Part shown: positions 1-59,951 of the stretch, piece by piece
Layout: the number at the start of each line of letters is the position of its first letter
Position numbering within the stretch: the first letter of the stretch is position 1
NCBI GenBank assembly: GCA_007121015.1
Contig: SKMN01000029.1
Location: 1-59,951 of the forward strand
Source of the DNA: Coriobacteriia bacterium
GTDB lineage: Bacteria; Actinomycetota; Coriobacteriia; Anaerosomatales; SLCP01
Reading direction: 5' to 3'
DNA length: 59,951 nt
Translations under genes and position numbers: made by a program
Notes under the pieces: generated by a model
The model's input: only the letters and a program-made list of their open reading frames with translations
The model's database searches: none
Told to the model about the DNA's origin: nothing

Positions 1-36
1 CTCGGTGGGCTCGGTGGGCTCGGTGGGCTCGGTGGG
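1..36. repeat. 9-bp tandem repeat encoding Pro-Thr-Glu
   Basis: Four perfect copies of CTCGGTGGG (plus-strand reading) run from the window edge. On the minus strand they encode PTE repeats in a lipoprotein linker just after the lipidated Cys. The array may extend beyond position 1. Such arrays usually change copy number by slippage. Confidence 0.9.
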
Positions 37-126
37 CTCATCAGCTTCGCACCCCGCGAGACCCATGACCCCGAACGCGAGCATGAGCGCCATCGCAAGC
101 ATCAACAGTGTTCTGGCCTTCTTCAT
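1..126 (-). CDS. partial lipoprotein, N-terminal 42 residues
   Basis: Only the first 42 codons are in the window; the gene runs off position 1. The ATG at 124-126 has a strong AAGGAGG ribosome-binding site at 131-137. Residues 1-26 form a lipoprotein signal peptide: two lysines, a hydrophobic core, and the lipobox LAGC with Cys26 as the predicted lipidated residue. After the Cys comes an acidic linker and then repeated Pro-Thr-Glu triplets encoded by a perfect 9-base tandem repeat at 1-36. The function is unknown because the folded domain is missing. A solute-binding lipoprotein is encoded just upstream, so a second transport or surface lipoprotein is possible, but this is only inference. Confidence 0.75.
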   Translation of the reverse strand, partial: MKKARTLLMLAMALMLAFGVMGLAGCEADEPTEPTEPTEPTE

Positions 127-258
127 CGCTCCTCCTTGAATCCTTCATGGTCGCACCTCCGGCGACGGAGGCACCCCTACGAAACACCGCTTGTAAACGA
201 TACACTAAACACCTGTTGTTGGGACATATATGTTTCGCGATGCAGCACCTGCGGTGCC

Positions 259-1077
259 CTATGCATCTTCCTCGACTGCGACTTCGAGTATCGGCAAGTC
301 GCCGACCCACTTGGTGCGGACCGTGTCGAGTACTCCCCCGGCAGCGAGCGTGTCGAGTGCCTCTCGAACGGCCGCTGAAAGTTCGGTCGCGTCGGGCCCG
401 ACCGCGATGCCGAGCGAAGTCGCCGGAGCCAACTGCGCCGAGAATGCGATGTCGTCGAAGTCCCGCATCATGTAGGCTCCCACGAACGCGTCCCCGGCCA
501 CAACGTCGACCTCGTCGGCATCGAGCAGTCCGAACGCCTCACGCAGGGTCTCCGTGACAGTAAGGCGGTCCTCGCCGAGTTCGTACGCGAGCTTCCAGTA
601 CGACTCCGAGCCATCCTGGACGGCGATCCCGAGCCCGCCGAGACGGTCGGGGGTGACGGTCGTCTCCGCCGACGAGAAGAGCGCGGGTCCGCTCGCCGCG
701 TAGAAGCCCGCGAACGACATCTGCACCACGGTCTCCTCGGTCAGCATGGCCGACATCACGATGTCGGCCACTCCTGAGTCCAGAGCAGCTGCTCCTTCGC
801 CGAGCTCCACCTCTACGAACTCGGCTTCGAGACCGAGTTCTCTCGCAATGGCCGAGGCGATGTCCACGTCGATGCCTGCCTCACGGCCCTTGTCCACGCC
901 CGCGAACGGCGGGTGCTCGAGGTCGATGCCGATGCGTAACACCCCTTCCTCGCCGATGACCGGCGGCTCGAGCGCCGGAGTGAGATCGGGCTGGGGTTCC
1001 TCGGCCGCCGTACAGCCGACTGCCGTCATCACGAGCAGCGCGGTTAACACGATGCCTGCTACGTGCGGGAAACGCAT
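259..1077 (-). CDS. extracellular solute-binding lipoprotein, amino-acid family 3
   Basis: This is a 272-residue substrate-binding protein for an ABC-type importer. The ATG at 1075-1077 is chosen over a longer upstream frame because it has an AGGAGG site at 1082-1088 and begins a clear lipoprotein signal ending in the lipobox TAVGC (Cys22). The mature part follows the SBP_bac_3 pattern: a strand reading VLRIGIDLEHPPF, then GIDVDIASAIARELG, a middle segment on which the ligand domain closes, and a C-terminal VRTKWVGDLP-like ending. No permease or ATPase gene lies in the window, so the ligand and partner are unknown. The gene stands alone after the RNA candidate at 1105-1337. Confidence 0.8.
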   Translation of the reverse strand: MRFPHVAGIVLTALLVMTAVGCTAAEEPQPDLTPALEPPVIGEEGVLRIGIDLEHPPFAGVDKGREAGIDVDIASAIARELGLEAEFVEVELGEGAAALDSGVADIVMSAMLTEETVVQMSFAGFYAASGPALFSSAETTVTPDRLGGLGIAVQDGSESYWKLAYELGEDRLTVTETLREAFGLLDADEVDVVAGDAFVGAYMMRDFDDIAFSAQLAPATSLGIAVGPDATELSAAVREALDTLAAGGVLDTVRTKWVGDLPILEVAVEEDA

Positions 1078-1104
1078 ACGATCCTCCTGTTCGACGCAAC
1101 GGGG

Positions 1105-1337
1105 TGCTTTCACTCGGCTGACCTGGTCTTTGACCCCACACTCGCGTACTGGGACGGTCGCTTGATGCCATCTCACTACTGGCCCTCTCGCCCGCCGGAG
1201 CGGGCGGTACGACTTACCCCTAAGGCGCGCCATGCTCGCGCGAAGGCTTGGCCTTCGGCTTACGTGGGTCCCTTTGGCCGCGCCTACCTTGGACTAGGGC
1301 GCTTGCGCGCCCGCAACCACAGACCCGAGTGAAAGCA
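1105..1337 (-). ncRNA. structured RNA candidate downstream of comF (raiA-motif-like)
   Basis: A 268-base gap between comF and the solute-binding gene contains a 233-base element closed by a perfect 13-bp stem (1105-1117 with 1325-1337). Inside are a hairpin at 1297-1312 with a GCAA tetraloop on the minus strand, a 7-bp hairpin at 1189-1206, and a long-range stem near 1230-1290. On the minus strand a TAGAAT -10 box (1343-1348) would start transcription at the first base of the closing stem. Known biology: the raiA-motif RNA typically lies between comFC and raiA in Bacillota and Actinomycetota. The raiA identity is inferred from position, size and architecture. No raiA protein gene is in the window. 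Confidence 0.6.
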
Positions 1338-1342
1338 GGCGT

Positions 1343-1348
1343 ATTCTA
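1343..1348 (-). promoter_or_regulatory. -10 box TAGAAT for the RNA candidate
   Basis: TAGAAT on the minus strand overlaps the comF stop codon and sits about 6 bases before the 13-bp closing stem of the RNA candidate. No good -35 box is visible at 16-18 bases upstream, so the call rests on the -10 alone. Confidence 0.4.
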
Positions 1349-2023
1349 CCACGCGCGGGCGACAGCACCGACCCTCACCTCATCGGCACCGGCCGCGAGC
1401 AGCGCCCCGGAGGCCGAGTCGACCGTCGCCGCAGTGGTCACGACGTCATCGACGAGGAGGATCCGCGAAGGTACGCGCACGCCCGCCGCCACGGCGAAGA
1501 CGTGCGCCACGTTCCGTGCGCGTTCGACCCTGCCGAGCACGCGCTGGTCCCGTGCGCCCTGGACCGTAAGCGCCTCGAGGACCGACACGCCGAACGCACG
1601 GGCCACCTCGGCCGCCACGAGCCGGGTGTGGTCGAACCCGCGGCGCTTGAGGGACGCCGTCGAGGCCGGCACCGGCACCACGGCGTCCGGCCACCCGGAC
1701 CACGTCGCGGCAGCCTCGGCGAGAAGACCGCCGAGGACCGGCCCAAGCCTGCGCTCGCCGGAGTCCTTGTAGAGCGCGACGCATCGCGCAAGCGGCGGCA
1801 CAAGCGAGCCGACGCATACGGTTGCCGAGAACGCCGGTTCGCTCTGCCAGCACTCCGTGCAGACGAGGTACCCGTACGGCGCACCGCACCGGGGGCACGC
1901 GCCCTCACGCTCGATGAGCGGCAGTGCGTCGCGGCACGCGGAGCAGAGCGTCTCGCCGGGCAGGTCGCATCCCGCGCACCGCGTGGGCGCGAGCAGTTCG
2001 AGCACACATCCGAGCAGGTCCAC
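1346..2023 (-). CDS. comF: ComF family protein (zinc finger plus phosphoribosyltransferase fold)
   Basis: This 225-residue protein has the ComFC layout: a short N-terminal zinc-binding part with four CxxC pairs (CAGC, CSAC, CPRC, CTEC between about residues 16 and 58), then a type I phosphoribosyltransferase domain with the PRPP-loop motif ILLVDDVVTTAAT. The family supports DNA uptake in competent bacteria and is widely kept in species not known to be competent. The GTG start at 2021-2023 has GGGGAGAG upstream. It is about 30 bases downstream of the AEC transporter start, so it may be a separate unit. Its main interest here is as the neighbour of the structured RNA candidate. Confidence 0.88.
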   Translation of the reverse strand: MDLLGCVLELLAPTRCAGCDLPGETLCSACRDALPLIEREGACPRCGAPYGYLVCTECWQSEPAFSATVCVGSLVPPLARCVALYKDSGERRLGPVLGGLLAEAAATWSGWPDAVVPVPASTASLKRRGFDHTRLVAAEVARAFGVSVLEALTVQGARDQRVLGRVERARNVAHVFAVAAGVRVPSRILLVDDVVTTAATVDSASGALLAAGADEVRVGAVARAW

Positions 2024-2053
2024 GGCCTCTCCCCGCCGCCGGCGGGCGCCGCC

Positions 2054-2968
2054 TCAGACGATAAGCATCTGCATGAGCGGGATGGTGAAGACCGAGAGCG
2101 CAGTCGTCACCAGCACCGCCGAGGCCAAGAACTCCGTGTCGAGTCCGAAGCGCGTCCCGAAGACGATCGACAGCATCATTGTCGGCATCCCCGCCTCCAG
2201 CACGACAAGGCGCACCGCATCGGTCTCCGCGAGGAGGAGCGGGCCGACCGCGAGCGCGACGAGCGGAGAGAGCCCGAGCTTCACCGCGACCATCGAGGCG
2301 AGCGCACGCTTGTGCGAAGTCACCCGCTGAAGCTTGATGCTGAGCCCTACCGACACCATGATGAGCGGCACCACGATACTAGCGAGTGCGTCCAACCCGT
2401 CGCTTACCACGCTCGGAATCGCCAGCGGACGCGCTGCGAACGCGACCGCGAGAGCGATCACCGCCGGGAACGTGAGGACCTCGCGGAGGGGGTTGGGCAC
2501 CTGCTCGCCCGAGGCGCCGTACCGGGCCGCGATGAAGACGCCTACGAACAGCAATGCTCCCACCGTGCCGAAGATGTCGTAGAAGATGGCCTTAACGAGG
2601 CCGGACTCGCCGAGGAGCGCCTGGGAGACCGGGTAGCCGATGTATCCGGTGTTGCCGAGCGCCCCGAATACGATGAGGGCACCCGCGATGTTCCTCGGCA
2701 GGCGCAACGCCCGGGCGAGCGCCCACGCGGCGACGAGCGAGACCACGAACGCGATCCAGGCGACGAGCGCGATCGTGGCGAGCTCTGGGCCGAGTTCGGC
2801 GCCGTGCACCGAACGGAACACGAGCGCTGGCAGGCCAACGTAGATGATGATGGTGTGTATGGGGCGCGCGTCCTCGGCGACGAGGGCGCCGGTCGCCCGC
2901 AGCACCCAGCCGACGGCGACGAGGGCGAGCAGCGTGAGGACCGTCGTTGCGAGTTCGACGACGCCCAC
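2054..2968 (-). CDS. AEC family transporter (auxin efflux carrier type)
   Basis: This 304-residue integral membrane protein has about ten hydrophobic segments in two inverted halves, the Mem_trans/AEC fold. Helix-breaking motifs such as GLPALVF near residue 45 and GNTGYIGYP near residue 105 match the family. Members export or exchange organic anions such as malate; the substrate cannot be read from sequence. The GTG start at 2966-2968 lies 9 bases downstream of the mtnA stop, so it is probably co-transcribed with ahcY and mtnA. The ribosome-binding site is weak and distant, which fits translational coupling. Confidence 0.85.
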   Translation of the reverse strand: MGVVELATTVLTLLALVAVGWVLRATGALVAEDARPIHTIIIYVGLPALVFRSVHGAELGPELATIALVAWIAFVVSLVAAWALARALRLPRNIAGALIVFGALGNTGYIGYPVSQALLGESGLVKAIFYDIFGTVGALLFVGVFIAARYGASGEQVPNPLREVLTFPAVIALAVAFAARPLAIPSVVSDGLDALASIVVPLIMVSVGLSIKLQRVTSHKRALASMVAVKLGLSPLVALAVGPLLLAETDAVRLVVLEAGMPTMMLSIVFGTRFGLDTEFLASAVLVTTALSVFTIPLMQMLIV

Positions 2969-2977
2969 GGTCCGGCC

Positions 2978-4222
2978 CTACCCTCTGCGGATCTCGTCGA
3001 GTCCTCCAGCGCCCGAGCACGTCGCGGCGAGCGAAGCGGCGTAGTCGGCGCGGGCGACCCCGCACTCGGTGATGATGGCGGTCACGTAGGCGGCCGGCGT
3101 CACGTCGAAGGCTGGGTTGTAGACGGGCACGTCGGGCGGGGCCATGCGGAACCAGCCGTCGAAGTGGTACGCGCCGCCCTTGCGGGAGAGCCGCAACTGG
3201 TGGCCTTTGGCGACCGGGACCTCGTATGCGCCCGCCTCGGTGAGCGCATCGAACGCGCGCGAGGCGACGGGCGAGTCGGGCTCGAAGGTGCCCGCGACGG
3301 TGAAGCCGGTGACCTCGCGCGGGTCGCGCTCCTCGATGACGATGTCGTCACCGCTCGGAAGCGTGAGGTCGACGGTGGAGGTGGGCGCGGCGACGTAGAA
3401 GGGGATGCCGTGCTCCTTCGCGAGCACCGCGAGTCCGTACGTGCCGATCTTGTTCGCGACATCACCGTTGGCGGCGATGCGGTCCGCCCCCACGACGACG
3501 GCGTCGACAAGCCCGGCGCGCATGATGCTCGCTGCCATGTTGTCGGTGATGAGCGTGTGCGGGACGCCGGCCATGCGCAACTCCCAGGCAGTGAGGCGCG
3601 CACCCTGGAGGACCGGGCGCGTCTCGTCGACCCAGACACGCGTGACCTTGCCCTGCTCGGCAGCGGTGAAGATCACGCCGAGCGCGGTGCCGAAGTACGC
3701 GGTCGCGAGCGAGCCGGCGTTGCAGTGCGTGAGGATGCGTGAGTCCGGCTCGATGAGCGCCGCTCCGTGCTCGCCGATGGCGCGGTTGCGCTCCTCGTCC
3801 TCGGCCTGCATCGCGAGTGCCTCGGTGACGACGAGCTCCCTGAGTTCGCCCAGGGGAAGGTCGGCGTTGTCGCGTGCGACCGCCTTCATGCGCTCCGCAC
3901 CCCAGAACAGGTTGACGGCGGTGGGGCGGGTCGCGGTGATCTCGTCGGCGACCCGCTCGATCTCGGCGAGGAACTCGTCGACGGTGGCGATGTCGTCGGT
4001 CTCTGTCACGACCCACAGCGCCACGCCGAGAGCGGCAGCTACGCCGAGGGCAGGTGCGCCGCGGACCGCAAGCGTGCTGATCGCCGTGCACACGCCCTCG
4101 TAGGTGTTACACACGAGCACGTCGCCCACGAGCGGGAGTCGCGTCTGGTCGACGAGCAGGACTTTGCCGTCCTCCCACCATATCGTGCGGGGGATGTTGT
4201 CGATAGCCGGTCCGTCAGGCAC
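2978..4222 (-). CDS. mtnA: S-methyl-5-thioribose-1-phosphate isomerase
   Basis: MtnA converts methylthioribose-1-phosphate to methylthioribulose-1-phosphate in methionine salvage. The catalytic pair is present: Cys167 in THCNAGS and Asp247 in GADRI, followed by NGDVANKIGTY. At 414 residues it is longer than the usual ~345. The extra length is mostly a ~50-residue insertion (about 307-361) just before the conserved VPVYNPAFDVTP segment. The GTG start at 4220-4222 directly follows the ahcY TAG, with AGGAGG inside the ahcY end, so the two are translationally linked. No methylthioadenosine phosphorylase or nucleosidase is nearby to supply its substrate. Confidence 0.9.
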   Translation of the reverse strand: MPDGPAIDNIPRTIWWEDGKVLLVDQTRLPLVGDVLVCNTYEGVCTAISTLAVRGAPALGVAAALGVALWVVTETDDIATVDEFLAEIERVADEITATRPTAVNLFWGAERMKAVARDNADLPLGELRELVVTEALAMQAEDEERNRAIGEHGAALIEPDSRILTHCNAGSLATAYFGTALGVIFTAAEQGKVTRVWVDETRPVLQGARLTAWELRMAGVPHTLITDNMAASIMRAGLVDAVVVGADRIAANGDVANKIGTYGLAVLAKEHGIPFYVAAPTSTVDLTLPSGDDIVIEERDPREVTGFTVAGTFEPDSPVASRAFDALTEAGAYEVPVAKGHQLRLSRKGGAYHFDGWFRMAPPDVPVYNPAFDVTPAAYVTAIITECGVARADYAASLAATCSGAGGLDEIRRG

Positions 4223-5482
4223 CTAGACCGTCCCCTCCTGCCAGGACGCCAGATAGCGCTCCTGTTCCTCGGTGAGCGTGTCGATCTCGACCCCCATGGT
4301 GGCGAGTTTGAGAGCGGCGATGGCTTCATCGATGTCGCGCGGGACCGGGTAGACGCCCGGCTCGAGCGACGCGTGGTTTGTCGCCATGTACTCGGCGGAG
4401 AGCGCCTGGTTCGCAAAGCTCATGTCCATGACGCTCGCCGGGTGACCCTCGGCACACGCGAGGTTGACGAGACGGCCGTCTGCGAGCAGGTAGACGAGGC
4501 GGCCGTCGGGCATGGTGAACTCTTCGACGAGCGGGCGGACTTCGCGAACCGCCGTCGCCGTCTTGCGCAGGTGGGCGATGTTGATCTCGCAGTTGAAGTG
4601 GCCCGAGTTGCAAACGATCGCGCCGTCTTTGAGCGCCTCGAACATCGGCGTGTCGATGACGTTGATGTCGCCGGTCACCGTGACCCAGATGTCGCACTGC
4701 GCGGCTGCCTCGACAGCGGGCATGACGCGGTACCCGTCCATGACGGCCTCGAGTGCACGCAGCGGGTCGACCTCGCAGACGATGACATTGCCTCCGAGAC
4801 CACTCGCGCGCATCGCGATCCCGCGGCCGCACCAACCGTAGCCGGAGACCACCACGGTGCGCCCGGCGATGAGACGGTTCGTTGCGCGGATGACGCCGTC
4901 GATCGTGGACTGGCCGGTACCGTAACGGTTGTCGAAGAGGTGCTTGGTATCGGCGTCGTTCACGCTGACGATCGGGTAGCGCAGCGCGCCGTCGGCCGCC
5001 ATCGCCTTGAGGCGAATGACGCCGGTCGTGGTCTCCTCGGTCCCGCCTATGATGTCCTCGAGCGCCTCGGGTCGCTCGGCGTGGATGCGGCCCACCACAT
5101 CGGCACCGTCATCCATCGTGATGTGCGGGCGGTGGTCGATCGCCGCGTCGATGTGCGCGTAGTACGTCCCGGTGTCCTCGCCCTTGATTGCGTATGTGCG
5201 GATCCCGTAGTGCTCGACGAGTGCGGCCGCGACGTCGTCTTGCGTCGAGAGCGGGTTGCTCGCGCAAAGCGCGCAGTCGGCTCCGCCGGCGGCCAGCGTG
5301 CGCATGAGGTTCGCAGTCTCGGTGGTCACGTGGAGGCACGCGCTGATGCGTAGGCCATCGAGGGGCCTCTCGGCCTCGAAGCGCTCGCGGATGGATGCGA
5401 GCACGGGCATGTCGCGGTCGGCCCACTCGATGCGGGCCTTGCCGGCGTCGGCCAATGCGGGATCCTTGATGTGATGCTGCAT
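4223..5482 (-). CDS. ahcY: adenosylhomocysteinase (S-adenosylhomocysteine hydrolase)
   Basis: This cytosolic NAD-dependent enzyme splits S-adenosylhomocysteine into adenosine and homocysteine, removing the inhibitor made by methyltransferases. The 419-residue protein contains HVTTETANL, the [18 protein letters not shown] substrate segment, [10 protein letters not shown] as the NAD-binding glycine loop, and the C-terminal VARDID-type helix. The ATG at 5480-5482 is chosen because the family N-terminus ([20 protein letters not shown]) starts there and GAAAGG lies upstream. A longer in-frame start at 5554 would overlap the upstream gene. The leader holds a small hairpin (CCGCCA...TGGCGG, about 5502-5522); it does not match the SAH riboswitch as I know it. 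Confidence 0.95.
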
Positions 5483-5531
5483 AAGAGAACCTTTCAGGGG
5501 AGCCGCCAGGGTCGCTTTGGCGGATGGCTGG

Positions 5532-6350
5532 TCACAGTTTCCGTAGTATAGCAATCACCAGGCGCGTGAGCCGATCGGCGGCGTCGCGCCCGGCCTGGAG
5601 GACTTCCGCGTGGCTCAGCCCGGGTCCCGCGGCGACGTTCGTGACGAGCGAGAGGCCGAGTACCCGCATCCCGAGGGCCCGCGCCGCGATGACCTCCGGC
5701 ACCGTCGACATCCCTACGACATCAGCACCCACACGTCGCACGTACGCCACCTCGGCAGGCGTCTCGTACGTCGGGCCGAGCAGGCCCGCGTACACGCCCT
5801 CTCGCACCGGTACGACTTCGCCCGCAGCAGCCTCGCGCGCCAGCGAGCGCAAGTCGGGATCGTAGGCGTCACGCATCGGCACGAACGGCGAACCGCCCGG
5901 CGGGCCGGGCCACCCCACGAGGGGGTTGGTGCCCGTCAGGTTGATGTGGTCGGCGATGAGCACTATGTCACCCGGCGCGAGGTCTTTCGCAACCCCTCCG
6001 GAGGCGTTGGTCACGACCAGCGTGTCGCAACCTGCCGCCGCAGCCATCCGCGAGGGCCACGCGGCGTCGTGCGCACTGACCCCTTGGTACTGGTGGATCC
6101 TTCCGGAGAACAGCATCACGGGAAGATCGGCGATCCGGCCGAGGACGAGCGATCCCGCGTGGCCGGCGACGAGTGGCGCGGAGGGGATGCTTTCGAGCTG
6201 TGCGTACGGGATCGCGCGAGCGTCTTCGACGAGATCGGCGAGGCCGGCCAGTCCCGAGCCGAGCACCACCCCCACGCGGGCCGGGTCGGTCGCAGCGTCA
6301 CGGACGCGCGCGACGTCCGCATCAGGCACGCCGAGGATCCGCTCGGTCAT
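5532..6350 (-). CDS. purine-nucleoside phosphorylase, trimeric 6-oxopurine type
   Basis: This 272-residue enzyme phosphorolyses inosine and guanosine to the base and ribose-1-phosphate. It has the family motifs [35 protein letters not shown] and GPTYETPAE. The purine-specificity Asn is present (LSLVTN), which favours 6-oxopurines. A His in SHAEVLQAG aligns with the residue that contacts the ribose 5'-hydroxyl, which argues against methylthioadenosine or methylthioinosine phosphorylase despite the nearby mtnA. The ATG at 6348-6350 has AAGGAGG about 8 bases upstream. It lies about 50 bases upstream of ahcY and could help remove adenosine-derived products. Confidence 0.9.
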
Positions 6351-6378
6351 GGTGGGCCTCCTTCGACGGACGTATGCA

Positions 6379-6397
6379 GCGCGCGCCTGGCGCGCGC
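6379..6397. terminator. GC-rich hairpin between the SpoIID-like gene and the nucleoside phosphorylase gene
   Basis: The stem GCGCGCG / CGCGCGC with a 5-base CCTGG loop lies 11 bases past the stop of the SpoIID-like gene in the direction of transcription. There is no U-rich tail, so it may be a weak terminator or an RNA 3'-end stabiliser. Confidence 0.4.
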
Positions 6398-6407
6398 ACC
6401 GCGTCGG

Positions 6408-8600
6408 CTACCGCATCATGACCTCGTCGATCGCGTCCCGGCCCCGCTCGCAGATCGCACCCGGACCGCCGAGTAGGAAGATGTGGCCTATCGTCGAGCG
6501 GTTCTGCTCGAGGAACGTCGCGGTCCCGGAGAAACAGGCGCTGGAGTTGGTGAGCACGAGCGGCTTTCGCTGCACTCCGGCGAGCACGCCACCGGCGAGC
6601 GCGTCGGCATACTCGACACCCGTCGCGATGTAGACCTGGCTCGCCGTGAACGCCGGCGTCGTCGCCATCGCGTACCGCGCGACCTCTGCCGAGGTCGCGT
6701 ACCGGTCGCTACCCGCCAGACGCCTCGGCGATGCACCCGAGGCCGCCGCGACCTCGGCCTGCACCTCGGTGGAGATGGCAGCGGGACCACCGACCACGAG
6801 GACGGTCGAAGGGCGCGCAGCGCCAAGGTATGCGCTCGTGTCAGCGTCGAGCGTCTCTTTGGGTGTAAGCAGGATGGGTATCTTGCGCGCGTACGCGAGC
6901 GCGGACGCGGAGGCCGCGTCGGGCCAGCTCGTACCGCTCGCGACGATCGCCGTCGAGCCGCCGGACGTCGCACGTATCAACTCAGCCGCCTTACGGGCGG
7001 TATCGTAGCGGTCGATACCGTCGACCCGCACGATCTCGGCGCCGGGGAGCCGAGCTGCGATCGCAGCCTCGGCGATGCCGGAGACAGCAGCGGTACCACC
7101 CATAACGTAGACCGTCGCGGGCGCAAGCCGCGCAAGCTCGGCCGCGGTCTCTGCAGGCAGATAGCCGCGTGCAGTGAGCAGTAGCGGGCCGCCAACCGTT
7201 CCGGCGAGCCCTGAGCCGGTCAAGGCGTCGGCATAGTCCTCGCCACTGGCGATCACGACCGCAGGAGCGCTCGTGGGGAACGCGCGCACCGAGACCGCGG
7301 CGGCGGTACCGTACCGGTTCGACCCCTGGATGCGCGTGATCGGGAACCCGGTGAAGCGGAAGTTCGTCGACAGGAGGCCGAGTCTCGTGCGGACGACACT
7401 ACCGGTCACCTTGACCGAAGCGCCGTTGCTGAAGCGGAAGGTGACGTAGCGCGCGTGCCCGCTCGCCGCCCGGTCCACGTTCGCCCCTGTCACGTACGCC
7501 GGACTCGCCGGCACGCCCACGAGGGGCCGCAACCTGTCAGCCAGCTGCGACCCGGTGAGCGTGACCTCTCTGTCCGAGGGCCACGGTGCGTACGGCGGCG
7601 TGGCGAGATGCTCGTAGATGTCGGGCACCCCGCGCAGTTCGGGCATCGGCGTGCCGGCCACCCACACGTCCTCGTTGTTCGCCGTGTGCCCGCCGGAGTG
7701 CGAGAAGTAGAACGTCTGCACCGTCCTGCTGCCGTACCGTACGACCTGGTCCCGCGTCGCATCGACAGCGGCGTTGGTCGATGCCGCCTCCCCGACCCAC
7801 ACCCCGTTAGAGTTACGCGCTCCATACCCCTGGTACGCCTGACTCCACGTCGTGCAGAACAGCTCACCCGTGCTGACGTAGGCGTACGAGCGCGCCGCTA
7901 CAGCCTGCGCCTTGAGCGCCTCCGGGTGCCAGCTCGAGATGCTCTCCCGGGGGACGACACCGTAGAGGTACCACTCCATCGGCAAGACGTTGAGCATCTT
8001 GATCCTGCCACCGGATGCACTGAGCACGAGGTTCCCGCGGTACTTGGTGTTGGAGAACCCGTAGATGCCGCTCGGCTCGGCCACCTCGAGCAGGGGCGGA
8101 TTCCCGCCCGAAACGCTTACGGTGACGGAACCGCCGAGTGTGGTCTTCGATCCGTTGGGCGCGGTCACGACGATGCTCGAACCACTCCCGGCGAACGTGT
8201 ACGTGCCCTCCATCGAAGGGACGCCACCGATCACGAGACGCTGACCCGCCTGACCGGGACGGAGCCTCCACGATGTCCGCGTGAAGCCGGCGTTCGCGCT
8301 CGACGCGCCGGGATCGACGTTCACGCGGACGGTCTTCGCAGGAACGGCAGCGACGGTGGTGCCGGAGTAGTAGCGACCGAGGATCCACCGGTAGTCCTTC
8401 CCGGCAAGCGCCGATCCCTGGGCGCCATACTGGCTCATCCCTATACCGTGACCGAAGCCGGTCCCCCGCACCGTGAAGGTGGGCACCGACTGGGCTTCCA
8501 GTTCGGTAGCGGCAGCCCGCGGAAGGGGCACCGAGACTGCTGCTAGGAGACATGCCGTCAGGCACGCGGAAAAGAAGCGGATGTGCAGACTGCGACTCAC
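6408..8600 (-). CDS. SpoIID/LytB-domain protein with three cell-wall-binding repeats
   Basis: A signal peptide (about 1-31) is followed by a SpoIID/LytB domain (about 45-330) and three CW_binding_2 repeats (about 430-730) recognised by RIQGSNRYGTA, RVDGIDRYDTA and RLAGSDRYATS. SpoIID enzymes are lytic transglycosylases; the active-site Glu region appears as VVPRES, followed by EALKAQAVAARSYA. The repeats are known to anchor proteins to anionic wall polymers in Clostridium. The predicted role is trimming peptidoglycan strands while bound to the wall. The GTG start at 8598-8600 has GGAGG, and an extended -10 lies upstream. Sporulation function should not be assumed: the family occurs in non-sporulating bacteria. 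Confidence 0.9.
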   Translation of the reverse strand: MSRSLHIRFFSACLTACLLAAVSVPLPRAAATELEAQSVPTFTVRGTGFGHGIGMSQYGAQGSALAGKDYRWILGRYYSGTTVAAVPAKTVRVNVDPGASSANAGFTRTSWRLRPGQAGQRLVIGGVPSMEGTYTFAGSGSSIVVTAPNGSKTTLGGSVTVSVSGGNPPLLEVAEPSGIYGFSNTKYRGNLVLSASGGRIKMLNVLPMEWYLYGVVPRESISSWHPEALKAQAVAARSYAYVSTGELFCTTWSQAYQGYGARNSNGVWVGEAASTNAAVDATRDQVVRYGSRTVQTFYFSHSGGHTANNEDVWVAGTPMPELRGVPDIYEHLATPPYAPWPSDREVTLTGSQLADRLRPLVGVPASPAYVTGANVDRAASGHARYVTFRFSNGASVKVTGSVVRTRLGLLSTNFRFTGFPITRIQGSNRYGTAAAVSVRAFPTSAPAVVIASGEDYADALTGSGLAGTVGGPLLLTARGYLPAETAAELARLAPATVYVMGGTAAVSGIAEAAIAARLPGAEIVRVDGIDRYDTARKAAELIRATSGGSTAIVASGTSWPDAASASALAYARKIPILLTPKETLDADTSAYLGAARPSTVLVVGGPAAISTEVQAEVAAASGASPRRLAGSDRYATSAEVARYAMATTPAFTASQVYIATGVEYADALAGGVLAGVQRKPLVLTNSSACFSGTATFLEQNRSTIGHIFLLGGPGAICERGRDAIDEVMMR

Positions 8601-8643
8601 GAGCGACCTCCGTCGTTGCTACGATGCGGCCATCCACCTACCG

Positions 8644-8652
8644 ATGATAGCA
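8644..8652 (-). promoter_or_regulatory. extended -10 promoter of the SpoIID-like gene
   Basis: The minus strand reads TGCTATCAT, an extended -10 (TGnTATnAT), about 45 bases upstream of the GTG start. No convincing -35 is seen, as is usual for extended -10 promoters. Confidence 0.45.
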
Positions 8653-8695
8653 TGGTAGCCACGGCTCACGCCCAGGGCGACCTTGCGATTCCCTG

Positions 8696-9433
8696 TCAGG
8701 CGGACTCGCGGATGCGCCGCTCCCGGACCGCGGCGACCAGTGTGCCGAAGAACAGCCCCACTAGCCCGGCGCCCAGCGTGGTGACCATGCGCTCCCGCGT
8801 GCCGGAGACCGTCTCGATGACCGGATCCCCGTCGACCGTGTAGACCTGTTCCATGGACAGGAGGATCGCCTCGTTCGTTGCCAGGTCACGACGGACGTTC
8901 CACAGCTTGAACTCCAGGTCGCTCTCTTCCCATCCCGATTCCATCTGCACGTCCTCGAGGAACGCGAGCGTCTCTCGAGACTCCTCGACCAAGATCCGCT
9001 GCTTGCCCAGGTCGAGGATGGAAAGCTGCTCTTGCCACTCCACGACGAGCGCGGCGAGCTCGGCGGCCACCCGCTCCGCCTCGGCCGCGTCCTCGCTCTC
9101 GAATTCGACGTACAGGGCGATGGGCGTGCCTACGGTGTAGATGTGCAGACTCTCTCTGAGCTCATCGGCGGGAAGTCCGACACGTGCGGCCGCCTCCTGC
9201 CTGAAATCGACGCCGCGCACCGAGTCGAGCAGGGCATCGGGACCGGTGAGACCCGTGAAACGCCTGAGGGCCGATGAGTCGATCCTCACCGTCGCTTTCG
9301 CCACGTACCTGTCGGGGACGTCTCCGGCCACGACGTAACCGACCGCGGCGGCTACAAGTGCCGCTATCAGAATCAGGAGCCACTGTCGTCTGAAGAAGGT
9401 CTTCAGTACATCGAGGACGGCTCGTACGGTCAT
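8696..9433 (-). CDS. Wzz-like chain-length determinant protein
   Basis: This 245-residue protein has a membrane helix near each end (about residues 16-36 and 216-236) with an extracytoplasmic, coiled-coil-prone middle region, the topology of polysaccharide co-polymerases. The N-terminal helix is followed by YVAKATVRID, a Wzz-type segment. These proteins control the number of repeats added to a surface polysaccharide. No tyrosine-kinase domain is fused. The ATG at 9431-9433 overlaps the stop of the upstream polymerase as ATGA and has AAGGAGGT, so the two are co-translated. The polymerase at 9430-10836 is the obvious partner. Confidence 0.78.
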   Translation of the reverse strand: MTVRAVLDVLKTFFRRQWLLILIAALVAAAVGYVVAGDVPDRYVAKATVRIDSSALRRFTGLTGPDALLDSVRGVDFRQEAAARVGLPADELRESLHIYTVGTPIALYVEFESEDAAEAERVAAELAALVVEWQEQLSILDLGKQRILVEESRETLAFLEDVQMESGWEESDLEFKLWNVRRDLATNEAILLSMEQVYTVDGDPVIETVSGTRERMVTTLGAGLVGLFFGTLVAAVRERRIRESA

Positions 9434-10836
9434 CGGGATACCTCCTTGGTGGAAACCGAAAGGCGCGTCGCCACGGCGGTGAGCGCCAAGAACAGCCAGA
9501 GATACTGGAAGTACAGATAGTACTGGAAGAGGGATTGTACGAGTATGGAGAGGAGTCCGGCCACGCCGATCGCTTCGTAGACGTTCCATCCTCGATGCCG
9601 ACGCTTCCTGACCATCCACACGACGCCACCCACGAGGAGCAGCTGAGCGAAGACGCCGGGCAGGCCCATCTCGGCCCAGAGCGCCAATGGCAACTGGTGC
9701 GGCTTGAGGATGTACACGAGCGCGCCTAGGTGCCGGTACGGCGGGTACGCGACCTCGTAGGCAGAAAGCCCCGTGCCGAACACCCAGTTGTCGCGGATCA
9801 TGTCGATGGTCGAGTCGAGCATGAGCACTCTCGTGCGGATCGACGTGTCGCGGTCGATATCGGCGAAGGATGCTACCCGCGACACGGTCGCATCGGGGGC
9901 CGCGACCGTGACCGCCACCGCCAGCACCACGAGTACGCCGATGAGCCATTTCCGGCGGTCCTTCGGCGCGGCGAGGACGAGGGCTACGATGCCCGCCATC
10001 ACGCCGAGCCATGCGGTGCGCGAGAGCGTCACGATCATGCCCCACGAACAGAGCGCAGCCGGCATCAACCACAGGAACGAATGCATGGCCTTGCGGGCCG
10101 CGATGGACAGGCCGACCGCCGCGAGTATCGCGAGCGACAGGAGCGTCCCGAGGTAGTTCGGGTCGTCGAAGAACGCCGCCGGCCGATGCGTCAGGCCGTC
10201 GATCCCGACCTGGGTGTGCACGTAACCGATCCCGGCGTCCGGTGCGATCGACTGGACCACCGAAACGACGGCAGAGAGGCTCGCGGTGACCACGACGAGA
10301 ACGACGAGGAAGCGAAGTGAGCGCTCACTACGCACCCACGTCACGAACGCGAGGAAGAACACCCACATGAACACGAGACGGACCGTCGACATCACGGTAG
10401 CGGCCGGAGCGAGCGATCCCGGAAGCGACCAGAGAGCGGCCGCCAGCAGCATCGCGATCCCCACGTCGATCGCCGACCAGCGCGGTCGTCCGTCATCGGG
10501 ATCGATGACCCAGCGAAGCATCCAGGCCATGAGCGTCAACAGGAGCGTGAGGTGGAACACGGTCACGGTGACCGGGGACGTGATGATGCGACCTGCGGTA
10601 TCGAGGGGTGTCGCGAGAAGCATGAGCCACAATCCGCGCTCGGGCTCGGCCAGCACGAGGAGAACGACAGCTGCCGCGATCGCGAAGCCGAGGACGCCGG
10701 CGATGACGGCGAGCGGACTCAACCCGCCGAGCCCCACAAGAGCAGCCGCCGCCGCACCGCTGACGGCCGCACCGAGCACCCACAGGCCCCGCCCGTCGAC
10801 GGCGTATACATGTCGCAACTCAGACATCCCTACCAC
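9430..10836 (-). CDS. O-antigen ligase/Wzy-like polysaccharide polymerase
   Basis: This 468-residue membrane protein has about 11-12 hydrophobic segments and a larger extracytoplasmic loop near residues 325-390 with RTRVLMLDSTIDMIRDNWVFGTG-like sequence, typical of the Wzy_C/O-antigen ligase fold. The motif RPAAFFDDPNYLGTLL near residue 220 is also characteristic. In a Gram-positive setting it more likely polymerises lipid-linked repeat units than ligates O-antigen to lipid A. GTG at 10834-10836 is preceded by GGAG at good spacing and overlaps the upstream glycosyltransferase; ATG at 10825-10827 is the alternative start. Its stop overlaps the wzz-like start. Confidence 0.82.
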   Translation of the reverse strand: MVGMSELRHVYAVDGRGLWVLGAAVSGAAAAALVGLGGLSPLAVIAGVLGFAIAAAVVLLVLAEPERGLWLMLLATPLDTAGRIITSPVTVTVFHLTLLLTLMAWMLRWVIDPDDGRPRWSAIDVGIAMLLAAALWSLPGSLAPAATVMSTVRLVFMWVFFLAFVTWVRSERSLRFLVVLVVVTASLSAVVSVVQSIAPDAGIGYVHTQVGIDGLTHRPAAFFDDPNYLGTLLSLAILAAVGLSIAARKAMHSFLWLMPAALCSWGMIVTLSRTAWLGVMAGIVALVLAAPKDRRKWLIGVLVVLAVAVTVAAPDATVSRVASFADIDRDTSIRTRVLMLDSTIDMIRDNWVFGTGLSAYEVAYPPYRHLGALVYILKPHQLPLALWAEMGLPGVFAQLLLVGGVVWMVRKRRHRGWNVYEAIGVAGLLSILVQSLFQYYLYFQYLWLFLALTAVATRLSVSTKEVSR

Positions 10837-12157
10837 CGGTCACTCCGGTGAGGACCTCGGCCACCGCGCCGGCTTGAGAACGGCGATGGTAGCGAGCGAG
10901 CACGTCCTCCCTCGGCGAGTGCGAAAAGGTCCCCGCCGCCTTTGCGGCCGCCATGCGATCGAGTTCAGCGGCGATCCGGTCGGGGCTGTCGTTCGCAACG
11001 ACGGTCCCGCCGTCCGCCTCCTCGATGAGCCGCGCGGCGACACCCCGTTCGGGTCCGACGAAGAGCACCGGCATCCCTATCCCAAGGTACTCGAAGAGCT
11101 TGCTCGTATAGATGGCCTCGGCTCCCGGATGATCGGTGAGCACCACGAGGCCCACGTCGGCCCGCGCGACGATGCCGAGTGCTTCAGCATGCGGCTTGAA
11201 GCCATGGTACGTCACGATGTCGCCCAGGCCGCGCTCCGCGACGATGGCGCGAACGAACGGTGAGTCCGGGCCCACCGCGTCGATGCACAGGTCCCCGGCC
11301 GAGCTGCCCGACCGCTCGACGTACCGTGCGACGCCGTCGAAGAAGACCGTCGGATCCGTCGTGCCATAGAAGCGGCCCATGAACGCCACGCGGAGCGGCC
11401 CCGGAGCGGGCGCCCACAACGGTAGGTCGGCCGGGTCGAACCCGTTAGGCACGACCACCGTCTCGGCCGCTCCCGTCTCACGCGCCTCTGCGGCGATCGG
11501 TTCCGACACCGCCACCACCGCGTCGGCGGCCTCGAGCACACCCTTCTGCAGCGCGCGCGAACGGACCTGCTGGCGGCTTGCCTCCGGCCACGTGTAGCCG
11601 AGGTTGCCGGCCCATGCGTCGCGCAGGTCGACCACGTACCCAACGCCGAGCATGCGCGCCGCGCGTGCCCCGGCCACGAGGGCCGAGTGTGGAGGCCCGC
11701 TTGCTATGACCGCATCGAACGCGACCTCCCGGCTCCAGCGGACAGCCGCGGAGGGCACTGAGCGAGACCATACCTCGGCGCTGTCGATGAAGAAGTGTCG
11801 CGCGAGCCGGGTACTCACGGGCGCTCGGACGGCCGCGCGGCCCAGGTCGACACCTGCGGCAGCAGGACCACCGGACGCCGGCTGCCGCCTCGCACGCTTG
11901 AGAGGCGCGATCGCTCGTGCGATCGTCGCTGCGACGTTGCGGTCCGGGAGGTATCGGGCGTCCACATGGGACACTTCAGCGAGAAGTGAGCCATCGACCG
12001 GCGTACCCGGGACCGGGGTCGCCGAAAGCACGTACGGCTGCCACCCGAACTCCGGAAGATAGCGTGCGAGCTTCATCACCCGCTGCACGCCGCCACCCGC
12101 TGAAGGGGGGTACTCATACGCTATCATGAGCACGTTATGGATGCGGGATCGTGTCAC
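10820..12157 (-). CDS. glycosyltransferase family 4 protein
   Basis: This GT-B glycosyltransferase begins with the family-4 acceptor-side motif MIAYEYPPSAGGGVQR and has a C-terminal nucleotide-sugar site (YTSKLFEYLGIGMPVLFVGP). The catalytic-domain linker reads RVAFMGRFYGTTDPTVFF. Sugar and acceptor cannot be deduced. The start is uncertain: GTG at 12155-12157 gives 445 residues, GTG at 12131-12133 gives a shorter form that still keeps the MIAYEYPP strand, and neither has a clear ribosome-binding site. The stop overlaps the polymerase start by 17 bases. It is divergent from the glycosyltransferase at 12249. Confidence 0.85.
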   Translation of the reverse strand: MTRSRIHNVLMIAYEYPPSAGGGVQRVMKLARYLPEFGWQPYVLSATPVPGTPVDGSLLAEVSHVDARYLPDRNVAATIARAIAPLKRARRQPASGGPAAAGVDLGRAAVRAPVSTRLARHFFIDSAEVWSRSVPSAAVRWSREVAFDAVIASGPPHSALVAGARAARMLGVGYVVDLRDAWAGNLGYTWPEASRQQVRSRALQKGVLEAADAVVAVSEPIAAEARETGAAETVVVPNGFDPADLPLWAPAPGPLRVAFMGRFYGTTDPTVFFDGVARYVERSGSSAGDLCIDAVGPDSPFVRAIVAERGLGDIVTYHGFKPHAEALGIVARADVGLVVLTDHPGAEAIYTSKLFEYLGIGMPVLFVGPERGVAARLIEEADGGTVVANDSPDRIAAELDRMAAAKAAGTFSHSPREDVLARYHRRSQAGAVAEVLTGVTGGRDV

Positions 12158-12248
12158 GACTCGGAATGGTACACGAACCCCTGACCTCCAACCACAACGG
12201 TCAGAGCGACCATGAGACAACGACCACGTGCCTAGCAAAGGAGTCTGC

Positions 12249-13424
12249 GTGCGCATCGGCATGGTGCTGCCCAATCTTCCCTACCCTCCGGACATCCGCG
12301 TCGACAAAGAAGCCGAGGTCCTCGTCGCCGCCGGACACGAGGTCGTCCTCTTGTGCCGTGGCGACGGCGTCCTCCCCGCCGAGGAGCGTGTCGGGCCACT
12401 CGAGGTGGTTCGCCACCGGGTGCACCCCGACACCCCCCTGCGCCGTCGTGCCGACTCCGCGATCTTCCACGCCACCATGGATTCACCCTCGTGGAGACAT
12501 GCGATGATGTCCCTCGTGACCGACCACGGGGCACAGGCCCTACACCTTCACGACCTCCCGTATGCCCCCTCGCTCGTACGGGCGGCACGCGCTACCGGCG
12601 TCCCCGCCGTGCTCGACCTCCACGAGAACTACCCCGCCGCGATCGCGCTATGGGGCCGTCGGCGTTCCTCGCGGCTCCTCTTCTCCCCCACACGCGCCGC
12701 ACGGCTCGAACGTCGGGTCATCCACGAGGTCGATCGCGTGGTCGTCGTCGTGGAAGAGGCCAGGGAGCGGCTCCTCTCGCTCGGCGCAGACCCCGCTACC
12801 GTTCACGTGTTCGGTAACATGGAGCCCCGGGGTCTCGTACCAGACCGGCCGATACCCCTCGACTTCTCGAACGGTCTGCACATCGTCTACGTGGGCGGCG
12901 TCGCGCCCCATCGGGGACTCGACACGGCGGTCGACGCTATGCCAGCCGTGCTCGAGAGGGAGCCCTCGGCGATGCTGACGATCGTCGGCGCGGGCGAATC
13001 GCTAGCAGGGCTCAAAGAGCGGGTCGCCGGACTCGGTATAGGCGACAACGTCCGGTTCACGGGCTTCCTGCCCCTGAGTGAGGCGATGGAGCGCATCCGC
13101 GAGGCGAACGTCACGCTCGTCCCGCACCACCGCTCGCCCCACACCGATTCGACCATCCCGCACAAGCTGTTCCAGTACATGGCGCTCGGCCGCCCGGTGA
13201 TCGTGAGCGACTGCGCCCCCCTCGCACGCGTCGTGCGCGAGACCGGGTCGGGCCTCGTCTTCCGCGCAAGCGACCCGGACGACCTCGCGGCCCGGCTGCT
13301 CGAGATGACCGAGACGGAGCGGGCCGAGGCGATGGCGGCCGCCGGGCGTGCGGCCGTACTCGACAAGTGGAACCTCGAGACCGACGCGTCGGCGCTGACG
13401 GGCCTCTACGACGAACTCCCGTAA
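12249..13424 (+). CDS. glycosyltransferase family 4 protein
   Basis: This 391-residue GT-B glycosyltransferase starts with RIGMVLPNLPYPPDIRVDKEA and contains LDLHENYP near residue 118, IVYVGGVAPHRGLDTAV in the linker, and the donor-site segment STIPHKLFQYMALGRPVIVS. The GTG at 12249 is chosen over GTG at 12228 because AAAGGAG sits 5 bases upstream of it. The gene is divergent from the glycosyltransferase ending at 10820 and converges on the BNR/cell-wall-repeat gene with a 10-base gap. Its place among polymer genes suggests it adds one sugar of the repeat unit. Confidence 0.87.
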   Translation: MRIGMVLPNLPYPPDIRVDKEAEVLVAAGHEVVLLCRGDGVLPAEERVGPLEVVRHRVHPDTPLRRRADSAIFHATMDSPSWRHAMMSLVTDHGAQALHLHDLPYAPSLVRAARATGVPAVLDLHENYPAAIALWGRRRSSRLLFSPTRAARLERRVIHEVDRVVVVVEEARERLLSLGADPATVHVFGNMEPRGLVPDRPIPLDFSNGLHIVYVGGVAPHRGLDTAVDAMPAVLEREPSAMLTIVGAGESLAGLKERVAGLGIGDNVRFTGFLPLSEAMERIREANVTLVPHHRSPHTDSTIPHKLFQYMALGRPVIVSDCAPLARVVRETGSGLVFRASDPDDLAARLLEMTETERAEAMAAAGRAAVLDKWNLETDASALTGLYDELP

Positions 13425-13434
13425 GGCGGAGCCG

Positions 13435-15828
13435 CTACCGCTCCGAACGCTTGTCGAGGAAGAGCACATGCCCGGAGAGCGCGTTCTCGACCCCGGGCGA
13501 GATCGCTACCGGCCCGCCTAAGACGTAGACGTCGAGGATCCCGGTCCCTGGCGCGAACGCTCGCTCGTCGAGCAGCTCGGCGACGGCCGGATGCAGCGAG
13601 TCGGACCTCGTAGTGAGCAGCACGGTGTTGTAGCGCGCGGCGAACAGCCCGCCTCCGACCGCGTCGGCGAAGTTCTCACCGGTCGCGATCGAGAACCGCT
13701 CGAGCGTGTGGCCGGCATCGAGCGCATGCTCGGCTACGACGCGCGCGGTCTCGTAGCGGTCCGAGCCATACCACCGCTCGCCCGGGAAGATATCCATCTC
13801 GTCCTCGTACGAAGCGACCGTCGTGGCCTCGATCGCCCTCTCACCGCCGATGACGAGGAGCTCGTCCACGGCCGCGCCCGTCAGGTACGACATCGTGGAC
13901 GCGTCGGTCTTGGCCGGCGGCGTGAGCACGACAGGGTAGCCGCGTCGTGCCGCGTACGGTGATACAGCGAGAGCATCGGCGAAGACCTCGCCCGACGCGA
14001 GCACCGCTTTGACCGGGAGTCCTCGGTGATCGGCGAGTCTCCACGCGATCTGCGCGGACGTCTCATAGCGGTCCTTGCCCGAGATGCGCTCCACCTTGAG
14101 CTTGAGACCGCGAGAGTTCCTCAGTTCGCCTATCGCGCCGCTCACGACCGAGGAGACTGCCCGTTGGCCGCCAAGCACGATCACCGTATCGACATCGAGG
14201 CGCGCAATCTCCTCGACCAAAGCCTCGTCGAGCTTGTCTGCGTAGGACAGCAGGAGCGGCGCGCGGAGAGCGTGGGCGAGCGGTACGCCGCAGAGCACGT
14301 CCGGGAAATCGTGTGCCGCGGCGATGACGGCGGTCTTGGCTCCCAGCGGGAATCCCTGCTTGGATATCTCGATGGCGGTCTCGATGCGGGTCGCACCAGC
14401 GAGCCGGTGGAAGTCGGGCGTGAAGCGCCGCTGGACGAACCCGTCTTCGCCCCAGAGGAACACCTTCTGGATGAAGTTCGCCGAGTCGTTGTTCCACTCG
14501 CTCAAGATGAGTCGTGCGTCCCCATGGTAGCCCGCGACGATCTGCGGGTTGTTGTACCGGGCATGCGGTCCGGGAGACTCGATGATCGCTCCGAGTCCCG
14601 TCCACGACTCGCCACCATCGACCGAGCGCCACCACGTGATGTCTCCGCCACGAGTCGCCTGCGCGGACTCGTCGAAGATCGTCCGCGGGTCGTCGAGCCA
14701 CTGATCGTCCGGAACCCCGCCGGTCGTCAGGAATGCCTCTATCGTCCCGTCCGGCAGGAACTCGAAGGTTCCCGAATCGAAGAAGTTGTCCGTGGTGCCG
14801 ATGGTCGTATGGACCCACTGCTGGCCGTCCCACCGCGAGAACCGCCACTCGTACGTAGCGTCGAGGTGGGTGCCGATCAGATACAGGACGGCAGGCGTAC
14901 CGGAGGCATCGCGGCGCAGGACCACCTGGTTGGTGAAGTATCCGTCCTCTTCCGGAACGACGGCGGCCGTTGCATCGAGCGCCGCGAAGTCGCGCGCCTC
15001 GTCCACCGCGACACCCCCGGCAGCCGTCCACGTCCCCTCCGCCGACCGCTCGAGGTAGTAGACGCCGCGGCGCACCATGAAGTCGGTCCCGTGGGGCGGA
15101 GTGAAGTCGCGCCGTATGGCTGCGACCGCGGTACCGTGGGCGTCATCGTGGTCGACGTTGACGTACCAGTAGCTGCCCGTGGTCGTCGGTTCCGATGACT
15201 GGTAGACCGAGCCGTCCACCACCATCTCGGGCGTGCCCCACACGATCGAGCCGGCCGTCACCGTCGTCGAGCGTGTGACCTCCCAGTCACCCCTGGTCGG
15301 CGCCGTCGCTCCGTCTCTACGGTAGTACAGCGCTATCGTCCCGTCGGACTCCATGACGGGTTGGGGGTAGGTCGCTGCGATGACGGACTTCGGGGACCCT
15401 ACGGCGACGGGGCCGAGCGCCTTCCACTCGGAGATGTCGCGCGGACGGACGCTCCTGGCGTGCATCAGGTTCCCGAGGTGCCCCCCGTAGAAGACCAGGA
15501 GGTGCCCGTCCGGATCCACGACGAGCGCCGGAGCGCCGTGGGTGTTCGTGCCGAGCGAGTTCTCCCCGATCGCGTACGGCCCGGTCCACTCGGCCGATGA
15601 ATGATCGTATGCCATGACGTACGAGTGCATGCCATAGCCCTGGTAGACGATGTAGGTCTGGTCGATGACGGGGTCGTGCACGGCTTGAGGCCGGATGACC
15701 ATCTCTTCGTACGTAGGGGCTCCCGATGCGTCCTTGCCGAAGAAGTCGGCGTACCAGGCGCCGGCGGGACTCGCCGTGAGCAGCAAGCAGGCCACCAGAA
15801 GACTCAACACGACACCGCGCATTCTCAC
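13435..15828 (-). CDS. secreted BNR-propeller protein with three cell-wall-binding repeats
   Basis: A signal peptide (about 1-24, ending SPAGA) precedes a beta-propeller of the BNR_4 type (about 30-460; for example HGAPALVVDPDGHLLVFYGG and RYNNPQIV) and three CW_binding_2 repeats starting near 474, 578 and 683 (RLAGATRIETA, RISGKDRYETS, RWYGSDRYETA). BNR_4 domains occur in polysaccharide lyases and sugar-binding proteins, so binding or cleaving a surface or environmental polysaccharide is plausible; catalytic residues cannot be confirmed. The GTG at 15826-15828 is chosen because GGGAG lies 5 bases upstream; ATG at 15822 is an alternative. It lies inside the polysaccharide region, divergent from the flippase gene. 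Confidence 0.82.
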   Translation of the reverse strand: MRMRGVVLSLLVACLLLTASPAGAWYADFFGKDASGAPTYEEMVIRPQAVHDPVIDQTYIVYQGYGMHSYVMAYDHSSAEWTGPYAIGENSLGTNTHGAPALVVDPDGHLLVFYGGHLGNLMHARSVRPRDISEWKALGPVAVGSPKSVIAATYPQPVMESDGTIALYYRRDGATAPTRGDWEVTRSTTVTAGSIVWGTPEMVVDGSVYQSSEPTTTGSYWYVNVDHDDAHGTAVAAIRRDFTPPHGTDFMVRRGVYYLERSAEGTWTAAGGVAVDEARDFAALDATAAVVPEEDGYFTNQVVLRRDASGTPAVLYLIGTHLDATYEWRFSRWDGQQWVHTTIGTTDNFFDSGTFEFLPDGTIEAFLTTGGVPDDQWLDDPRTIFDESAQATRGGDITWWRSVDGGESWTGLGAIIESPGPHARYNNPQIVAGYHGDARLILSEWNNDSANFIQKVFLWGEDGFVQRRFTPDFHRLAGATRIETAIEISKQGFPLGAKTAVIAAAHDFPDVLCGVPLAHALRAPLLLSYADKLDEALVEEIARLDVDTVIVLGGQRAVSSVVSGAIGELRNSRGLKLKVERISGKDRYETSAQIAWRLADHRGLPVKAVLASGEVFADALAVSPYAARRGYPVVLTPPAKTDASTMSYLTGAAVDELLVIGGERAIEATTVASYEDEMDIFPGERWYGSDRYETARVVAEHALDAGHTLERFSIATGENFADAVGGGLFAARYNTVLLTTRSDSLHPAVAELLDERAFAPGTGILDVYVLGGPVAISPGVENALSGHVLFLDKRSER

Positions 15829-15866
15829 AACCACTCCCGTCGCCCAAGCACGCCCAGACTCCGGAA

Positions 15867-15905
15867 AGTATACCCGACGCGCCGGGCGCCTGTATGCCGT
15901 ACAAT
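15867..15905. promoter_or_regulatory. divergent promoter region between the BNR protein and flippase genes
   Basis: On the minus strand TATACT (15867-15872) is a -10 about 38 bases before the BNR gene. On the plus strand TACAAT (15900-15905) is a -10 about 54 bases before the flippase gene. Neither has a strong -35. The two promoters are back to back and could share an operator. Confidence 0.45.
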
Positions 15906-15958
15906 CCTGTCCGTCACCGGTCTGTCACTCACCATCGACTGCCTACACCCGGAACACG

Positions 15959-17488
15959 GTGGCAGACGTCTCGAAAGCGGCGGTGCTGTTGCTTAAAGAC
16001 ATCCTCAAGAGTGCAGGTGGCGATGCGCTGAAGTACTTCCCGGTGCGTCTTGTCCCGGCACTCACGGCACTCATCACCGTGCCCGTCTTCACTCGCATGC
16101 TCACAACGGCCGACTACGGCGACTTCGCCCTGGTCACGTCCACGGTCTCTCTCATCGCCCTCGTCGCCACCTCGTGGATAAACGGCGCGATCGTCCGCTT
16201 CTACTGGGCCTACGACAAGCTGGGCCGCAGGGACGACTTCATCGGCAGCACCGTCTGGTCGCTCGCGTCGACACTCGGATTGGCTGCGGCCCTCGCCCTC
16301 GCCTTCGGCTACCTGTTCGCCGACGTGCTGCCTCCCGGCATCGTGCGCCTCTTGCCCATCGGCGTGGCCTCGCTTGCGGTGAACAACTTCATGCTCTCGT
16401 CGTTGCAGGTGTACCGTGCGGCGAACAAGGCTTCAGCCTACGCGATACTCTCGGTCGCCACCACCATCACTGCCACCAGCATGTCGATATTCTTCGTGAC
16501 CGTCCCGCAGCTCGGCGCATACGGTATCCTGCTCGGCGCTGTCCTCGGTAACCTCATCCTGTTCCCGTTCAACCTCTACCACCTCCGCAAGGAGGGCAGT
16601 CTCTCGCCCCGTCACCTTAAGCGCGACGTCGTGAACGACTTCGCCGGATACGGTTTGCCGCTCGTCCCTGCCGCTATCTCGTCGTGGCTCCTCGTACTCG
16701 CAGACCGCTACATCATCGGCTTCATCCAGACCACCGGGGAGGTAGGGCTCTACTCGGTGGCCTACGGCCTCGGCGACAAGGTCATGCAGCTGATCGTGAT
16801 GCCGCTCGCGATCACGATGGGTCCGGTGATGATACGGACGTTCGAGCAGCAGGGGCAGGACCTCGCTCAGCAGGTCCAGTCGCAGTTCACCCGTTACTTC
16901 TCGATGGCGACGATGCCGCTACTCTTTGGCATCGCCGCCGTGGCGCGGCACTTCATGGGCGTGTTCACGGGAGCCGAGTTCCGCGAGGCGTACCCCATCC
17001 TCGCCATCGTCGCGACGGCAGCGATGCTCAACGGCCTTGTGCAGATCGCCGGGACCGGGGTCGCGCTGCACAAGCGCACGACCATCACGATGTCCAACAC
17101 GCTCACCGCCGCCGCGTTCAACATCGTGGCGAACATCGCCCTCGTACCCGTCTACGGGTACATGGCGGCGGCATACACGACCGTTGCCTCCTACCTGCTC
17201 CTCCTCGGCCTCACCTACACGCGCAGCAGGCCGTACATGGCCTGGCACATCCCGTGGTTCGACGTCGGGCGCATCGTGGCGGCCGCGGCGATCATGGGCG
17301 GAGCGATCTTTGTCATCTTCGGACGCCTGCCTGCGAGCGTAGGTGTCCTCGCGGTCGAGGTCGTCTTCGGCATCGTGGTCTACGCGGTGGCGCTCCTCGC
17401 CCTCGGCGGCCTGAAGCCCGACGAGCGCGCGTTCGCCGGAGAGCTCGGCCGTGCCGCTCTGGCGCGTCTGGGGTGGCGTCGCCGATGA
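15959..17488 (+). CDS. Wzx-like polysaccharide flippase
   Basis: This ~509-residue membrane protein has 12-14 hydrophobic segments and the MATE/Polysacc_synt fold. The N-terminal region VPALTALITVPVFTRMLTTADYG is the diagnostic first-helix motif, and LADRYIIGFIQTTGEVGLYSVAY is the matching motif in the second half. Flippases of this kind move undecaprenyl-diphosphate-linked repeat units across the membrane. The GTG at 15959 is preferred because it begins a plausible cytoplasmic N-terminus shortly before helix 1, but the ribosome-binding site is weak (CGGAA). Its stop overlaps the next glycosyltransferase as ATGA. Confidence 0.87.
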   Translation: MADVSKAAVLLLKDILKSAGGDALKYFPVRLVPALTALITVPVFTRMLTTADYGDFALVTSTVSLIALVATSWINGAIVRFYWAYDKLGRRDDFIGSTVWSLASTLGLAAALALAFGYLFADVLPPGIVRLLPIGVASLAVNNFMLSSLQVYRAANKASAYAILSVATTITATSMSIFFVTVPQLGAYGILLGAVLGNLILFPFNLYHLRKEGSLSPRHLKRDVVNDFAGYGLPLVPAAISSWLLVLADRYIIGFIQTTGEVGLYSVAYGLGDKVMQLIVMPLAITMGPVMIRTFEQQGQDLAQQVQSQFTRYFSMATMPLLFGIAAVARHFMGVFTGAEFREAYPILAIVATAAMLNGLVQIAGTGVALHKRTTITMSNTLTAAAFNIVANIALVPVYGYMAAAYTTVASYLLLLGLTYTRSRPYMAWHIPWFDVGRIVAAAAIMGGAIFVIFGRLPASVGVLAVEVVFGIVVYAVALLALGGLKPDERAFAGELGRAALARLGWRRR

Positions 17489-18666
17489 GAGCCGTGCTCC
17501 TTTCCGGACCGCTACCCGGCACCGCGCAGACGTCGATAGGCGGCGTCGCCGTGCACACCCGCATGCTGGCCGAGGAGCTCGCCCGCACTGGACGCGCCGT
17601 CCGCGTCCTTGACGACTCGCACGTCGCGGGCGCCACACCTCCCAGCGTCGACGGCGTCCGGGGTGCGGCTGCGGCCCGCGCCGTCGCACTGGCAGCTCGT
17701 CGCCCACTCACCACTGCCTCGGTCGCCGTTCGCTCGGTGGCTTCGCGCGACCGCGCCAAGCTCGGCCTCCCCTTGCGCACCGCCGTCGTGCGCTCGCTGC
17801 TCGTGGCCTCCGCCGCCGAAAGGGCGGCGCAAGACAGTGTCCTCCACATCCAGCAGGCCGACTACCGTCCCCTCTACGCCGACTGGGCCGGACTCGCGAT
17901 GCCAAGACTCGTCACCGTCCACGGGCTCGGCACCCTGCGCGACCCGGCCGCGCCGCCCGCTCTCGCGCAGACCGTCGCGGCCAACCTCGCCCACGCCCGC
18001 TGCGTGGTCGTGCCGTCGCACGCCGTAGGGGCCGAGGTCCGCGACCTCGGTGTGGCCGAGGACCTTCTGCGCGTGGTGCCCAACGGTGTCGACCTCGACA
18101 TCTTCCGTCCCCGCGATCGCACGGGATGCCGTCACGAGCTCGGCATCGATCCGGACGCGCCACTCGTCGTATATCTCGGACGGCTCACCGCGGCCAAGGG
18201 GGTGGGCGATCTTCTCGCCGCGTGGCCCCGCGTCACTCGCGCGGTCCCCGCTGCGACGCTCGCACTGGTAGGCCCGGCCCTCGAAGCGTTCGACACGGCC
18301 TTCGCGAGAGGCGTGCGCGTCGAGGGCGCCGTCGAGACCGCCGATGCCGCACGCTGGCTGGGGGCATCGGACGTCGCCGTCGTCCCGAGCCACTACGAGG
18401 CGTTCGGGTTGACCGCGCTCGAGGCGATGGCTTCGGCACGTCCGGTCGTCGCGACCGCGGTCGGCGGACTGCCTGAGGTGGTGCCTGACGGCGCAGGAGC
18501 CCTCGTGGACCCCCACGACCCCGACGCGCTCGCCGAGGCGCTCATCGGCATGGTGCGTGATCCCGACGCGGCGCGTGCGGCCGGTGAAGCGGGAGCACGC
18601 GCCGCGCGTGCATACTCGTGGGAGGCGGTCGCACGTGCCTACGGCTCGCTGTACGATGCGCTCTAA
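17485..18666 (+). CDS. glycosyltransferase family 4 protein
   Basis: This 393-residue GT-B enzyme has the acceptor-side start RAVLLSGPLPGTAQTSIGGVAVHT, a linker reading LVVYLGRLTAAKGVGDLL, and the classic EX7E donor motif in HYEAFGLTALEAMASARPVV. The sequence is rich in Ala and Arg but retains all family landmarks. Its ATG overlaps the flippase stop, so the flippase and this enzyme are co-translated, which suggests it builds the unit that the flippase exports. The substrate is unknown. Confidence 0.9.
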   Translation: MRAVLLSGPLPGTAQTSIGGVAVHTRMLAEELARTGRAVRVLDDSHVAGATPPSVDGVRGAAAARAVALAARRPLTTASVAVRSVASRDRAKLGLPLRTAVVRSLLVASAAERAAQDSVLHIQQADYRPLYADWAGLAMPRLVTVHGLGTLRDPAAPPALAQTVAANLAHARCVVVPSHAVGAEVRDLGVAEDLLRVVPNGVDLDIFRPRDRTGCRHELGIDPDAPLVVYLGRLTAAKGVGDLLAAWPRVTRAVPAATLALVGPALEAFDTAFARGVRVEGAVETADAARWLGASDVAVVPSHYEAFGLTALEAMASARPVVATAVGGLPEVVPDGAGALVDPHDPDALAEALIGMVRDPDAARAAGEAGARAARAYSWEAVARAYGSLYDAL

Positions 18667-18771
18667 GGGCCCCTCCCGGTCCGAGACGCCGTATCGTATG
18701 CTACACGGGGCACACACCGCCACGGCGCCCGTCGTGCGACCGGCCATCGTGAAAGGAACCGACTGAACCGC

Positions 18772-20001
18772 ATGCGCGTACTCTACCTCCACCAGTTCTT
18801 CGCGACCCGGGAGTCGTCCCTCGGACTGATCCGCAGCTACGAGTTCTCGCGGCGCCTCATCGAGCAGGGTCACGAGGTGACGATGGTCACCAGCAGCTCG
18901 CGCCTTCCGGAGTCCTACGACGAGCGCGTCTTCACCGAGGGGGAGATCGACGGCATCCGCATCCGGTCCGTGCGCGTTCGATACGCGAACGTCATGGGCT
19001 ATGCCCGCCGGATGTGGTCGTTCGTGCTTTTCACTCTCGGCGCCACGTGGCTTGCGGCAACGGCGGGCAGACACGACGTCGTCGTCGCCACATCGACGCC
19101 GCTGACCGTCGGCATCCCGGGGTGGGTGGCGGCCAAGCTCACCCGCACGCCCTTCGTCTTCGAGGTGCGCGACCTGTGGCCGGAAGCCGCGATCCAGATG
19201 GGCGCCCTCTCTCGCACCGGGACCATCGGGCGCGTGGCGAAGGGGCTCGAACGCTTCTTGTACCGTCACTCGCACTCCGTCATCGCCCTCTCACCCGGCA
19301 TGGCCGAGGGCGTCGTCGCCGAGGGCATCCCTCCCGAGCGCGTCCGCATGATCCCCAACTGCTCCGACCTCGACCTCTTCCACCCCGGCGACAAGGATCC
19401 CGAGCTCCTCGAGCGCTTCGGGCTCGACGGGACGTTCGTGGTCGGGTACGCCGGAGCGATCGGGCCCTCGAACGCCGTGGAAGCGCACGTCCCCGAAGCC
19501 GCCCTCATCCTCGAAGAACGCGGCCGAGCAGACATCGTGTTCCTCATCGCGGGCGAGGGTAAGTCCCTCCCCGAACTCGAGCGACTCACCGCCGAACGGG
19601 GCAACGTGCGACTCGTGGGCTCGCTACCCAAGCGCGACGTCCCGCGCCTGACTCGCACCGCCGACGTACTCATGACCCTCTTCGCCGACGTCCCGATACT
19701 CGCCACGAACTCACCGAACAAGTTCTTCGACGCGCTCGCCTCGGCCAGACCGGTCATCGTCAACCAGCCGGGCTGGACGCGTGAGCTCGTCGAGGGCCAC
19801 GACGCCGGCGTCTACATCCGCGCGGGCGACGGCCGCGCGCTCGCCGACGCAGTCGAGGGACTCGCTGACGACCCCGGGCGGACCGCGCAGATGGGGTGCA
19901 ACGGCCGCGCGCTCGCAGAGGAGCAGTTCGATCGCGACAAGCAGGCAGAGCGCTTCATCGCGGTGCTCGAAGAGGCCGCCGCATCACGCCGTCGGCGCTG
20001 A
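18772..20001 (+). CDS. glycosyltransferase family 4 protein, WbuB-like
   Basis: This 409-residue GT-B enzyme starts with RVLYLHQFFATRESSLGLIRSYEFS and has EVRDLWPEAAIQMGAL near residue 135 and TNSPNKFFDALASARPVIV near residue 305, a set of motifs shared with WbuB-type amino-sugar transferases. The family link is confident; the exact sugar is inference. The ATG at 18772 has AAAGGAA about 13 bases upstream, rather far. The 105-base gap before it contains a possible -10 (TATGCT, about 18697-18702), so it may have its own promoter. It converges with the LCP gene. Confidence 0.87.
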   Translation: MRVLYLHQFFATRESSLGLIRSYEFSRRLIEQGHEVTMVTSSSRLPESYDERVFTEGEIDGIRIRSVRVRYANVMGYARRMWSFVLFTLGATWLAATAGRHDVVVATSTPLTVGIPGWVAAKLTRTPFVFEVRDLWPEAAIQMGALSRTGTIGRVAKGLERFLYRHSHSVIALSPGMAEGVVAEGIPPERVRMIPNCSDLDLFHPGDKDPELLERFGLDGTFVVGYAGAIGPSNAVEAHVPEAALILEERGRADIVFLIAGEGKSLPELERLTAERGNVRLVGSLPKRDVPRLTRTADVLMTLFADVPILATNSPNKFFDALASARPVIVNQPGWTRELVEGHDAGVYIRAGDGRALADAVEGLADDPGRTAQMGCNGRALAEEQFDRDKQAERFIAVLEEAAASRRRR

Positions 20002-20080
20002 GCGATACCTGGCAGAAGATCGTAGTCGCGCGGCGGCCTGGATCGTCCGGCGGCACGCGCGGCGGCTCCACGCCCGCCCG

Positions 20081-21466
20081 TCAGCGGCCCTCCGCCGCGT
20101 CCGTCCAGGTCTCGAAATCCTTGCCTACCACCACGAGGATGTCGGTCGTGAACTGGTACATGCCCCTACCCTCCACGACCCGGGCAGTCGGTAGCTCGCG
20201 CGCGACCTGTTCGGCCACGTGCTGGCCCGACCTGAACACGACGAGCGTCTCGTCGTAGACGAACTGGTTCGCGTTGCCCACCTCGTCTACCGCATACCCT
20301 GCACCGCCCAGGATCTCAGCGGTCTCGGCGGCGCTCCCGTTGATGCCGGCCCCGTTGCGCACCGTTATCGAGATGCTCGACGGCTCGACGAGTTCCGGCT
20401 CGGGCACCGTCGTGTCGTCGAACGAACGTCCGCTCATCATCGCGTCGATGAGGGACTCCTTGTTCTCGGTGTCGGTCCATACGTACGGGGACCTCCACTC
20501 GCCGAGGAGTGTGGCGGTCTCGATGTTCTGCGAGCCGATGTCGTGCATCGCATCGGCGAAGTCGATCATGTCGCCGAGTCTCATGTCGGTGGACATATAC
20601 TCCGCCATGCCACGGATGATCGAAGGGATCTTGAGCACGTTGCCGGGCTTGCTCATCTGCTCGGCGAGCGCGAGGAAGAAGGTCTGCTGGTTCTGCATCC
20701 GCGTGAAGTCGGCATCGGGGAAATCGCGAGTGCGCACGAACGTGAGTGCGTGCTCACCGTCGAGCAACTGGTAGCCGGCGGGTATCTCCTTGGCCCGGAG
20801 CCCCGGGCTGTGGCTCGCCGCACGCCAATCATCGATGTCGTGCTCCACGTCGATCCACACGCCACCGAGACCGTCGACCACGTGCTGGAACCCGGTGAAG
20901 TCGATGCTCACGTAGTGGTTGATCGGCACGCCGAGGAAATCGCGGACCGTCTCGACCATGAGGGACGGTCCCCCGTGGAACGTGGCGGCGTTGATCTTGT
21001 TGACCCCGTACCCAGGGATCTTCGCACGCGTGTCGCGGGGTATCGACAGGAGCCAGACCTTCTTCGCGTCGGTATCGACCCGCGCCAGGATGATCGTGTC
21101 CGCTCGCGCGTTCTCGTCCTCCCATGGCCGCGCGTCGCTGCCGAGGAGCAGGACGTTGAACGGCTTGCTCCGTTCCCGCTTCTCGAGGACCTGCGTGAGC
21201 GACTCGTCGATGCCCGGCTGCAGGTTCATCGTCCTGCCTGCAGCGTGTAGCTGGTAGTACGCCCACGCTCCCCCGGAAAGGACGAGCGCGACGATCGCCA
21301 GGCTCAGCCCCGCGAGCACGCGCTTGATCGCGCGCTTCCGTCGCTCCCCGTGGACGCGCATGCGTGGTGAGCTCTCGACCGTGCGCGATGCGGCGCGGCG
21401 CTCGCCGCGAGGAACATCGAGTCTGCGGCCGAAGCGCCGTGCTTTGCGTGAAGAACGTCTACCCAC
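20081..21466 (-). CDS. LytR-CpsA-Psr (LCP) family protein with LytR_C domain
   Basis: LCP enzymes move polymers from an undecaprenyl-diphosphate carrier onto peptidoglycan or other wall acceptors. This 461-residue protein has a basic cytoplasmic start, one membrane helix (about 49-70), the LCP domain with LLLGSDAR (107-113) and SIPRDTR (141-147), the arginine-rich FVRTRDFPDADFTRMQNQQ-like motif, and a C-terminal LytR_C domain starting near ISITVRNGAG. The GTG start lies 3 bases after the WbpI-like gene stop, so this attachment enzyme is coupled to the sugar-nucleotide genes. This supports a wall-linked rather than freely secreted polymer. Confidence 0.93.
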   Translation of the reverse strand: MGRRSSRKARRFGRRLDVPRGERRAASRTVESSPRMRVHGERRKRAIKRVLAGLSLAIVALVLSGGAWAYYQLHAAGRTMNLQPGIDESLTQVLEKRERSKPFNVLLLGSDARPWEDENARADTIILARVDTDAKKVWLLSIPRDTRAKIPGYGVNKINAATFHGGPSLMVETVRDFLGVPINHYVSIDFTGFQHVVDGLGGVWIDVEHDIDDWRAASHSPGLRAKEIPAGYQLLDGEHALTFVRTRDFPDADFTRMQNQQTFFLALAEQMSKPGNVLKIPSIIRGMAEYMSTDMRLGDMIDFADAMHDIGSQNIETATLLGEWRSPYVWTDTENKESLIDAMMSGRSFDDTTVPEPELVEPSSISITVRNGAGINGSAAETAEILGGAGYAVDEVGNANQFVYDETLVVFRSGQHVAEQVARELPTARVVEGRGMYQFTTDILVVVGKDFETWTDAAEGR

Positions 21467-21469
21467 GTG

Positions 21470-22561
21470 CTACTCGTCCATCCCTTCGCCACCGCCGAAG
21501 CGGCTCTCGAGTTCGCGTACTATCGCCTCCGCGGCGTGCCCGTCCCCGTAGACCGCCGGCCTCTCTTCGGGCCGACGCATCCCGCTTACGCCTGCGATGA
21601 TGCGCTCGCGATCGGTGCCCACCAGCGTGTTCCACCCGAGTTCGACCGTCTCGGTCCATTCGGTCTCTTCCCGCAGGGTCACGCACGGCACCCCGAAGAA
21701 GTACGCCTCCTTCTGCATCCCGCCCGAATCGGTAAGAAGTCCTGCCGAGGAGCGCAGGAGCGCTACGGTGTCCATATAGCTTAGCGGAGGCACGGGTACG
21801 ATCGATCCCGCAGCCTCCACATCCTGGTACAACCCTGTGGCCTCGAGATTCTTGCGGGTGCGGGGATGTATCGCCCACACCACCGGCCTGTCAAGGGCGG
21901 CATACGCGCTCACGACCGAACCGAGGAGTTCAGGGCTATCACTCGTGGACGCACGGTGTATGGTAGCAAGATAGAAGCCACCCGCCTCAAGACCGTAGTG
22001 TGCGAGCACCTCCGCAGCATCGATGCGCTCGGCGAACAGGCGTGCCGTGTCGAGCATGACATCGCCGACGAGTGCTACCCCCTCCGTGATCCCCTCCGAG
22101 CACAGGTGGTCGACTGCCACCTGCGTAGGGCAGAGTAGCAGGTCGGATACGTGGTCGGTGACGATGCGGTTGATCTCCTCGGGCATCGCGCGATTGAACG
22201 AGCGCAGTCCCGCCTCGACGTGCGCGACCGGGATGGTGAGTTTCGCTGCGGCGAGTGCGCCGGCGAGCGTCGTGTTGGTGTCGCCGTAGACCATCACGAC
22301 ATCCGGGGCCAGCTCCATCAGCAGTTCCTCGAGCATGCCGAGCATCTCCCCGGTCTGCCTGCCGTGTCCGCCCGAACCCACCGCGAGGTTGAAGTCGGGC
22401 TGGGGGATACCGAGCTGCTCGAAGAACACGTCGGACATCTCGTGGTCGTAGTGTTGCCCCGAGTGCACGAGGGTCTCCTCGTGGCGCTCGCGCAACGTCC
22501 GGCAGACCGGTGCGGCCTTGACGAACTGGGGTCGCGCTCCCACTATCGACGCGACCTTCAT
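21470..22561 (-). CDS. non-hydrolysing UDP-sugar 2-epimerase, WecB/WbpI-like
   Basis: This 363-residue enzyme inverts C2 of a UDP-N-acetyl sugar. The start motif KVASIVGARPQFVKAAP, HSGQHYDHEMSDVFFEQLGIP, VYGDTNTTLAGALAA, AHVEAGLRSFN and the DSGG/EETEWTE segments are all intact. Context suggests a WbpI-type substrate (a diacetamido-uronic acid) rather than plain UDP-GlcNAc, because WbpA-, WbpB- and WbpE-like genes lie directly upstream. Sequence alone does not separate the two. The ATG at 22559-22561 overlaps the aminotransferase stop as ATGA and is in frame with a longer spurious start. Confidence 0.88.
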   Translation of the reverse strand: MKVASIVGARPQFVKAAPVCRTLRERHEETLVHSGQHYDHEMSDVFFEQLGIPQPDFNLAVGSGGHGRQTGEMLGMLEELLMELAPDVVMVYGDTNTTLAGALAAAKLTIPVAHVEAGLRSFNRAMPEEINRIVTDHVSDLLLCPTQVAVDHLCSEGITEGVALVGDVMLDTARLFAERIDAAEVLAHYGLEAGGFYLATIHRASTSDSPELLGSVVSAYAALDRPVVWAIHPRTRKNLEATGLYQDVEAAGSIVPVPPLSYMDTVALLRSSAGLLTDSGGMQKEAYFFGVPCVTLREETEWTETVELGWNTLVGTDRERIIAGVSGMRRPEERPAVYGDGHAAEAIVRELESRFGGGEGMDE

Positions 22562-23679
22562 CGGCGGCCGAGCACCCCTGAGACGACCTCGACGACCTCG
22601 GCCTGCTGCTCGCGCGTGATACCCGGGAAACAGGGCAGCGCGAACGTACGGCCGTCGCACGACTCCGCGACCGGCAGCGAGGGACGGTCCCACCCTTCGA
22701 GCGTGTCGAAGGCACCCTGCTCGTGGAGGGCGAGCGGGTAGTAGAGCGCGGTACCGATGCCGGCCTCGCGCATCGAGTCCATCACCAGCGTGGCGTCTTC
22801 GGCCGAGTCGGCCTTCACTATGTAGAGGTGGTAGACCGCCTCACCGTACTCGCGGACAACCGGTAACTCGAGTCCGGCCACGTCGGCGAGCAACTCGTCG
22901 TAGACCGCCGCGGCATCCCGGCGCTCGGCGTTCCAGCGATCGAGGTGCGGGAGCTTGACGAGCAGGATGGCCGCCTGGAGTGCGTCGAGGCGTGAGTTGA
23001 CGCCGAACGCGTCGTGGAAATACTTGCGGTCAGAGCCGTGAGCCGCGATCTGGCGCGCGCGCGCCGCCACCTCTTCATCGTCGGTGGTGAGGATGCCGCC
23101 GTCACCGGCACACCCGAGGTTCTTGCTCGGGAAGAACGAGAACGCCGCTGCGCGCGCGAGCGAGCCGACCCGGCGGCCTTTGTAGGTCGCGCCGATCGCC
23201 TGGCAGGCGTCCTCGATGACGATGAGACCGTGACGCTCGGCGGCCTCGAGCAGCGGGTCCATGTCGACGCACTGGCCAAAGATGTGTACCGGCAGTATCG
23301 CCTTTGTGCGGTCGGTGATCGCGGCCTCGAGCTGGCTCACGTCCATGTTGTACGTGCCGGGCTCGATATCGACGAAGACCGGCCTCGCGCCCACGTGGAC
23401 GATACACTCGACAGTCGCCCAGAAGGTGAATGGCGTGGTGATGACCTCGTCCCCTCGGCCGATACCGAGAGCCGCCATGAGCAAGAAGAGGGCGTCGGTA
23501 CCGTTGGCACAGGCCACCGCGTGCTTCGCACCGCAGTACTCGGCGATCGCTGACTCGAGTTCGGCGACCTTGGGTCCGCCGATGAACGCCGCATCCGCCA
23601 TGACCTGACCGACGGCGGCGTCGAGATCGGTCTGCAGCTCACGGTATTGCGCCTTGAGATCGAGAAGCGGGATGCCCAC
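22558..23679 (-). CDS. DegT/DnrJ/EryC1 sugar aminotransferase, WbpE-like
   Basis: This 373-residue PLP enzyme of the sugar 3-aminotransferase group has Lys186 as the Schiff-base lysine in FFPSKNLG, followed by CAGDGG. The segments CANGTDAL, VIEDACQAIGA and VNSRLDALQAAILLVKL, and the C-terminal GIGTALYYPLALHEQ, closely resemble WbpE as I remember it. WbpE adds the 3-amino group to a UDP-3-keto-GlcNAc-uronic acid made by WbpB. The GTG at 23677-23679 is chosen for its AGGAGG site and because it begins the conserved IPLLDLKAQYREL. It overlaps the epimerase gene downstream. Confidence 0.9.
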   Translation of the reverse strand: MGIPLLDLKAQYRELQTDLDAAVGQVMADAAFIGGPKVAELESAIAEYCGAKHAVACANGTDALFLLMAALGIGRGDEVITTPFTFWATVECIVHVGARPVFVDIEPGTYNMDVSQLEAAITDRTKAILPVHIFGQCVDMDPLLEAAERHGLIVIEDACQAIGATYKGRRVGSLARAAAFSFFPSKNLGCAGDGGILTTDDEEVAARARQIAAHGSDRKYFHDAFGVNSRLDALQAAILLVKLPHLDRWNAERRDAAAVYDELLADVAGLELPVVREYGEAVYHLYIVKADSAEDATLVMDSMREAGIGTALYYPLALHEQGAFDTLEGWDRPSLPVAESCDGRTFALPCFPGITREQQAEVVEVVSGVLGRR

Positions 23680-23847
23680 AGGCCCTCCTGTCCGCTCGGG
23701 TCGGCGTGCGTCGCGACCCAGTTGCGATCGCACGATCGACGTCCGTCCATTGTCACACCCACGTGCCCACTCGCAGTCCGCCAGCTCCATCTGTAACAGA
23801 GCCGTTGACTCGATGCCGGGCTCCGAACCCGTCCCTTCCGGCCTGTC

Positions 23848-24879
23848 TCACGACTCGGGGAGCCCCGTGGAGACCGGTGCTCCCCCTTGGCGCATCGACT
23901 CGTCGACCGCCTCGAGGACGCGTACGACCGCCAGGCCGTCGCGACCGTCGGAACGCGGGACCTGTCCGGTGGTGCAGCAGTCGAGAAAGTGTTGGATCTC
24001 CAGAGCGAGCGGCTCTGCCATGTGCAGGTACGGCACGCTGATGTCCCCGAACCGCAGCGTGAGGTCCTCCCCGTACCCGAGCGCCTCCTTGGGCTCCACG
24101 CCCTTGTCGTAGATCCACACCTTCTCCGTGGCCTGCATGTCGTCGAAAACGAGCATCTTCTTGCTGCCGACGATCGTGAACTTCCTCGTCTTGTGAGGGT
24201 CCAGCCAGCTCACGTGGATGTTGGCCATCCTGCCCGAGGGGAAGTGCAGATTGGCGAAGACCGTGTCCTCGACTCCGCCGTTCAGGTAGGCGGCGCCTGT
24301 GGCGCTCACCTGACTCGGGATCTCGTCGAGCAGGTAGTGCACGATCGACACGTCGTGCGGAGCGAGCGACCAGAACGCGTTCTCCTCGGTACGGACCTTA
24401 CCGAGGTTGAGGCGCTGGGAGTAGAGGTAGAGCACGTCGCCGAGCGTACCCGAGCCGATGACGTCTTTGATGTAGTTGACCGCTGAGTGGTAGACCATGA
24501 GGTGGCCGACCATGAGCACGAGCTCTCGCTCCTCGGCCAGGCGTACGAGTTCCTCGGCGTCCTCGCTCGTGAGCGTGAGCGGCTTCTCGACGTAACAGTG
24601 CTTGCCGGCCTCGAGGACCAGCTTAGCAAGCGCGAAGTGGCTCGGTGCCGACGTCGCAACCACGACGGCGTCGAGGTCGTGGGCCGCGAGCATGTCGCAG
24701 ATGTCGTCGGTCGTCGCGACGTCCGGATAGAGCGCCGAGAATCGCGCGAGGTTTGCCGCGTTGGCATCGCACGCGACGACGAGCTCGGCGTCGCCGAGCT
24801 TGTCGAGGTTGCGGACGATGTTCGGGCCCCAATAGCCGAAGCCGACGACACCCGTCCTCACTGGCGTACGGCCGCTCAT
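23848..24879 (-). CDS. Gfo/Idh/MocA oxidoreductase, WbpB-like
   Basis: This 343-residue NAD-dependent sugar dehydrogenase has an N-terminal Rossmann motif (GVVGFGYWGPNIVRNL) and the catalytic EKP motif (CYVEKPLTLT), followed by MVGHLMVYHSAVNYIKDVI. The proposed reaction is 3-oxidation of UDP-GlcNAc-uronic acid, giving the keto sugar for the aminotransferase. Support comes from its ATGA overlap with the WbpA-like dehydrogenase upstream and from the WbpE-like gene downstream. A 168-base gap separates it from that gene. The C-terminal domain (LHMAEPLALEIQHFLDC) is complete. Confidence 0.88.
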   Translation of the reverse strand: MSGRTPVRTGVVGFGYWGPNIVRNLDKLGDAELVVACDANAANLARFSALYPDVATTDDICDMLAAHDLDAVVVATSAPSHFALAKLVLEAGKHCYVEKPLTLTSEDAEELVRLAEERELVLMVGHLMVYHSAVNYIKDVIGSGTLGDVLYLYSQRLNLGKVRTEENAFWSLAPHDVSIVHYLLDEIPSQVSATGAAYLNGGVEDTVFANLHFPSGRMANIHVSWLDPHKTRKFTIVGSKKMLVFDDMQATEKVWIYDKGVEPKEALGYGEDLTLRFGDISVPYLHMAEPLALEIQHFLDCCTTGQVPRSDGRDGLAVVRVLEAVDESMRQGGAPVSTGLPES

Positions 24880-26171
24880 AGTCGCACCACGTTCTCGCCG
24901 TCCAACGCGCTCAAAGCGTTGCGCGTGTCGAACACGAGCGACGCGTGCCGCGCCAGGAGATCGTAGTTCACGACCTTGTGAGCCGTGACGACGAGTACGA
25001 CGTCCGCCGCGGCGACGGACTCGGGCGTGAGGTCCACGCGCTCGACGTCACTCCCGTTGATGGAGAACCGCTCAACGTACGGGTCGTGGTAGACGATCTC
25101 CGCTTCTTTCTCGAGCAGGAGCTCGGCGATGCGGATGGCGGGTGATTCGCGCATGTCGTCTATGTCGGACTTGTACGCCACCCCGACCATGAGCACGCGT
25201 GAACCGGCGAGGGGCTTGCGGTGGCGGTTCATCGCGTCCATGAGCCGCATTATGACGTAGTAGGGCATGTTCTCGTTGATGCGGCCCGACAGGTCGATGA
25301 ACTCGGTCCGGAAGTCGAACTCCTTGGCCTTCCACGACAGGTAGAACGGGTCGATCGGGATGCAGTGACCGCCGAGCCCGGGTCCGGGATAGAACGGCAT
25401 GAACCCGAACGGCTTGGTCTTTGCCGCCTCGATGACTTCCCACAGGTTGATGCCCATGCGGTCGCAGAGCATGAGCAACTCGTTCGCGAGCGCGATATTC
25501 ACACCGCGGAACGTGTTCTCGAGAAGCTTCGTCATCTCGGCGGCGCGCGTGGAAGAGACCGGGACGACGGTGTCGACGTAGCGGCCGTAGAGAGCTACAG
25601 CGTGCTCGGTACACGCCGGCGTGACCCCGCCGACCACCTTGGGCGTGTTACGCGTCTGGTACACCGGGTTGCCCGGGTCGACACGTTCTGGCGAGAACGA
25701 AAGAAAGATGTCGGTCCCGACCACGAGCCCGCTCGACTCCAGGATCGGCTTGATGATCTCCTCGGTGGTGCCGGGGTACGTGGTCGACTCGAGCGTCACG
25801 AGCATCTGCGGATGAGCGTACTCGGCGATGGCGCGTGCCGCGCTCTCCATGTACGAGGTATCGGGCTCCTTCATGTCGTTGAGCGGCGTGGGGACGCATA
25901 TCGCCACGGCATCCGCGTCCGCGACGACGGAGAAGTCGTCGAACGCCTCTATGAGGCCGGCCTCCACGAGCGGTGCCATCTCCTCGCTCGGCACGTCGGG
26001 TATGTAGCTTTGTCCCGCGTTGACCGCGTCGACCTTGCTGCGGTCGACATCGATCCCGAGTACCCGGTGGCCAGCCTTGGCCATCTCTACGACGAGCGGC
26101 AGCCCGACGTAGCCCAGACCCGCCACCGCAAGTACCGCGTCACCGTTGTCTATCCGTTCTTTCAGTCCCAT
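24876..26171 (-). CDS. nucleotide-sugar dehydrogenase, WbpA-like (UDP-GlcNAc 6-dehydrogenase)
   Basis: This 431-residue enzyme of the UDP-glucose/GDP-mannose dehydrogenase family oxidises the sugar C6 alcohol to a carboxylate in two steps. It has a GLGYVGLPLVVEMAKAGH Rossmann start, the VCVPTPL-like ICVPTPL motif, SPERVDPGN, and the active-site Cys in GPGLGGHCIPIDPFYLSWKA, which is the WbpA-type form of that motif. The product would be UDP-GlcNAc-uronic acid. It is the first gene of the four-gene sugar-nucleotide block, and GGAG lies about 11 bases before the ATG at 26169-26171. Confidence 0.9.
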   Translation of the reverse strand: MGLKERIDNGDAVLAVAGLGYVGLPLVVEMAKAGHRVLGIDVDRSKVDAVNAGQSYIPDVPSEEMAPLVEAGLIEAFDDFSVVADADAVAICVPTPLNDMKEPDTSYMESAARAIAEYAHPQMLVTLESTTYPGTTEEIIKPILESSGLVVGTDIFLSFSPERVDPGNPVYQTRNTPKVVGGVTPACTEHAVALYGRYVDTVVPVSSTRAAEMTKLLENTFRGVNIALANELLMLCDRMGINLWEVIEAAKTKPFGFMPFYPGPGLGGHCIPIDPFYLSWKAKEFDFRTEFIDLSGRINENMPYYVIMRLMDAMNRHRKPLAGSRVLMVGVAYKSDIDDMRESPAIRIAELLLEKEAEIVYHDPYVERFSINGSDVERVDLTPESVAAADVVLVVTAHKVVNYDLLARHASLVFDTRNALSALDGENVVRL

Positions 26172-26237
26172 CCGACTCTTCTCTCCGATGGCCGTTGCAG
26201 TGTGCGTCCGTGCGAGCCGGACGCCCCAAAGACCCGT

Positions 26238-27404
26238 CTAGTCTACAGAAACACGTCGTTCGATGCCCAACATCGCGTACGCCTCTTTCAATCGGCGCGC
26301 CGCGGCCTCCCAATTGAGGTCGCGCTCGATGATCTCGCGTCCTCTCCGGCCCATCTCCCGTGCTGCCTCGCGGTCGCTCGCGAGCGCGACGAGTCCCCGT
26401 TCGACATCGGCGGGATCGCGGTCGTCGACAGCGACACCCACGTTGTGGTGCTCGGCGAAGTCACCGATCCACGAACCTTTCGTCACGATGATCGGCAGTC
26501 CCGATGCCATGCCCTCCATGGCCTTGACCGGCAGACTCGTACGCCAGTTGAGCAGCGAGTTATCGTAGCACGCATAGACGGCGTCGCACCGGTGATAGAG
26601 GGCGGGTATCTCTTCGGGTTCGACGCGCCCGGTGACCTCGACGCGCTCGTAGGACGCGGCCATCTCGGCGACCTGCGCCTCGGCAGGACCGCCGCCCACG
26701 AGCAACGCTCGCATCTCGGGGTGCGGCTGAATCGCCTTCATGAGGCTTGCGAGCGAGGGCACCCAGCGCTTCTGGCCGATGAAGCTCACGACGAACTCCG
26801 GTTCGTCGCGGGTGACGACCGAGTAGCGCGCCGGATCGGGCGCGTTCTCCACGACAACGATCCGTCGCGCCCCGAGCTCCTCGTAGTAGTAGACCTGACC
26901 TTCGAGGACGGTGATGACGACGTCGGCACGCGGGATGGACCGATGCTCCAAGTATCGCGCGGCCGCCCGCGCGACGACCCCGGCGAGACCGCGCTGAGGC
27001 AGCGCGCGGCTCTCCCGGTAGATCTCGTAGAAGTCGAGTACCCAGCGCGGACGGGGTCCGCGCGCACCACGCGACCCGCGCAGCGTGCGCAGAGCCGCGG
27101 GCACCGTGTCGAGATTGTGGCAGTGGACGACGTCCGGGCCGATCTCGCGCGCCCGCTTCGCCGCCGCACGCCAGTACGCGAGGTATCCGGCCACGTTGCG
27201 CATGCCGGCGCCGTGACGCGCTTGAAGTCCGATGTTCTCGATGCGCCACGTGCCCATGTCGAGGACGGGTGGATGGACGCCGGCGCGGTCCCACGCCAGC
27301 ACGGTGATGTCCCACCCGTCCTCCGCCAACGCGGCCGCCTCTTTGGCGATGCGTGGGTCCGCGGTGCCGTCCGCGCTGGCGAACATCACGACGGCGGTAT
27401 TCAT
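26238..27404 (-). CDS. glycosyltransferase family 4 protein
   Basis: This 388-residue GT-B enzyme has the N-terminal start NTAVVMFASADGTADPRIAKEA, VVHCHNLDTVPAAL near residue 92, LDFYEIYRESRALPQRG near residue 123, and a C-terminal donor site LPVKAMEGMASGLPIIVTKG. The substrate is unknown. Its ATG overlaps the stop of the upstream glycosyltransferase (ATGA). It lies 66 bases before the WbpA-like gene, so these two glycosyltransferases and the uronic-acid block are probably one transcription unit. Confidence 0.87.
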   Translation of the reverse strand: MNTAVVMFASADGTADPRIAKEAAALAEDGWDITVLAWDRAGVHPPVLDMGTWRIENIGLQARHGAGMRNVAGYLAYWRAAAKRAREIGPDVVHCHNLDTVPAALRTLRGSRGARGPRPRWVLDFYEIYRESRALPQRGLAGVVARAAARYLEHRSIPRADVVITVLEGQVYYYEELGARRIVVVENAPDPARYSVVTRDEPEFVVSFIGQKRWVPSLASLMKAIQPHPEMRALLVGGGPAEAQVAEMAASYERVEVTGRVEPEEIPALYHRCDAVYACYDNSLLNWRTSLPVKAMEGMASGLPIIVTKGSWIGDFAEHHNVGVAVDDRDPADVERGLVALASDREAAREMGRRGREIIERDLNWEAAARRLKEAYAMLGIERRVSVD

Positions 27405-28648
27405 ACACCCTCCCCCGTTACATTGCCGGAGACGGTCGGCGAGCCGGCGATCACGTCGGCGTACACCTCGGCGAGTCTCGCACCGACAACTGCGGGCGAG
27501 TACCGCGACGCAACACGCTCGGCGATGCGCTTCCCGTCGTAGGTGGAGATGCCCTCGGCGAGCGCGGTGATGGCCTCGGTGAGCGCGATGTCGTCGTCCG
27601 GGTCGACGAGGAGCCCGTCGCCAGGATCGACGATCCCCTCCGGTCCTCCCGAACGAGTCGCGACGACCGGCAGCCCGGTCGCCATCGCCTCTATGAGGGC
27701 GATCCCGAACCCTTCCCGCCGCGACGGCAGTACGAACGCGTCGGCGGCAGCGAACTCCCGGGGTACGTCATCGCCGAGCAGCCTGCCGGTGAAGCGCACC
27801 CTCCCCGCGACACCGAGCCGGGCGGCAAGCCCTTCGAGCGCCGCGCGCTCGCGACCGTCTCCGATGACGGTCAGCGTGAGGTCCGCGCCCCCCTCGACGA
27901 GGCGCGCGAGCGCCGTGAGCAGCACATCATGACCTTTCTCCGGCGAGAGGCGACCGAGGGTGACGAGCCGCAGCGGACCGTCGTGACCCGGTCGTTCGAC
28001 GTACACGAAGCGTGAGGCGTCGTAGGTATTGGGCACGACGGTCACCCTGCGGGGGTCGACGCCGAGTTCTGCGATGCAATCACGGGCCAACGCCCTGCTC
28101 ACGCACACTATCGCCGAAGCGCTGACGGCAGCCGCGGTGGCCTCGCGGCGCCAGCGGGGGTTGGCGAGGTTGGAGTACAGATCGAGCCCGTGGACGGTGA
28201 GCACGTACGGTAGCCCCGCCCGGGCACAGAGGCGCCGCCCCGCCGCGCCACTCGGGTAGAGGTCGTGCACGTGGACGAAGCGAGCGTCGACGCGTTCGCG
28301 CGCGCGCTCGAACGCCCCGTGCGCCGTGATCGCGATGAGCGGGGCGACCGTGGCGTATCCGATGCGACGCGGCAGCACGGGATACCGGGGGTAGGAGACC
28401 GGATGCCCGTCGTAGGTGGTCGAACCCTTCACCCATGGCTTACCGAGGACCCGCGCGACCACACGGGGGACCCACGGAGCCGGTGCGACGATCGACCACG
28501 TCACCCGCTCCGCCGTCGCGGCGACCTGGTCGGCGACGAAGATGCCCCGATACGGCTCGTCAGGGTTGGGAAAGAGCTTCGCGAAGACGACCCCGCCTCC
28601 GAGGTGTGCGGCGTCGCGGCCGTCGGTAGCCGAGGAGCGGCGTGCCAT
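27401..28648 (-). CDS. glycosyltransferase family 4 protein
   Basis: This GT-B enzyme has the N-terminal LFPNPDEPYRGIFVADQVAA, FVHVHDLYPSGAAGRRL, a linker RLVTLGRLSPEKGHDVLL, and the EX7E motif in SRREGFGIALIEAMATGLPVVATRSGG. The 415-residue form from the ATG at 28646-28648 is preferred because it starts 22 bases after the fabZ stop, but there is no visible ribosome-binding site. No start codon closer to the conserved LFPNPDEP region is in frame. It begins the glycosyltransferase-uronic-acid block and is co-directional with fabZ and murA. Confidence 0.85.
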   Translation of the reverse strand: MARRSSATDGRDAAHLGGGVVFAKLFPNPDEPYRGIFVADQVAATAERVTWSIVAPAPWVPRVVARVLGKPWVKGSTTYDGHPVSYPRYPVLPRRIGYATVAPLIAITAHGAFERARERVDARFVHVHDLYPSGAAGRRLCARAGLPYVLTVHGLDLYSNLANPRWRREATAAAVSASAIVCVSRALARDCIAELGVDPRRVTVVPNTYDASRFVYVERPGHDGPLRLVTLGRLSPEKGHDVLLTALARLVEGGADLTLTVIGDGRERAALEGLAARLGVAGRVRFTGRLLGDDVPREFAAADAFVLPSRREGFGIALIEAMATGLPVVATRSGGPEGIVDPGDGLLVDPDDDIALTEAITALAEGISTYDGKRIAERVASRYSPAVVGARLAEVYADVIAGSPTVSGNVTGEGV

Positions 28649-28670
28649 GTCGGGCGTGGTGGCCACGTGC

Positions 28671-29093
28671 CTACTTGATCGCGAACATGAGCTCGCCCGC
28701 ACACGCGAGCTCGTCGCCGACGTACGCTTTCGCCTCGCCGAACCCGATCGGGCCACGGCGCTTGGTTATCTCGCACTCGATACGCAACGTGTCGCCGGGC
28801 CTCACCTGCCGCTTGAAGCGCACCTTGTCGATGCCGCCGAAGAACCCGATCTTACCCGCGTTCTCCGGGAGCGCGAGCAGTGCGACCGAGCCTACCTGCG
28901 CCATCGCCTCCACGATGAGCACTCCGGGCATGACCGGGTAGTCGGGGAAGTGCCCCGGTACCCAGAACGCATCCTCGGTCACATCGAGGTAGCCGACGGC
29001 ACGCTCGCCGGGCACCATCTCCTCGACGCGGTCGACGAGCAGGAACGGTTCACGATGCGGGATGATCGCGCGTATCGCGTCCTGGTCCAACAT
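28671..29093 (-). CDS. fabZ: 3-hydroxyacyl-ACP dehydratase
   Basis: FabZ dehydrates 3-hydroxyacyl-ACP in fatty-acid elongation. The 140-residue hot-dog protein has the N-terminal [13 protein letters not shown], catalytic His48 in [13 protein letters not shown] and Glu62 in the following VEAMAQ. The ATG at 29091-29093 has AGAGGAAG upstream. It follows murA by 24 bases, a pairing common in bacteria that links lipid and wall synthesis. Confidence 0.95.
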
Positions 29094-29117
29094 GTGGCGC
29101 TTCCTCTCCGCTTGCCC

Positions 29118-30386
29118 TCAGCACTCCGGCGCTGCGGTCGATTCGATGTCCGCGCCCAACGACGCGAGTTTCTCGACGAATCCCTCGTACCCTCTGAGGA
29201 TATGGTGCACCTCTCCCACCTCGGTGCGCCCGTCGGCGACGAGGCCGGCGAGCACGAGCGCGGCTCCTGCTCTGAGATCGGTGCTGCGCACGGGGGCGCC
29301 GGAGAGTCCCGGGGTCCCTTTGACGAGCGCATGGTGCCCTTCGATGCGGATGTCGGCACCCATGCGTACGAGTTCGTCGGCGAACATGAACCGGTTCTCG
29401 AAAACGTTCTCGGTGATGACACTATCGCCGTCGGCGAGCGTCATGAGGACCATGAACTGAGGCTGCATGTCCGTCGGGAACCCCGGGTACGGCAGCGTCT
29501 GGACGTCGGTAGCCCTAAGCGGACCGTTGCGGGAAACGGTGATCGCATCGTCGGTGGCACGAACCTCACAACCGGCCTGTTCGAGCTTGAGGAGCACCAT
29601 CTCGAGGTGCGACGGCGACACGCCACGCACGGTCACCGGCCCGCCCGTGAGGGCACCCGCGACGAGGTACGTCCCGCACTCCACGCGGTCACCGACGACA
29701 CGGTGTTCGGCGGGTGCGAGAGCCTCCACGCCTTCGACCTCGATCGTGGACGTTCCCGCACCGGTGACACGCGCACCCATGGCTGCGAGGAACTCCGCGA
29801 GGTCGACGATCTCCGGTTCGCGCGCGGCATTGTCGATCACGGTGGTCCCGCTGGCGAGCACCGAGGCCATGAGCAGGTTCTCCGTCGCACCGACGCTCGG
29901 GAATTCGAGCATGATGTGCGCGCCCACGAGCCCGCCCGGAGGCGCAGTGGCCTCGATGTAGCCGTGCTCGAACGCGAACTCGACCCCGAGCGACTCCAGG
30001 CCGCTGATGTGCATGTCGACCTTGCGCGAGCCGATGTTGCATCCACCCGGCATAGCCACGCGGGCCCTGCCGAGGCGCGCGACGAGCGGGCCGAGGACCG
30101 CGATCGAAGCACGCATGCGAGAGACGACCTCGTAGGGCGCCTCGGCCGAGGAGAGCCTCGTAGCGTCCACGCTCACCGAGTCGGCATCGCTGTCGACGAC
30201 GGCGCCGAGTCCGCGTACGACCTCGATCATCGTGGCAACGTCGCTGATGTCGGGGACGTTGGCGATACGGGAGCGTCCTGGCGCGAGGAGCGCTGCTGCG
30301 AGCAGCTTGAGTGCGGAGTTCTTCGCGCCTGCCGCCTCTACCGTACCGGTGAGCGTGCGACCGCCTCTGATGAAGATGGAACCCAC
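29118..30386 (-). CDS. murA: UDP-N-acetylglucosamine 1-carboxyvinyltransferase
   Basis: MurA transfers enolpyruvate from PEP to UDP-GlcNAc, the first committed step of peptidoglycan synthesis. The 422-residue enzyme carries the catalytic Cys116 in [13 protein letters not shown], so it is the Cys form normally sensitive to fosfomycin, not the Asp form. Other landmarks are AGAKNSALK near residue 20, [10 protein letters not shown], and [13 protein letters not shown] at 30384-30386 is used because the family N-terminus ([14 protein letters not shown]) starts two residues later and GAGAGGCGGG lies upstream. The 167-base gap before it holds the ATP synthase end hairpin and a possible weak promoter. 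Confidence 0.95.
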
Positions 30387-30502
30387 GAACGCGACCCGCC
30401 TCTCTGCGACCACACGTCGATCCGGTCTCCGTTGACGATACAGTGTACGCACAATGCGACCGCGTACGTAACCATGTCGTCAGGAACCACCACCGGGACG
30501 AC

Positions 30503-30536
30503 AGAGGCGGCGAGTGCATGCGCGCTCGCCGCCTCT
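30503..30536. terminator. 12-bp perfect hairpin after atpC
   Basis: AGAGGCGGCGAG and CTCGCCGCCTCT pair perfectly around a 10-base loop, 17 bases past the atpC stop. No U tract follows on the minus strand, so it is a GC-rich terminator without a tail or an mRNA 3'-end stem for the ATP synthase operon. Confidence 0.65.
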
Positions 30537-30553
30537 CGGTCATACACCGATAT

Positions 30554-30970
30554 CTAGTGGCCCTTCTCGGCCACCTTGATCTGCATCTCGCACCACTTGA
30601 GATCGGCTTCGCACTGATCGATCTCGCTCTCGGCCTCATGCGGCAGCTCCGCCATGAGACGCTTGGTGTGCTCGAGCGCCTGCTTCGCACGCTCCACGTC
30701 GATCTGCGACGCGGCCTCCGCTTGGTCTGCGAGGATGATGACCTTGTCCTCATGGACCTGGATGTAGCCGCCGGCGATGGCGAACCACTCCACCTTGTCG
30801 TCTCCGTGCATGACCCGGATCTCGCCCGGGTCGAGCGCGCTAACGAGCGGCGCGTGGAGCGGCAGGATACCGATCTCGCCGTCGATCGTGGGAGCGACGA
30901 CCATCCGCACCTCGTTCGTGTAGACGATGCGCTCGGGTGTCACTATCTCGCACAGTAGGGTGCGTTCCAT
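30554..30970 (-). CDS. atpC: F1 ATP synthase epsilon subunit
   Basis: This 138-residue subunit of the central stalk has the N-terminal beta-sandwich signature TLLCEIVTPERIVYTNEVRMVVAPTIDGEIGILPLHAPLVSAL in part, and a C-terminal helical hairpin rich in Glu, Ala and Lys. It couples rotation to catalysis and can inhibit ATP hydrolysis. The ATG at 30968-30970 has GGGAGG upstream. It is the last gene of the ATP synthase operon and is followed by a strong hairpin. Confidence 0.95.
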   Translation of the reverse strand: MERTLLCEIVTPERIVYTNEVRMVVAPTIDGEIGILPLHAPLVSALDPGEIRVMHGDDKVEWFAIAGGYIQVHEDKVIILADQAEAASQIDVERAKQALEHTKRLMAELPHEAESEIDQCEADLKWCEMQIKVAEKGH

Positions 30971-30987
30971 ACCGCTCGTCAGCCTCC

Positions 30988-32424
<1,437 letters not shown>

Positions 32425-33306
32425 CTACTCCTCCAGTGCGGCCGCGCCGCCCACGATCTCTGCGATCTCGTTGGTGATCGCGGCCTGGCGCGCGCGGTTG
32501 TAGCTCCGCGACAGGGTGACGATCATGTCGGACGCGTTGTCCGTCGCCGACTTCATGGCCGTCCGCCGTGCGCCGTGCTCGGACGCGGCCGACTCCATCA
32601 GTGCTCGGAACACGAGGGTCTCGACGTAGGTGGGCAACAGGCGGCGCAAGACGCTCTTGGCATCGGGCTCGAACGTGTACTCCGCCCGCACATCGGACCC
32701 TTCGGCCGCTTCCTCGACCACACGACGCTCGATAGGCAGAAGCTGATGTATCTCCGGCCTCTGTTCGGCGACGCTCCTGAAGCGGTTGAACACGACGTAG
32801 ACCGCGTCGATCTCCTCTTGGGCGTACGCCTCGATCACATGTGCGGCGATCGACTTGGCATCCACGAACGTCGGCTTGTCCGAGATGTCGCGGTAGGTGG
32901 CTATCGGCTCGATGCCCCGATACTTGAAGTACCCGGCCGCCTTCTTGCCGACAGCGATGACGTCGACCTTCACGCCCTCCGCGGTCTCATCGCGGATGAC
33001 GTTCTCGGTCATCCGGAGGATGTTGCTGTTGAACGCTCCCGCCAGTCCTCTGTCCGAGGTGACCGCTATGACCACGACGCGCAAGCGATGCGGGTGTTCC
33101 TCGAGCAGTGGGTGCTCCGCACCCTTCGCGTACCGCGCGACGTTGCCGAGGACCTCCATCATCGAAAGCGCGTACGGGCGTGCGGACTCGATCTTCTCTT
33201 GGGCCCGCTTGATCTTGGCGGTAGCGACCATCTCCATGGTGCGCGTGATCTGGCGTGTCGACTCGACACTCCCGATCCTGTTCTTGATGTCGCGGAGATT
33301 CGGCAT
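32425..33306 (-). CDS. atpG: F1 ATP synthase gamma subunit
   Basis: This 293-residue central shaft subunit has the N-terminal coiled-coil helix NLRDIKNRIGSVESTRQITRTMEMVATAKI and the C-terminal helix SATDNASDMIVTLSRSYNRARQAAITNEIAEIV in pieces that match the family. The middle Rossmann-like part carries VVVIAVTSDRGLAGAFN. The ATG at 33304-33306 has AGGGGCGAGGA close upstream and lies 9 bases after the atpA stop. Confidence 0.96.
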   Translation of the reverse strand: MPNLRDIKNRIGSVESTRQITRTMEMVATAKIKRAQEKIESARPYALSMMEVLGNVARYAKGAEHPLLEEHPHRLRVVVIAVTSDRGLAGAFNSNILRMTENVIRDETAEGVKVDVIAVGKKAAGYFKYRGIEPIATYRDISDKPTFVDAKSIAAHVIEAYAQEEIDAVYVVFNRFRSVAEQRPEIHQLLPIERRVVEEAAEGSDVRAEYTFEPDAKSVLRRLLPTYVETLVFRALMESAASEHGARRTAMKSATDNASDMIVTLSRSYNRARQAAITNEIAEIVGGAAALEE

Positions 33307-33315
33307 TCCTCGCCC

Positions 33316-34878
33316 CTAGCTCGCCGTGAAGGACGCGGAGAACTCCTTGATGGCACCTTCGAGCTTCTCGGAGGTCTCGTCGGACAGGGTCTTCTCTTCA
33401 CGGATGGCGGCGCCGATCCCGGGGTGCACGTTGCTGACGAAGGCGAGCAGCTCGTCGCGGAAACGCTGAACGTCCTCGACAGCAAGCTCGTCGAGGAAGC
33501 CCTTCGTCCCGGCGAAAATGGCGACTACCTGCTGCTCCGTAGGATAGGGCTCGTACTGGCCCTGTTTGAGGAGCTCGACAAGGCGTGCGCCACGGTTGAG
33601 CGTGGCCTGCGTGGACTTGTCGAGGTCCGACCCGAACTGGGCGAACGCGGCGAGCTCGCGGTATTGCGCGAGGTCGAGACGGAGCGAACCGGCCACCTGC
33701 TTCATCGCCTTGATCTGAGCGTTGCCGCCGACACGCGAGACCGAGATGCCTACGTTGATCGCGGGCCGGACGCCCTGGTAGAACAGGTCGGTCTGCAGGA
33801 AGATCTGGCCATCGGTGATGGAGATGACGTTGGTGGGGATGTATGCCGAGACGTCACCGGCCTGGGTCTCGATGACCGGCAGGGCCGTGAGCGAACCGGC
33901 GCCATGCTCGTCGGACATCTTGACCGCGCGCTCGAGCAGGCGGCTGTGCAGGTAGAAGACGTCACCGGGGTACGCCTCGCGGCCCGGCGGGCGCCGGAGC
34001 GTAAGCGACATCTGGCGATATGCGACGGCCTGCTTCGACAGGTCGTCGTAGATGCAGAGCACGTGGCGGCCCGGGTTGTCCTTGCTCGCGGGCTTGCCGT
34101 CCTCGCCGTTGTACATGAAGAACTCACCCATGGCACAACCCGCCATCGGGGCGATGTACTGCATCGGGGCGGGATCTGCCGCGGTCGCGGAAACGACGAT
34201 GGTGTAGTCCATCGCGCCGTACCGCTCCAGGGTCTCGACCACGCCGGCGACGGTGGAAGCCTTCTGGCCCACCGCGACGTACACGCAGATGACGTCGGCG
34301 CCCTTCTGGTTGATGATCGTGTCGATCGCCACGGCCGTCTTACCGGTCTGGCGGTCGCCGATGATGAGCTCGCGCTGACCACGGCCGACCGGGATCATCG
34401 AGTCGATGGCCATGATGCCGGTCTGCATCGGCTGGTGGACGGGCTGGCGCTCGATGACGCCCGGGGCGCGGAACTCCAGCGGACGGTGGCCCTCGGCCTG
34501 GATCGGTCCCTTGCCGTCGAGCGGTTCTCCGAGCGGGTTCACGATGCGACCGAGCATAGCCTTACCCGACGGGACCGACACGACGCGACCCGTGGTGCGG
34601 ACGGTGTCGTTCTCCTTGATGAGCGTCGTGCCACCCATGAGGACGGCGCCGACCTCGTGCTCTTCGAGGTTGAGCGCCATACCGTAGACGACCTGGCCGT
34701 CTTCGCTCTCGAACTCGAGCAGCTCGCCGGCCATGGCGCCTCTGAGGCCTTCGACGCGGGCGATGCCGTCGCCGAGCTGGATGACTGTGCCGACCTCGCG
34801 TACATCGACCTCGGCCTGGAAGCGCTCCAGCTGCGCCTTGAGAACGTCGTTGATGGCGCTCGCGGTGATCTCAGCCAC
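33316..34878 (-). CDS. atpA: F1 ATP synthase alpha subunit
   Basis: This 520-residue regulatory subunit has the P-loop [15 protein letters not shown], and family motifs [21 protein letters not shown] and [15 protein letters not shown]. The GTG at 34876-34878 overlaps atpH by 8 bases and is preceded by GGAGGT, so the longer in-frame start far upstream is rejected. The conserved Arg finger region ([13 protein letters not shown]) is intact. Confidence 0.96.
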
Positions 34879-35437
34879 CTTGCGCCTCACCTCCCTGAGA
34901 TGCGGTAGACAACTGCGTGCGCACGGCTCCGAGCTGGGAAGCAAGGCTCCCGTCGAGGACGCGACCCGCAACCTTGATGATGATGCCACCGACGATCGAA
35001 GCGTCCACCCGCTCGCGCAGGTTGACAGGTCGCCCGAGAGAGGCGACGAGCTTGTCGGTGACCGATGAACGCAACTCCTCGTCGAGCGGCACGGCCGTCG
35101 TGACCTCGGCGACGACGATACCCCGCTCGGCCTCGGCGATCTCGCTGAAGAGGCGAGCCATCTCGTCGAGGACGCCGGCGTTGCCTCGCTCCACCGCAAG
35201 CGTCACGACCGTCACGACCTCCGGCGACACCGTCGATCCGAATATCTCGCGCAGTATGTCACGCTTCTTCTCGGCCGGAACGCCGGCGTCGGACAGCGCG
35301 TTGCGCAGATCCATATGCCCACGTATCGCGTCGACGACGACCTGCAAGCCCTCATCGACCGCGTCGACCGCGTCGGCGGCGGAGGCGAGGTCGAAGAGGA
35401 CCCGTGCGTAGGTCCTTGCGATCTCGCTAGTTGTCAT
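34871..35437 (-). CDS. atpH: F1 ATP synthase delta subunit
   Basis: This 188-residue peripheral-stalk subunit links F1 to the b subunits. The N-terminal [13 protein letters not shown] helix and the C-terminal [32 protein letters not shown] motif, seen in segments, are standard. The ATG at 35435-35437 overlaps the atpF end by 11 bases and follows GGGAGG. The length matches the short OSCP/delta type, not a b-delta fusion as in Mycobacterium. Confidence 0.95.
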
Positions 35438-35969
35438 TCATGCCTCCCACCTCGGAGAGGTACTTGTCGATGAGTGCCGCGTGGTCGGCGGGCGAGAGCT
35501 TCTCGCCGAGGAGCTTGCCTGCCACAGCGACCGACAGGTCGGCCACTGACGACTGCAGCTCTACCATGGCCGCCTGCTTCTCGGCCTCGATCGCCTCACG
35601 GGCCTTCTCGATGACCTGTGCCGCCTCGTCGTTGGCCTTCGCCACGATCTCTTCCTTCATCGACTCGGCTGCCTTGCGGCTCTGGTCGACGATCTTGCCC
35701 GCCTCCAACCGCGCGGCGGCCATCTGCTCTTTGTACTCATCGAGTAGGCGCTCGGCTTCGACGCGCGTCTCCTCGGCTTTCTCGAGCGACTCTTTGATCG
35801 AGTCGGCCCGCTTCTCGAGCACGTTGGAGATGGGTCCGAAGGCGAACTTCTTGAGTAGCAGGAAAAGGATGACGAACGCTACGATCGAGGGCCAGACGTC
35901 CGCGAGGACGGGCACGACCGAGATAGCGGATTCGCCCTCTTCAGCTGCGTATGCGACTCCTACAAGCAT
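35427..35969 (-). CDS. atpF: F0 ATP synthase b subunit
   Basis: This 180-residue subunit has one membrane helix (about 27-43, WPSIVAFVILFLLLKKFAF) and a long charged coiled coil of Glu, Lys and Ala. The first 10 residues (LVGVAYAAE) look like a short cleavable or re-entrant leader, common in Gram-positive b subunits. It is one gene, not a b/b' pair. The ATG at 35967-35969 has GGAGG about 12 bases upstream. Confidence 0.94.
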   Translation of the reverse strand: MLVGVAYAAEEGESAISVVPVLADVWPSIVAFVILFLLLKKFAFGPISNVLEKRADSIKESLEKAEETRVEAERLLDEYKEQMAAARLEAGKIVDQSRKAAESMKEEIVAKANDEAAQVIEKAREAIEAEKQAAMVELQSSVADLSVAVAGKLLGEKLSPADHAALIDKYLSEVGGMNDN

Positions 35970-36004
35970 GGCTTACGAAACCTCCACTCTGCGGTGTCGG
36001 CCGC

Positions 36005-36313
<309 letters not shown>

Positions 36314-37120
36314 CTAGTGCTCCGATGCGTGGAGCGCCCCACCGATGTAGACGGACGTGAGGATCGCGAACACGTATGCCTGGATGAACGCGACGAACAC
36401 CTTGAAGGCATACATGATGACGAGCATGATCAGGCCGAAGCCGGTCATGGTGATGCCGAGTGCGCCGAGTTGCTGAGCGCCGAGGATCATGAATATCCCG
36501 AAGATGCCGAGGATGATGCCACCGGCGAACATGTTGGCGTAGAGACGGACGGCCAGCGTGAGTGGGCGCAGGAAGTGTCCGACGACCTCGAGCAGGAAGA
36601 TGAACGGACCGAGCGTGAACCGCCCGAACGCAGGCATCTCGCGCACTCCGCTCGGGATGAAGCTCTTCAGGTAGCCGATGAAACCGTTCTTCTTGAACCC
36701 GATGGCGTTGTAGACGATGAACACCATCACCGCCCACGTCGCGGTCACGCCGATCGAACCGGTACCGGGAAGCGAGCCCGGGATGAGGCCGATGGCGTTG
36801 TTGAAGAGGATGAAGAAGAAGAGCGTGCCGATGAACGGCGCGAACTTCAGTCCCTCCCTGCCCATATTGTCGACGCACAGGTTACGGATGAACTCGTACC
36901 CCGCCTCGACCACGTTGCCGATGCCCTGCGGGACGAGGTCCACCTTCTGTGCCGCGACAAGGAAGAACACGAGCGTGACGACGAACGCGATGATAAGGAA
37001 GAACGTGTAGTTCGTGAGCACGAGCGGGTCGAGGGCCGCGATCGTTCCTTGATCGTCGTCCCACGGCAGCACCGAGTAGTGGTGCAGCTTGTGTGCGAGT
37101 TTTTCCGCAAAGCCTTCCAC
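36314..37120 (-). CDS. atpB: F0 ATP synthase a subunit
   Basis: This 268-residue stator membrane subunit has five to six hydrophobic segments. The essential Arg is in LTLAVRLYANMFAG, the Asn of the neighbouring helix is in FILFNNAIGLIPG, and the last helix reads YVFAILTSVYIGGAL. The GTG at 37118-37120 has GGAGGAAGGAA upstream. The c-subunit gene follows 87 bases downstream. Confidence 0.95.
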   Translation of the reverse strand: MEGFAEKLAHKLHHYSVLPWDDDQGTIAALDPLVLTNYTFFLIIAFVVTLVFFLVAAQKVDLVPQGIGNVVEAGYEFIRNLCVDNMGREGLKFAPFIGTLFFFILFNNAIGLIPGSLPGTGSIGVTATWAVMVFIVYNAIGFKKNGFIGYLKSFIPSGVREMPAFGRFTLGPFIFLLEVVGHFLRPLTLAVRLYANMFAGGIILGIFGIFMILGAQQLGALGITMTGFGLIMLVIMYAFKVFVAFIQAYVFAILTSVYIGGALHASEH

Positions 37121-37136
37121 GCGGTTCCTTCCTCCT

Positions 37137-37436
37137 TCACCGTGACCGGGCGAGAACCTTGCCGTACCTCATGAGTTCGATCGTGTAGAGCACGAAAAAG
37201 CCGCCCGCTACTCCGATAGCGAACGGCACGAATCCCTCGGGAATGAGACGGCGATACGCGAAGAGCGCCCCCACGGCGATCAGCATCCTCACGAACAGCG
37301 AGGCTGCGGCGAACGCAAGGCCGTGCTCGGGAGCGTCCGGCGTCATCGTCCGGAAGCTCGAGCGGGACGCAAGCAGGAGCCCGGCGCCGAGAACGGCTCC
37401 GAGCGTCAGCGCGACCGCCCAGTGTGAGAGCAGCAC
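37137..37436 (-). CDS. atpI: small membrane protein at the atpI position
   Basis: This 99-residue protein has about four hydrophobic segments. Its position, directly before atpB in the ATP synthase operon, and its size match AtpI (UncI), thought to help assemble the c ring or provide Mg2+ transport. Sequence similarity within this family is low, so the name rests on position and topology. The GTG start at 37434-37436 has no clear ribosome-binding site. A promoter lies about 170 bases upstream at 37607-37635. Confidence 0.7.
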   Translation of the reverse strand: MLLSHWAVALTLGAVLGAGLLLASRSSFRTMTPDAPEHGLAFAAASLFVRMLIAVGALFAYRRLIPEGFVPFAIGVAGGFFVLYTIELMRYGKVLARSR

Positions 37437-37606
37437 AGAAACGCTATCGGCGAGTGCGGAAGTCAGGAATCTACCCCTCTATCCGTGAACACACCTTACG
37501 CAGTCTCTTCCGGTGTCCCGCATGTCAGGCTCCGTGCGTGCCACCGTCGCCTACGCGTACCGGCGCGTGGCTGACGAACCCGTGCAGACCCCTCGGAAGC
37601 GGCCCT

Positions 37607-37635
37607 ATCGTACACGAAGGCCGACATGAGGACAA
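37607..37635 (-). promoter_or_regulatory. likely promoter of the ATP synthase operon
   Basis: On the minus strand TTGTCC (37630-37635) and TACGAT (37607-37612) are separated by 17 bases, a fair sigma70-type match (4 of 6 in each box). It lies in the 214-base gap between the WecA-type gene and atpI and would give a leader of about 165 bases in which I see no clear structure. Confidence 0.5.
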
Positions 37636-37650
37636 GCGCGCGCTAGCTGC

Positions 37651-38802
37651 TCAGACGTCACCGTTCGGGAGGCGCGACGCGCGCACGTTCGGCACCTCGT
37701 CACCGTCCTCGTCGGACGCCTCTTCGACGATCTCGACATGGTGGTGCGCCGCCTCGAACAGGCCGAGCCACGACGCCATGAACGCCGAGAGCCCGGCGAG
37801 GACGACGAAGGCCACGAGCTTGATCGAGATGGGCGCGAACCGCACAGCGTAGCCTCCGACCGCGAGAGCCGCAGACCACACGTAGATGATGAGCACGGTC
37901 TGGCGCTGGTCGAAACCGCGTCCGAGCAAACGGTGGTGGATATGCCCCCGGTCGGCCTCCTGGATGGGTCGCTTGTGCCGTATGCGCCTGATGATCGCCG
38001 ATGCGGTGTCGAAGATAGGCACACCGATGATGAGGAGCGGGACCGCGAGCGCGATCGCCGCCACCGACTTCATGACACCGAGCAGCGAGATGCTCGCGAG
38101 CGCAAAACCCAGGAACATCGCCCCGGAGTCCCCCATGAAGATGCTCGCCGGATTGAAGTTGTAGCGCAAGAACCCGACGCACGCTCCGATGAGAGCGGCC
38201 GCGAAGATCGCGGCGACGGGCTGGTTCGACTGCATCGCGAGCACGAGGAAGGTGGTGGCCGCGATCGCAGTCACTCCGGCGGCAAGGCCATCGAGGCCAT
38301 CGATGAGATTGATGACGTTCGCGAAGCCGACGATGTAGACGAGGGTGAGCGGGATGCCGAGCAGACCGAGCGCGATAAGCCCGCTGCCGAACGGATGGCC
38401 GATGAAGTCGATCCGCACGCCGGACCCGATGACGACGAGAGCCGCGACGATCTGGCCGATGAGTTTGGGTCCCGGCTCGAGGGTGACGATGTCGTCGAGG
38501 AGTCCGACGGCGAATATGATTCCGAGACCGGCGATCACGCCCCCGACCTGCGCCCCGCCGATCGCGACAAGTCCTCGCCACCCGAAATGGATCTCGCCGG
38601 CGTATTGCACGGCAAGGGCGGTGCAGAAGCCGGCGAACATGGCGATGCCACCGAGCCGCGAGATCTCGCCCGTGTGGACCTTGCGGCCTCCAGGCTGGTC
38701 CACGAGGCCGAAGTGCAAAGAGGCAGCACGGACGACCGGGGTGAGCGCAAACGTCACGGCTGCGGCGATGACGACGAGCATCGCTATGTGTTCGACGCTC
38801 AC
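37651..38802 (-). CDS. undecaprenyl-phosphate GlcNAc-1-phosphate transferase (WecA/TagO type)
   Basis: This 383-residue polytopic membrane enzyme puts a phospho-sugar on undecaprenyl phosphate to start a wall polymer. Family motifs are intact: GGRKVHTGEISRLGG near residue 39, GLLDDI, NVINLIDGLDGLA, FMGDSGAMFLGF and the His-rich HIHHRLLGRG. The GTG at 38800-38802 has a weak site and lies 7 bases after the dCMP deaminase stop. The polysaccharide region at 8.7-28.6 kb lacks any initiating transferase, so this enzyme is the best candidate in the window. Confidence 0.92.
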   Translation of the reverse strand: MSVEHIAMLVVIAAAVTFALTPVVRAASLHFGLVDQPGGRKVHTGEISRLGGIAMFAGFCTALAVQYAGEIHFGWRGLVAIGGAQVGGVIAGLGIIFAVGLLDDIVTLEPGPKLIGQIVAALVVIGSGVRIDFIGHPFGSGLIALGLLGIPLTLVYIVGFANVINLIDGLDGLAAGVTAIAATTFLVLAMQSNQPVAAIFAAALIGACVGFLRYNFNPASIFMGDSGAMFLGFALASISLLGVMKSVAAIALAVPLLIIGVPIFDTASAIIRRIRHKRPIQEADRGHIHHRLLGRGFDQRQTVLIIYVWSAALAVGGYAVRFAPISIKLVAFVVLAGLSAFMASWLGLFEAAHHHVEIVEEASDEDGDEVPNVRASRLPNGDV

Positions 38803-38809
38803 GAGCCGC

Positions 38810-39259
38810 TCAGCCGTTCACGATCGCGCGAGGTCGCACGCCGGCCTCGGCGAGGATCTCTTCGGCCAGGGGATCCGGGTACGGGTCCCGGAAGACGATG
38901 TCGACGACGCCGGCGTTCACGAGGATCTTGGCGCAGAGCACACATGGCTGGTGTGTCGTGTAGACGGTCGCCCCATCGATGACGATCCCGTGCCGAGCCG
39001 CCTGGATCACCGCGTTCTGCTCGGCATGGATGCCTCGGCAGAGCTCGTGGTGGCTACCCGATGCGATGTTGCGCGCCTCGCGGACACAGCCCGCGTCCTC
39101 GCAGTGCGCGAGCCCCGCCGGCGTTCCGTTGTAGCCGGTAGCGAGGATGCGCCGGTCTTTGACGAGGATAGCGCCGGTCTGTCGGCGCATACACGTGGAA
39201 CGCCCGGCGACCTGCTCGGTGATGCTCATGAAGTATTCGTCCCACGAAGGACGCGGCAT
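38810..39259 (-). CDS. dCMP deaminase family protein (ComEB-like)
   Basis: This 149-residue zinc deaminase has the catalytic HAEQNA motif and the zinc cysteines in PCVLCAK, with an extra N-terminal His/Cys zinc patch (CEDAGC, GSHHELCRGIHAEQ). It most likely makes dUMP from dCMP, feeding ThyX encoded at 46192-46875. The family is also called ComEB in competence literature. The ATG at 39257-39259 has GGAGGT about 12 bases upstream, and the gene follows upp by 20 bases. Confidence 0.93.
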   Translation of the reverse strand: MPRPSWDEYFMSITEQVAGRSTCMRRQTGAILVKDRRILATGYNGTPAGLAHCEDAGCVREARNIASGSHHELCRGIHAEQNAVIQAARHGIVIDGATVYTTHQPCVLCAKILVNAGVVDIVFRDPYPDPLAEEILAEAGVRPRAIVNG

Positions 39260-39279
39260 AGTATCTGGGACCTCCGTGC

Positions 39280-39933
39280 CTAGCGGGTACCGAACAGGCG
39301 GTCACCGGCATCACCGAGACCGGGGACGATGTAGCCGTGGTCGTCGAGGTGGCTATCGACCGCACACGTGTAGATCGTGACGCCCTCGCAACACCTCACG
39401 ACCTCCTCGATGCCCTCCGGCGCAGCGATCAGCACGAGGAGGTTGATGGCCTTGGCACCGCGTTCGCGCAGGAATTCCACCGCTGCGGCAGCCGAACCCC
39501 CGGTTGCGAGCATCGGGTCGACGATGAGGATGTCCCGCTCGCCGATGTCTTCGGGGAGCTTGCAGTAGTACTCGATGGGCTTGAGCGTCTCCGGGTCGCG
39601 GTACAGGCCGATGTGCCCGACCTTGGCCGCCGGTATGAGCTGCAGGATGCCATCGACCATGCCCAGCCCCGCACGCAGTATCGGGATCACGGCGACCTTC
39701 TTGCCGGCGAGCACGTAGGTGGTGGCCTCGGCGATCGGCGTCCGCACCGCCGTCTGCGCAAGCTGGAAGTCGCGGGTGGCCTCGTACGCCATGAGCATGG
39801 CGAGCTCGCGCACCAGCTCCCGGAACTCCTTCACGCCGGTACCGGCATCACGCATGAGCGAGAGCTTGTGCTGGATGAGCGGGTGGTCCATGACCACCAC
39901 GTTCGGATACTCCTCATGCATGCGCTTCGCCAC
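39280..39933 (-). CDS. upp: uracil phosphoribosyltransferase
   Basis: This 217-residue salvage enzyme makes UMP from uracil and PRPP. It has the motifs [38 protein letters not shown] (PRPP loop) and [15 protein letters not shown] at the C-terminus. GTG at 39931-39933 is chosen because AAGGAG lies 7 bases upstream; the nearby ATG at 39921 would be too far from that site. It is in a run with glyA and the dCMP deaminase gene. Confidence 0.95.
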
Positions 39934-39967
39934 GATGCGTCTCCTTGCGGCCGGTCCTGCCGAGGCC

Positions 39968-41215
39968 CTACAGCTCCGGATAGAGGGGGTGCGCATCGAG
40001 CATCGCCTGGACATCGGTGGAGATATCGGCAAGCCGCTGCTCGTCGTCACGGTGGAAGATCGCGTTGGCAAGCAGGCACCCGACGGTGTGAGCCTCTCCT
40101 TCCGAGAAGCCACGGGTCGTCATCGCAGCGGTGCCGACACGGATGCCGCTCGTCACGAAGGGGCTCTCCGGGTCGTTGGGTATGGCGTTCTTGTTCACGG
40201 TGAAGCCGACCTTCTCGAGGAGGGCCTCGGCGTCCTTGCCCGTGATCTCGGCCGGACGCAGGTCGACGAGCATGAGATGATTGTCGGTCCCGCCGGACAC
40301 GAGACGCAGCCCGCACTCGGCCATAGCGGCACCCATCGCCATCGCGTTCACGACGACCTGGTCGATGTAGGTCATGAACTCAGGCTGCATGGCCTCTTTG
40401 AACGCAACGGCCTTGGCCGCGATGATGTGCTCGAGCGGTCCCCCCTGCAATCCGGGGAACACCGCTTTGTCGACCGCGGTCGCGTGCTCCTCTTTGCAGA
40501 GGATGAAGCCGGAACGCGGGCCACGCAGCGTCTTGTGCGACGTCGAAGTCACGACATCGGCGTGGGGGACCGGTGACGGGTGGGCGCCGGTGGCGACGAG
40601 TCCGGCTATGTGGGCCATGTCGACCATGAGCACCGCATCCACGTCCTTGGCGATAGCGGCGAACCGCTCGAAGTCGATCGTCCGCGGGTACGCGCTCGCG
40701 CCGGCGATGATCATCTTGGGCCGATGCTCGCGCGCAAGGCGCTCGAGCTCGTCGTAGTCGATCGTCTCGGTCTCCATGTCGAGCCCGTACGGGACCACGT
40801 CGAACCACTTGCCCGAGAAGTTCACGGGGGAGCCGTGCGTGAGATGGCCGCCCATGGCGAGGTCCATGCCGAGGACGGTGTCGCCCGGGTCCATGAACGC
40901 CATGAACGCGGCCAGGTTGGCCTGTGCGCCGGCGTGCGGCTGCACGTTGGCGTGCTCGGCTCCGAAGAGCTCCTTGGCCCGGTCACGTGCGAGATCCTCG
41001 ACGATGTCGACCTTCTCGCACCCGCCATAGTAGCGCTTGCCGGGGAGGCCCTCGGCATACTTGTTGGTGAGCACGGTGCCTGCGGCTTCGAGGACGGCGG
41101 GCGAGACGAAGTTCTCACTCGCGATGAGTTCGATCGTGCCCCTCTGTCGCTCGAGCTCGGCATCGATAGCGGCTGCTACCTCGGGATCGACTCCCGGTAT
41201 GTACTTGAGTGTCAT
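39968..41215 (-). CDS. glyA: serine hydroxymethyltransferase
   Basis: This 415-residue PLP enzyme interconverts serine and glycine and loads one-carbon units on tetrahydrofolate. The PLP lysine is in [12 protein letters not shown]; other motifs are [27 protein letters not shown] and [13 protein letters not shown]. The ATG at 41213-41215 has AGGGGAG upstream. The 5,10-methylene-THF it makes is used by ThyX, encoded 5 kb away. The gene follows rpiB in the order common in Gram-positives. Confidence 0.96.
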
Positions 41216-41275
41216 GACAGCGTCTACTCCCCTTCTCGGTCTCGTGCCGGCCTCCGGGCGGCCCCGACGGCCGGG

Positions 41276-41722
41276 TTACCCCGCGGTGTCCTCGAGCGCG
41301 GCGATGGCATCGACGCGCCGCTGGTGGCGTCCCCCTTCGAACTCCGCCGCAAGGAACGCGTCGACTATCTTGCGTGCGATGTCCTCGTCGACGTACCTGC
41401 CACCGATCGTCACGATGTTGGCGTCGTTGTGCAGACGCGACATCCGTGCCATCTCCGGGTCGGAGACGTTCGCCGCGCGCACGCCCCTGACCTTGTTCGC
41501 CGCGATGGCGACCCCTATCCCCGAGCCGCAGACGAGTACGCCACGGTCGGCCGCGCCAGACGACACGGCCTGGGCCACCCTCGCCGCCGGTTCGGGGTAG
41601 TCGACGGAGTCGTGGTCGTGCGTCCCCACATCGTCGACGTCGAACCCTGCTTCCCTGAGGTGGGCTTCGAGCTTCTCTTTCATGTCGAAGCCCGCGTGAT
41701 CGCTCCCGATGGAGATGCGCAT
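41276..41722 (-). CDS. rpiB: ribose-5-phosphate isomerase B
   Basis: This 148-residue isomerase of the pentose phosphate pathway has the N-terminal ISIGSDHAGFDMKEKL, the active-site Cys in GVLVCGSGIGVAIAANK, and HNDANIVTIGGRYV. The ATG at 41720-41722 is chosen at the conserved N-terminus; a longer frame to 41782 is not supported. A promoter with TACAAT lies about 65 bases upstream. It pairs logically with the transaldolase-family gene at 48.9 kb. Confidence 0.95.
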   Translation of the reverse strand: MRISIGSDHAGFDMKEKLEAHLREAGFDVDDVGTHDHDSVDYPEPAARVAQAVSSGAADRGVLVCGSGIGVAIAANKVRGVRAANVSDPEMARMSRLHNDANIVTIGGRYVDEDIARKIVDAFLAAEFEGGRHQRRVDAIAALEDTAG

Positions 41723-41787
41723 CGAAGGGTACCCCCGTAGACGACGTGACGGATTCGGCGGCGACTCCCGGTCGAGAGCCACCGCCG

Positions 41788-41816
41788 ATTGTATACCAGC
41801 GCGGGGACGATGTCGC
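41788..41816 (-). promoter_or_regulatory. promoter upstream of rpiB
   Basis: On the minus strand GCGACA (41811-41816) and TACAAT (41788-41793) are 17 bases apart, one of the better sigma70-type matches in the window. The ~60-base leader contains an inverted repeat (TCGGCGG...CCGCCGA) between 41754 and 41788. Confidence 0.6.
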
Positions 41817-41841
41817 TCGAACGCCCTCGCTCCGTCGAGGG

Positions 41842-42486
41842 CTACGTGCTAGCCATCGCAGCGGCCATGATCTGGTCGGTGGGGATCGCACCTTCGCGGA
41901 CGATCTCCGGCTCGGGCCCCGTGCACAGCACCACCGTGGAGGCCTTGCGGTGCGCCGTCTCGCCGCCGTCGAGCGCCACGTCCGCGGCGGCGATGATGCG
42001 CTCCTCGACCTCGTCGAACGTTCCCGGCGCGGGCTGCCCCGCGGTGTTCGCCGAGGTCGCTATGATCGGCCCGCCGGATGCCTGGATGAGCTCCATGACG
42101 ACCTCATGGTCGGGCGAGCGCAGGCCCACCGTCCCATCATCGGCGCGGAAGTCTTTGTTGACCTCGTCTGAAGCCTTCACGACGAGAGTGAGGGCCCCGG
42201 GCCAGAAAGCTCTAGCCAGGTTGTGCGCATACTCCGGGACCTCGACCCCGTACGTGTCGAGCAGTGCGTCGTCGTTCTCCACGAGCCAGGGCAGGGGCTT
42301 GTCGAGAGGCCGGACCTTGATGTCGAAGATCTCGTGCGGGCCGATACAGGAGTGCGCGGCAGCACCGATGCCGTAGACCGTTTCCGTCGGAAAAACAACA
42401 ATCCCGCCGTCACGAAGTACCGTTGCGGCGAGATTGATGACCTCGGCAGAGGGATTCTCCGGGTCTATGCGGAACACCTTGTTCAT
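41842..42486 (-). CDS. tsaC: threonylcarbamoyl-AMP synthase (TsaC/Sua5/YrdC)
   Basis: This 214-residue YrdC-domain enzyme makes threonylcarbamoyl-AMP for the t6A modification of ANN-decoding tRNAs. The motif GGIVVFPTETVYGIGA is the ATP/threonine site, followed by KVRPLDKPLPWLV and WPGALTLVV. It lacks the extra Sua5 C-terminal domain, so it is the TsaC form. The ATG at 42484-42486 has AAGGAGG. It follows prmC, as in many Gram-positives. Confidence 0.94.
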   Translation of the reverse strand: MNKVFRIDPENPSAEVINLAATVLRDGGIVVFPTETVYGIGAAAHSCIGPHEIFDIKVRPLDKPLPWLVENDDALLDTYGVEVPEYAHNLARAFWPGALTLVVKASDEVNKDFRADDGTVGLRSPDHEVVMELIQASGGPIIATSANTAGQPAPGTFDEVEERIIAAADVALDGGETAHRKASTVVLCTGPEPEIVREGAIPTDQIMAAAMAST

Positions 42487-42529
42487 CGCGACCAGCCTCC
42501 TTCGTCGTGCACGACTGCCCTGGCGAGAC

Positions 42530-43402
42530 CTAGAGCCGAGGACCCCGGGCGACGACGACCCTGTCGCGTTGAGCGAGATCCCTCACGACCCTTACTTCTT
42601 GATACCACTCTTCGAACCCTTCCGCAGCGGATTCCACACAACTCTCATCGAGCTCCATCGCAAGCGTGCCTCCGGGCGCGAGCCATCCGCGTGCCTCGAC
42701 GGCGATCCGGCGTGCCATGTCCAGCCCATCGGGGCCGCCGTCAAGGGCGAGTCCGGGCTCGAAGCGGGCGACCTCGTCAGGAAGGCCGGCGAGGTCGGGC
42801 GTAGGGATGTAGGGTGGGTTGGCCACCACGAGGTCGACCCTGCCACGCAGCTCTTCGAGCACGCCGGCGAACAGGTCGCCTTGTTCCACGGTGACGCGCG
42901 CACCGACACCGAGACGCTCGGCGTTCAAGCGCGCGGTCTTCACCGCGAGCTCGGAGACGTCGGTGGCGAACACGCGGGCCGAGGAGTCCTCGAAAGCGAT
43001 GGAACACGCGACACAGCCCGAACCGGTACACAGATCGACGACCACCGGTCGCTCTACCGTGGCGATCGACGCCCTGGCTTCGTCGACGAGCACCTCGGTC
43101 TCCGGACGTGGGATGAAGACCCCCGGGACGACGTGGACGACGATGTGGCGGAAGGGCATCTCTCCGGTCACGTACTGGAGCGGCTCACCCGCAGCTCTGC
43201 GCTTGACCCCTTCGCGCAGCTCGATGCGCTCACCTTCGCTCAGCGGACGGTCGAAGTGCGCGTAGAGCTCGACACGGGAGAGGCCGGTGGCTGCCGAGAG
43301 CAACCACTCCGCCGAGCGGCGCGGCGCATCGACGTCCTCTCGCTCGAAGTAAGCGCACGTCCACTCGAGCGCGTCTCGCACGATCCAGACGCGCTCGACC
43401 AT
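42530..43402 (-). CDS. prmC: peptide chain release factor N5-glutamine methyltransferase
   Basis: This 290-residue SAM-dependent enzyme methylates the GGQ glutamine of release factors. The catalytic NPPY motif is in VVANPPYIPTPD, with FIPRPETEVLVDE and DLCTGSGCVACSIA in the SAM site. The ATG at 43400-43402 begins one base after the prfA stop, so the enzyme is coupled to its own substrate gene. The longer in-frame start is rejected. Confidence 0.95.
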   Translation of the reverse strand: MVERVWIVRDALEWTCAYFEREDVDAPRRSAEWLLSAATGLSRVELYAHFDRPLSEGERIELREGVKRRAAGEPLQYVTGEMPFRHIVVHVVPGVFIPRPETEVLVDEARASIATVERPVVVDLCTGSGCVACSIAFEDSSARVFATDVSELAVKTARLNAERLGVGARVTVEQGDLFAGVLEELRGRVDLVVANPPYIPTPDLAGLPDEVARFEPGLALDGGPDGLDMARRIAVEARGWLAPGGTLAMELDESCVESAAEGFEEWYQEVRVVRDLAQRDRVVVARGPRL

Positions 43403-43403
43403 C

Positions 43404-44471
43404 TCAGACCACCGCCGCCAGACGCTCTGCCCGGTCGGCTGCGGCGAGCGCATCGATGATCGGCTCGATCTCCCCCATCATGATCGCCGGGAGGTTGTGG
43501 ACGGTGAGCCCGATGCGGTGGTCGGTGAGCCGGTCCTGAGGGATATTGTACGTGCGGATCTTCTCGGAGCGCCCGCCCGAACCGATCTGACTCCGGCGTT
43601 CCTCGCCGAGCTCCGCCTCCCGTTTCTCAAGCTCCATCTCGTAGAGGCGTGCGCGCAGCACGCGCATCGCGTTCTCCCTGTTCTGCAGCTGGGACTTCTG
43701 GTTCTGCGACTGGACCACGAGGCCGGTCGGCAAGTGGGTGATGCGGACCGCCGAGTCGGTGGTGTTCACCGACTGCCCGCCGGGTCCGCTCGAGCGGAAC
43801 ACGTCGATCCGCAGGTCGTTCTGGTTGACCTCGACCTCGACGTCCTCGGCCTCGGGCAATACCGCCACCGTCGCCGTCGAGGTGTGGATGCGGCCACCGG
43901 ACTCGGTCTGCGGGATGCGCTGCACGCGATGCACGCCGGACTCGAACTTGAGTCTCGAGTACACTCCGGCGCCTTTCACCATGAACGAGACCTCTTTGTA
44001 GCCGCCGACCTCGTTGGCCGAGGCGTCGATCTCCTCGACCTTCCACCGCTGCGACTCGGCGTACCGTACGTACATACGGTAGAGGTCGCCAGCGAACAGG
44101 CCCGCTTCGTCTCCTCCCGCGCCGGCGCGGATCTCGACGATGACGTTCTTGTCGTCGTTGGGGTCGGGCGGCAACATCATGACCTTCAGCTCGTCCTCGA
44201 GTGCCTTCCTGCGCTCCTCGAGTTCGTGGAGCTCCTCGCGGGCCAACTCGCGCATCTCCTGGTCGGACTCGGTGTGCATGATCTGCTCGACATCGTCGAT
44301 GCCGTCGAGCACGCCGAAGTACTCGGTGATCTTCGTCGCGAGCGGCGCCATCGCGGCGTGCTCCTTGGCGAGGCGCGCGTAGGCTTTCTGGTCAGAGAGC
44401 ACCTCGGGATCACCGAGGCGTTCGGTGAGTTCGTGGTATGTCGCAAGCATAGATTCGAGCTTGTCACGCAT
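43404..44471 (-). CDS. prfA: peptide chain release factor 1
   Basis: This 355-residue factor recognises UAG and UAA stop codons. The catalytic GGQ is in [15 protein letters not shown], and the codon-recognition region reads [18 protein letters not shown]. The N-terminal coiled coil ([19 protein letters not shown]) is intact. The ATG at 44469-44471 has AGAAGGAAC upstream. No frameshift site is expected here; that belongs to RF2. Confidence 0.96.
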
Positions 44472-44553
44472 AGCGGGATGTTCCTTCTCTCCGCGAAGTG
44501 GGTGTGGATGAAGCGTAGCACGTCGGGCAGGCGCGCGGTCCTGCAAGCCCGAG

Positions 44554-45015
44554 CTACGGTTCGGAGGACCACCCGCGCGTGTGGAACCGCCAGAATACGC
44601 GGGACGCGACCACGAGAGCGGTCGCCACGGCGACGTATACGACACCGAGCACCGGGCGGGACAGCGCGGTGAGCCGCAAGAGGTGCCCGAGGGCGACCAT
44701 CGACAGCACCACCGCCCACGAACGAACGGAGAAGAACCCGAGCACCGGGGCGCTCGGTCCTCGCTCGCGTATGCGAGCAGCGGCTTTCCTGGCGACCGGG
44801 TCGAGTACGAAGCGCGCTTTCAGCACCCCGAGCACCACGCCTCCGGCGATCAGCGCGATCGCCAGGTCGACGGGAAGAAGCCACCCGATGCCCCGTACGC
44901 CCAGGATCGCCGCCCCCGTCGCCCACAGTAGACCGGCGAACGCGAGTTGCGCTCGCTCGCCCCGGGCGGTGACCGGAGCGACCGCGGGGGTGTCGGTGTC
45001 GGTCGTCATTCGCAT
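44554..45015 (-). CDS. hypothetical four-helix membrane protein
   Basis: I do not recognise this 153-residue protein. It has four hydrophobic segments (about 25-40, 46-63, 96-113 and 121-138) separated by a basic loop ([15 protein letters not shown]), with a Thr/Asp-rich N-terminus. Start choice is uncertain between the ATGs at 45015 and 45009. It sits between yqhQ and prfA on the same strand, about 80 bases before prfA, so it is probably co-transcribed. Confidence 0.65.
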
Positions 45016-45041
45016 GCGCGCGTCTTATGCACGTACCATGC

Positions 45042-46007
45042 CTACCCGCCCGCGATCGCGACGTCCGTCCCGACGTCAGCCGGAGGGCTCTCCCCCTCCT
45101 CGCGCTCGATGACCGCCTTCATCGCCGTGACCGCGATCTCGACCATGCTCTCGTCGGGCTCACGGGTGGTCATGCGCTGAAGCTGAAGGCCGGGCCAGAG
45201 CACCACTTTGACGATGGGATTGTCGGGCGTCTTGCCCGCCCACTTGATCACTTCGTAGGCAAGTCCTGCGATCAGCGGGAGCAGTACGATCCTCAGCCCG
45301 ATCGCCACGCTCAGAACGACGAGACGGTGGTCGGTCCCCATGAGGTCCGTGATAGCGCGGACCGGCACGAGGGAGAACACGACGATCGCGATGACCATGA
45401 CCATGAGCAGGAACGACGTGCCACACCGCACGTGCAGCGTCGTGTGTTCCTGGATGACCCGTGGCTCCAGCGGGAGTCCCCGCTCGTAGGCGTGGATCGT
45501 CTTATGTTCCGCGCCGTGGTATGCGAACACCCGCTGGATGTCGCGCATGCGGCTGATGGCCCAGATGTAGAGGAAGAACGCGACCACGCGCAGCACACCG
45601 TCGACGATGTTCCAGGTGAACGGGCGCTCGGTCGCACCACCTACGAGCAGGTTCGTCGCCACCGCCGGGAGGATGATGAAGAGCAGTACGGCAAGCCCCA
45701 CACCGAGCGTCATCGACAGCGCGATCTCTTTACTCGACAACTTCTCTTCCTCGGTCTCCCCGGCGTGCTCGGCCGAGATCGAGAACGCTTTCATGGCGAG
45801 CACGAGCGTCTCGTAGAGACCCACCACGCCCCGGATGACCGGCTTGCCGAGCCACGGCCGTTTCGAGACAGCGGTCTTGAGGTCGTGTGCCTCGAGGTGG
45901 ATCGAGCCGTCGGCCTTGCGCACCGCGACCGCCCAGTTGTGCTTGCCGCGCATCATGATCCCCTCGAGGACCGCCTGTCCTCCGATATGCGTGTGCTTGA
46001 TGGGCAT
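45042..46007 (-). CDS. DUF1385 membrane protein (YqhQ-like)
   Basis: This 321-residue protein of family DUF1385 has the diagnostic start IGGQAVLEGIMMRGKHNWAVAVR, FAYHGAEHKTIHAYE in the middle, and HVRCGTSFLLMVMVIA before the later helices. It has about five membrane helices. Its function is unknown; genes of this family are often next to rpmE and prfA in Gram-positives, as here. The ATG at 46005-46007 has AAAGGACG, and its A is shared with a TGA stop of a small upstream frame. Confidence 0.9.
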   Translation of the reverse strand: MPIKHTHIGGQAVLEGIMMRGKHNWAVAVRKADGSIHLEAHDLKTAVSKRPWLGKPVIRGVVGLYETLVLAMKAFSISAEHAGETEEEKLSSKEIALSMTLGVGLAVLLFIILPAVATNLLVGGATERPFTWNIVDGVLRVVAFFLYIWAISRMRDIQRVFAYHGAEHKTIHAYERGLPLEPRVIQEHTTLHVRCGTSFLLMVMVIAIVVFSLVPVRAITDLMGTDHRLVVLSVAIGLRIVLLPLIAGLAYEVIKWAGKTPDNPIVKVVLWPGLQLQRMTTREPDESMVEIAVTAMKAVIEREEGESPPADVGTDVAIAGG

Positions 46008-46199
46008 CAGTCACGTCCTTTCTGGCCGAGGAGGTCCTTCGCTTCGACCCCGGCGGGGAGCTTGAACACGTCCATGACCGCGAGGTCCGTGCCCGCCATC
46101 GTAGCGAGCGGCACGAGCACGTGCATCGGCTACGACCGACACGTCGGAGCGCGACTCCCCGGAGTGGAAAGCAAAGCGTGTAGGAGCCGGGTCACTCAC
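46007..46199 (-). pseudogene. possible small gene with a one-base frameshift, between thyX and yqhQ
   Basis: Two short frames in this 190-base gap look like parts of one gene. The first starts with GTG at 46197-46199, overlapping the thyX stop (GTGAGTGA), and encodes SDPAPTRFAFHSGESRSDVS then VVADA. The second, shifted by one base, starts at ATG 46124-46126, encodes 39 residues (for example LATMAGTDLAVMDVFKLPAG) and ends in TGATG, sharing a base with the yqhQ start. Both ends are coupled like real genes. It could be a pseudogene, a programmed frameshift, an assembly indel, or two tiny genes. I do not recognise the product. Confidence 0.35.
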
Positions 46200-46875
46200 G
46201 TCGAGGAGCCCTCTCGAACGGCTCGCCGCACGTCATGACACCCTCTCGGCACGGGCCGCGGCGACACGAGGCGCCCGCGTCCATGAAGACGTAGGGAGCG
46301 GTGGGCTCGGCGAGACCGAGCATGGCCGAGGCGACCTCACGGATCTCCCACTGGGCCCGCTTGCAGCAACGCAGCTCGAAGAAGTGCAGCAGTTCGCGAA
46401 CGTTCATGGTGACGGCGATCTTCGTCTCCATCGCGTTGGGCAGCAGGTAGCGCGCGTCCTCCGCGGGCACACCCGTGTCGATGAGTCCGCGGTAGGCCGC
46501 GAACGCAGCCGCGGTCGCCTCCTCGAACCGTTCGCGTGCGACAGGGTCCGCAGCCACCGCCGGGGGCACGATGAAACGGGGTTCCTCGGCGTAGGAGACG
46601 TAGCGCTGGGACTGCTGGTTGTACGACGCCAGCCGGTGCCGCACGAGTTGGTGCGTCATCGCGCGCGAGACTCCGTCGATGGCAAAGGTGTACGTCGCGT
46701 GCTCGAGCGCTGAGTAATGCCCGGACGTCATGATCGTTCGCAAGACCTTGCGCACAGCCTCTGCCGCCATACCCTCCATCAGCTCCGCCGCCCCGACCGG
46801 TGCGTAGCACAGCCGCGCCGCCACGGCGACGGCGCGTTCGGGCTCAGGCGTGTGGTAGAGAAGGCGGACGTCCAA
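46192..46875 (-). CDS. thyX: FAD-dependent thymidylate synthase
   Basis: ThyX makes dTMP from dUMP using methylene-THF, NADPH and FAD. The 227-residue protein has the ThyX motif RHRxxSxNQQSxR as RHRLASYNQQSQRY, HYSALEHATYTFAI near residue 53, and a C-terminal MNVRELLHFFELR. The start is TTG at 46873-46875, supported by GAGG about 7 bases upstream. No thyA is in the window. The dCMP deaminase and glyA products supply its substrates. Confidence 0.95.
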   Translation of the reverse strand: MDVRLLYHTPEPERAVAVAARLCYAPVGAAELMEGMAAEAVRKVLRTIMTSGHYSALEHATYTFAIDGVSRAMTHQLVRHRLASYNQQSQRYVSYAEEPRFIVPPAVAADPVARERFEEATAAAFAAYRGLIDTGVPAEDARYLLPNAMETKIAVTMNVRELLHFFELRCCKRAQWEIREVASAMLGLAEPTAPYVFMDAGASCRRGPCREGVMTCGEPFERAPRRE

Positions 46876-46916
46876 CGGGACCTCTTCCGGACAGGTCGCA
46901 TGCTCGGTAGACGAGA

Positions 46917-46942
46917 AGGGAGGCGAGTCGCCTCGCCTCCCT
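46917..46942. terminator. 11-bp hairpin after rpmE
   Basis: AGGGAGGCGAG and CTCGCCTCCCT pair around a 4-base loop, 29 bases past the rpmE stop and before thyX. The tail is only weakly U-rich (TCTCGTC) on the minus strand. It is the best terminator-like structure between rpmE and thyX. Confidence 0.6.
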
Positions 46943-46970
46943 ATTCTAGCAGCGTGCCCTCACGTCGGGG

Positions 46971-47408
46971 CTACTCGGCAGACTCCTCGGCGGGGGCCTC
47001 CTCGACCGCGGGCTCCTCGGCGGGGGTCTCGTCACCTACCGCGTCGGCCTTACCGGCAGTGCTCGCCCGCTCGACCTCGCGCACGGCGGCACGAGCGGCC
47101 TTCTCGGCCTCCTTGGCCTCGCGGACCTGGCGCGCGGAGAGTGCGGCCTCCTCGGCAGCCTTCTGGCGCGCCTCTCGCTCGGCGGTCTCCTTCTCGATGA
47201 CCTGAGCGGCCGCGTTGCCGAACTTGTCGGAGAAGCGCTGGACGCGACCACCGGAGTCGACGAGCTTCTGGGTGCCGGTGTAGAACGGGTGGCACTTCGA
47301 GCAGAGCTCGACGTGGAGGTCGGGCTTGGTCGAGCGGGTCTTGAACGACTCGCCGCACGAGCACGTCACCGTGCTCTCGACGTAGTCAGGGTGTATACCT
47401 TTACGCAC
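46971..47408 (-). CDS. rpmE: 50S ribosomal protein L31 with long acidic C-terminal extension
   Basis: The first ~70 residues are a standard zinc-type L31: [18 protein letters not shown] and [18 protein letters not shown] hold the four zinc cysteines, and [10 protein letters not shown] closes the domain. The remaining ~75 residues are unusual: an Ala/Glu/Lys helix-forming stretch followed by an acidic Pro/Glu/Ala tail. L31 is normally about 70-85 residues. The GTG at 47406-47408 has GGAGGT 9 bases upstream. A hairpin leader and a promoter lie upstream. Confidence 0.93.
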
Positions 47409-47429
47409 GTACGTTCACCTCCGTGAGAT

Positions 47430-47452
47430 GCGCTCGGTTTCCGACCGAGCGC
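47430..47452 (-). promoter_or_regulatory. hairpin in the rpmE leader
   Basis: A perfect 9-bp stem (GCGCTCGGT / ACCGAGCGC) with a 5-base loop sits about 7 bases upstream of the rpmE ribosome-binding site and close to the predicted transcript 5' end. L31 leaders that bind the protein are known in several bacterial groups; autoregulation here is inference. Confidence 0.5.
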
Positions 47453-47465
47453 GGACAGCCGAGGT

Positions 47466-47494
47466 AGGATACCACGCGCGCAAGCCGGCGGGAA
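47466..47494 (-). promoter_or_regulatory. predicted rpmE promoter
   Basis: On the minus strand TTCCCG (47489-47494) and TATCCT (47466-47471) are 17 bases apart. The -35 is weak and the -10 fair. It would start a leader of about 50 bases that carries the rpmE hairpin, separating rpmE from the rho operon. Confidence 0.45.
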
Positions 47495-47511
47495 GAGTCC
47501 TCTCTGGCGCC

Positions 47512-48864
47512 TTACAGATCGATACCGTTGCTCTTCTCCTGGGCCTTCTTGGCCATCTTGGAGAGGAACTCCTGGTTCGAGGCGGTCTGTCGCAACCCCT
47601 TGATGAGCATGTCGATCGCCCGCTCGGAGCTGTCCACGCCGTGAAGGATACGACGCAGGCCCCATACGAACGGCGCTTCCATCGGGTCGAGCAGCAGCTC
47701 CTCTTTGCGCGTGCCGCTCGTGACGACGTCGATCGCGGGGAAGATGCGGCGGTCGGCCATGCGGCGGTCGAGCCTGAGCTCCATGTTACCGGTACCCTTG
47801 AACTCCTCGAAGATGACCTCGTCCATCTTCGACCCGGTCTCGACGAGCGCCGTGGCGAGGATGGTGAGCGAACCGCCGCCTTCGATGTTGCGAGCCGCCC
47901 CGAAGAACCGCTTTGGCGGATAGAGCGCGGTGGAGTCCACGCCTCCGGAGAGGATGCGGCCCGACGCCGGCGTCGCGAGGTTGTACGCACGGGCAAGACG
48001 CGTGATCGAGTCGAGCAGGATCACGACGTCGTACCCGGTCTCCACGAGGCGCTTCGCGCGCTCCATGAGGAGTTCGGCGACGGCGATGTGGTTCTCGCTC
48101 GGCATATCGAAGGTAGAACTCACGACCTCACCGTGGATGGAACGCTCCATGTCGGTGACCTCTTCGGGCCGCTCGTCGACGAGCAGGCACATGAGGTAGG
48201 CCTCGGGATTGTTGGCGGTGATCGACGCCGCGATCTCTTTGAGGATGGTGGTCTTGCCGGCCTTGGGCGGCGAGACGATCAGGCCCCGCTGCCCCTTGCC
48301 GATGGGGGCGATGAGGTCGATGATCCGCGCCGTGAGGTCGTCCTTGCCGCTTTCGAGCTCGAGGCGGAACCTCTCGTCCGGGTAGACCGGGGTGAGATCG
48401 CGGAATTGCTTTCGCTGTCGCACTTCCTCGGGAGCAAGACCGTTGATCGAATCGATGCGCTGGAGGGCAGGATACTTCTCGCTCTCCTTGGGTGGTCGCA
48501 CCTGCCCGCGGATGAGATCGCCGCGCCGCAGTTCCCCTCGGCGGATCTGGGACATCGAGCAATACACGTCGGAGTCGCCCGGCAGGTAGCCCGCGGTGCG
48601 GATGAAACCGTAGCCCTCGGGCAACACGTCGAGGATGCCGCTGATCTCGATGAACCCCTCCGCGCGGATCTTCGCCTCGAGCACGGCGGCGACAAGGTCC
48701 TCTTTCTTCTTGAGCATCTTGAGGTCGAGCCCGAGCTCGGTCGCCATGTCCTTGAGTTCGGGGACCTTCTTCTCCTCGAGCTCCGCCCGCGTCACCGAGG
48801 GCTTGATCTCTTGCTGCTGCTGGCCGCCACCGCGACGACCCCGCTTGCGTGGCCTGGCGCTCAT
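47512..48864 (-). CDS. rho: transcription termination factor Rho
   Basis: This 450-residue hexameric RNA helicase has an N-terminal helical domain ([17 protein letters not shown]), the RNA-binding cold-shock domain ([16 protein letters not shown]), Walker [16 protein letters not shown], and the C-terminal motif [18 protein letters not shown] short basic Arg/Gly then Gln-rich N-terminus ([14 protein letters not shown]) replaces the very long insertions seen in many Actinomycetota. The ATG at 48862-48864 overlaps the transaldolase stop (ATGA). Few intrinsic terminators with U tails are visible in the window, fitting heavy use of Rho. Confidence 0.96.
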
Positions 48865-49523
48865 GAGTTCTTGACCTTCTCCCAGTCGGCGAGGAATGCT
48901 TCCCGTCCCCGATCGCTGAGCGGGTGCTGCACGCACTTCTCGAGCACCCCGAACGGGACGGTAGCGATATCTGCGCCGAGCAAGGCGGCCGACACGACGT
49001 GCTGCGGGTGCCTGACGCTCGCGGCGATGACCTCGACCTCGTGTCCGAAGTCGTAGTTGGCGAGCGCCGCGATCACGTTGCCGAGGTGCTCGATGCCGTC
49101 CTCGGAGATGTCGTCGAACCTGCCGATGAACGGCGAGACGTACGACGCACCCGACCGGGCCGCGAGCAACGCCTGCGGCACGGTGAAGCAGAGCGTCATG
49201 TTGATGCGGACGCCTTTCTCGAAGAGCGTGCGCGTCGCCGCGAGCCCCTCCGGCATGGTTGGCACCTTGACGACGACGTTGGGGTGGAGCGCCGCGAGTT
49301 CGACGCCCTCGGCTACGATCTCGTCACGCTTGAGCGTGACCGTCTCGGCGGACACGGGCCCGTCGACGATCTCGCAGATGCGCACGACGTGATCGTGGAA
49401 ATCCGCCAGTCTTCCACCCTCTCGCGCGTAGAGCGACGGGTTAGTCGTCACGCCGGCCAGCACGCCCCAACTTGCAGCCTCTTCGATCTCAGCGATGTTC
49501 GCAGTGTCTAGAAAGAATTTCAC
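48861..49523 (-). CDS. transaldolase / fructose-6-phosphate aldolase family protein
   Basis: This 220-residue small transaldolase has the start KFFLDTANIAEIEEA, GVTTNPSL, the Schiff-base Lys86 in NVVVKVPTM, and VSPFIGRFDD. It belongs to the short TalC/FSA group; most members from Gram-positives act as transaldolases, but aldolase activity cannot be excluded. GTG at 49521-49523 has AGGAGG and overlaps the kinase stop. It links pentose phosphates with rpiB. Its stop overlaps rho. Confidence 0.92.
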   Translation of the reverse strand: MKFFLDTANIAEIEEAASWGVLAGVTTNPSLYAREGGRLADFHDHVVRICEIVDGPVSAETVTLKRDEIVAEGVELAALHPNVVVKVPTMPEGLAATRTLFEKGVRINMTLCFTVPQALLAARSGASYVSPFIGRFDDISEDGIEHLGNVIAALANYDFGHEVEVIAASVRHPQHVVSAALLGADIATVPFGVLEKCVQHPLSDRGREAFLADWEKVKNS

Positions 49524-50476
49524 GCTCCCGATTCCTCCTTCTTTCGGTCGTCCGCGGCGCGGACGACGCCCTGTTCCCCTTCGAGCACGGCACTGACGAT
49601 GTGCTCGAGTGTCTCTGCTACCGTGCGGTCGAGCTGGTGACTGTGGATGACCGGGATCCGGTGCTCCTCGGCGAGTTCCTCTATGTAGTGCCCGAGCATC
49701 CGGATGCTGCCGAAGTTCGTGCGGTACCGCTCGAACGGCCGCAGGCCGTCTGTCTGCACTTCTCGGATGTAAAAGTGGCTCCGATGAGAATCCTCATCAT
49801 CTACCGCGATGACGATCTGGACCACCCGCGCGCCGGGGAAGTCCGCCGCGTCGATGTATCCAGGAACCAGGTGGACCCCCTCGATGACGAGGCTCACGCT
49901 CTCCTTCACGCTGCGCTCGATGAGCGACCTGATTCCCGTGGCCACCGCAGCGGTCTGTTCCCGGAATCCGATGATGACGGGATCCGCGCCGTGGGGGACC
50001 GGGACTCGCAGACTGCGCCACGCATCGAACGCGCTCTCGTGGATGGCGGGCATGAGTTCCGGTGTAAAGATACCACGCATGACCTCACGAATGGAATCCG
50101 TCGATACGAACCGGGTGATACCGATCCGGTGCGCGACCTCGGCGGCGATGGTCGACTTACCCACGCCGGTGGTCCCGCCGATGAGGATGATGAGGGGCAT
50201 GTCGAGCTTGCCGATGGCCGCGAGACGCCGGTAACGGTCCGCGTACTCGGGGCCGACCATGTGCTCGAGGTACTCGGTGGCGAGCGTGCGCAGGCGCGAG
50301 ACCGTGATCGCGAGTTCGTCTCTCTCGCGCAGATCCTCCTGGATCGTCTGTGCGACCGTGTACGCGGTCGACGGCGGTAGCCCCGTCGCGGTGAACGACT
50401 GGGCGAGCAAGCCTTTCGAGAACGGCAGTCCGTGCGCCTTGTCGCTCAGGATTATCGTCTTGGAGGTGTGCGGCAC
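49520..50476 (-). CDS. 2-phosphoglycerate kinase with ATP-cone domain
   Basis: The 318-residue protein has an N-terminal ATP-cone-like domain (about 4-80, KTIILSDKAHGLPFSKGLLAQSF in part) and a kinase domain with the P-loop GGTTGVGKST (100-109), then VSTDSIREVMRG and SLVIEGVHLVPGY. This two-domain layout is that of archaeal 2-phosphoglycerate kinase, which makes 2,3-bisphosphoglycerate. Identity is strongly supported by the next gene upstream, a cyclic 2,3-diphosphoglycerate synthetase, only 4 bases away. GTG at 50474-50476 follows AGAGGAG. The stop overlaps the transaldolase start. Confidence 0.85.
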   Translation of the reverse strand: MPHTSKTIILSDKAHGLPFSKGLLAQSFTATGLPPSTAYTVAQTIQEDLRERDELAITVSRLRTLATEYLEHMVGPEYADRYRRLAAIGKLDMPLIILIGGTTGVGKSTIAAEVAHRIGITRFVSTDSIREVMRGIFTPELMPAIHESAFDAWRSLRVPVPHGADPVIIGFREQTAAVATGIRSLIERSVKESVSLVIEGVHLVPGYIDAADFPGARVVQIVIAVDDEDSHRSHFYIREVQTDGLRPFERYRTNFGSIRMLGHYIEELAEEHRIPVIHSHQLDRTVAETLEHIVSAVLEGEQGVVRAADDRKKEESGA

Positions 50477-50480
50477 GCGA

Positions 50481-51824
50481 CTACGCTCCTCTCTCCGCGC
50501 CTCGCGCGAACGCGAGGCTGGTCGCCTGATCGATGACTGCGTCGAGGTCGCCACCGTCCACGGAGACCGGCACGTTGTCGCAGAGCACCGTGGGCACTCC
50601 GGCCTCCTCGCCGACGGTCGCGACCACGTCGATGGCAGCCGCCTTGAGCTCGGTGAGGAGAACGTCGTATCCACCGGCGTGCTCTTTCATGTCGTCCCGG
50701 AGCAACGAGCGGTTCGAGAGGTTCGCGCTCGAGCCCACGACCGTGCACCCGTACTCGGCCTCCAGGTGGGAAGCGAGCAGGTGCAACACGGGCTCGGGCG
50801 CCGTGGTCGCGAAGAACACCCGCGCACCGTCGACCGGCTCGATGGGAGCGGGCCTGAACGTGGTCGCGACGACCGGGACGTCCGGCCTCATCTCGCCGAT
50901 CGCCTCGGCGATCGCGGCGACCTCGGCGGGTGTGGCGTTGGGCTCCTCGGCGGTCGCGAGGATGACCGCGTCGGCCCGCGCGAGCCTGAACGGGCCGAAG
51001 TAGTCGCGCACGTACGTCATGCCGCGACCCGCACCTACGACGAGGATGTTCGCGTCGGCGTACACCGGTGGTATCGCGGCTCCGGAGCCCTCGAGCACGA
51101 GGAGCTCCTTGCCGAGGGTGTCGGCGAGGCGCGCGCCCTCGGGGACGTTGGAGAAGAACGTCTCGCCCGCCATGCCCCCGCCGCACCGCCTGCAACCGAC
51201 GGTCGTCACGCGGCTCATGACCGCGTCCTCGTAGTTGTCCGACGACGCATGCTTGCCCTGCCGAGCGAGCTCGAGCAGGTCGGGGGTGGAGAGTTCGACC
51301 TCGTCGCCGCGGATGAGTTCGGGCTCGTTGGGGCCTCCTCGGCCCATCGCCAGCACGACGATGTCCCTCCCCTGCGCGGTGAGACGGCGCGCGACGTACG
51401 CCGAGAGCGCGGTCTTGCCCACACGCTTGCCGGTGCCGATGAGGCCGAGGGTGGGCGTGTTGGTGCGCAGCCGGGCGCTCGGGGGCGCGAAGTGGAAGTC
51501 GGCTCCGCGGTACTCCACCCCGTGCGCGAGCGCGAGGCCGGCGTAGCGGAAGCGGTCGGCGGATGTGACGACGGGCTCGTCGGAGAGGTCGACGACCGCA
51601 CACGGCTCGTAGCGCTCGATCGCGGCGACGATCGCCTCCTCGGCACTCTCGCCCGTCACGAGCGGCACGCCATAGGCGTCGAAACCGGAGTCGAGGTCGA
51701 CCTTCTCGGTCCCGCCGAGGAACACGGCCGCCGCCACCTCGTGCTCGGCCGAGAGCGCCGCGAGGGCGAAGCGGACGACCGGAGGGTAGTGCTCGCCGTC
51801 GATGAGCGCGACGATCCGCGTCAT
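50481..51824 (-). CDS. cyclic 2,3-diphosphoglycerate synthetase
   Basis: The 447-residue protein resembles CpgS of methanogens, which closes 2,3-bisphosphoglycerate into its cyclic pyrophosphate with ATP. The P-loop GTGKRVGKT is at 130-138, preceded by an N-terminal domain (RIVALIDGEHYPPVVRFAL) and followed by VVLAMGRGGPNEPELI, VGCRRCGGGMAG and LLVLEGSGAAIPPV. The ATG at 51822-51824 has GAGGTG and overlaps the phosphoesterase stop (ATGA). The product is known as a solute and thermal stabiliser in some methanogens; finding it in this background is unusual. Confidence 0.85.
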   Translation of the reverse strand: MTRIVALIDGEHYPPVVRFALAALSAEHEVAAAVFLGGTEKVDLDSGFDAYGVPLVTGESAEEAIVAAIERYEPCAVVDLSDEPVVTSADRFRYAGLALAHGVEYRGADFHFAPPSARLRTNTPTLGLIGTGKRVGKTALSAYVARRLTAQGRDIVVLAMGRGGPNEPELIRGDEVELSTPDLLELARQGKHASSDNYEDAVMSRVTTVGCRRCGGGMAGETFFSNVPEGARLADTLGKELLVLEGSGAAIPPVYADANILVVGAGRGMTYVRDYFGPFRLARADAVILATAEEPNATPAEVAAIAEAIGEMRPDVPVVATTFRPAPIEPVDGARVFFATTAPEPVLHLLASHLEAEYGCTVVGSSANLSNRSLLRDDMKEHAGGYDVLLTELKAAAIDVVATVGEEAGVPTVLCDNVPVSVDGGDLDAVIDQATSLAFARGAERGA

Positions 51825-52615
51825 GTCATCACCTCTTCGGTCCCGGCACGCCAGCGGCAGTAGCGACGGTTGACGTCCTGGAAATCGGCGACGCACTCGG
51901 CATCGTTGAAGGGCTCCTTGAGCAGTACGCGGACGCGCTGGGAATCGTAGACCTCGATGATGTTGTAGCAGGGCCTCACGTTACCCCGGAGGCGGTGCGA
52001 GCACGCCGTGCCGGCGTTGACGATGAGCATGTCTTCAAGTCGCCACACGTTGGGCACGTGCTTGTGTCCGCAGAGCACGAGGTCGGTTCCGCAGTTGGAG
52101 AGTACGCGCAGCATGTCCCCGGCATCGTAGACGATGTTGCGCTCGCGACCGGTCCCCGGCACCGGGACGAGATGGTGATGCATACAGATGACCCTGAACT
52201 CCTCGGGCTCGTTGAAACGCTCTTCGACCCAGCGATACCGCTCCCGGCCCACTCGCCCGGAATCGAGATCGGGCTCGCTCGAATCGATGCCGAGCAGGCG
52301 CATCCGGTCGACGACGAGCTCGCGGCTCCGCGCGCCGAACAACTCGCTGAAGTGCTCGTCGCCGACGTTGCGGGCATCGTGGTTGCCCATCAAGACGAGC
52401 CGGTGCTCGCAGCCGATGCGGTCGAGCAGCCGCTTCGCCTGGCGGAACTCCTGCCTGAACCCCATGTCGGTGAGGTCGCCGGTGACCACCACGACATCGG
52501 GACGCAACTCGTTGAGTTCGTCGATGACGCGCGATGCCAGGCTCGGGATGTGGTACCGCGAGCCACAGTGCAGGTCCGAGATGTGCGCGATGACGAGCGG
52601 TGACCTCTCGCTCAC
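51821..52615 (-). CDS. calcineurin-like metallophosphoesterase
   Basis: This 264-residue dinuclear-metal phosphoesterase has the full motif set: DLHCG, GDLTD, GNHD, MHHHLVP and GHKHVPN. It resembles the CpdA/Icc cyclic-nucleotide phosphodiesterase group, but the substrate is not clear. It overlaps the cDPG synthetase gene, so hydrolysis of cyclic 2,3-diphosphoglycerate or a related phosphate is a reasonable hypothesis. GTG at 52613-52615 has AAGGGG 5 bases upstream. Confidence 0.87.
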   Translation of the reverse strand: MSERSPLVIAHISDLHCGSRYHIPSLASRVIDELNELRPDVVVVTGDLTDMGFRQEFRQAKRLLDRIGCEHRLVLMGNHDARNVGDEHFSELFGARSRELVVDRMRLLGIDSSEPDLDSGRVGRERYRWVEERFNEPEEFRVICMHHHLVPVPGTGRERNIVYDAGDMLRVLSNCGTDLVLCGHKHVPNVWRLEDMLIVNAGTACSHRLRGNVRPCYNIIEVYDSQRVRVLLKEPFNDAECVADFQDVNRRYCRWRAGTEEVMT

Positions 52616-52637
52616 GGCGACCCCTTCCTCAGTCACG

Positions 52638-53621
52638 TTACCGCGGCAGCGCTTGGCGTATAGAATCGGGGTCCGGCGAGTGTCCACCGAACCGCTCGAA
52701 CATGCTGCCGAACCCGATGAAGCTGCGCAGCAGTCCGCTGAGATCGGGCTCCCTGTACGTCACGACGCGCGGCTCTCCCACGATGCCACCGAGTTCGGTT
52801 GCGCGGTCGAGCGCGTCGTTGAACGTCCCGACCGAGTCGATGAGTCCCATCTCCTCGGCCACCATGCCCGGCCAGATCCACCCGTTCGCCATCTCTTCGA
52901 CGTCCTCTACGGGCAGGCCCCGGCCCTCGGCCACGGTCCTCACGAACTCGTCGTAGGCGATGTCGAGCCACTCTTCGAACAGCGCGGTCTCGGTGGGCGT
53001 CATGCTGCGATACGAGCTGCCGGCGTCCTTGAACTCGCCAGCGGTGAGCACGGTGAACTCGATGCCGAGCATGTCGAGCAGCCCCTCGACGTTAGGTATC
53101 TGCGCGATGACGCCGATGCTGCCGATCGACGAGGTGGGCGAGGCGATGATCTCGTCGCACTGCGAAGCGACCATGTACGCGCCGGACGCGCACACGTCAC
53201 CCACGCTCACGACGACGGGCTTGCTGATGCGAGCCATCTCCATCGCTATTTCCTGGGAAGCCGCCACCGTGCCCCCCGGCGAGTCGACACGGATGAGTAT
53301 CGCCCTGATCGCAGGGTCGGCCTCGGCGGTGAGCAGCTGGTCGACGAAGTACTCGGGGGTCACGATGCCACTGTAGATACTGCCCGTACCGGCGATGACC
53401 CCGTCGAGGTGGATGAGCGCGACGGCGTCACCGGTGGGCCAGGCGGGGCCGTCGCTGAACGACGCTACGAACGCCAGGCCGAAGCAGCCGCAGAAGCCGA
53501 GCGCGAGCACGATCACCACCGCGACCGCGATCTTCCACCCCGCGCTCGAACGGGATGGGGACTCCTGCATCTGCATCGCTGATGGCGAGGGTTCGACCGG
53601 ATCGGTGCCGTGCTCATACAT
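52638..53621 (-). CDS. sppA: signal peptide peptidase SppA
   Basis: This 327-residue membrane serine protease degrades leftover signal peptides. It has one N-terminal helix (about 29-52), VDSPGGTV, the nucleophile Ser146 in CASGAYM, and the general-base Lys198 in GEFKDAGS, with SIGSIGVI between them. It is the short, single-repeat Gram-positive form. The ATG at 53619-53621 has GGAGGAACC upstream, and a good promoter lies at 53683-53712. Confidence 0.93.
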   Translation of the reverse strand: MYEHGTDPVEPSPSAMQMQESPSRSSAGWKIAVAVVIVLALGFCGCFGLAFVASFSDGPAWPTGDAVALIHLDGVIAGTGSIYSGIVTPEYFVDQLLTAEADPAIRAILIRVDSPGGTVAASQEIAMEMARISKPVVVSVGDVCASGAYMVASQCDEIIASPTSSIGSIGVIAQIPNVEGLLDMLGIEFTVLTAGEFKDAGSSYRSMTPTETALFEEWLDIAYDEFVRTVAEGRGLPVEDVEEMANGWIWPGMVAEEMGLIDSVGTFNDALDRATELGGIVGEPRVVTYREPDLSGLLRSFIGFGSMFERFGGHSPDPDSIRQALPR

Positions 53622-53682
53622 GGAGGTTCCTCCGTGGACGGTAGCGCCGGCGTTCGGCGCGGGAGATACGGCGGTACTGCGT

Positions 53683-53712
53683 ATATTCCCCGACTTCGGG
53701 TTCGCGGGTCAA
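53683..53712 (-). promoter_or_regulatory. promoter of sppA
   Basis: On the minus strand TTGACC (53707-53712), five of six to the -35 consensus, is followed after 18 bases by GAATAT (53683-53688); the nearby TATACG is an alternative -10. The gap between thrB and sppA is 147 bases. Confidence 0.55.
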
Positions 53713-53768
53713 CCGGCGCTATCGCCCCGCGCGACCGTCATCGGCCGCCCCTACCCGCGGCGGTCCGC

Positions 53769-54692
53769 TCACATCCGCTCTACCGTCGCCCCCGACATGT
53801 CGATGCCGAGGGCGAACGGCGGGTGACGGTGGGGCAGGTGCGTGACGGCGGCTGTCGCGGCTGCAGCCACCCTGGCCGCGCGCTCGCGTGCCGCGTCCCC
53901 GTCCTGGGCGGACACGAGCCCCACCATCGTGGGCCCGGCGCCCGAAAGCACCGCTCCTGTCGCTCCCGCGTCGATCAGGGCCGCCCGGACGAGCTCGATG
54001 TCGGGTATGGCGGCGCGCCGGTACGGCTCGTGGATGCGGTCGGTGAGCCCGGCCGCGAGGGCGTTCTCGTCCCCGAGCGAGACCGCCGCGACGAGCAACC
54101 CCGCCCGCCCGGCGTTGAAGGCCGCATCGGCGTGAGGGACCTCGGCCGGTAGCAGGGAGCGCGACTCTGTGGTGGCGAGCGAGTGCGTGGCGCGCACGAG
54201 CACGACAGCGAGCCCGCATCCCGGCTCGATCCTCAGGGACCGGGGTGCTCCGTCGTACCAGCACACGGTGAAACCGCCATGAAGCGAGGCCGCAGCGTTG
54301 TCCGGATGCCCCTCGATCTCCGTCGCGAGCGCGAGGATGTCTGCGTGCGACAGCCCCGCGCCGCTGAGCGCGTCGCCGAGCATCAGGCCGCCGACGACCG
54401 CCGCAGCCGACGAGCCGAGCCCCTCGCCCGGCGGCACACGGTTGTCGCACCGGATGTGCGCGCCGCCGCGGACGCCTGCCTCGGCGAACACGCGCGCGGC
54501 CGCCTGGGCGACCGGGTTGCCGGCATCTCGCGGGAGGGTCTGCGCGCCTTCGCCGGAGAGCTCGACCGTCCATTCATCGGCCACCTCGGCGACGAAGGTG
54601 TTGCGCAGGTCGAGCGCGAGTCCGAACGCGTCGAAGCCCGGGCCGATGTTGGCACTCGACGCGGGCACCGAGACGCGGACGCGGTGAGACAC
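53769..54692 (-). CDS. thrB: homoserine kinase
   Basis: This 307-residue GHMP kinase phosphorylates homoserine for threonine synthesis. The ATP-loop motif is PPGEGLGSSAAAVVGG; the N-terminal VSVPASSANIGPGFDAFGLAL and C-terminal GAVLSGAGPTMVGLV are typical. GTG at 54690-54692 has GAGG 6 bases upstream and lies 8 bases after the hom stop. The longer in-frame start is a shadow of hom. The partner thrC is not in the window. Confidence 0.94.
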   Translation of the reverse strand: MSHRVRVSVPASSANIGPGFDAFGLALDLRNTFVAEVADEWTVELSGEGAQTLPRDAGNPVAQAAARVFAEAGVRGGAHIRCDNRVPPGEGLGSSAAAVVGGLMLGDALSGAGLSHADILALATEIEGHPDNAAASLHGGFTVCWYDGAPRSLRIEPGCGLAVVLVRATHSLATTESRSLLPAEVPHADAAFNAGRAGLLVAAVSLGDENALAAGLTDRIHEPYRRAAIPDIELVRAALIDAGATGAVLSGAGPTMVGLVSAQDGDAARERAARVAAAATAAVTHLPHRHPPFALGIDMSGATVERM

Positions 54693-54700
54693 GCGGGGCC

Positions 54701-55987
54701 TCAGAGGTCCTCGACGCGGACCACGGTGCCGATCGAGTCCACGACGTCGAGCTGCTCTACCTCCGCGAGGGCCGCCCGTACCGCCCGTTCGCTCGCGCGA
54801 TGGGTGACGTAGACGATCTCGGCGGTGGGCCCCTCGTCGGTCTTCTGGATAACGCTTGCGAGAGACACCCCGTGGTCGCCGAAGAGTTTCGCCACCGCGG
54901 CGAGCACGCCCGGCGCGTCCGTCACGAGCACGCGGATGTAATAGGCGGTCTGCAGCTCCGCGAGGTCCCGGATGGGGAGTTCCTCGTTGCACGTGCATCC
55001 AACGAGTCCGAGGCACCCCCGCGAGATGTGGCGTGCGACCTCGATGACGTCGCCGACGACTGCGCTCGCTGCAGGCAGCGACCCGGCCCCCTCCCCGAAG
55101 AACATCGTCTCACCCACTGAATCGCCCACGACGTAGATGGCGTTGTAGACGCCGTTTACACTCGCGAGCGGGTGGGCCTCAGGGATCATGGTCGGATGCA
55201 CGCGGATGTCCACACCGCCGTCGGTGCGCTGCGCGATCGCAAGCAGCTTGATGGTGTAGCCCATCTCGGCGGCGTAGGAGACGTCGGCCGCGGTGAGCGA
55301 GCGGATGCCCTCGGTGGGCACCTGGTCGAGCACCACGCGGCTGTTGAACGCGATCGACGCGAGGATCGCGATCTTGGCCGCCGCGTCAAAACCGTCGACG
55401 TCGGCCGTGGGATCCGCCTCGGCGAAGCCCTTCGCCTGAGCCTCTGCGAGCGCGGAATCGTAGTCGAGACCGTCTTCGGCCATGCGGGTCAGCATGTAGT
55501 TCGTCGTGCCGTTGACGATACCCATCACGCTTTCGACCTCGTTGGACACGAGGCAGTGCTTGAGGGGACTGATGATCGGGATGCCCCCGCCGACGCTCGC
55601 CTCGAACGCGATGTCGACGCCAGCCGCCGCGGCCGCATCCATGACCTCCTGACCGTGGGTCGCCATGAGCGCCTTGTTGGCCGTCACGACCGACTTGCCC
55701 TGAGCGAGCGCGCCGAGCACGAACTCTCGCGCGACCCCGATCCCGCCGATGAGTTCGATGACGATGTCGATCGACGGATCGGCGATGACCTCGGCGGCAT
55801 CGGTGGTGAAAGAGCCTTCCGGCAGGCCGAGTTGCGCGGCCCGCCCCTCGTCGCGGTCGGCGAACCGGGTGAGCGCGATGTCGACGCCAGCGCGGAGGCG
55901 GAAGTCATCGGTGTGCTTGCGGAAGATCTCGACCACTCCCGACCCGACGGTGCCGAGCCCGATCAGTCCGACGTTGATGGTGCGCAT
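54701..55987 (-). CDS. hom: homoserine dehydrogenase with C-terminal ACT domain
   Basis: This 428-residue enzyme reduces aspartate semialdehyde to homoserine. The NAD-binding start is INVGLIGLGTVGSGVV, the substrate region has VTANKALMA and ASVGGGIPII, and the catalytic segment reads AEADPTADVDGFDAAAKIAILAS in part. An ACT domain (about 350-428) suggests threonine feedback. The ATG at 55985-55987 has GGGGAG; an ATG at 56014 is in frame but less likely. A TACAAT -10 lies about 60 bases upstream. Confidence 0.95.
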   Translation of the reverse strand: MRTINVGLIGLGTVGSGVVEIFRKHTDDFRLRAGVDIALTRFADRDEGRAAQLGLPEGSFTTDAAEVIADPSIDIVIELIGGIGVAREFVLGALAQGKSVVTANKALMATHGQEVMDAAAAAGVDIAFEASVGGGIPIISPLKHCLVSNEVESVMGIVNGTTNYMLTRMAEDGLDYDSALAEAQAKGFAEADPTADVDGFDAAAKIAILASIAFNSRVVLDQVPTEGIRSLTAADVSYAAEMGYTIKLLAIAQRTDGGVDIRVHPTMIPEAHPLASVNGVYNAIYVVGDSVGETMFFGEGAGSLPAASAVVGDVIEVARHISRGCLGLVGCTCNEELPIRDLAELQTAYYIRVLVTDAPGVLAAVAKLFGDHGVSLASVIQKTDEGPTAEIVYVTHRASERAVRAALAEVEQLDVVDSIGTVVRVEDL

Positions 55988-56047
55988 TGGTCTCCCCTGC
56001 TCGATCATCGACATGACACGGTGCGGCTACAGATGCCGCTGGCGGCT

Positions 56048-56053
56048 ATTGTA
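56048..56053 (-). promoter_or_regulatory. -10 box TACAAT upstream of hom
   Basis: TACAAT on the minus strand, about 60 bases before the hom ATG, in the 139-base divergent gap with the GAP-family gene. No matching -35 is seen. Confidence 0.4.
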
Positions 56054-56126
56054 CCCGAGTCCGAGCGACCAGCCCCGTGAGTCCGGCGGTGCGGCCGGGT
56101 ACGAACCTCCGAAGAGGTGATCTGAT

Positions 56127-56798
56127 GTGGAAACGCTCGTAGCGGTCGCGCCGTTCGCGGTCGCCGGGTCGATCCTGCCGACGTGGACCGCGATCGTCAT
56201 CGGACTGCTCGGCACCGCACGCCCGGTCACGAATGCGCTCGCGTTCATTGCGGGAAACGCTGTGTTCCGCTTTGCCTTGGGGGCCGTACTCGTGCTTTTC
56301 GCCTCGGCGCTTCCCGATAGCGCGAGCCTTCGTCTGGACTCCGGCGATTTCCCTCCCGCGGTTCCCCTGGCGGTCGGCATCGGGCTGCTCGGACTCGGCG
56401 TCGTCGTCTGGCGTCGCCCTCCGGCCGCCGAGGGTCGCTCCCTCGTCGACCGCGTCGAGCAGGTGCGTCCAGGTATCGCGTTCTTAGCAGGAGCGGGGAC
56501 CGTTGCGGCACCGGGAGTCCAGTACGCGTACTTCCTCGGTGGGGTTGCCGCACTCACGGAGACGCTCGCGAGTACCGCTGCCCGGCTCGCCGGAGTCGCG
56601 GTGCTCGCCCTCGCGCTCCAGACGATGCTCGTGCTCCCGGTCCTCATCTACCTAGCCTTCCGCACGCGAGCCGACCGGATACTCCGATCGATGAAGCGCT
56701 GGCTGAAAGCCAACGGCCCGCGGCTCGGCGGGGGCATCCTCGTCGCGGCCGGACTCTACCTCGCGGTGTTCGGCGTCTCGGAGTTCCTCGGCCGATGA
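56127..56798 (+). CDS. GAP-family (Sap/LysE-like) membrane protein
   Basis: This 223-residue protein has six hydrophobic segments with the LysE-like layout: helix 1 VAVAPFAVAGSILPTWTAIVIGLL, a charged central loop (WRRPPAAEGRSLVDRVEQV), and a second half starting PGIAFLAGAGTVAAPGVQY. It resembles the GAP/Sap proteins of Actinomycetota, some of which help export cell-surface lipids. The substrate is unknown. GTG at 56127 has GAGGTG upstream. It is one of the few plus-strand genes outside the polysaccharide region. Confidence 0.75.
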   Translation: METLVAVAPFAVAGSILPTWTAIVIGLLGTARPVTNALAFIAGNAVFRFALGAVLVLFASALPDSASLRLDSGDFPPAVPLAVGIGLLGLGVVVWRRPPAAEGRSLVDRVEQVRPGIAFLAGAGTVAAPGVQYAYFLGGVAALTETLASTAARLAGVAVLALALQTMLVLPVLIYLAFRTRADRILRSMKRWLKANGPRLGGGILVAAGLYLAVFGVSEFLGR

Positions 56799-56811
56799 CG
56801 CGCCGGGAAGG

Positions 56812-58320
56812 TCAGACGCGCTCGAGGGCAGCAGCGACCGCACCGCACGGCACGACCCGGTTCTTCCCTGAGGACTTCGCTCGGTACAGAGCCAGATCGG
56901 CACAGCGCATGAGGTCCTCGGGCTCCTGGGTGTCGGTGGGGAAGGTCGCCACGCCCACCGAGGCGGTGACGTGCTCGGTCCGCCCGTGCGCGTCCACCAC
57001 GATACCGACACGCTCGATCGCCTGGCGTACCCGGCCTGCGACCTCCTGGACGGCGACGGAGTCGGCGCCGGGAAGGAGGATGCAGAACTCCTCGCCACCG
57101 TAGCGGTAGACGATGTCGGTTTCGCGCACGGTGGTCGCGATCGCGTTCGACACGCTCTGCAGCGCCACGTCACCGACCTGGTGACCGTACACGTCGTTGA
57201 ACTGCTTGAAATCGTCGAGGTCGAGCATGGCGAACGAGAGGTGCGTCCCCATCCTGCGGGCTCGCATCGTCTCCAGGTGGAGGTCGCCCTCGAGCTTGCG
57301 GAAGTTCCACGCGCCGGTGAGCGCATCGGTCAGCGAGAGCTGCTCGGTGCGCTTGTGCAGCTGGTCGAGGTCGCGACCGATCCACAGCCAGCCGACGATA
57401 GCGACGACGAGCAGCGGCACGAACACGCCGAAGTGGATACCGAGCTCCTTGCTGACCTCGGTGGCGATGTGACCCCTGTCGACCCCGACCCGGACGAACC
57501 ACGGCACGCTGTCGACCGGCGTGAAGCCGCACGTCTTCTTGGTCCCGTCCGGCAACGTGAGGCGGTCCGCGCCTTCGCGCTGCTCGCGCATGTTGGCCAC
57601 CCGCATGCTCTCGGTGACGTCGGTGCCCACCCACGACTCGGGATCCCTGTTGCGCGCGATCATGGTGCCGTCGGCGCTGATGACCGAGATCGTCGTGTGG
57701 TCCGGCACGACCTCCTGCATGAGGCGCTCCTGGACACGGGTCAGGTTCATGGCGGCCGCGACGAACCCGATGCGCTCGTCGTTCAGACCGTACACCGGGT
57801 AGCACACGTGCACGACCGGATTCCCGGAGATCTTCCCGTACATGAAGTCACCGAGCGCCACCCCGTCGCTCGCCGTGGCGCGCGCGAAGTACACCGTGTC
57901 CGCCACGTTGACGACGCCTTGCTCCTCGGCGCTGTGACGCCCGGCGGCTTGGATGTCACCGTTCGGGTCGACGTAGATGATGTTCATGTAGTGGGGGTAG
58001 TTGCCGAGCATCTCCCGGAACCACCGGTCGGTCGCCTCGTGGTCGGCGGCACGGACGTCACGGTTCTCGGCGATGGCTCTCAGGAGCTCGGTGGTTGAGA
58101 GGAAGTAGTCGTCGATGGTGGCGGCCACGCTCTGTGCGCGCAGCAGACCCTGGCGCTGGGCGTCCTGCTCGAGCTGGGTCGTGATCGTCCACGCCTTGTA
58201 CGTCGAGAAGAGCACGAACGGCAGGAGCATGATCGCGAGCAATACCACGAGACGCGCGCGGAGCGACGATGCGCGCCAGCGACTGTCGAGCGTATTATCT
58301 GTCGGGCCGGGACTGGACAT
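56812..58320 (-). CDS. diguanylate cyclase with extracellular Cache sensor
   Basis: The 502-residue protein has a membrane helix at 22-40, an extracellular double-Cache sensor (about 45-290, with YMNIIYVDPNGDIQAAG and VVHVCYPVYG), a second helix at 297-314, and a GGDEF domain (about 325-495). The catalytic loop is GGEEF at 408-412, and the product-inhibition I-site RETD (399-402) is intact, so it should make c-di-GMP with feedback. ATG at 58318-58320 has GGAGG. The leader contains a CCGATA-type element and a short palindrome. Confidence 0.94.
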   Translation of the reverse strand: MSSPGPTDNTLDSRWRASSLRARLVVLLAIMLLPFVLFSTYKAWTITTQLEQDAQRQGLLRAQSVAATIDDYFLSTTELLRAIAENRDVRAADHEATDRWFREMLGNYPHYMNIIYVDPNGDIQAAGRHSAEEQGVVNVADTVYFARATASDGVALGDFMYGKISGNPVVHVCYPVYGLNDERIGFVAAAMNLTRVQERLMQEVVPDHTTISVISADGTMIARNRDPESWVGTDVTESMRVANMREQREGADRLTLPDGTKKTCGFTPVDSVPWFVRVGVDRGHIATEVSKELGIHFGVFVPLLVVAIVGWLWIGRDLDQLHKRTEQLSLTDALTGAWNFRKLEGDLHLETMRARRMGTHLSFAMLDLDDFKQFNDVYGHQVGDVALQSVSNAIATTVRETDIVYRYGGEEFCILLPGADSVAVQEVAGRVRQAIERVGIVVDAHGRTEHVTASVGVATFPTDTQEPEDLMRCADLALYRAKSSGKNRVVPCGAVAAALERV

Positions 58321-58335
58321 CCGTGCCTCCGCGGG

Positions 58336-58390
58336 ACGTAGGTACCATATGTGGTATCGGTCCCTGCGGTGATGCGCTTGACCGTTATTT
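58336..58390 (-). promoter_or_regulatory. possible sigma28-like promoter and palindrome before the diguanylate cyclase
   Basis: The minus strand reads TCAA, 16 bases, then ACCGATAC, close to the TAAA-N15-GCCGATAA pattern of FliA/SigD/WhiG-type factors. It overlaps an imperfect palindrome TACCACATATGGTA (about 58346-58359). The alternate-sigma reading is speculative. Confidence 0.25.
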
Positions 58391-58410
58391 CACTATCTCC
58401 CGGCCGCCAC

Positions 58411-59772
58411 TCAGCCGAGGTCGCAGCGCAACAGGTCCTCGTAGGTCTCACGGCGCACGGCCCAGCGCCACTCACCATCGCGTATGAACACGACGCCCGG
58501 TCGTACCTGCTTGTTGTAGTTGCTCGCCATCGACTGGCAATACCCGCCGGTCGCGCAGACGCACAGCACGTCACCCGGCTCGGGGCACTGCAGCGGCGCG
58601 TCACGCACGACGATGTCGCCGCTCTCGCAGTGCTTGCCCGCGACGGTGGCGACCATCTCGCGCGGCTGGTCGGCCTTGTTGGCGATGAGCGCCTCGTAGT
58701 GCGCGTCGTAGAGCGAGGTGCGGATGTTGTCGGACATGCCACCGTCGACCGACACGTACGTGCGAACGTCCGGGATCTCCTTGACGGAGCCCACCGTGTA
58801 GAGCGTGACGCCGGCGTTGGCCACGATGGAGCGCCCCGGCTCGACCGCCATCCTCGGCACATCGATGCCGTGCCTCTCGCACTCCTCCTTGATGCCGTCG
58901 ACGACGACCTTGCCGAAGTCCTTCACCGTCGACGGCTCGTCGGGCGCGCCGTACGCCACGCCGAGACCGCCGCCCACGTCGAGCATCCGGACCGCGACAC
59001 CGGTCTCGTTCTCGATCTCTCGCATGAACGCGACGATGACCTCGATGGCCTTTGCGAAGCTGTGGAGCGCAAAGATCTGCGAGCCGATGTGCATGTGCAG
59101 CCCGTCGAAGTCGAGACCCGGCAGCTCGATGGCGCGCTTGACCGCACGCATCGCGAGCCCTTGGTTGAGGCCGAACCCGAACTTCGAGTCCTCGGCGCCG
59201 GTCATGATGAAGTCGTGCGTATCGGCCTCGACGCCGGGGGTCACCCGGATGAGGACCTTCTGCGTCACCCCGCGCCCGGCCGCCATCGCCGAGAGGCGCT
59301 CCATCTCCTCGAAGTTGTCGACGACCACGCGCCCGATGCCCGCGTCGAGGCAATCGGCGAGCTCGGCGTCGGTCTTGTTGTTACCGTGCATCTGGGCGCG
59401 CTCCATCGGGAACCCCGCGGCCACCGCGTACGCGAGCTCGCCGCCCGATGCGCAGAGCAGGCAGCACCCCTCCTCCTCGACGATCCTGACGACATCGAGC
59501 GAGAGGAACGCCTTGCCGGCGTAGACGACGTCGACGTCGGGCCAGTGGTACCGCGTCCACTTCACGTACTCGGACAGCCGGTGGCGGATGGTCGCCTCGT
59601 CCATGACGTAGAGCGCGGTGCCCGCCTCGCGTGCGAGCTCTGTCATGTCGACCCCGCCGATGCACAGGCGACCGTCGCAGACCTCTGCGGTCATCGGCAG
59701 CACGCTCATGAGGTCGTGTGCGGTCTTGGAATCGGGTACTGCGGGCGGTCGTGTGCCGGTGGGCTTTCCCAT
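58411..59772 (-). CDS. lysA: diaminopimelate decarboxylase
   Basis: This 453-residue PLP enzyme makes lysine from meso-diaminopimelate. The PLP lysine is in VVYAGKAFLS, the His of the barrel in LHMHIGSQIF, the phosphate loop in DVGGGLGVAYG, EPGRSIVANAG, and the second-subunit Cys in GKHCESGDIV. The ATG at 59770-59772 has AGGGAG 8 bases upstream and lies just after the argS end. The N-terminus is ~30 residues longer than the minimal family start. Confidence 0.95.
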   Translation of the reverse strand: MGKPTGTRPPAVPDSKTAHDLMSVLPMTAEVCDGRLCIGGVDMTELAREAGTALYVMDEATIRHRLSEYVKWTRYHWPDVDVVYAGKAFLSLDVVRIVEEEGCCLLCASGGELAYAVAAGFPMERAQMHGNNKTDAELADCLDAGIGRVVVDNFEEMERLSAMAAGRGVTQKVLIRVTPGVEADTHDFIMTGAEDSKFGFGLNQGLAMRAVKRAIELPGLDFDGLHMHIGSQIFALHSFAKAIEVIVAFMREIENETGVAVRMLDVGGGLGVAYGAPDEPSTVKDFGKVVVDGIKEECERHGIDVPRMAVEPGRSIVANAGVTLYTVGSVKEIPDVRTYVSVDGGMSDNIRTSLYDAHYEALIANKADQPREMVATVAGKHCESGDIVVRDAPLQCPEPGDVLCVCATGGYCQSMASNYNKQVRPGVVFIRDGEWRWAVRRETYEDLLRCDLG

Positions 59773-59783
59773 GTGGTGACTCC

Positions 59784-59951
59784 CTACATCCTCTCGGGCG
59801 CGCTCACGCCGATGAGCGAGAGCACGGTGGCGAGTGCGACGCGCGTGGCGTCGACGGCGTACAGGCGTGCGGCGGTCAGTTCCGGGGCGTCGGTGTCGAC
59901 GACACGGCATTGCGTGTAGAACTGGTGGAACGTCTGCGCGAGGTCCTCCGC
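59784..59951 (-). CDS. argS: arginyl-tRNA synthetase, C-terminal 55 residues
   Basis: Only the 3' end is in the window; the gene runs off position 59951. The frame encodes the anticodon-binding tail: LAQTFHQFYTQCRVVD, then AARLYAVDATRVALATVLSL, ending IGVSAPERM and TAG. This is the standard DALR-domain ending of ArgS. The argS-lysA order is common in Actinomycetota. Confidence 0.93.
   Translation of the reverse strand, partial: AEDLAQTFHQFYTQCRVVDTDAPELTAARLYAVDATRVALATVLSLIGVSAPERM

Follow-up and report, generated by a model that had tools for sequence, protein, structure and literature searches.

Cyclic 2,3-diphosphoglycerate (cDPG) is a protective, phosphate-storing compound. Does a bacterium that is not a methanogen carry a complete set of genes for making and recycling it? 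Papers from 2023 and 2025 describe cDPG as exclusive to hyperthermophilic methanogens (PMC10690619, PMC12136491), and the earlier of them confines the synthetase to methanogenic hyperthermophilic archaea (PMC10690619). The locus examined here lies in a window of 59,951 nucleotides (the whole stretch of DNA that was analysed, contig SKMN01000029.1) from an uncultured member of the Coriobacteriia, of Anaerosomatales and soda-lake type. We consider it likely that this locus is an intact three-gene operon for making and recycling cDPG; the enzyme activities, cDPG as the product in the host cell and the exact substrate of the third enzyme are inferred by us from sequence.

Organization of the locus

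The first gene of the set encodes a metallophosphoesterase (MPE, 264 aa, 51821-52615, GTG start), and GAGGAAGG is located upstream of its start codon. It is followed by the genes for the cyclic 2,3-diphosphoglycerate synthetase CpgS (447 aa, 50481-51824, ATG start), a 2-phosphoglycerate kinase-like protein (2PGK, 318 aa, 49520-50476, GTG start) and an Fsa/TalC-type fructose-6-phosphate aldolase/transaldolase-like protein (48861-49523; TIGR00875, 255.6 bits, above the cut-off), all on the minus strand. The close packing described in an earlier note on this DNA was borne out: MPE and CpgS overlap by 4 bases (51824-51821), and CpgS and 2PGK are separated by 4 bases (50480-50477). A further overlap of 4 bases joins 2PGK and fsa. 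The MPE gene is probably on the same transcript as CpgS and 2PGK, and fsa is probably co-transcribed with 2PGK, which implies no role in the pathway. A promoter and terminator scan gave no signal above chance. The three-gene set is flanked by bacterial hom-thrB-sppA and fsa-rho genes, with a uniform GC content of ~66%, and the order cpgS-2pgk-fsa-rho is kept in distant Actinomycetota (loci L010, L048, L143 and L177).

Identity of CpgS and 2PGK

The synthetase had been called CpgS-like, and phmmer searches agree: it matched the M. fervidus cDPG synthetase (8ork/8oru) with an E-value of 1.8e-124 (residues 3-435 of 447 aligned) and another solved cDPG synthetase (9sxb) with 7e-111, near full length. 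Its identity to archaeal CpgS is about 46-48%. Loss of active-site residues, which would have spoken against the proposed function, was looked for by alignment with the M. fervidus protein, and all 11 tested ligand residues are present (P335 of PMC10690619 was left out because of a numbering mismatch, both proteins having F). The P-loop GTGKRVGKT (residues 130-138, 51411-51437, minus strand) contains K133, R134, K137 and T138, equivalent to M. fervidus K145, R146, K149 and T150 (PMC10690619). E40-K41 (51702-51707, minus strand) correspond to E45-K46, which in M. fervidus extend into the partner subunit's 2,3-DPG site, and D196 (51237-51239, minus strand) to the Mg ligand D208 (PMC10690619). 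Further matches are E293 (M. fervidus E305), T341 (T353), E392 (E404) and K394 (K406). Among 80 relatives, the equivalents of E45, K46, K145, R146, K149, T150, D208, T353, E404 and K406 are kept in all those that have sequence at the respective position, while that of E305 is found in 79 of 81 sequences, including the one studied here. In the CpgS tree, the archaeal copies, M. fervidus included, form one clade (98/95) adjoining the bacterial copies.

The kinase (P0001) matched the NCBIfam 2PGK models PRK12337 (E-value 2e-98, 330 bits; below the curated cut-off of 603 of this longer model) and PRK04220 (2e-89, 300 bits; below the cut-off of 343), and it is therefore named 2PGK-like on the grounds of sequence and 2PGK on those of its context. 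By the same cut-offs the Aquicultor and Thermoleophilia copies also fall below, and one Rubrobacter copy lies above. Assignment to mevalonate-3-phosphate 5-kinase or another P-loop kinase was ruled out by score, as the former model reached 82 bits on P0001. A better match to another ligase or kinase family was sought for both proteins, and each of them best matches cDPG enzymes. Regarding the two domains proposed earlier for 2PGK, the P-loop part is supported by a clear Pfam match and by the P-loop kinase fold of the AlphaFold model (pLDDT 88), and the ATP-cone region gave a sub-threshold Pfam match (18.3 bits, cut-off 25.8). Across 42 relatives from bacteria and archaea, the Walker A motif GGTTGVGKST (residues 100-109, 50150-50179, minus strand) is mostly near-invariant. 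A single copy of 2PGK was found in the host genome.

The metallophosphoesterase

MPE belongs to Pfam Metallophos (68 bits) and has 44 near-invariant positions, including D14/H16, G46D47, G77N78H79D80, H146-H148 and G183H184/H186. Its AF2 model (pLDDT 89) has Rv0805 (fold match with an E-value of 1e-17) and GpdQ as the nearest PDB structures; the protein has the fold of calcineurin-like class III phosphodiesterases, and its metal-ligand motifs are intact. A second, unlinked paralogue with 50% identity is encoded in the host genome. The match of MPE to the anti-phage defence model DS9_1 of NCBIfam (65 of 420 bits) is at superfamily level only, and such a function was rejected.

A cDPG hydrolase is known as a biochemical activity of M. 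thermautotrophicus, described as membrane-bound and as subject to inhibition by K+ and Pi (PMC1224877), and no gene for it was found in the literature searched. By its sequence and context, MPE is a good candidate for a cDPG hydrolase or a 2,3-bisphosphoglycerate (2,3-BPG) phosphatase. The earlier note had said that it might degrade cDPG; its tie to the pathway proved firmer than that, with MPE present in 151 of the 153 genomes that have CpgS and its gene linked to the pathway genes in both bacteria and archaea, and cDPG and 2,3-BPG are both candidate substrates.

Distribution in Actinomycetota and archaea

The pathway is present in 57 of the 61 genomes of the host order, and the order of the triad is the same in nearly all of these relatives, so the arrangement is not due to chance. 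Among 397 sampled Actinomycetota genomes, CpgS was found in 153 (permafrost and soda-lake lineages included), 2PGK also in 153 (152 shared with CpgS) and MPE in 155 (151 shared with CpgS), these being raw counts uncorrected for shared ancestry. The survey of gene neighbours suggested in the earlier note recovered the three genes, with few gaps, throughout the 38 Actinomycetota families sampled, and in a rearranged form in Thermococci. At 60 loci from these families, 2PGK is linked to CpgS in 56 and MPE in 50; for 8 of the 10 loci with unlinked MPE, the gene is located elsewhere in the genome. No replacement gene for unlinked MPE was seen among the neighbouring genes listed for loci L010, L011, L048, L143, L146, L153, L171, L174, L177 and L193. 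The cDPG genes belong to the core of deep Actinomycetota and are widespread there, and are not an oddity of the host genome. A literature search for cDPG in Actinobacteria found nothing relevant.

The archaeal neighbourhoods compared were those of Thermococci and Theionarchaea, the proven cDPG producers Methanothermus, Methanothermobacter and Methanopyrus being outside this comparison. In their 99 genomes, CpgS was found in 81, 2PGK in 83 and MPE in 86. Here MPE is a protein of ~505 aa, 36-43% identical in its N-terminal half, whose gene adjoins 2PGK/CpgS and is convergent with them in some genomes and co-directional in others. A phosphoglycerate mutase-like gene (recognised by eye) joins some of the clusters (L209, L210 and L218), which fits a pathway fed by 2-phosphoglycerate. 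Five archaeal genomes (G304-306, G317 and G318), small, possibly incomplete and from few lineages, have 2PGK, CBS and MPE genes together with no detectable CpgS, and in two of them the mutase-like gene adjoins these. This speaks against a tie of MPE to cDPG alone; it may act on 2,3-BPG instead.

Proposed pathway and alternative explanations

In the proposed pathway, 2PGK would phosphorylate glycolytic 2-phosphoglycerate with ATP to 2,3-BPG, and CpgS would use a second ATP to close the internal phosphoanhydride, yielding cDPG. Hydrolysis of cDPG, or of its precursor 2,3-BPG, by MPE would then return carbon and phosphate to glycolysis.

It is a real possibility that 2PGK and CpgS act as named and that MPE is a 2,3-BPG phosphatase, or serves 2PGK as a safety valve, and is not a cDPG hydrolase. 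The CpgS-less archaeal genomes, with a mutase-like neighbour in two, speak for this, and the nearest structures, Rv0805 and GpdQ, which are phosphodiesterases opening P-O-C bonds, were also counted in its favour. However, those genomes have the limits given above, MPE overlaps CpgS at the host locus, and in Rubrobacteraceae MPE still adjoins CpgS whereas 2PGK has moved away. An unlikely reading is that 2PGK serves to supply 2,3-BPG for use as cofactor or metabolite, CpgS and MPE merely limit its level and cDPG never accumulates. A conserved hydrolase partner does imply turnover, and Thermococcales and Rubrobacter have the genes and different reported solutes: those measured in Pyrococcus furiosus and in extracts of Rubrobacter were mannosylglycerate, di-myo-inositol phosphate and trehalose, cDPG not being among the standards (PMC3505630). 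Against this, ATP is consumed by CpgS, and the synthetase reaction has been described as exergonic at cellular concentrations and as favouring cDPG (PMC10690619). Moreover, no GpmA-type mutase scored above the cut-off in the host genome (best match 23.8 bits, cut-off 81.7), so that there is no obvious need for 2,3-BPG as the cofactor of a mutase, and its supply by 2PGK to such an enzyme is not favoured.

A switch of the bacterial CpgS and 2PGK homologues to another vicinal bisphosphate, which would place the operon in a different pathway, is quite improbable. The CpgS identity of about 46-48% to archaeal copies leaves room for drift, 2PGK scores below its cut-offs and the related models include mevalonate-3-phosphate 5-kinase, but the 2,3-DPG-contacting residues E45, K145 and R146 are invariant, CpgS and 2PGK are kept together in 152 of 153 genomes, and the best matches of both are cDPG enzymes. 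The description of the pathway as archaeal in the literature could also point to a contig from a methanogen or other archaeon in a bacterial bin; this is refuted by the bacterial flanks and uniform GC content, by the same gene order in tens of other Actinomycetota genomes and by the position of bacterial CpgS outside the archaeal clade.

If the operon does make cDPG, the compound may equally well serve a cell in a saline habitat as a K+-balanced osmolyte or be a phosphate/energy store, and here we can only guess; the constant presence of the hydrolase would fit a turned-over store better. Since Thermococcales carry CpgS and 2PGK and their reported solutes are others, the genes need not mean accumulation at osmolyte levels. 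A further-reading view, less likely than not, is that deep-branching Actinomycetota, for the most part non-thermophilic, widely have cDPG as a metabolite. It would serve them as a phosphate/energy store that is turned over and perhaps, where the habitat is saline, as a K+-balanced osmolyte; MPE would then be the cDPG hydrolase so far missing, and Thermococci would have it too.

With the gene set and intact CpgS active-site residues present in more than one third of the sampled Actinomycetota genomes, permafrost and soda-lake lineages among them, the tie of cDPG genes to extreme heat cannot be general. In addition, the orphan cDPG hydrolase activity gains a gene candidate backed by gene linkage in both bacteria and archaea. 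Both points are directly testable, as cultivable members of the host order and Rubrobacter exist; cultured Anaerosomatales include the mesophilic strain M08DHB and the thermophilic strain Es71-Z0120 (PMC9686372). In addition, cDPG synthetases from non-hyperthermophiles might find practical use in making this extremolyte.

Comparison with known systems

CpgS is homologous near full length to the M. fervidus synthetase, with conserved ATP, Mg and 2,3-DPG contacts, including the N-terminal-domain residues that serve the partner's active site. It differs in belonging to a bacterial, non-methanogen host, whose near relatives live in saline, moderate-temperature or permafrost habitats, whereas M. 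fervidus is a hyperthermophile. The archaeal 2PGK (PRK04220/PRK12337, COG2074) shares the conserved P-loop and, given an ATP-cone region that scores below threshold in the host copy, probably the layout as well; the host copy has ~35-40% identity to the archaeal copies recovered and lies below the curated cut-offs. In Thermococcales clusters (for example Pyrococcus yayanosii PYCH_14390-400, PMC4890121) cpgS likewise adjoins 2pgk, and the Thermococci loci examined have a same-subfamily MPE close by, but that MPE is built of two halves, a CBS-domain gene often comes before it, and order and strand are different. The reaction proposed for MPE is that of the M. thermautotrophicus hydrolase, which is described as membrane-bound, whereas MPE has no membrane segment evident by eye. 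With the class III phosphodiesterases Rv0805 and GpdQ, MPE shares the fold and metal motifs at ~22% identity; unlike them, it carries conserved segments of its own (RNVG, DSSxPD and HHHLxPxPGTGRERN) and nearly always accompanies CpgS/2PGK.

Organization of the gene set

The gene set claimed in the earlier note is real, and its interpretation as a cyclic 2,3-diphosphoglycerate (cDPG) operon is supported at the gene level. Genes for a metallophosphoesterase (MPE; 52615-51821), a cDPG synthetase (CpgS; 51824-50481), a 2-phosphoglycerate kinase (2PGK; 50476-49520) and an Fsa/TalC-type aldolase (49523-48861) form, in this order, a tight run on the minus strand, in which neighbours overlap or are spaced by four bases. 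It is followed by rho, with sppA, thrB and hom upstream of the MPE gene. The window, with a uniform GC content of about 66%, represents contig 51 in a genome of 1.94 Mb and 98% completeness, and its closest genomes by CpgS are Coriobacteriia, the top one (93% identity) being a soda-lake sediment bin.

Identity of the two proposed biosynthetic enzymes

Crystal structures of the Methanothermus fervidus cDPG synthetase (8ork/8oru) match CpgS over nearly its full length (E 1.8e-124), and a further match is 9sxb (E 7e-111), identical in sequence to one Thermococci locus in the CpgS tree. The M. fervidus enzyme contacts 2,3-DPG through E45 and K46 (from the partner subunit), K145 and R146, Mg through T150 and D208, and ADP through E305, T353 and E404, while K149 and K406 are charge-shielding (PMC10690619). 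All of these active-site residues are kept in the window protein and are essentially invariant among 80 relatives, in an alignment with 69 strictly invariant positions. Judged from sequence, the assignment appears secure, short of an enzyme assay. In the tree, archaeal proteins (including that of M. fervidus) constitute one clade (support 98/95), with the bacterial ones outside it.

The kinase, found as a single copy in the source genome, reaches E 2e-98 and 2e-89 against 2PGK models, with scores under their curated cut-offs; the model for mevalonate-3-phosphate 5-kinase, considered as an alternative, scores far below these. Bacterial and archaeal 2PGKs share 33 near-invariant positions in all, including the P-loop. 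In the AlphaFold model (pLDDT 88), a largely helical N-terminal part precedes a kinase core of the P-loop type, to which the closest solved structures are adenylate, shikimate and gluconate kinases; a PDB sequence search found no 2PGK structure.

Distribution in Actinomycetota

CpgS was found in 57 of the 61 genomes of the window's order and, barring two weak matches, in none of the remaining 239 of the class. Across the phylum, it is present in 153 of 397 sampled genomes (four further weak matches left out), 2PGK in 153 (152 with CpgS) and MPE in 155 (151 with CpgS). Fisher p values for co-occurrence (about 1e-102 and 1e-109) take no account of shared ancestry and mean simply "almost always together". 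Of 60 CpgS loci, drawn from 38 families, 56 have 2PGK next to CpgS and 50 have MPE there. Those in which 2PGK is not linked, four in number, all represent one family, f35 (apparently that of the Rubrobacter loci), and their genomes carry 2PGK elsewhere; likewise, MPE lies elsewhere in the genome for eight of the ten loci at which it is unlinked. The set looks old within the phylum, since its placement between thrB (sppA) and fsa-rho is kept in very distant families. The aldolase gene also lies between 2PGK and rho at four distant actinomycetotal loci (L010, L048, L143 and L177).

Some bins call for comment. One genome (G113) has two CpgS matches (contigs C202 and C151), and the loci L003 and L032 both come from isolate Kmv32; two CpgS loci of differing identity (80% and 69%) in one bin probably point to a bin of mixed origin or to an additional copy. 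Bins titled "Aeromicrobium sp." (L043) and "Slackia heliotrinireducens" (L049), whose CpgS loci resemble those of Anaerosomatales or other deep Actinomycetota, are probably misnamed.

Among the carriers are a bin from permafrost (palsa; L040) and others from sediment of Cock Soda Lake (L002, L004 and L005; 55 g/L salt, pH 9.9; PMC6704655), and isolates of the window's order are both mesophilic and thermophilic (PMC9686372). High temperature is therefore no requirement for carrying the gene set.

The phosphoesterase and its archaeal counterparts

An MPE from this subfamily also adjoins 2PGK/CpgS in Thermococci and Theionarchaea; at about 505 aa, it consists of two tandem halves, of which the second is degenerate. 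Its N-half is 36-43% identical to the window MPE, with which it shares unusual segments (RNVG, DS.PD..GR.G, HHHL.P.P.TGRERN and GHKHVPN). Its gene converges on these neighbours at some Thermococci loci. At other loci of this group it runs in their direction, as it also does in Theionarchaea, where a CBS-domain gene intervenes. Among 99 genomes from that archaeal phylum, 81 have CpgS, 83 have 2PGK and 86 have MPE, and at least ten have none of the three. That the genes stay linked in two domains despite rearrangement of their order is a good indication of a shared function, and the phosphoesterase very probably belongs to the cDPG pathway, with which the earlier note had tentatively connected it.

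Its substrate is less certain. Five archaeal genomes (G304, G305, G306, G317 and G318; L206-L210), in which CpgS was not found, have 2PGK, CBS and MPE genes, with a mutase-like gene adjoining in two. In addition, the source genome encodes a second MPE, 50% identical to the first and unlinked to CpgS (L204; contig 54, 4120-4812), and it is this type that the CpgS-adjoining MPEs of L192 and L194 more closely resemble. Because of these CpgS-less archaea and the second MPE, the proposed hydrolysis of cDPG is given about an even chance, and action on 2,3-bisphosphoglycerate (2,3-BPG) is a somewhat less probable alternative.

Several neighbourhoods are also worth recording. Next to the second MPE gene, but on the other strand, lies what reads by eye as a CheB/CheR-like gene. 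A CBS-domain protein of ~140 aa is encoded directly before MPE at L139, L140, L135, L136, L214, L217 and L218; these are clusters of Thermococci, Theionarchaea and other archaea, some of them with CpgS elsewhere, and a possible role of the protein is as the pathway's sensor of adenine nucleotides. A single-domain archaeal homologue (L211; G305:C30:6497-7168), 44% identical to the window MPE, has on one side a gene for a phosphate-binding protein resembling PstS and on the other a gene for one resembling PhoU or AbrB (by eye), hinting at a tie to phosphate supply. The clusters L209, L210 and L218 contain a gene read by eye as archaeal phosphoglycerate mutase, which would be a source of 2-phosphoglycerate (2PG).

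Proposed pathway and comparison with known systems

By family, 2PGK would convert 2PG and ATP to 2,3-BPG, CpgS would form cDPG, ADP and Pi from 2,3-BPG and ATP (mechanism proposed in PMC10690619), and hydrolysis by MPE would undo accumulation. In methanogens, cDPG has been tied to protection from heat, to osmotic balance and to the storage of phosphate or energy (PMC10690619, PMC1224877). An anionic solute balanced by K+ would fit a saline and alkaline habitat, and a storage role fits the presence of a dedicated hydrolase in nearly all carriers. Solutes on record for Rubrobacter and Pyrococcus are other compounds (PMC3505630), and therefore large cDPG pools should not be assumed.

The literature confines cDPG to hyperthermophilic methanogens (PMC10690619, PMC12136491). 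Homologues were previously noted in Pyrococcus yayanosii (PMC4890121) and for ancestors of ammonia-oxidising archaea; Thermus and Deinococcus are on record as having 2PGK. A literature search covering few subscription papers returned neither a CpgS/2PGK pair in Actinomycetota nor a cDPG hydrolase gene. Bacterial homologues may well already bear the enzyme name through automatic annotation. The interest lies in the distribution and in a testable candidate for the missing cDPG hydrolase: compared with the known pathway, this gene set is new in being bacterial, widespread and accompanied by a conserved phosphoesterase.
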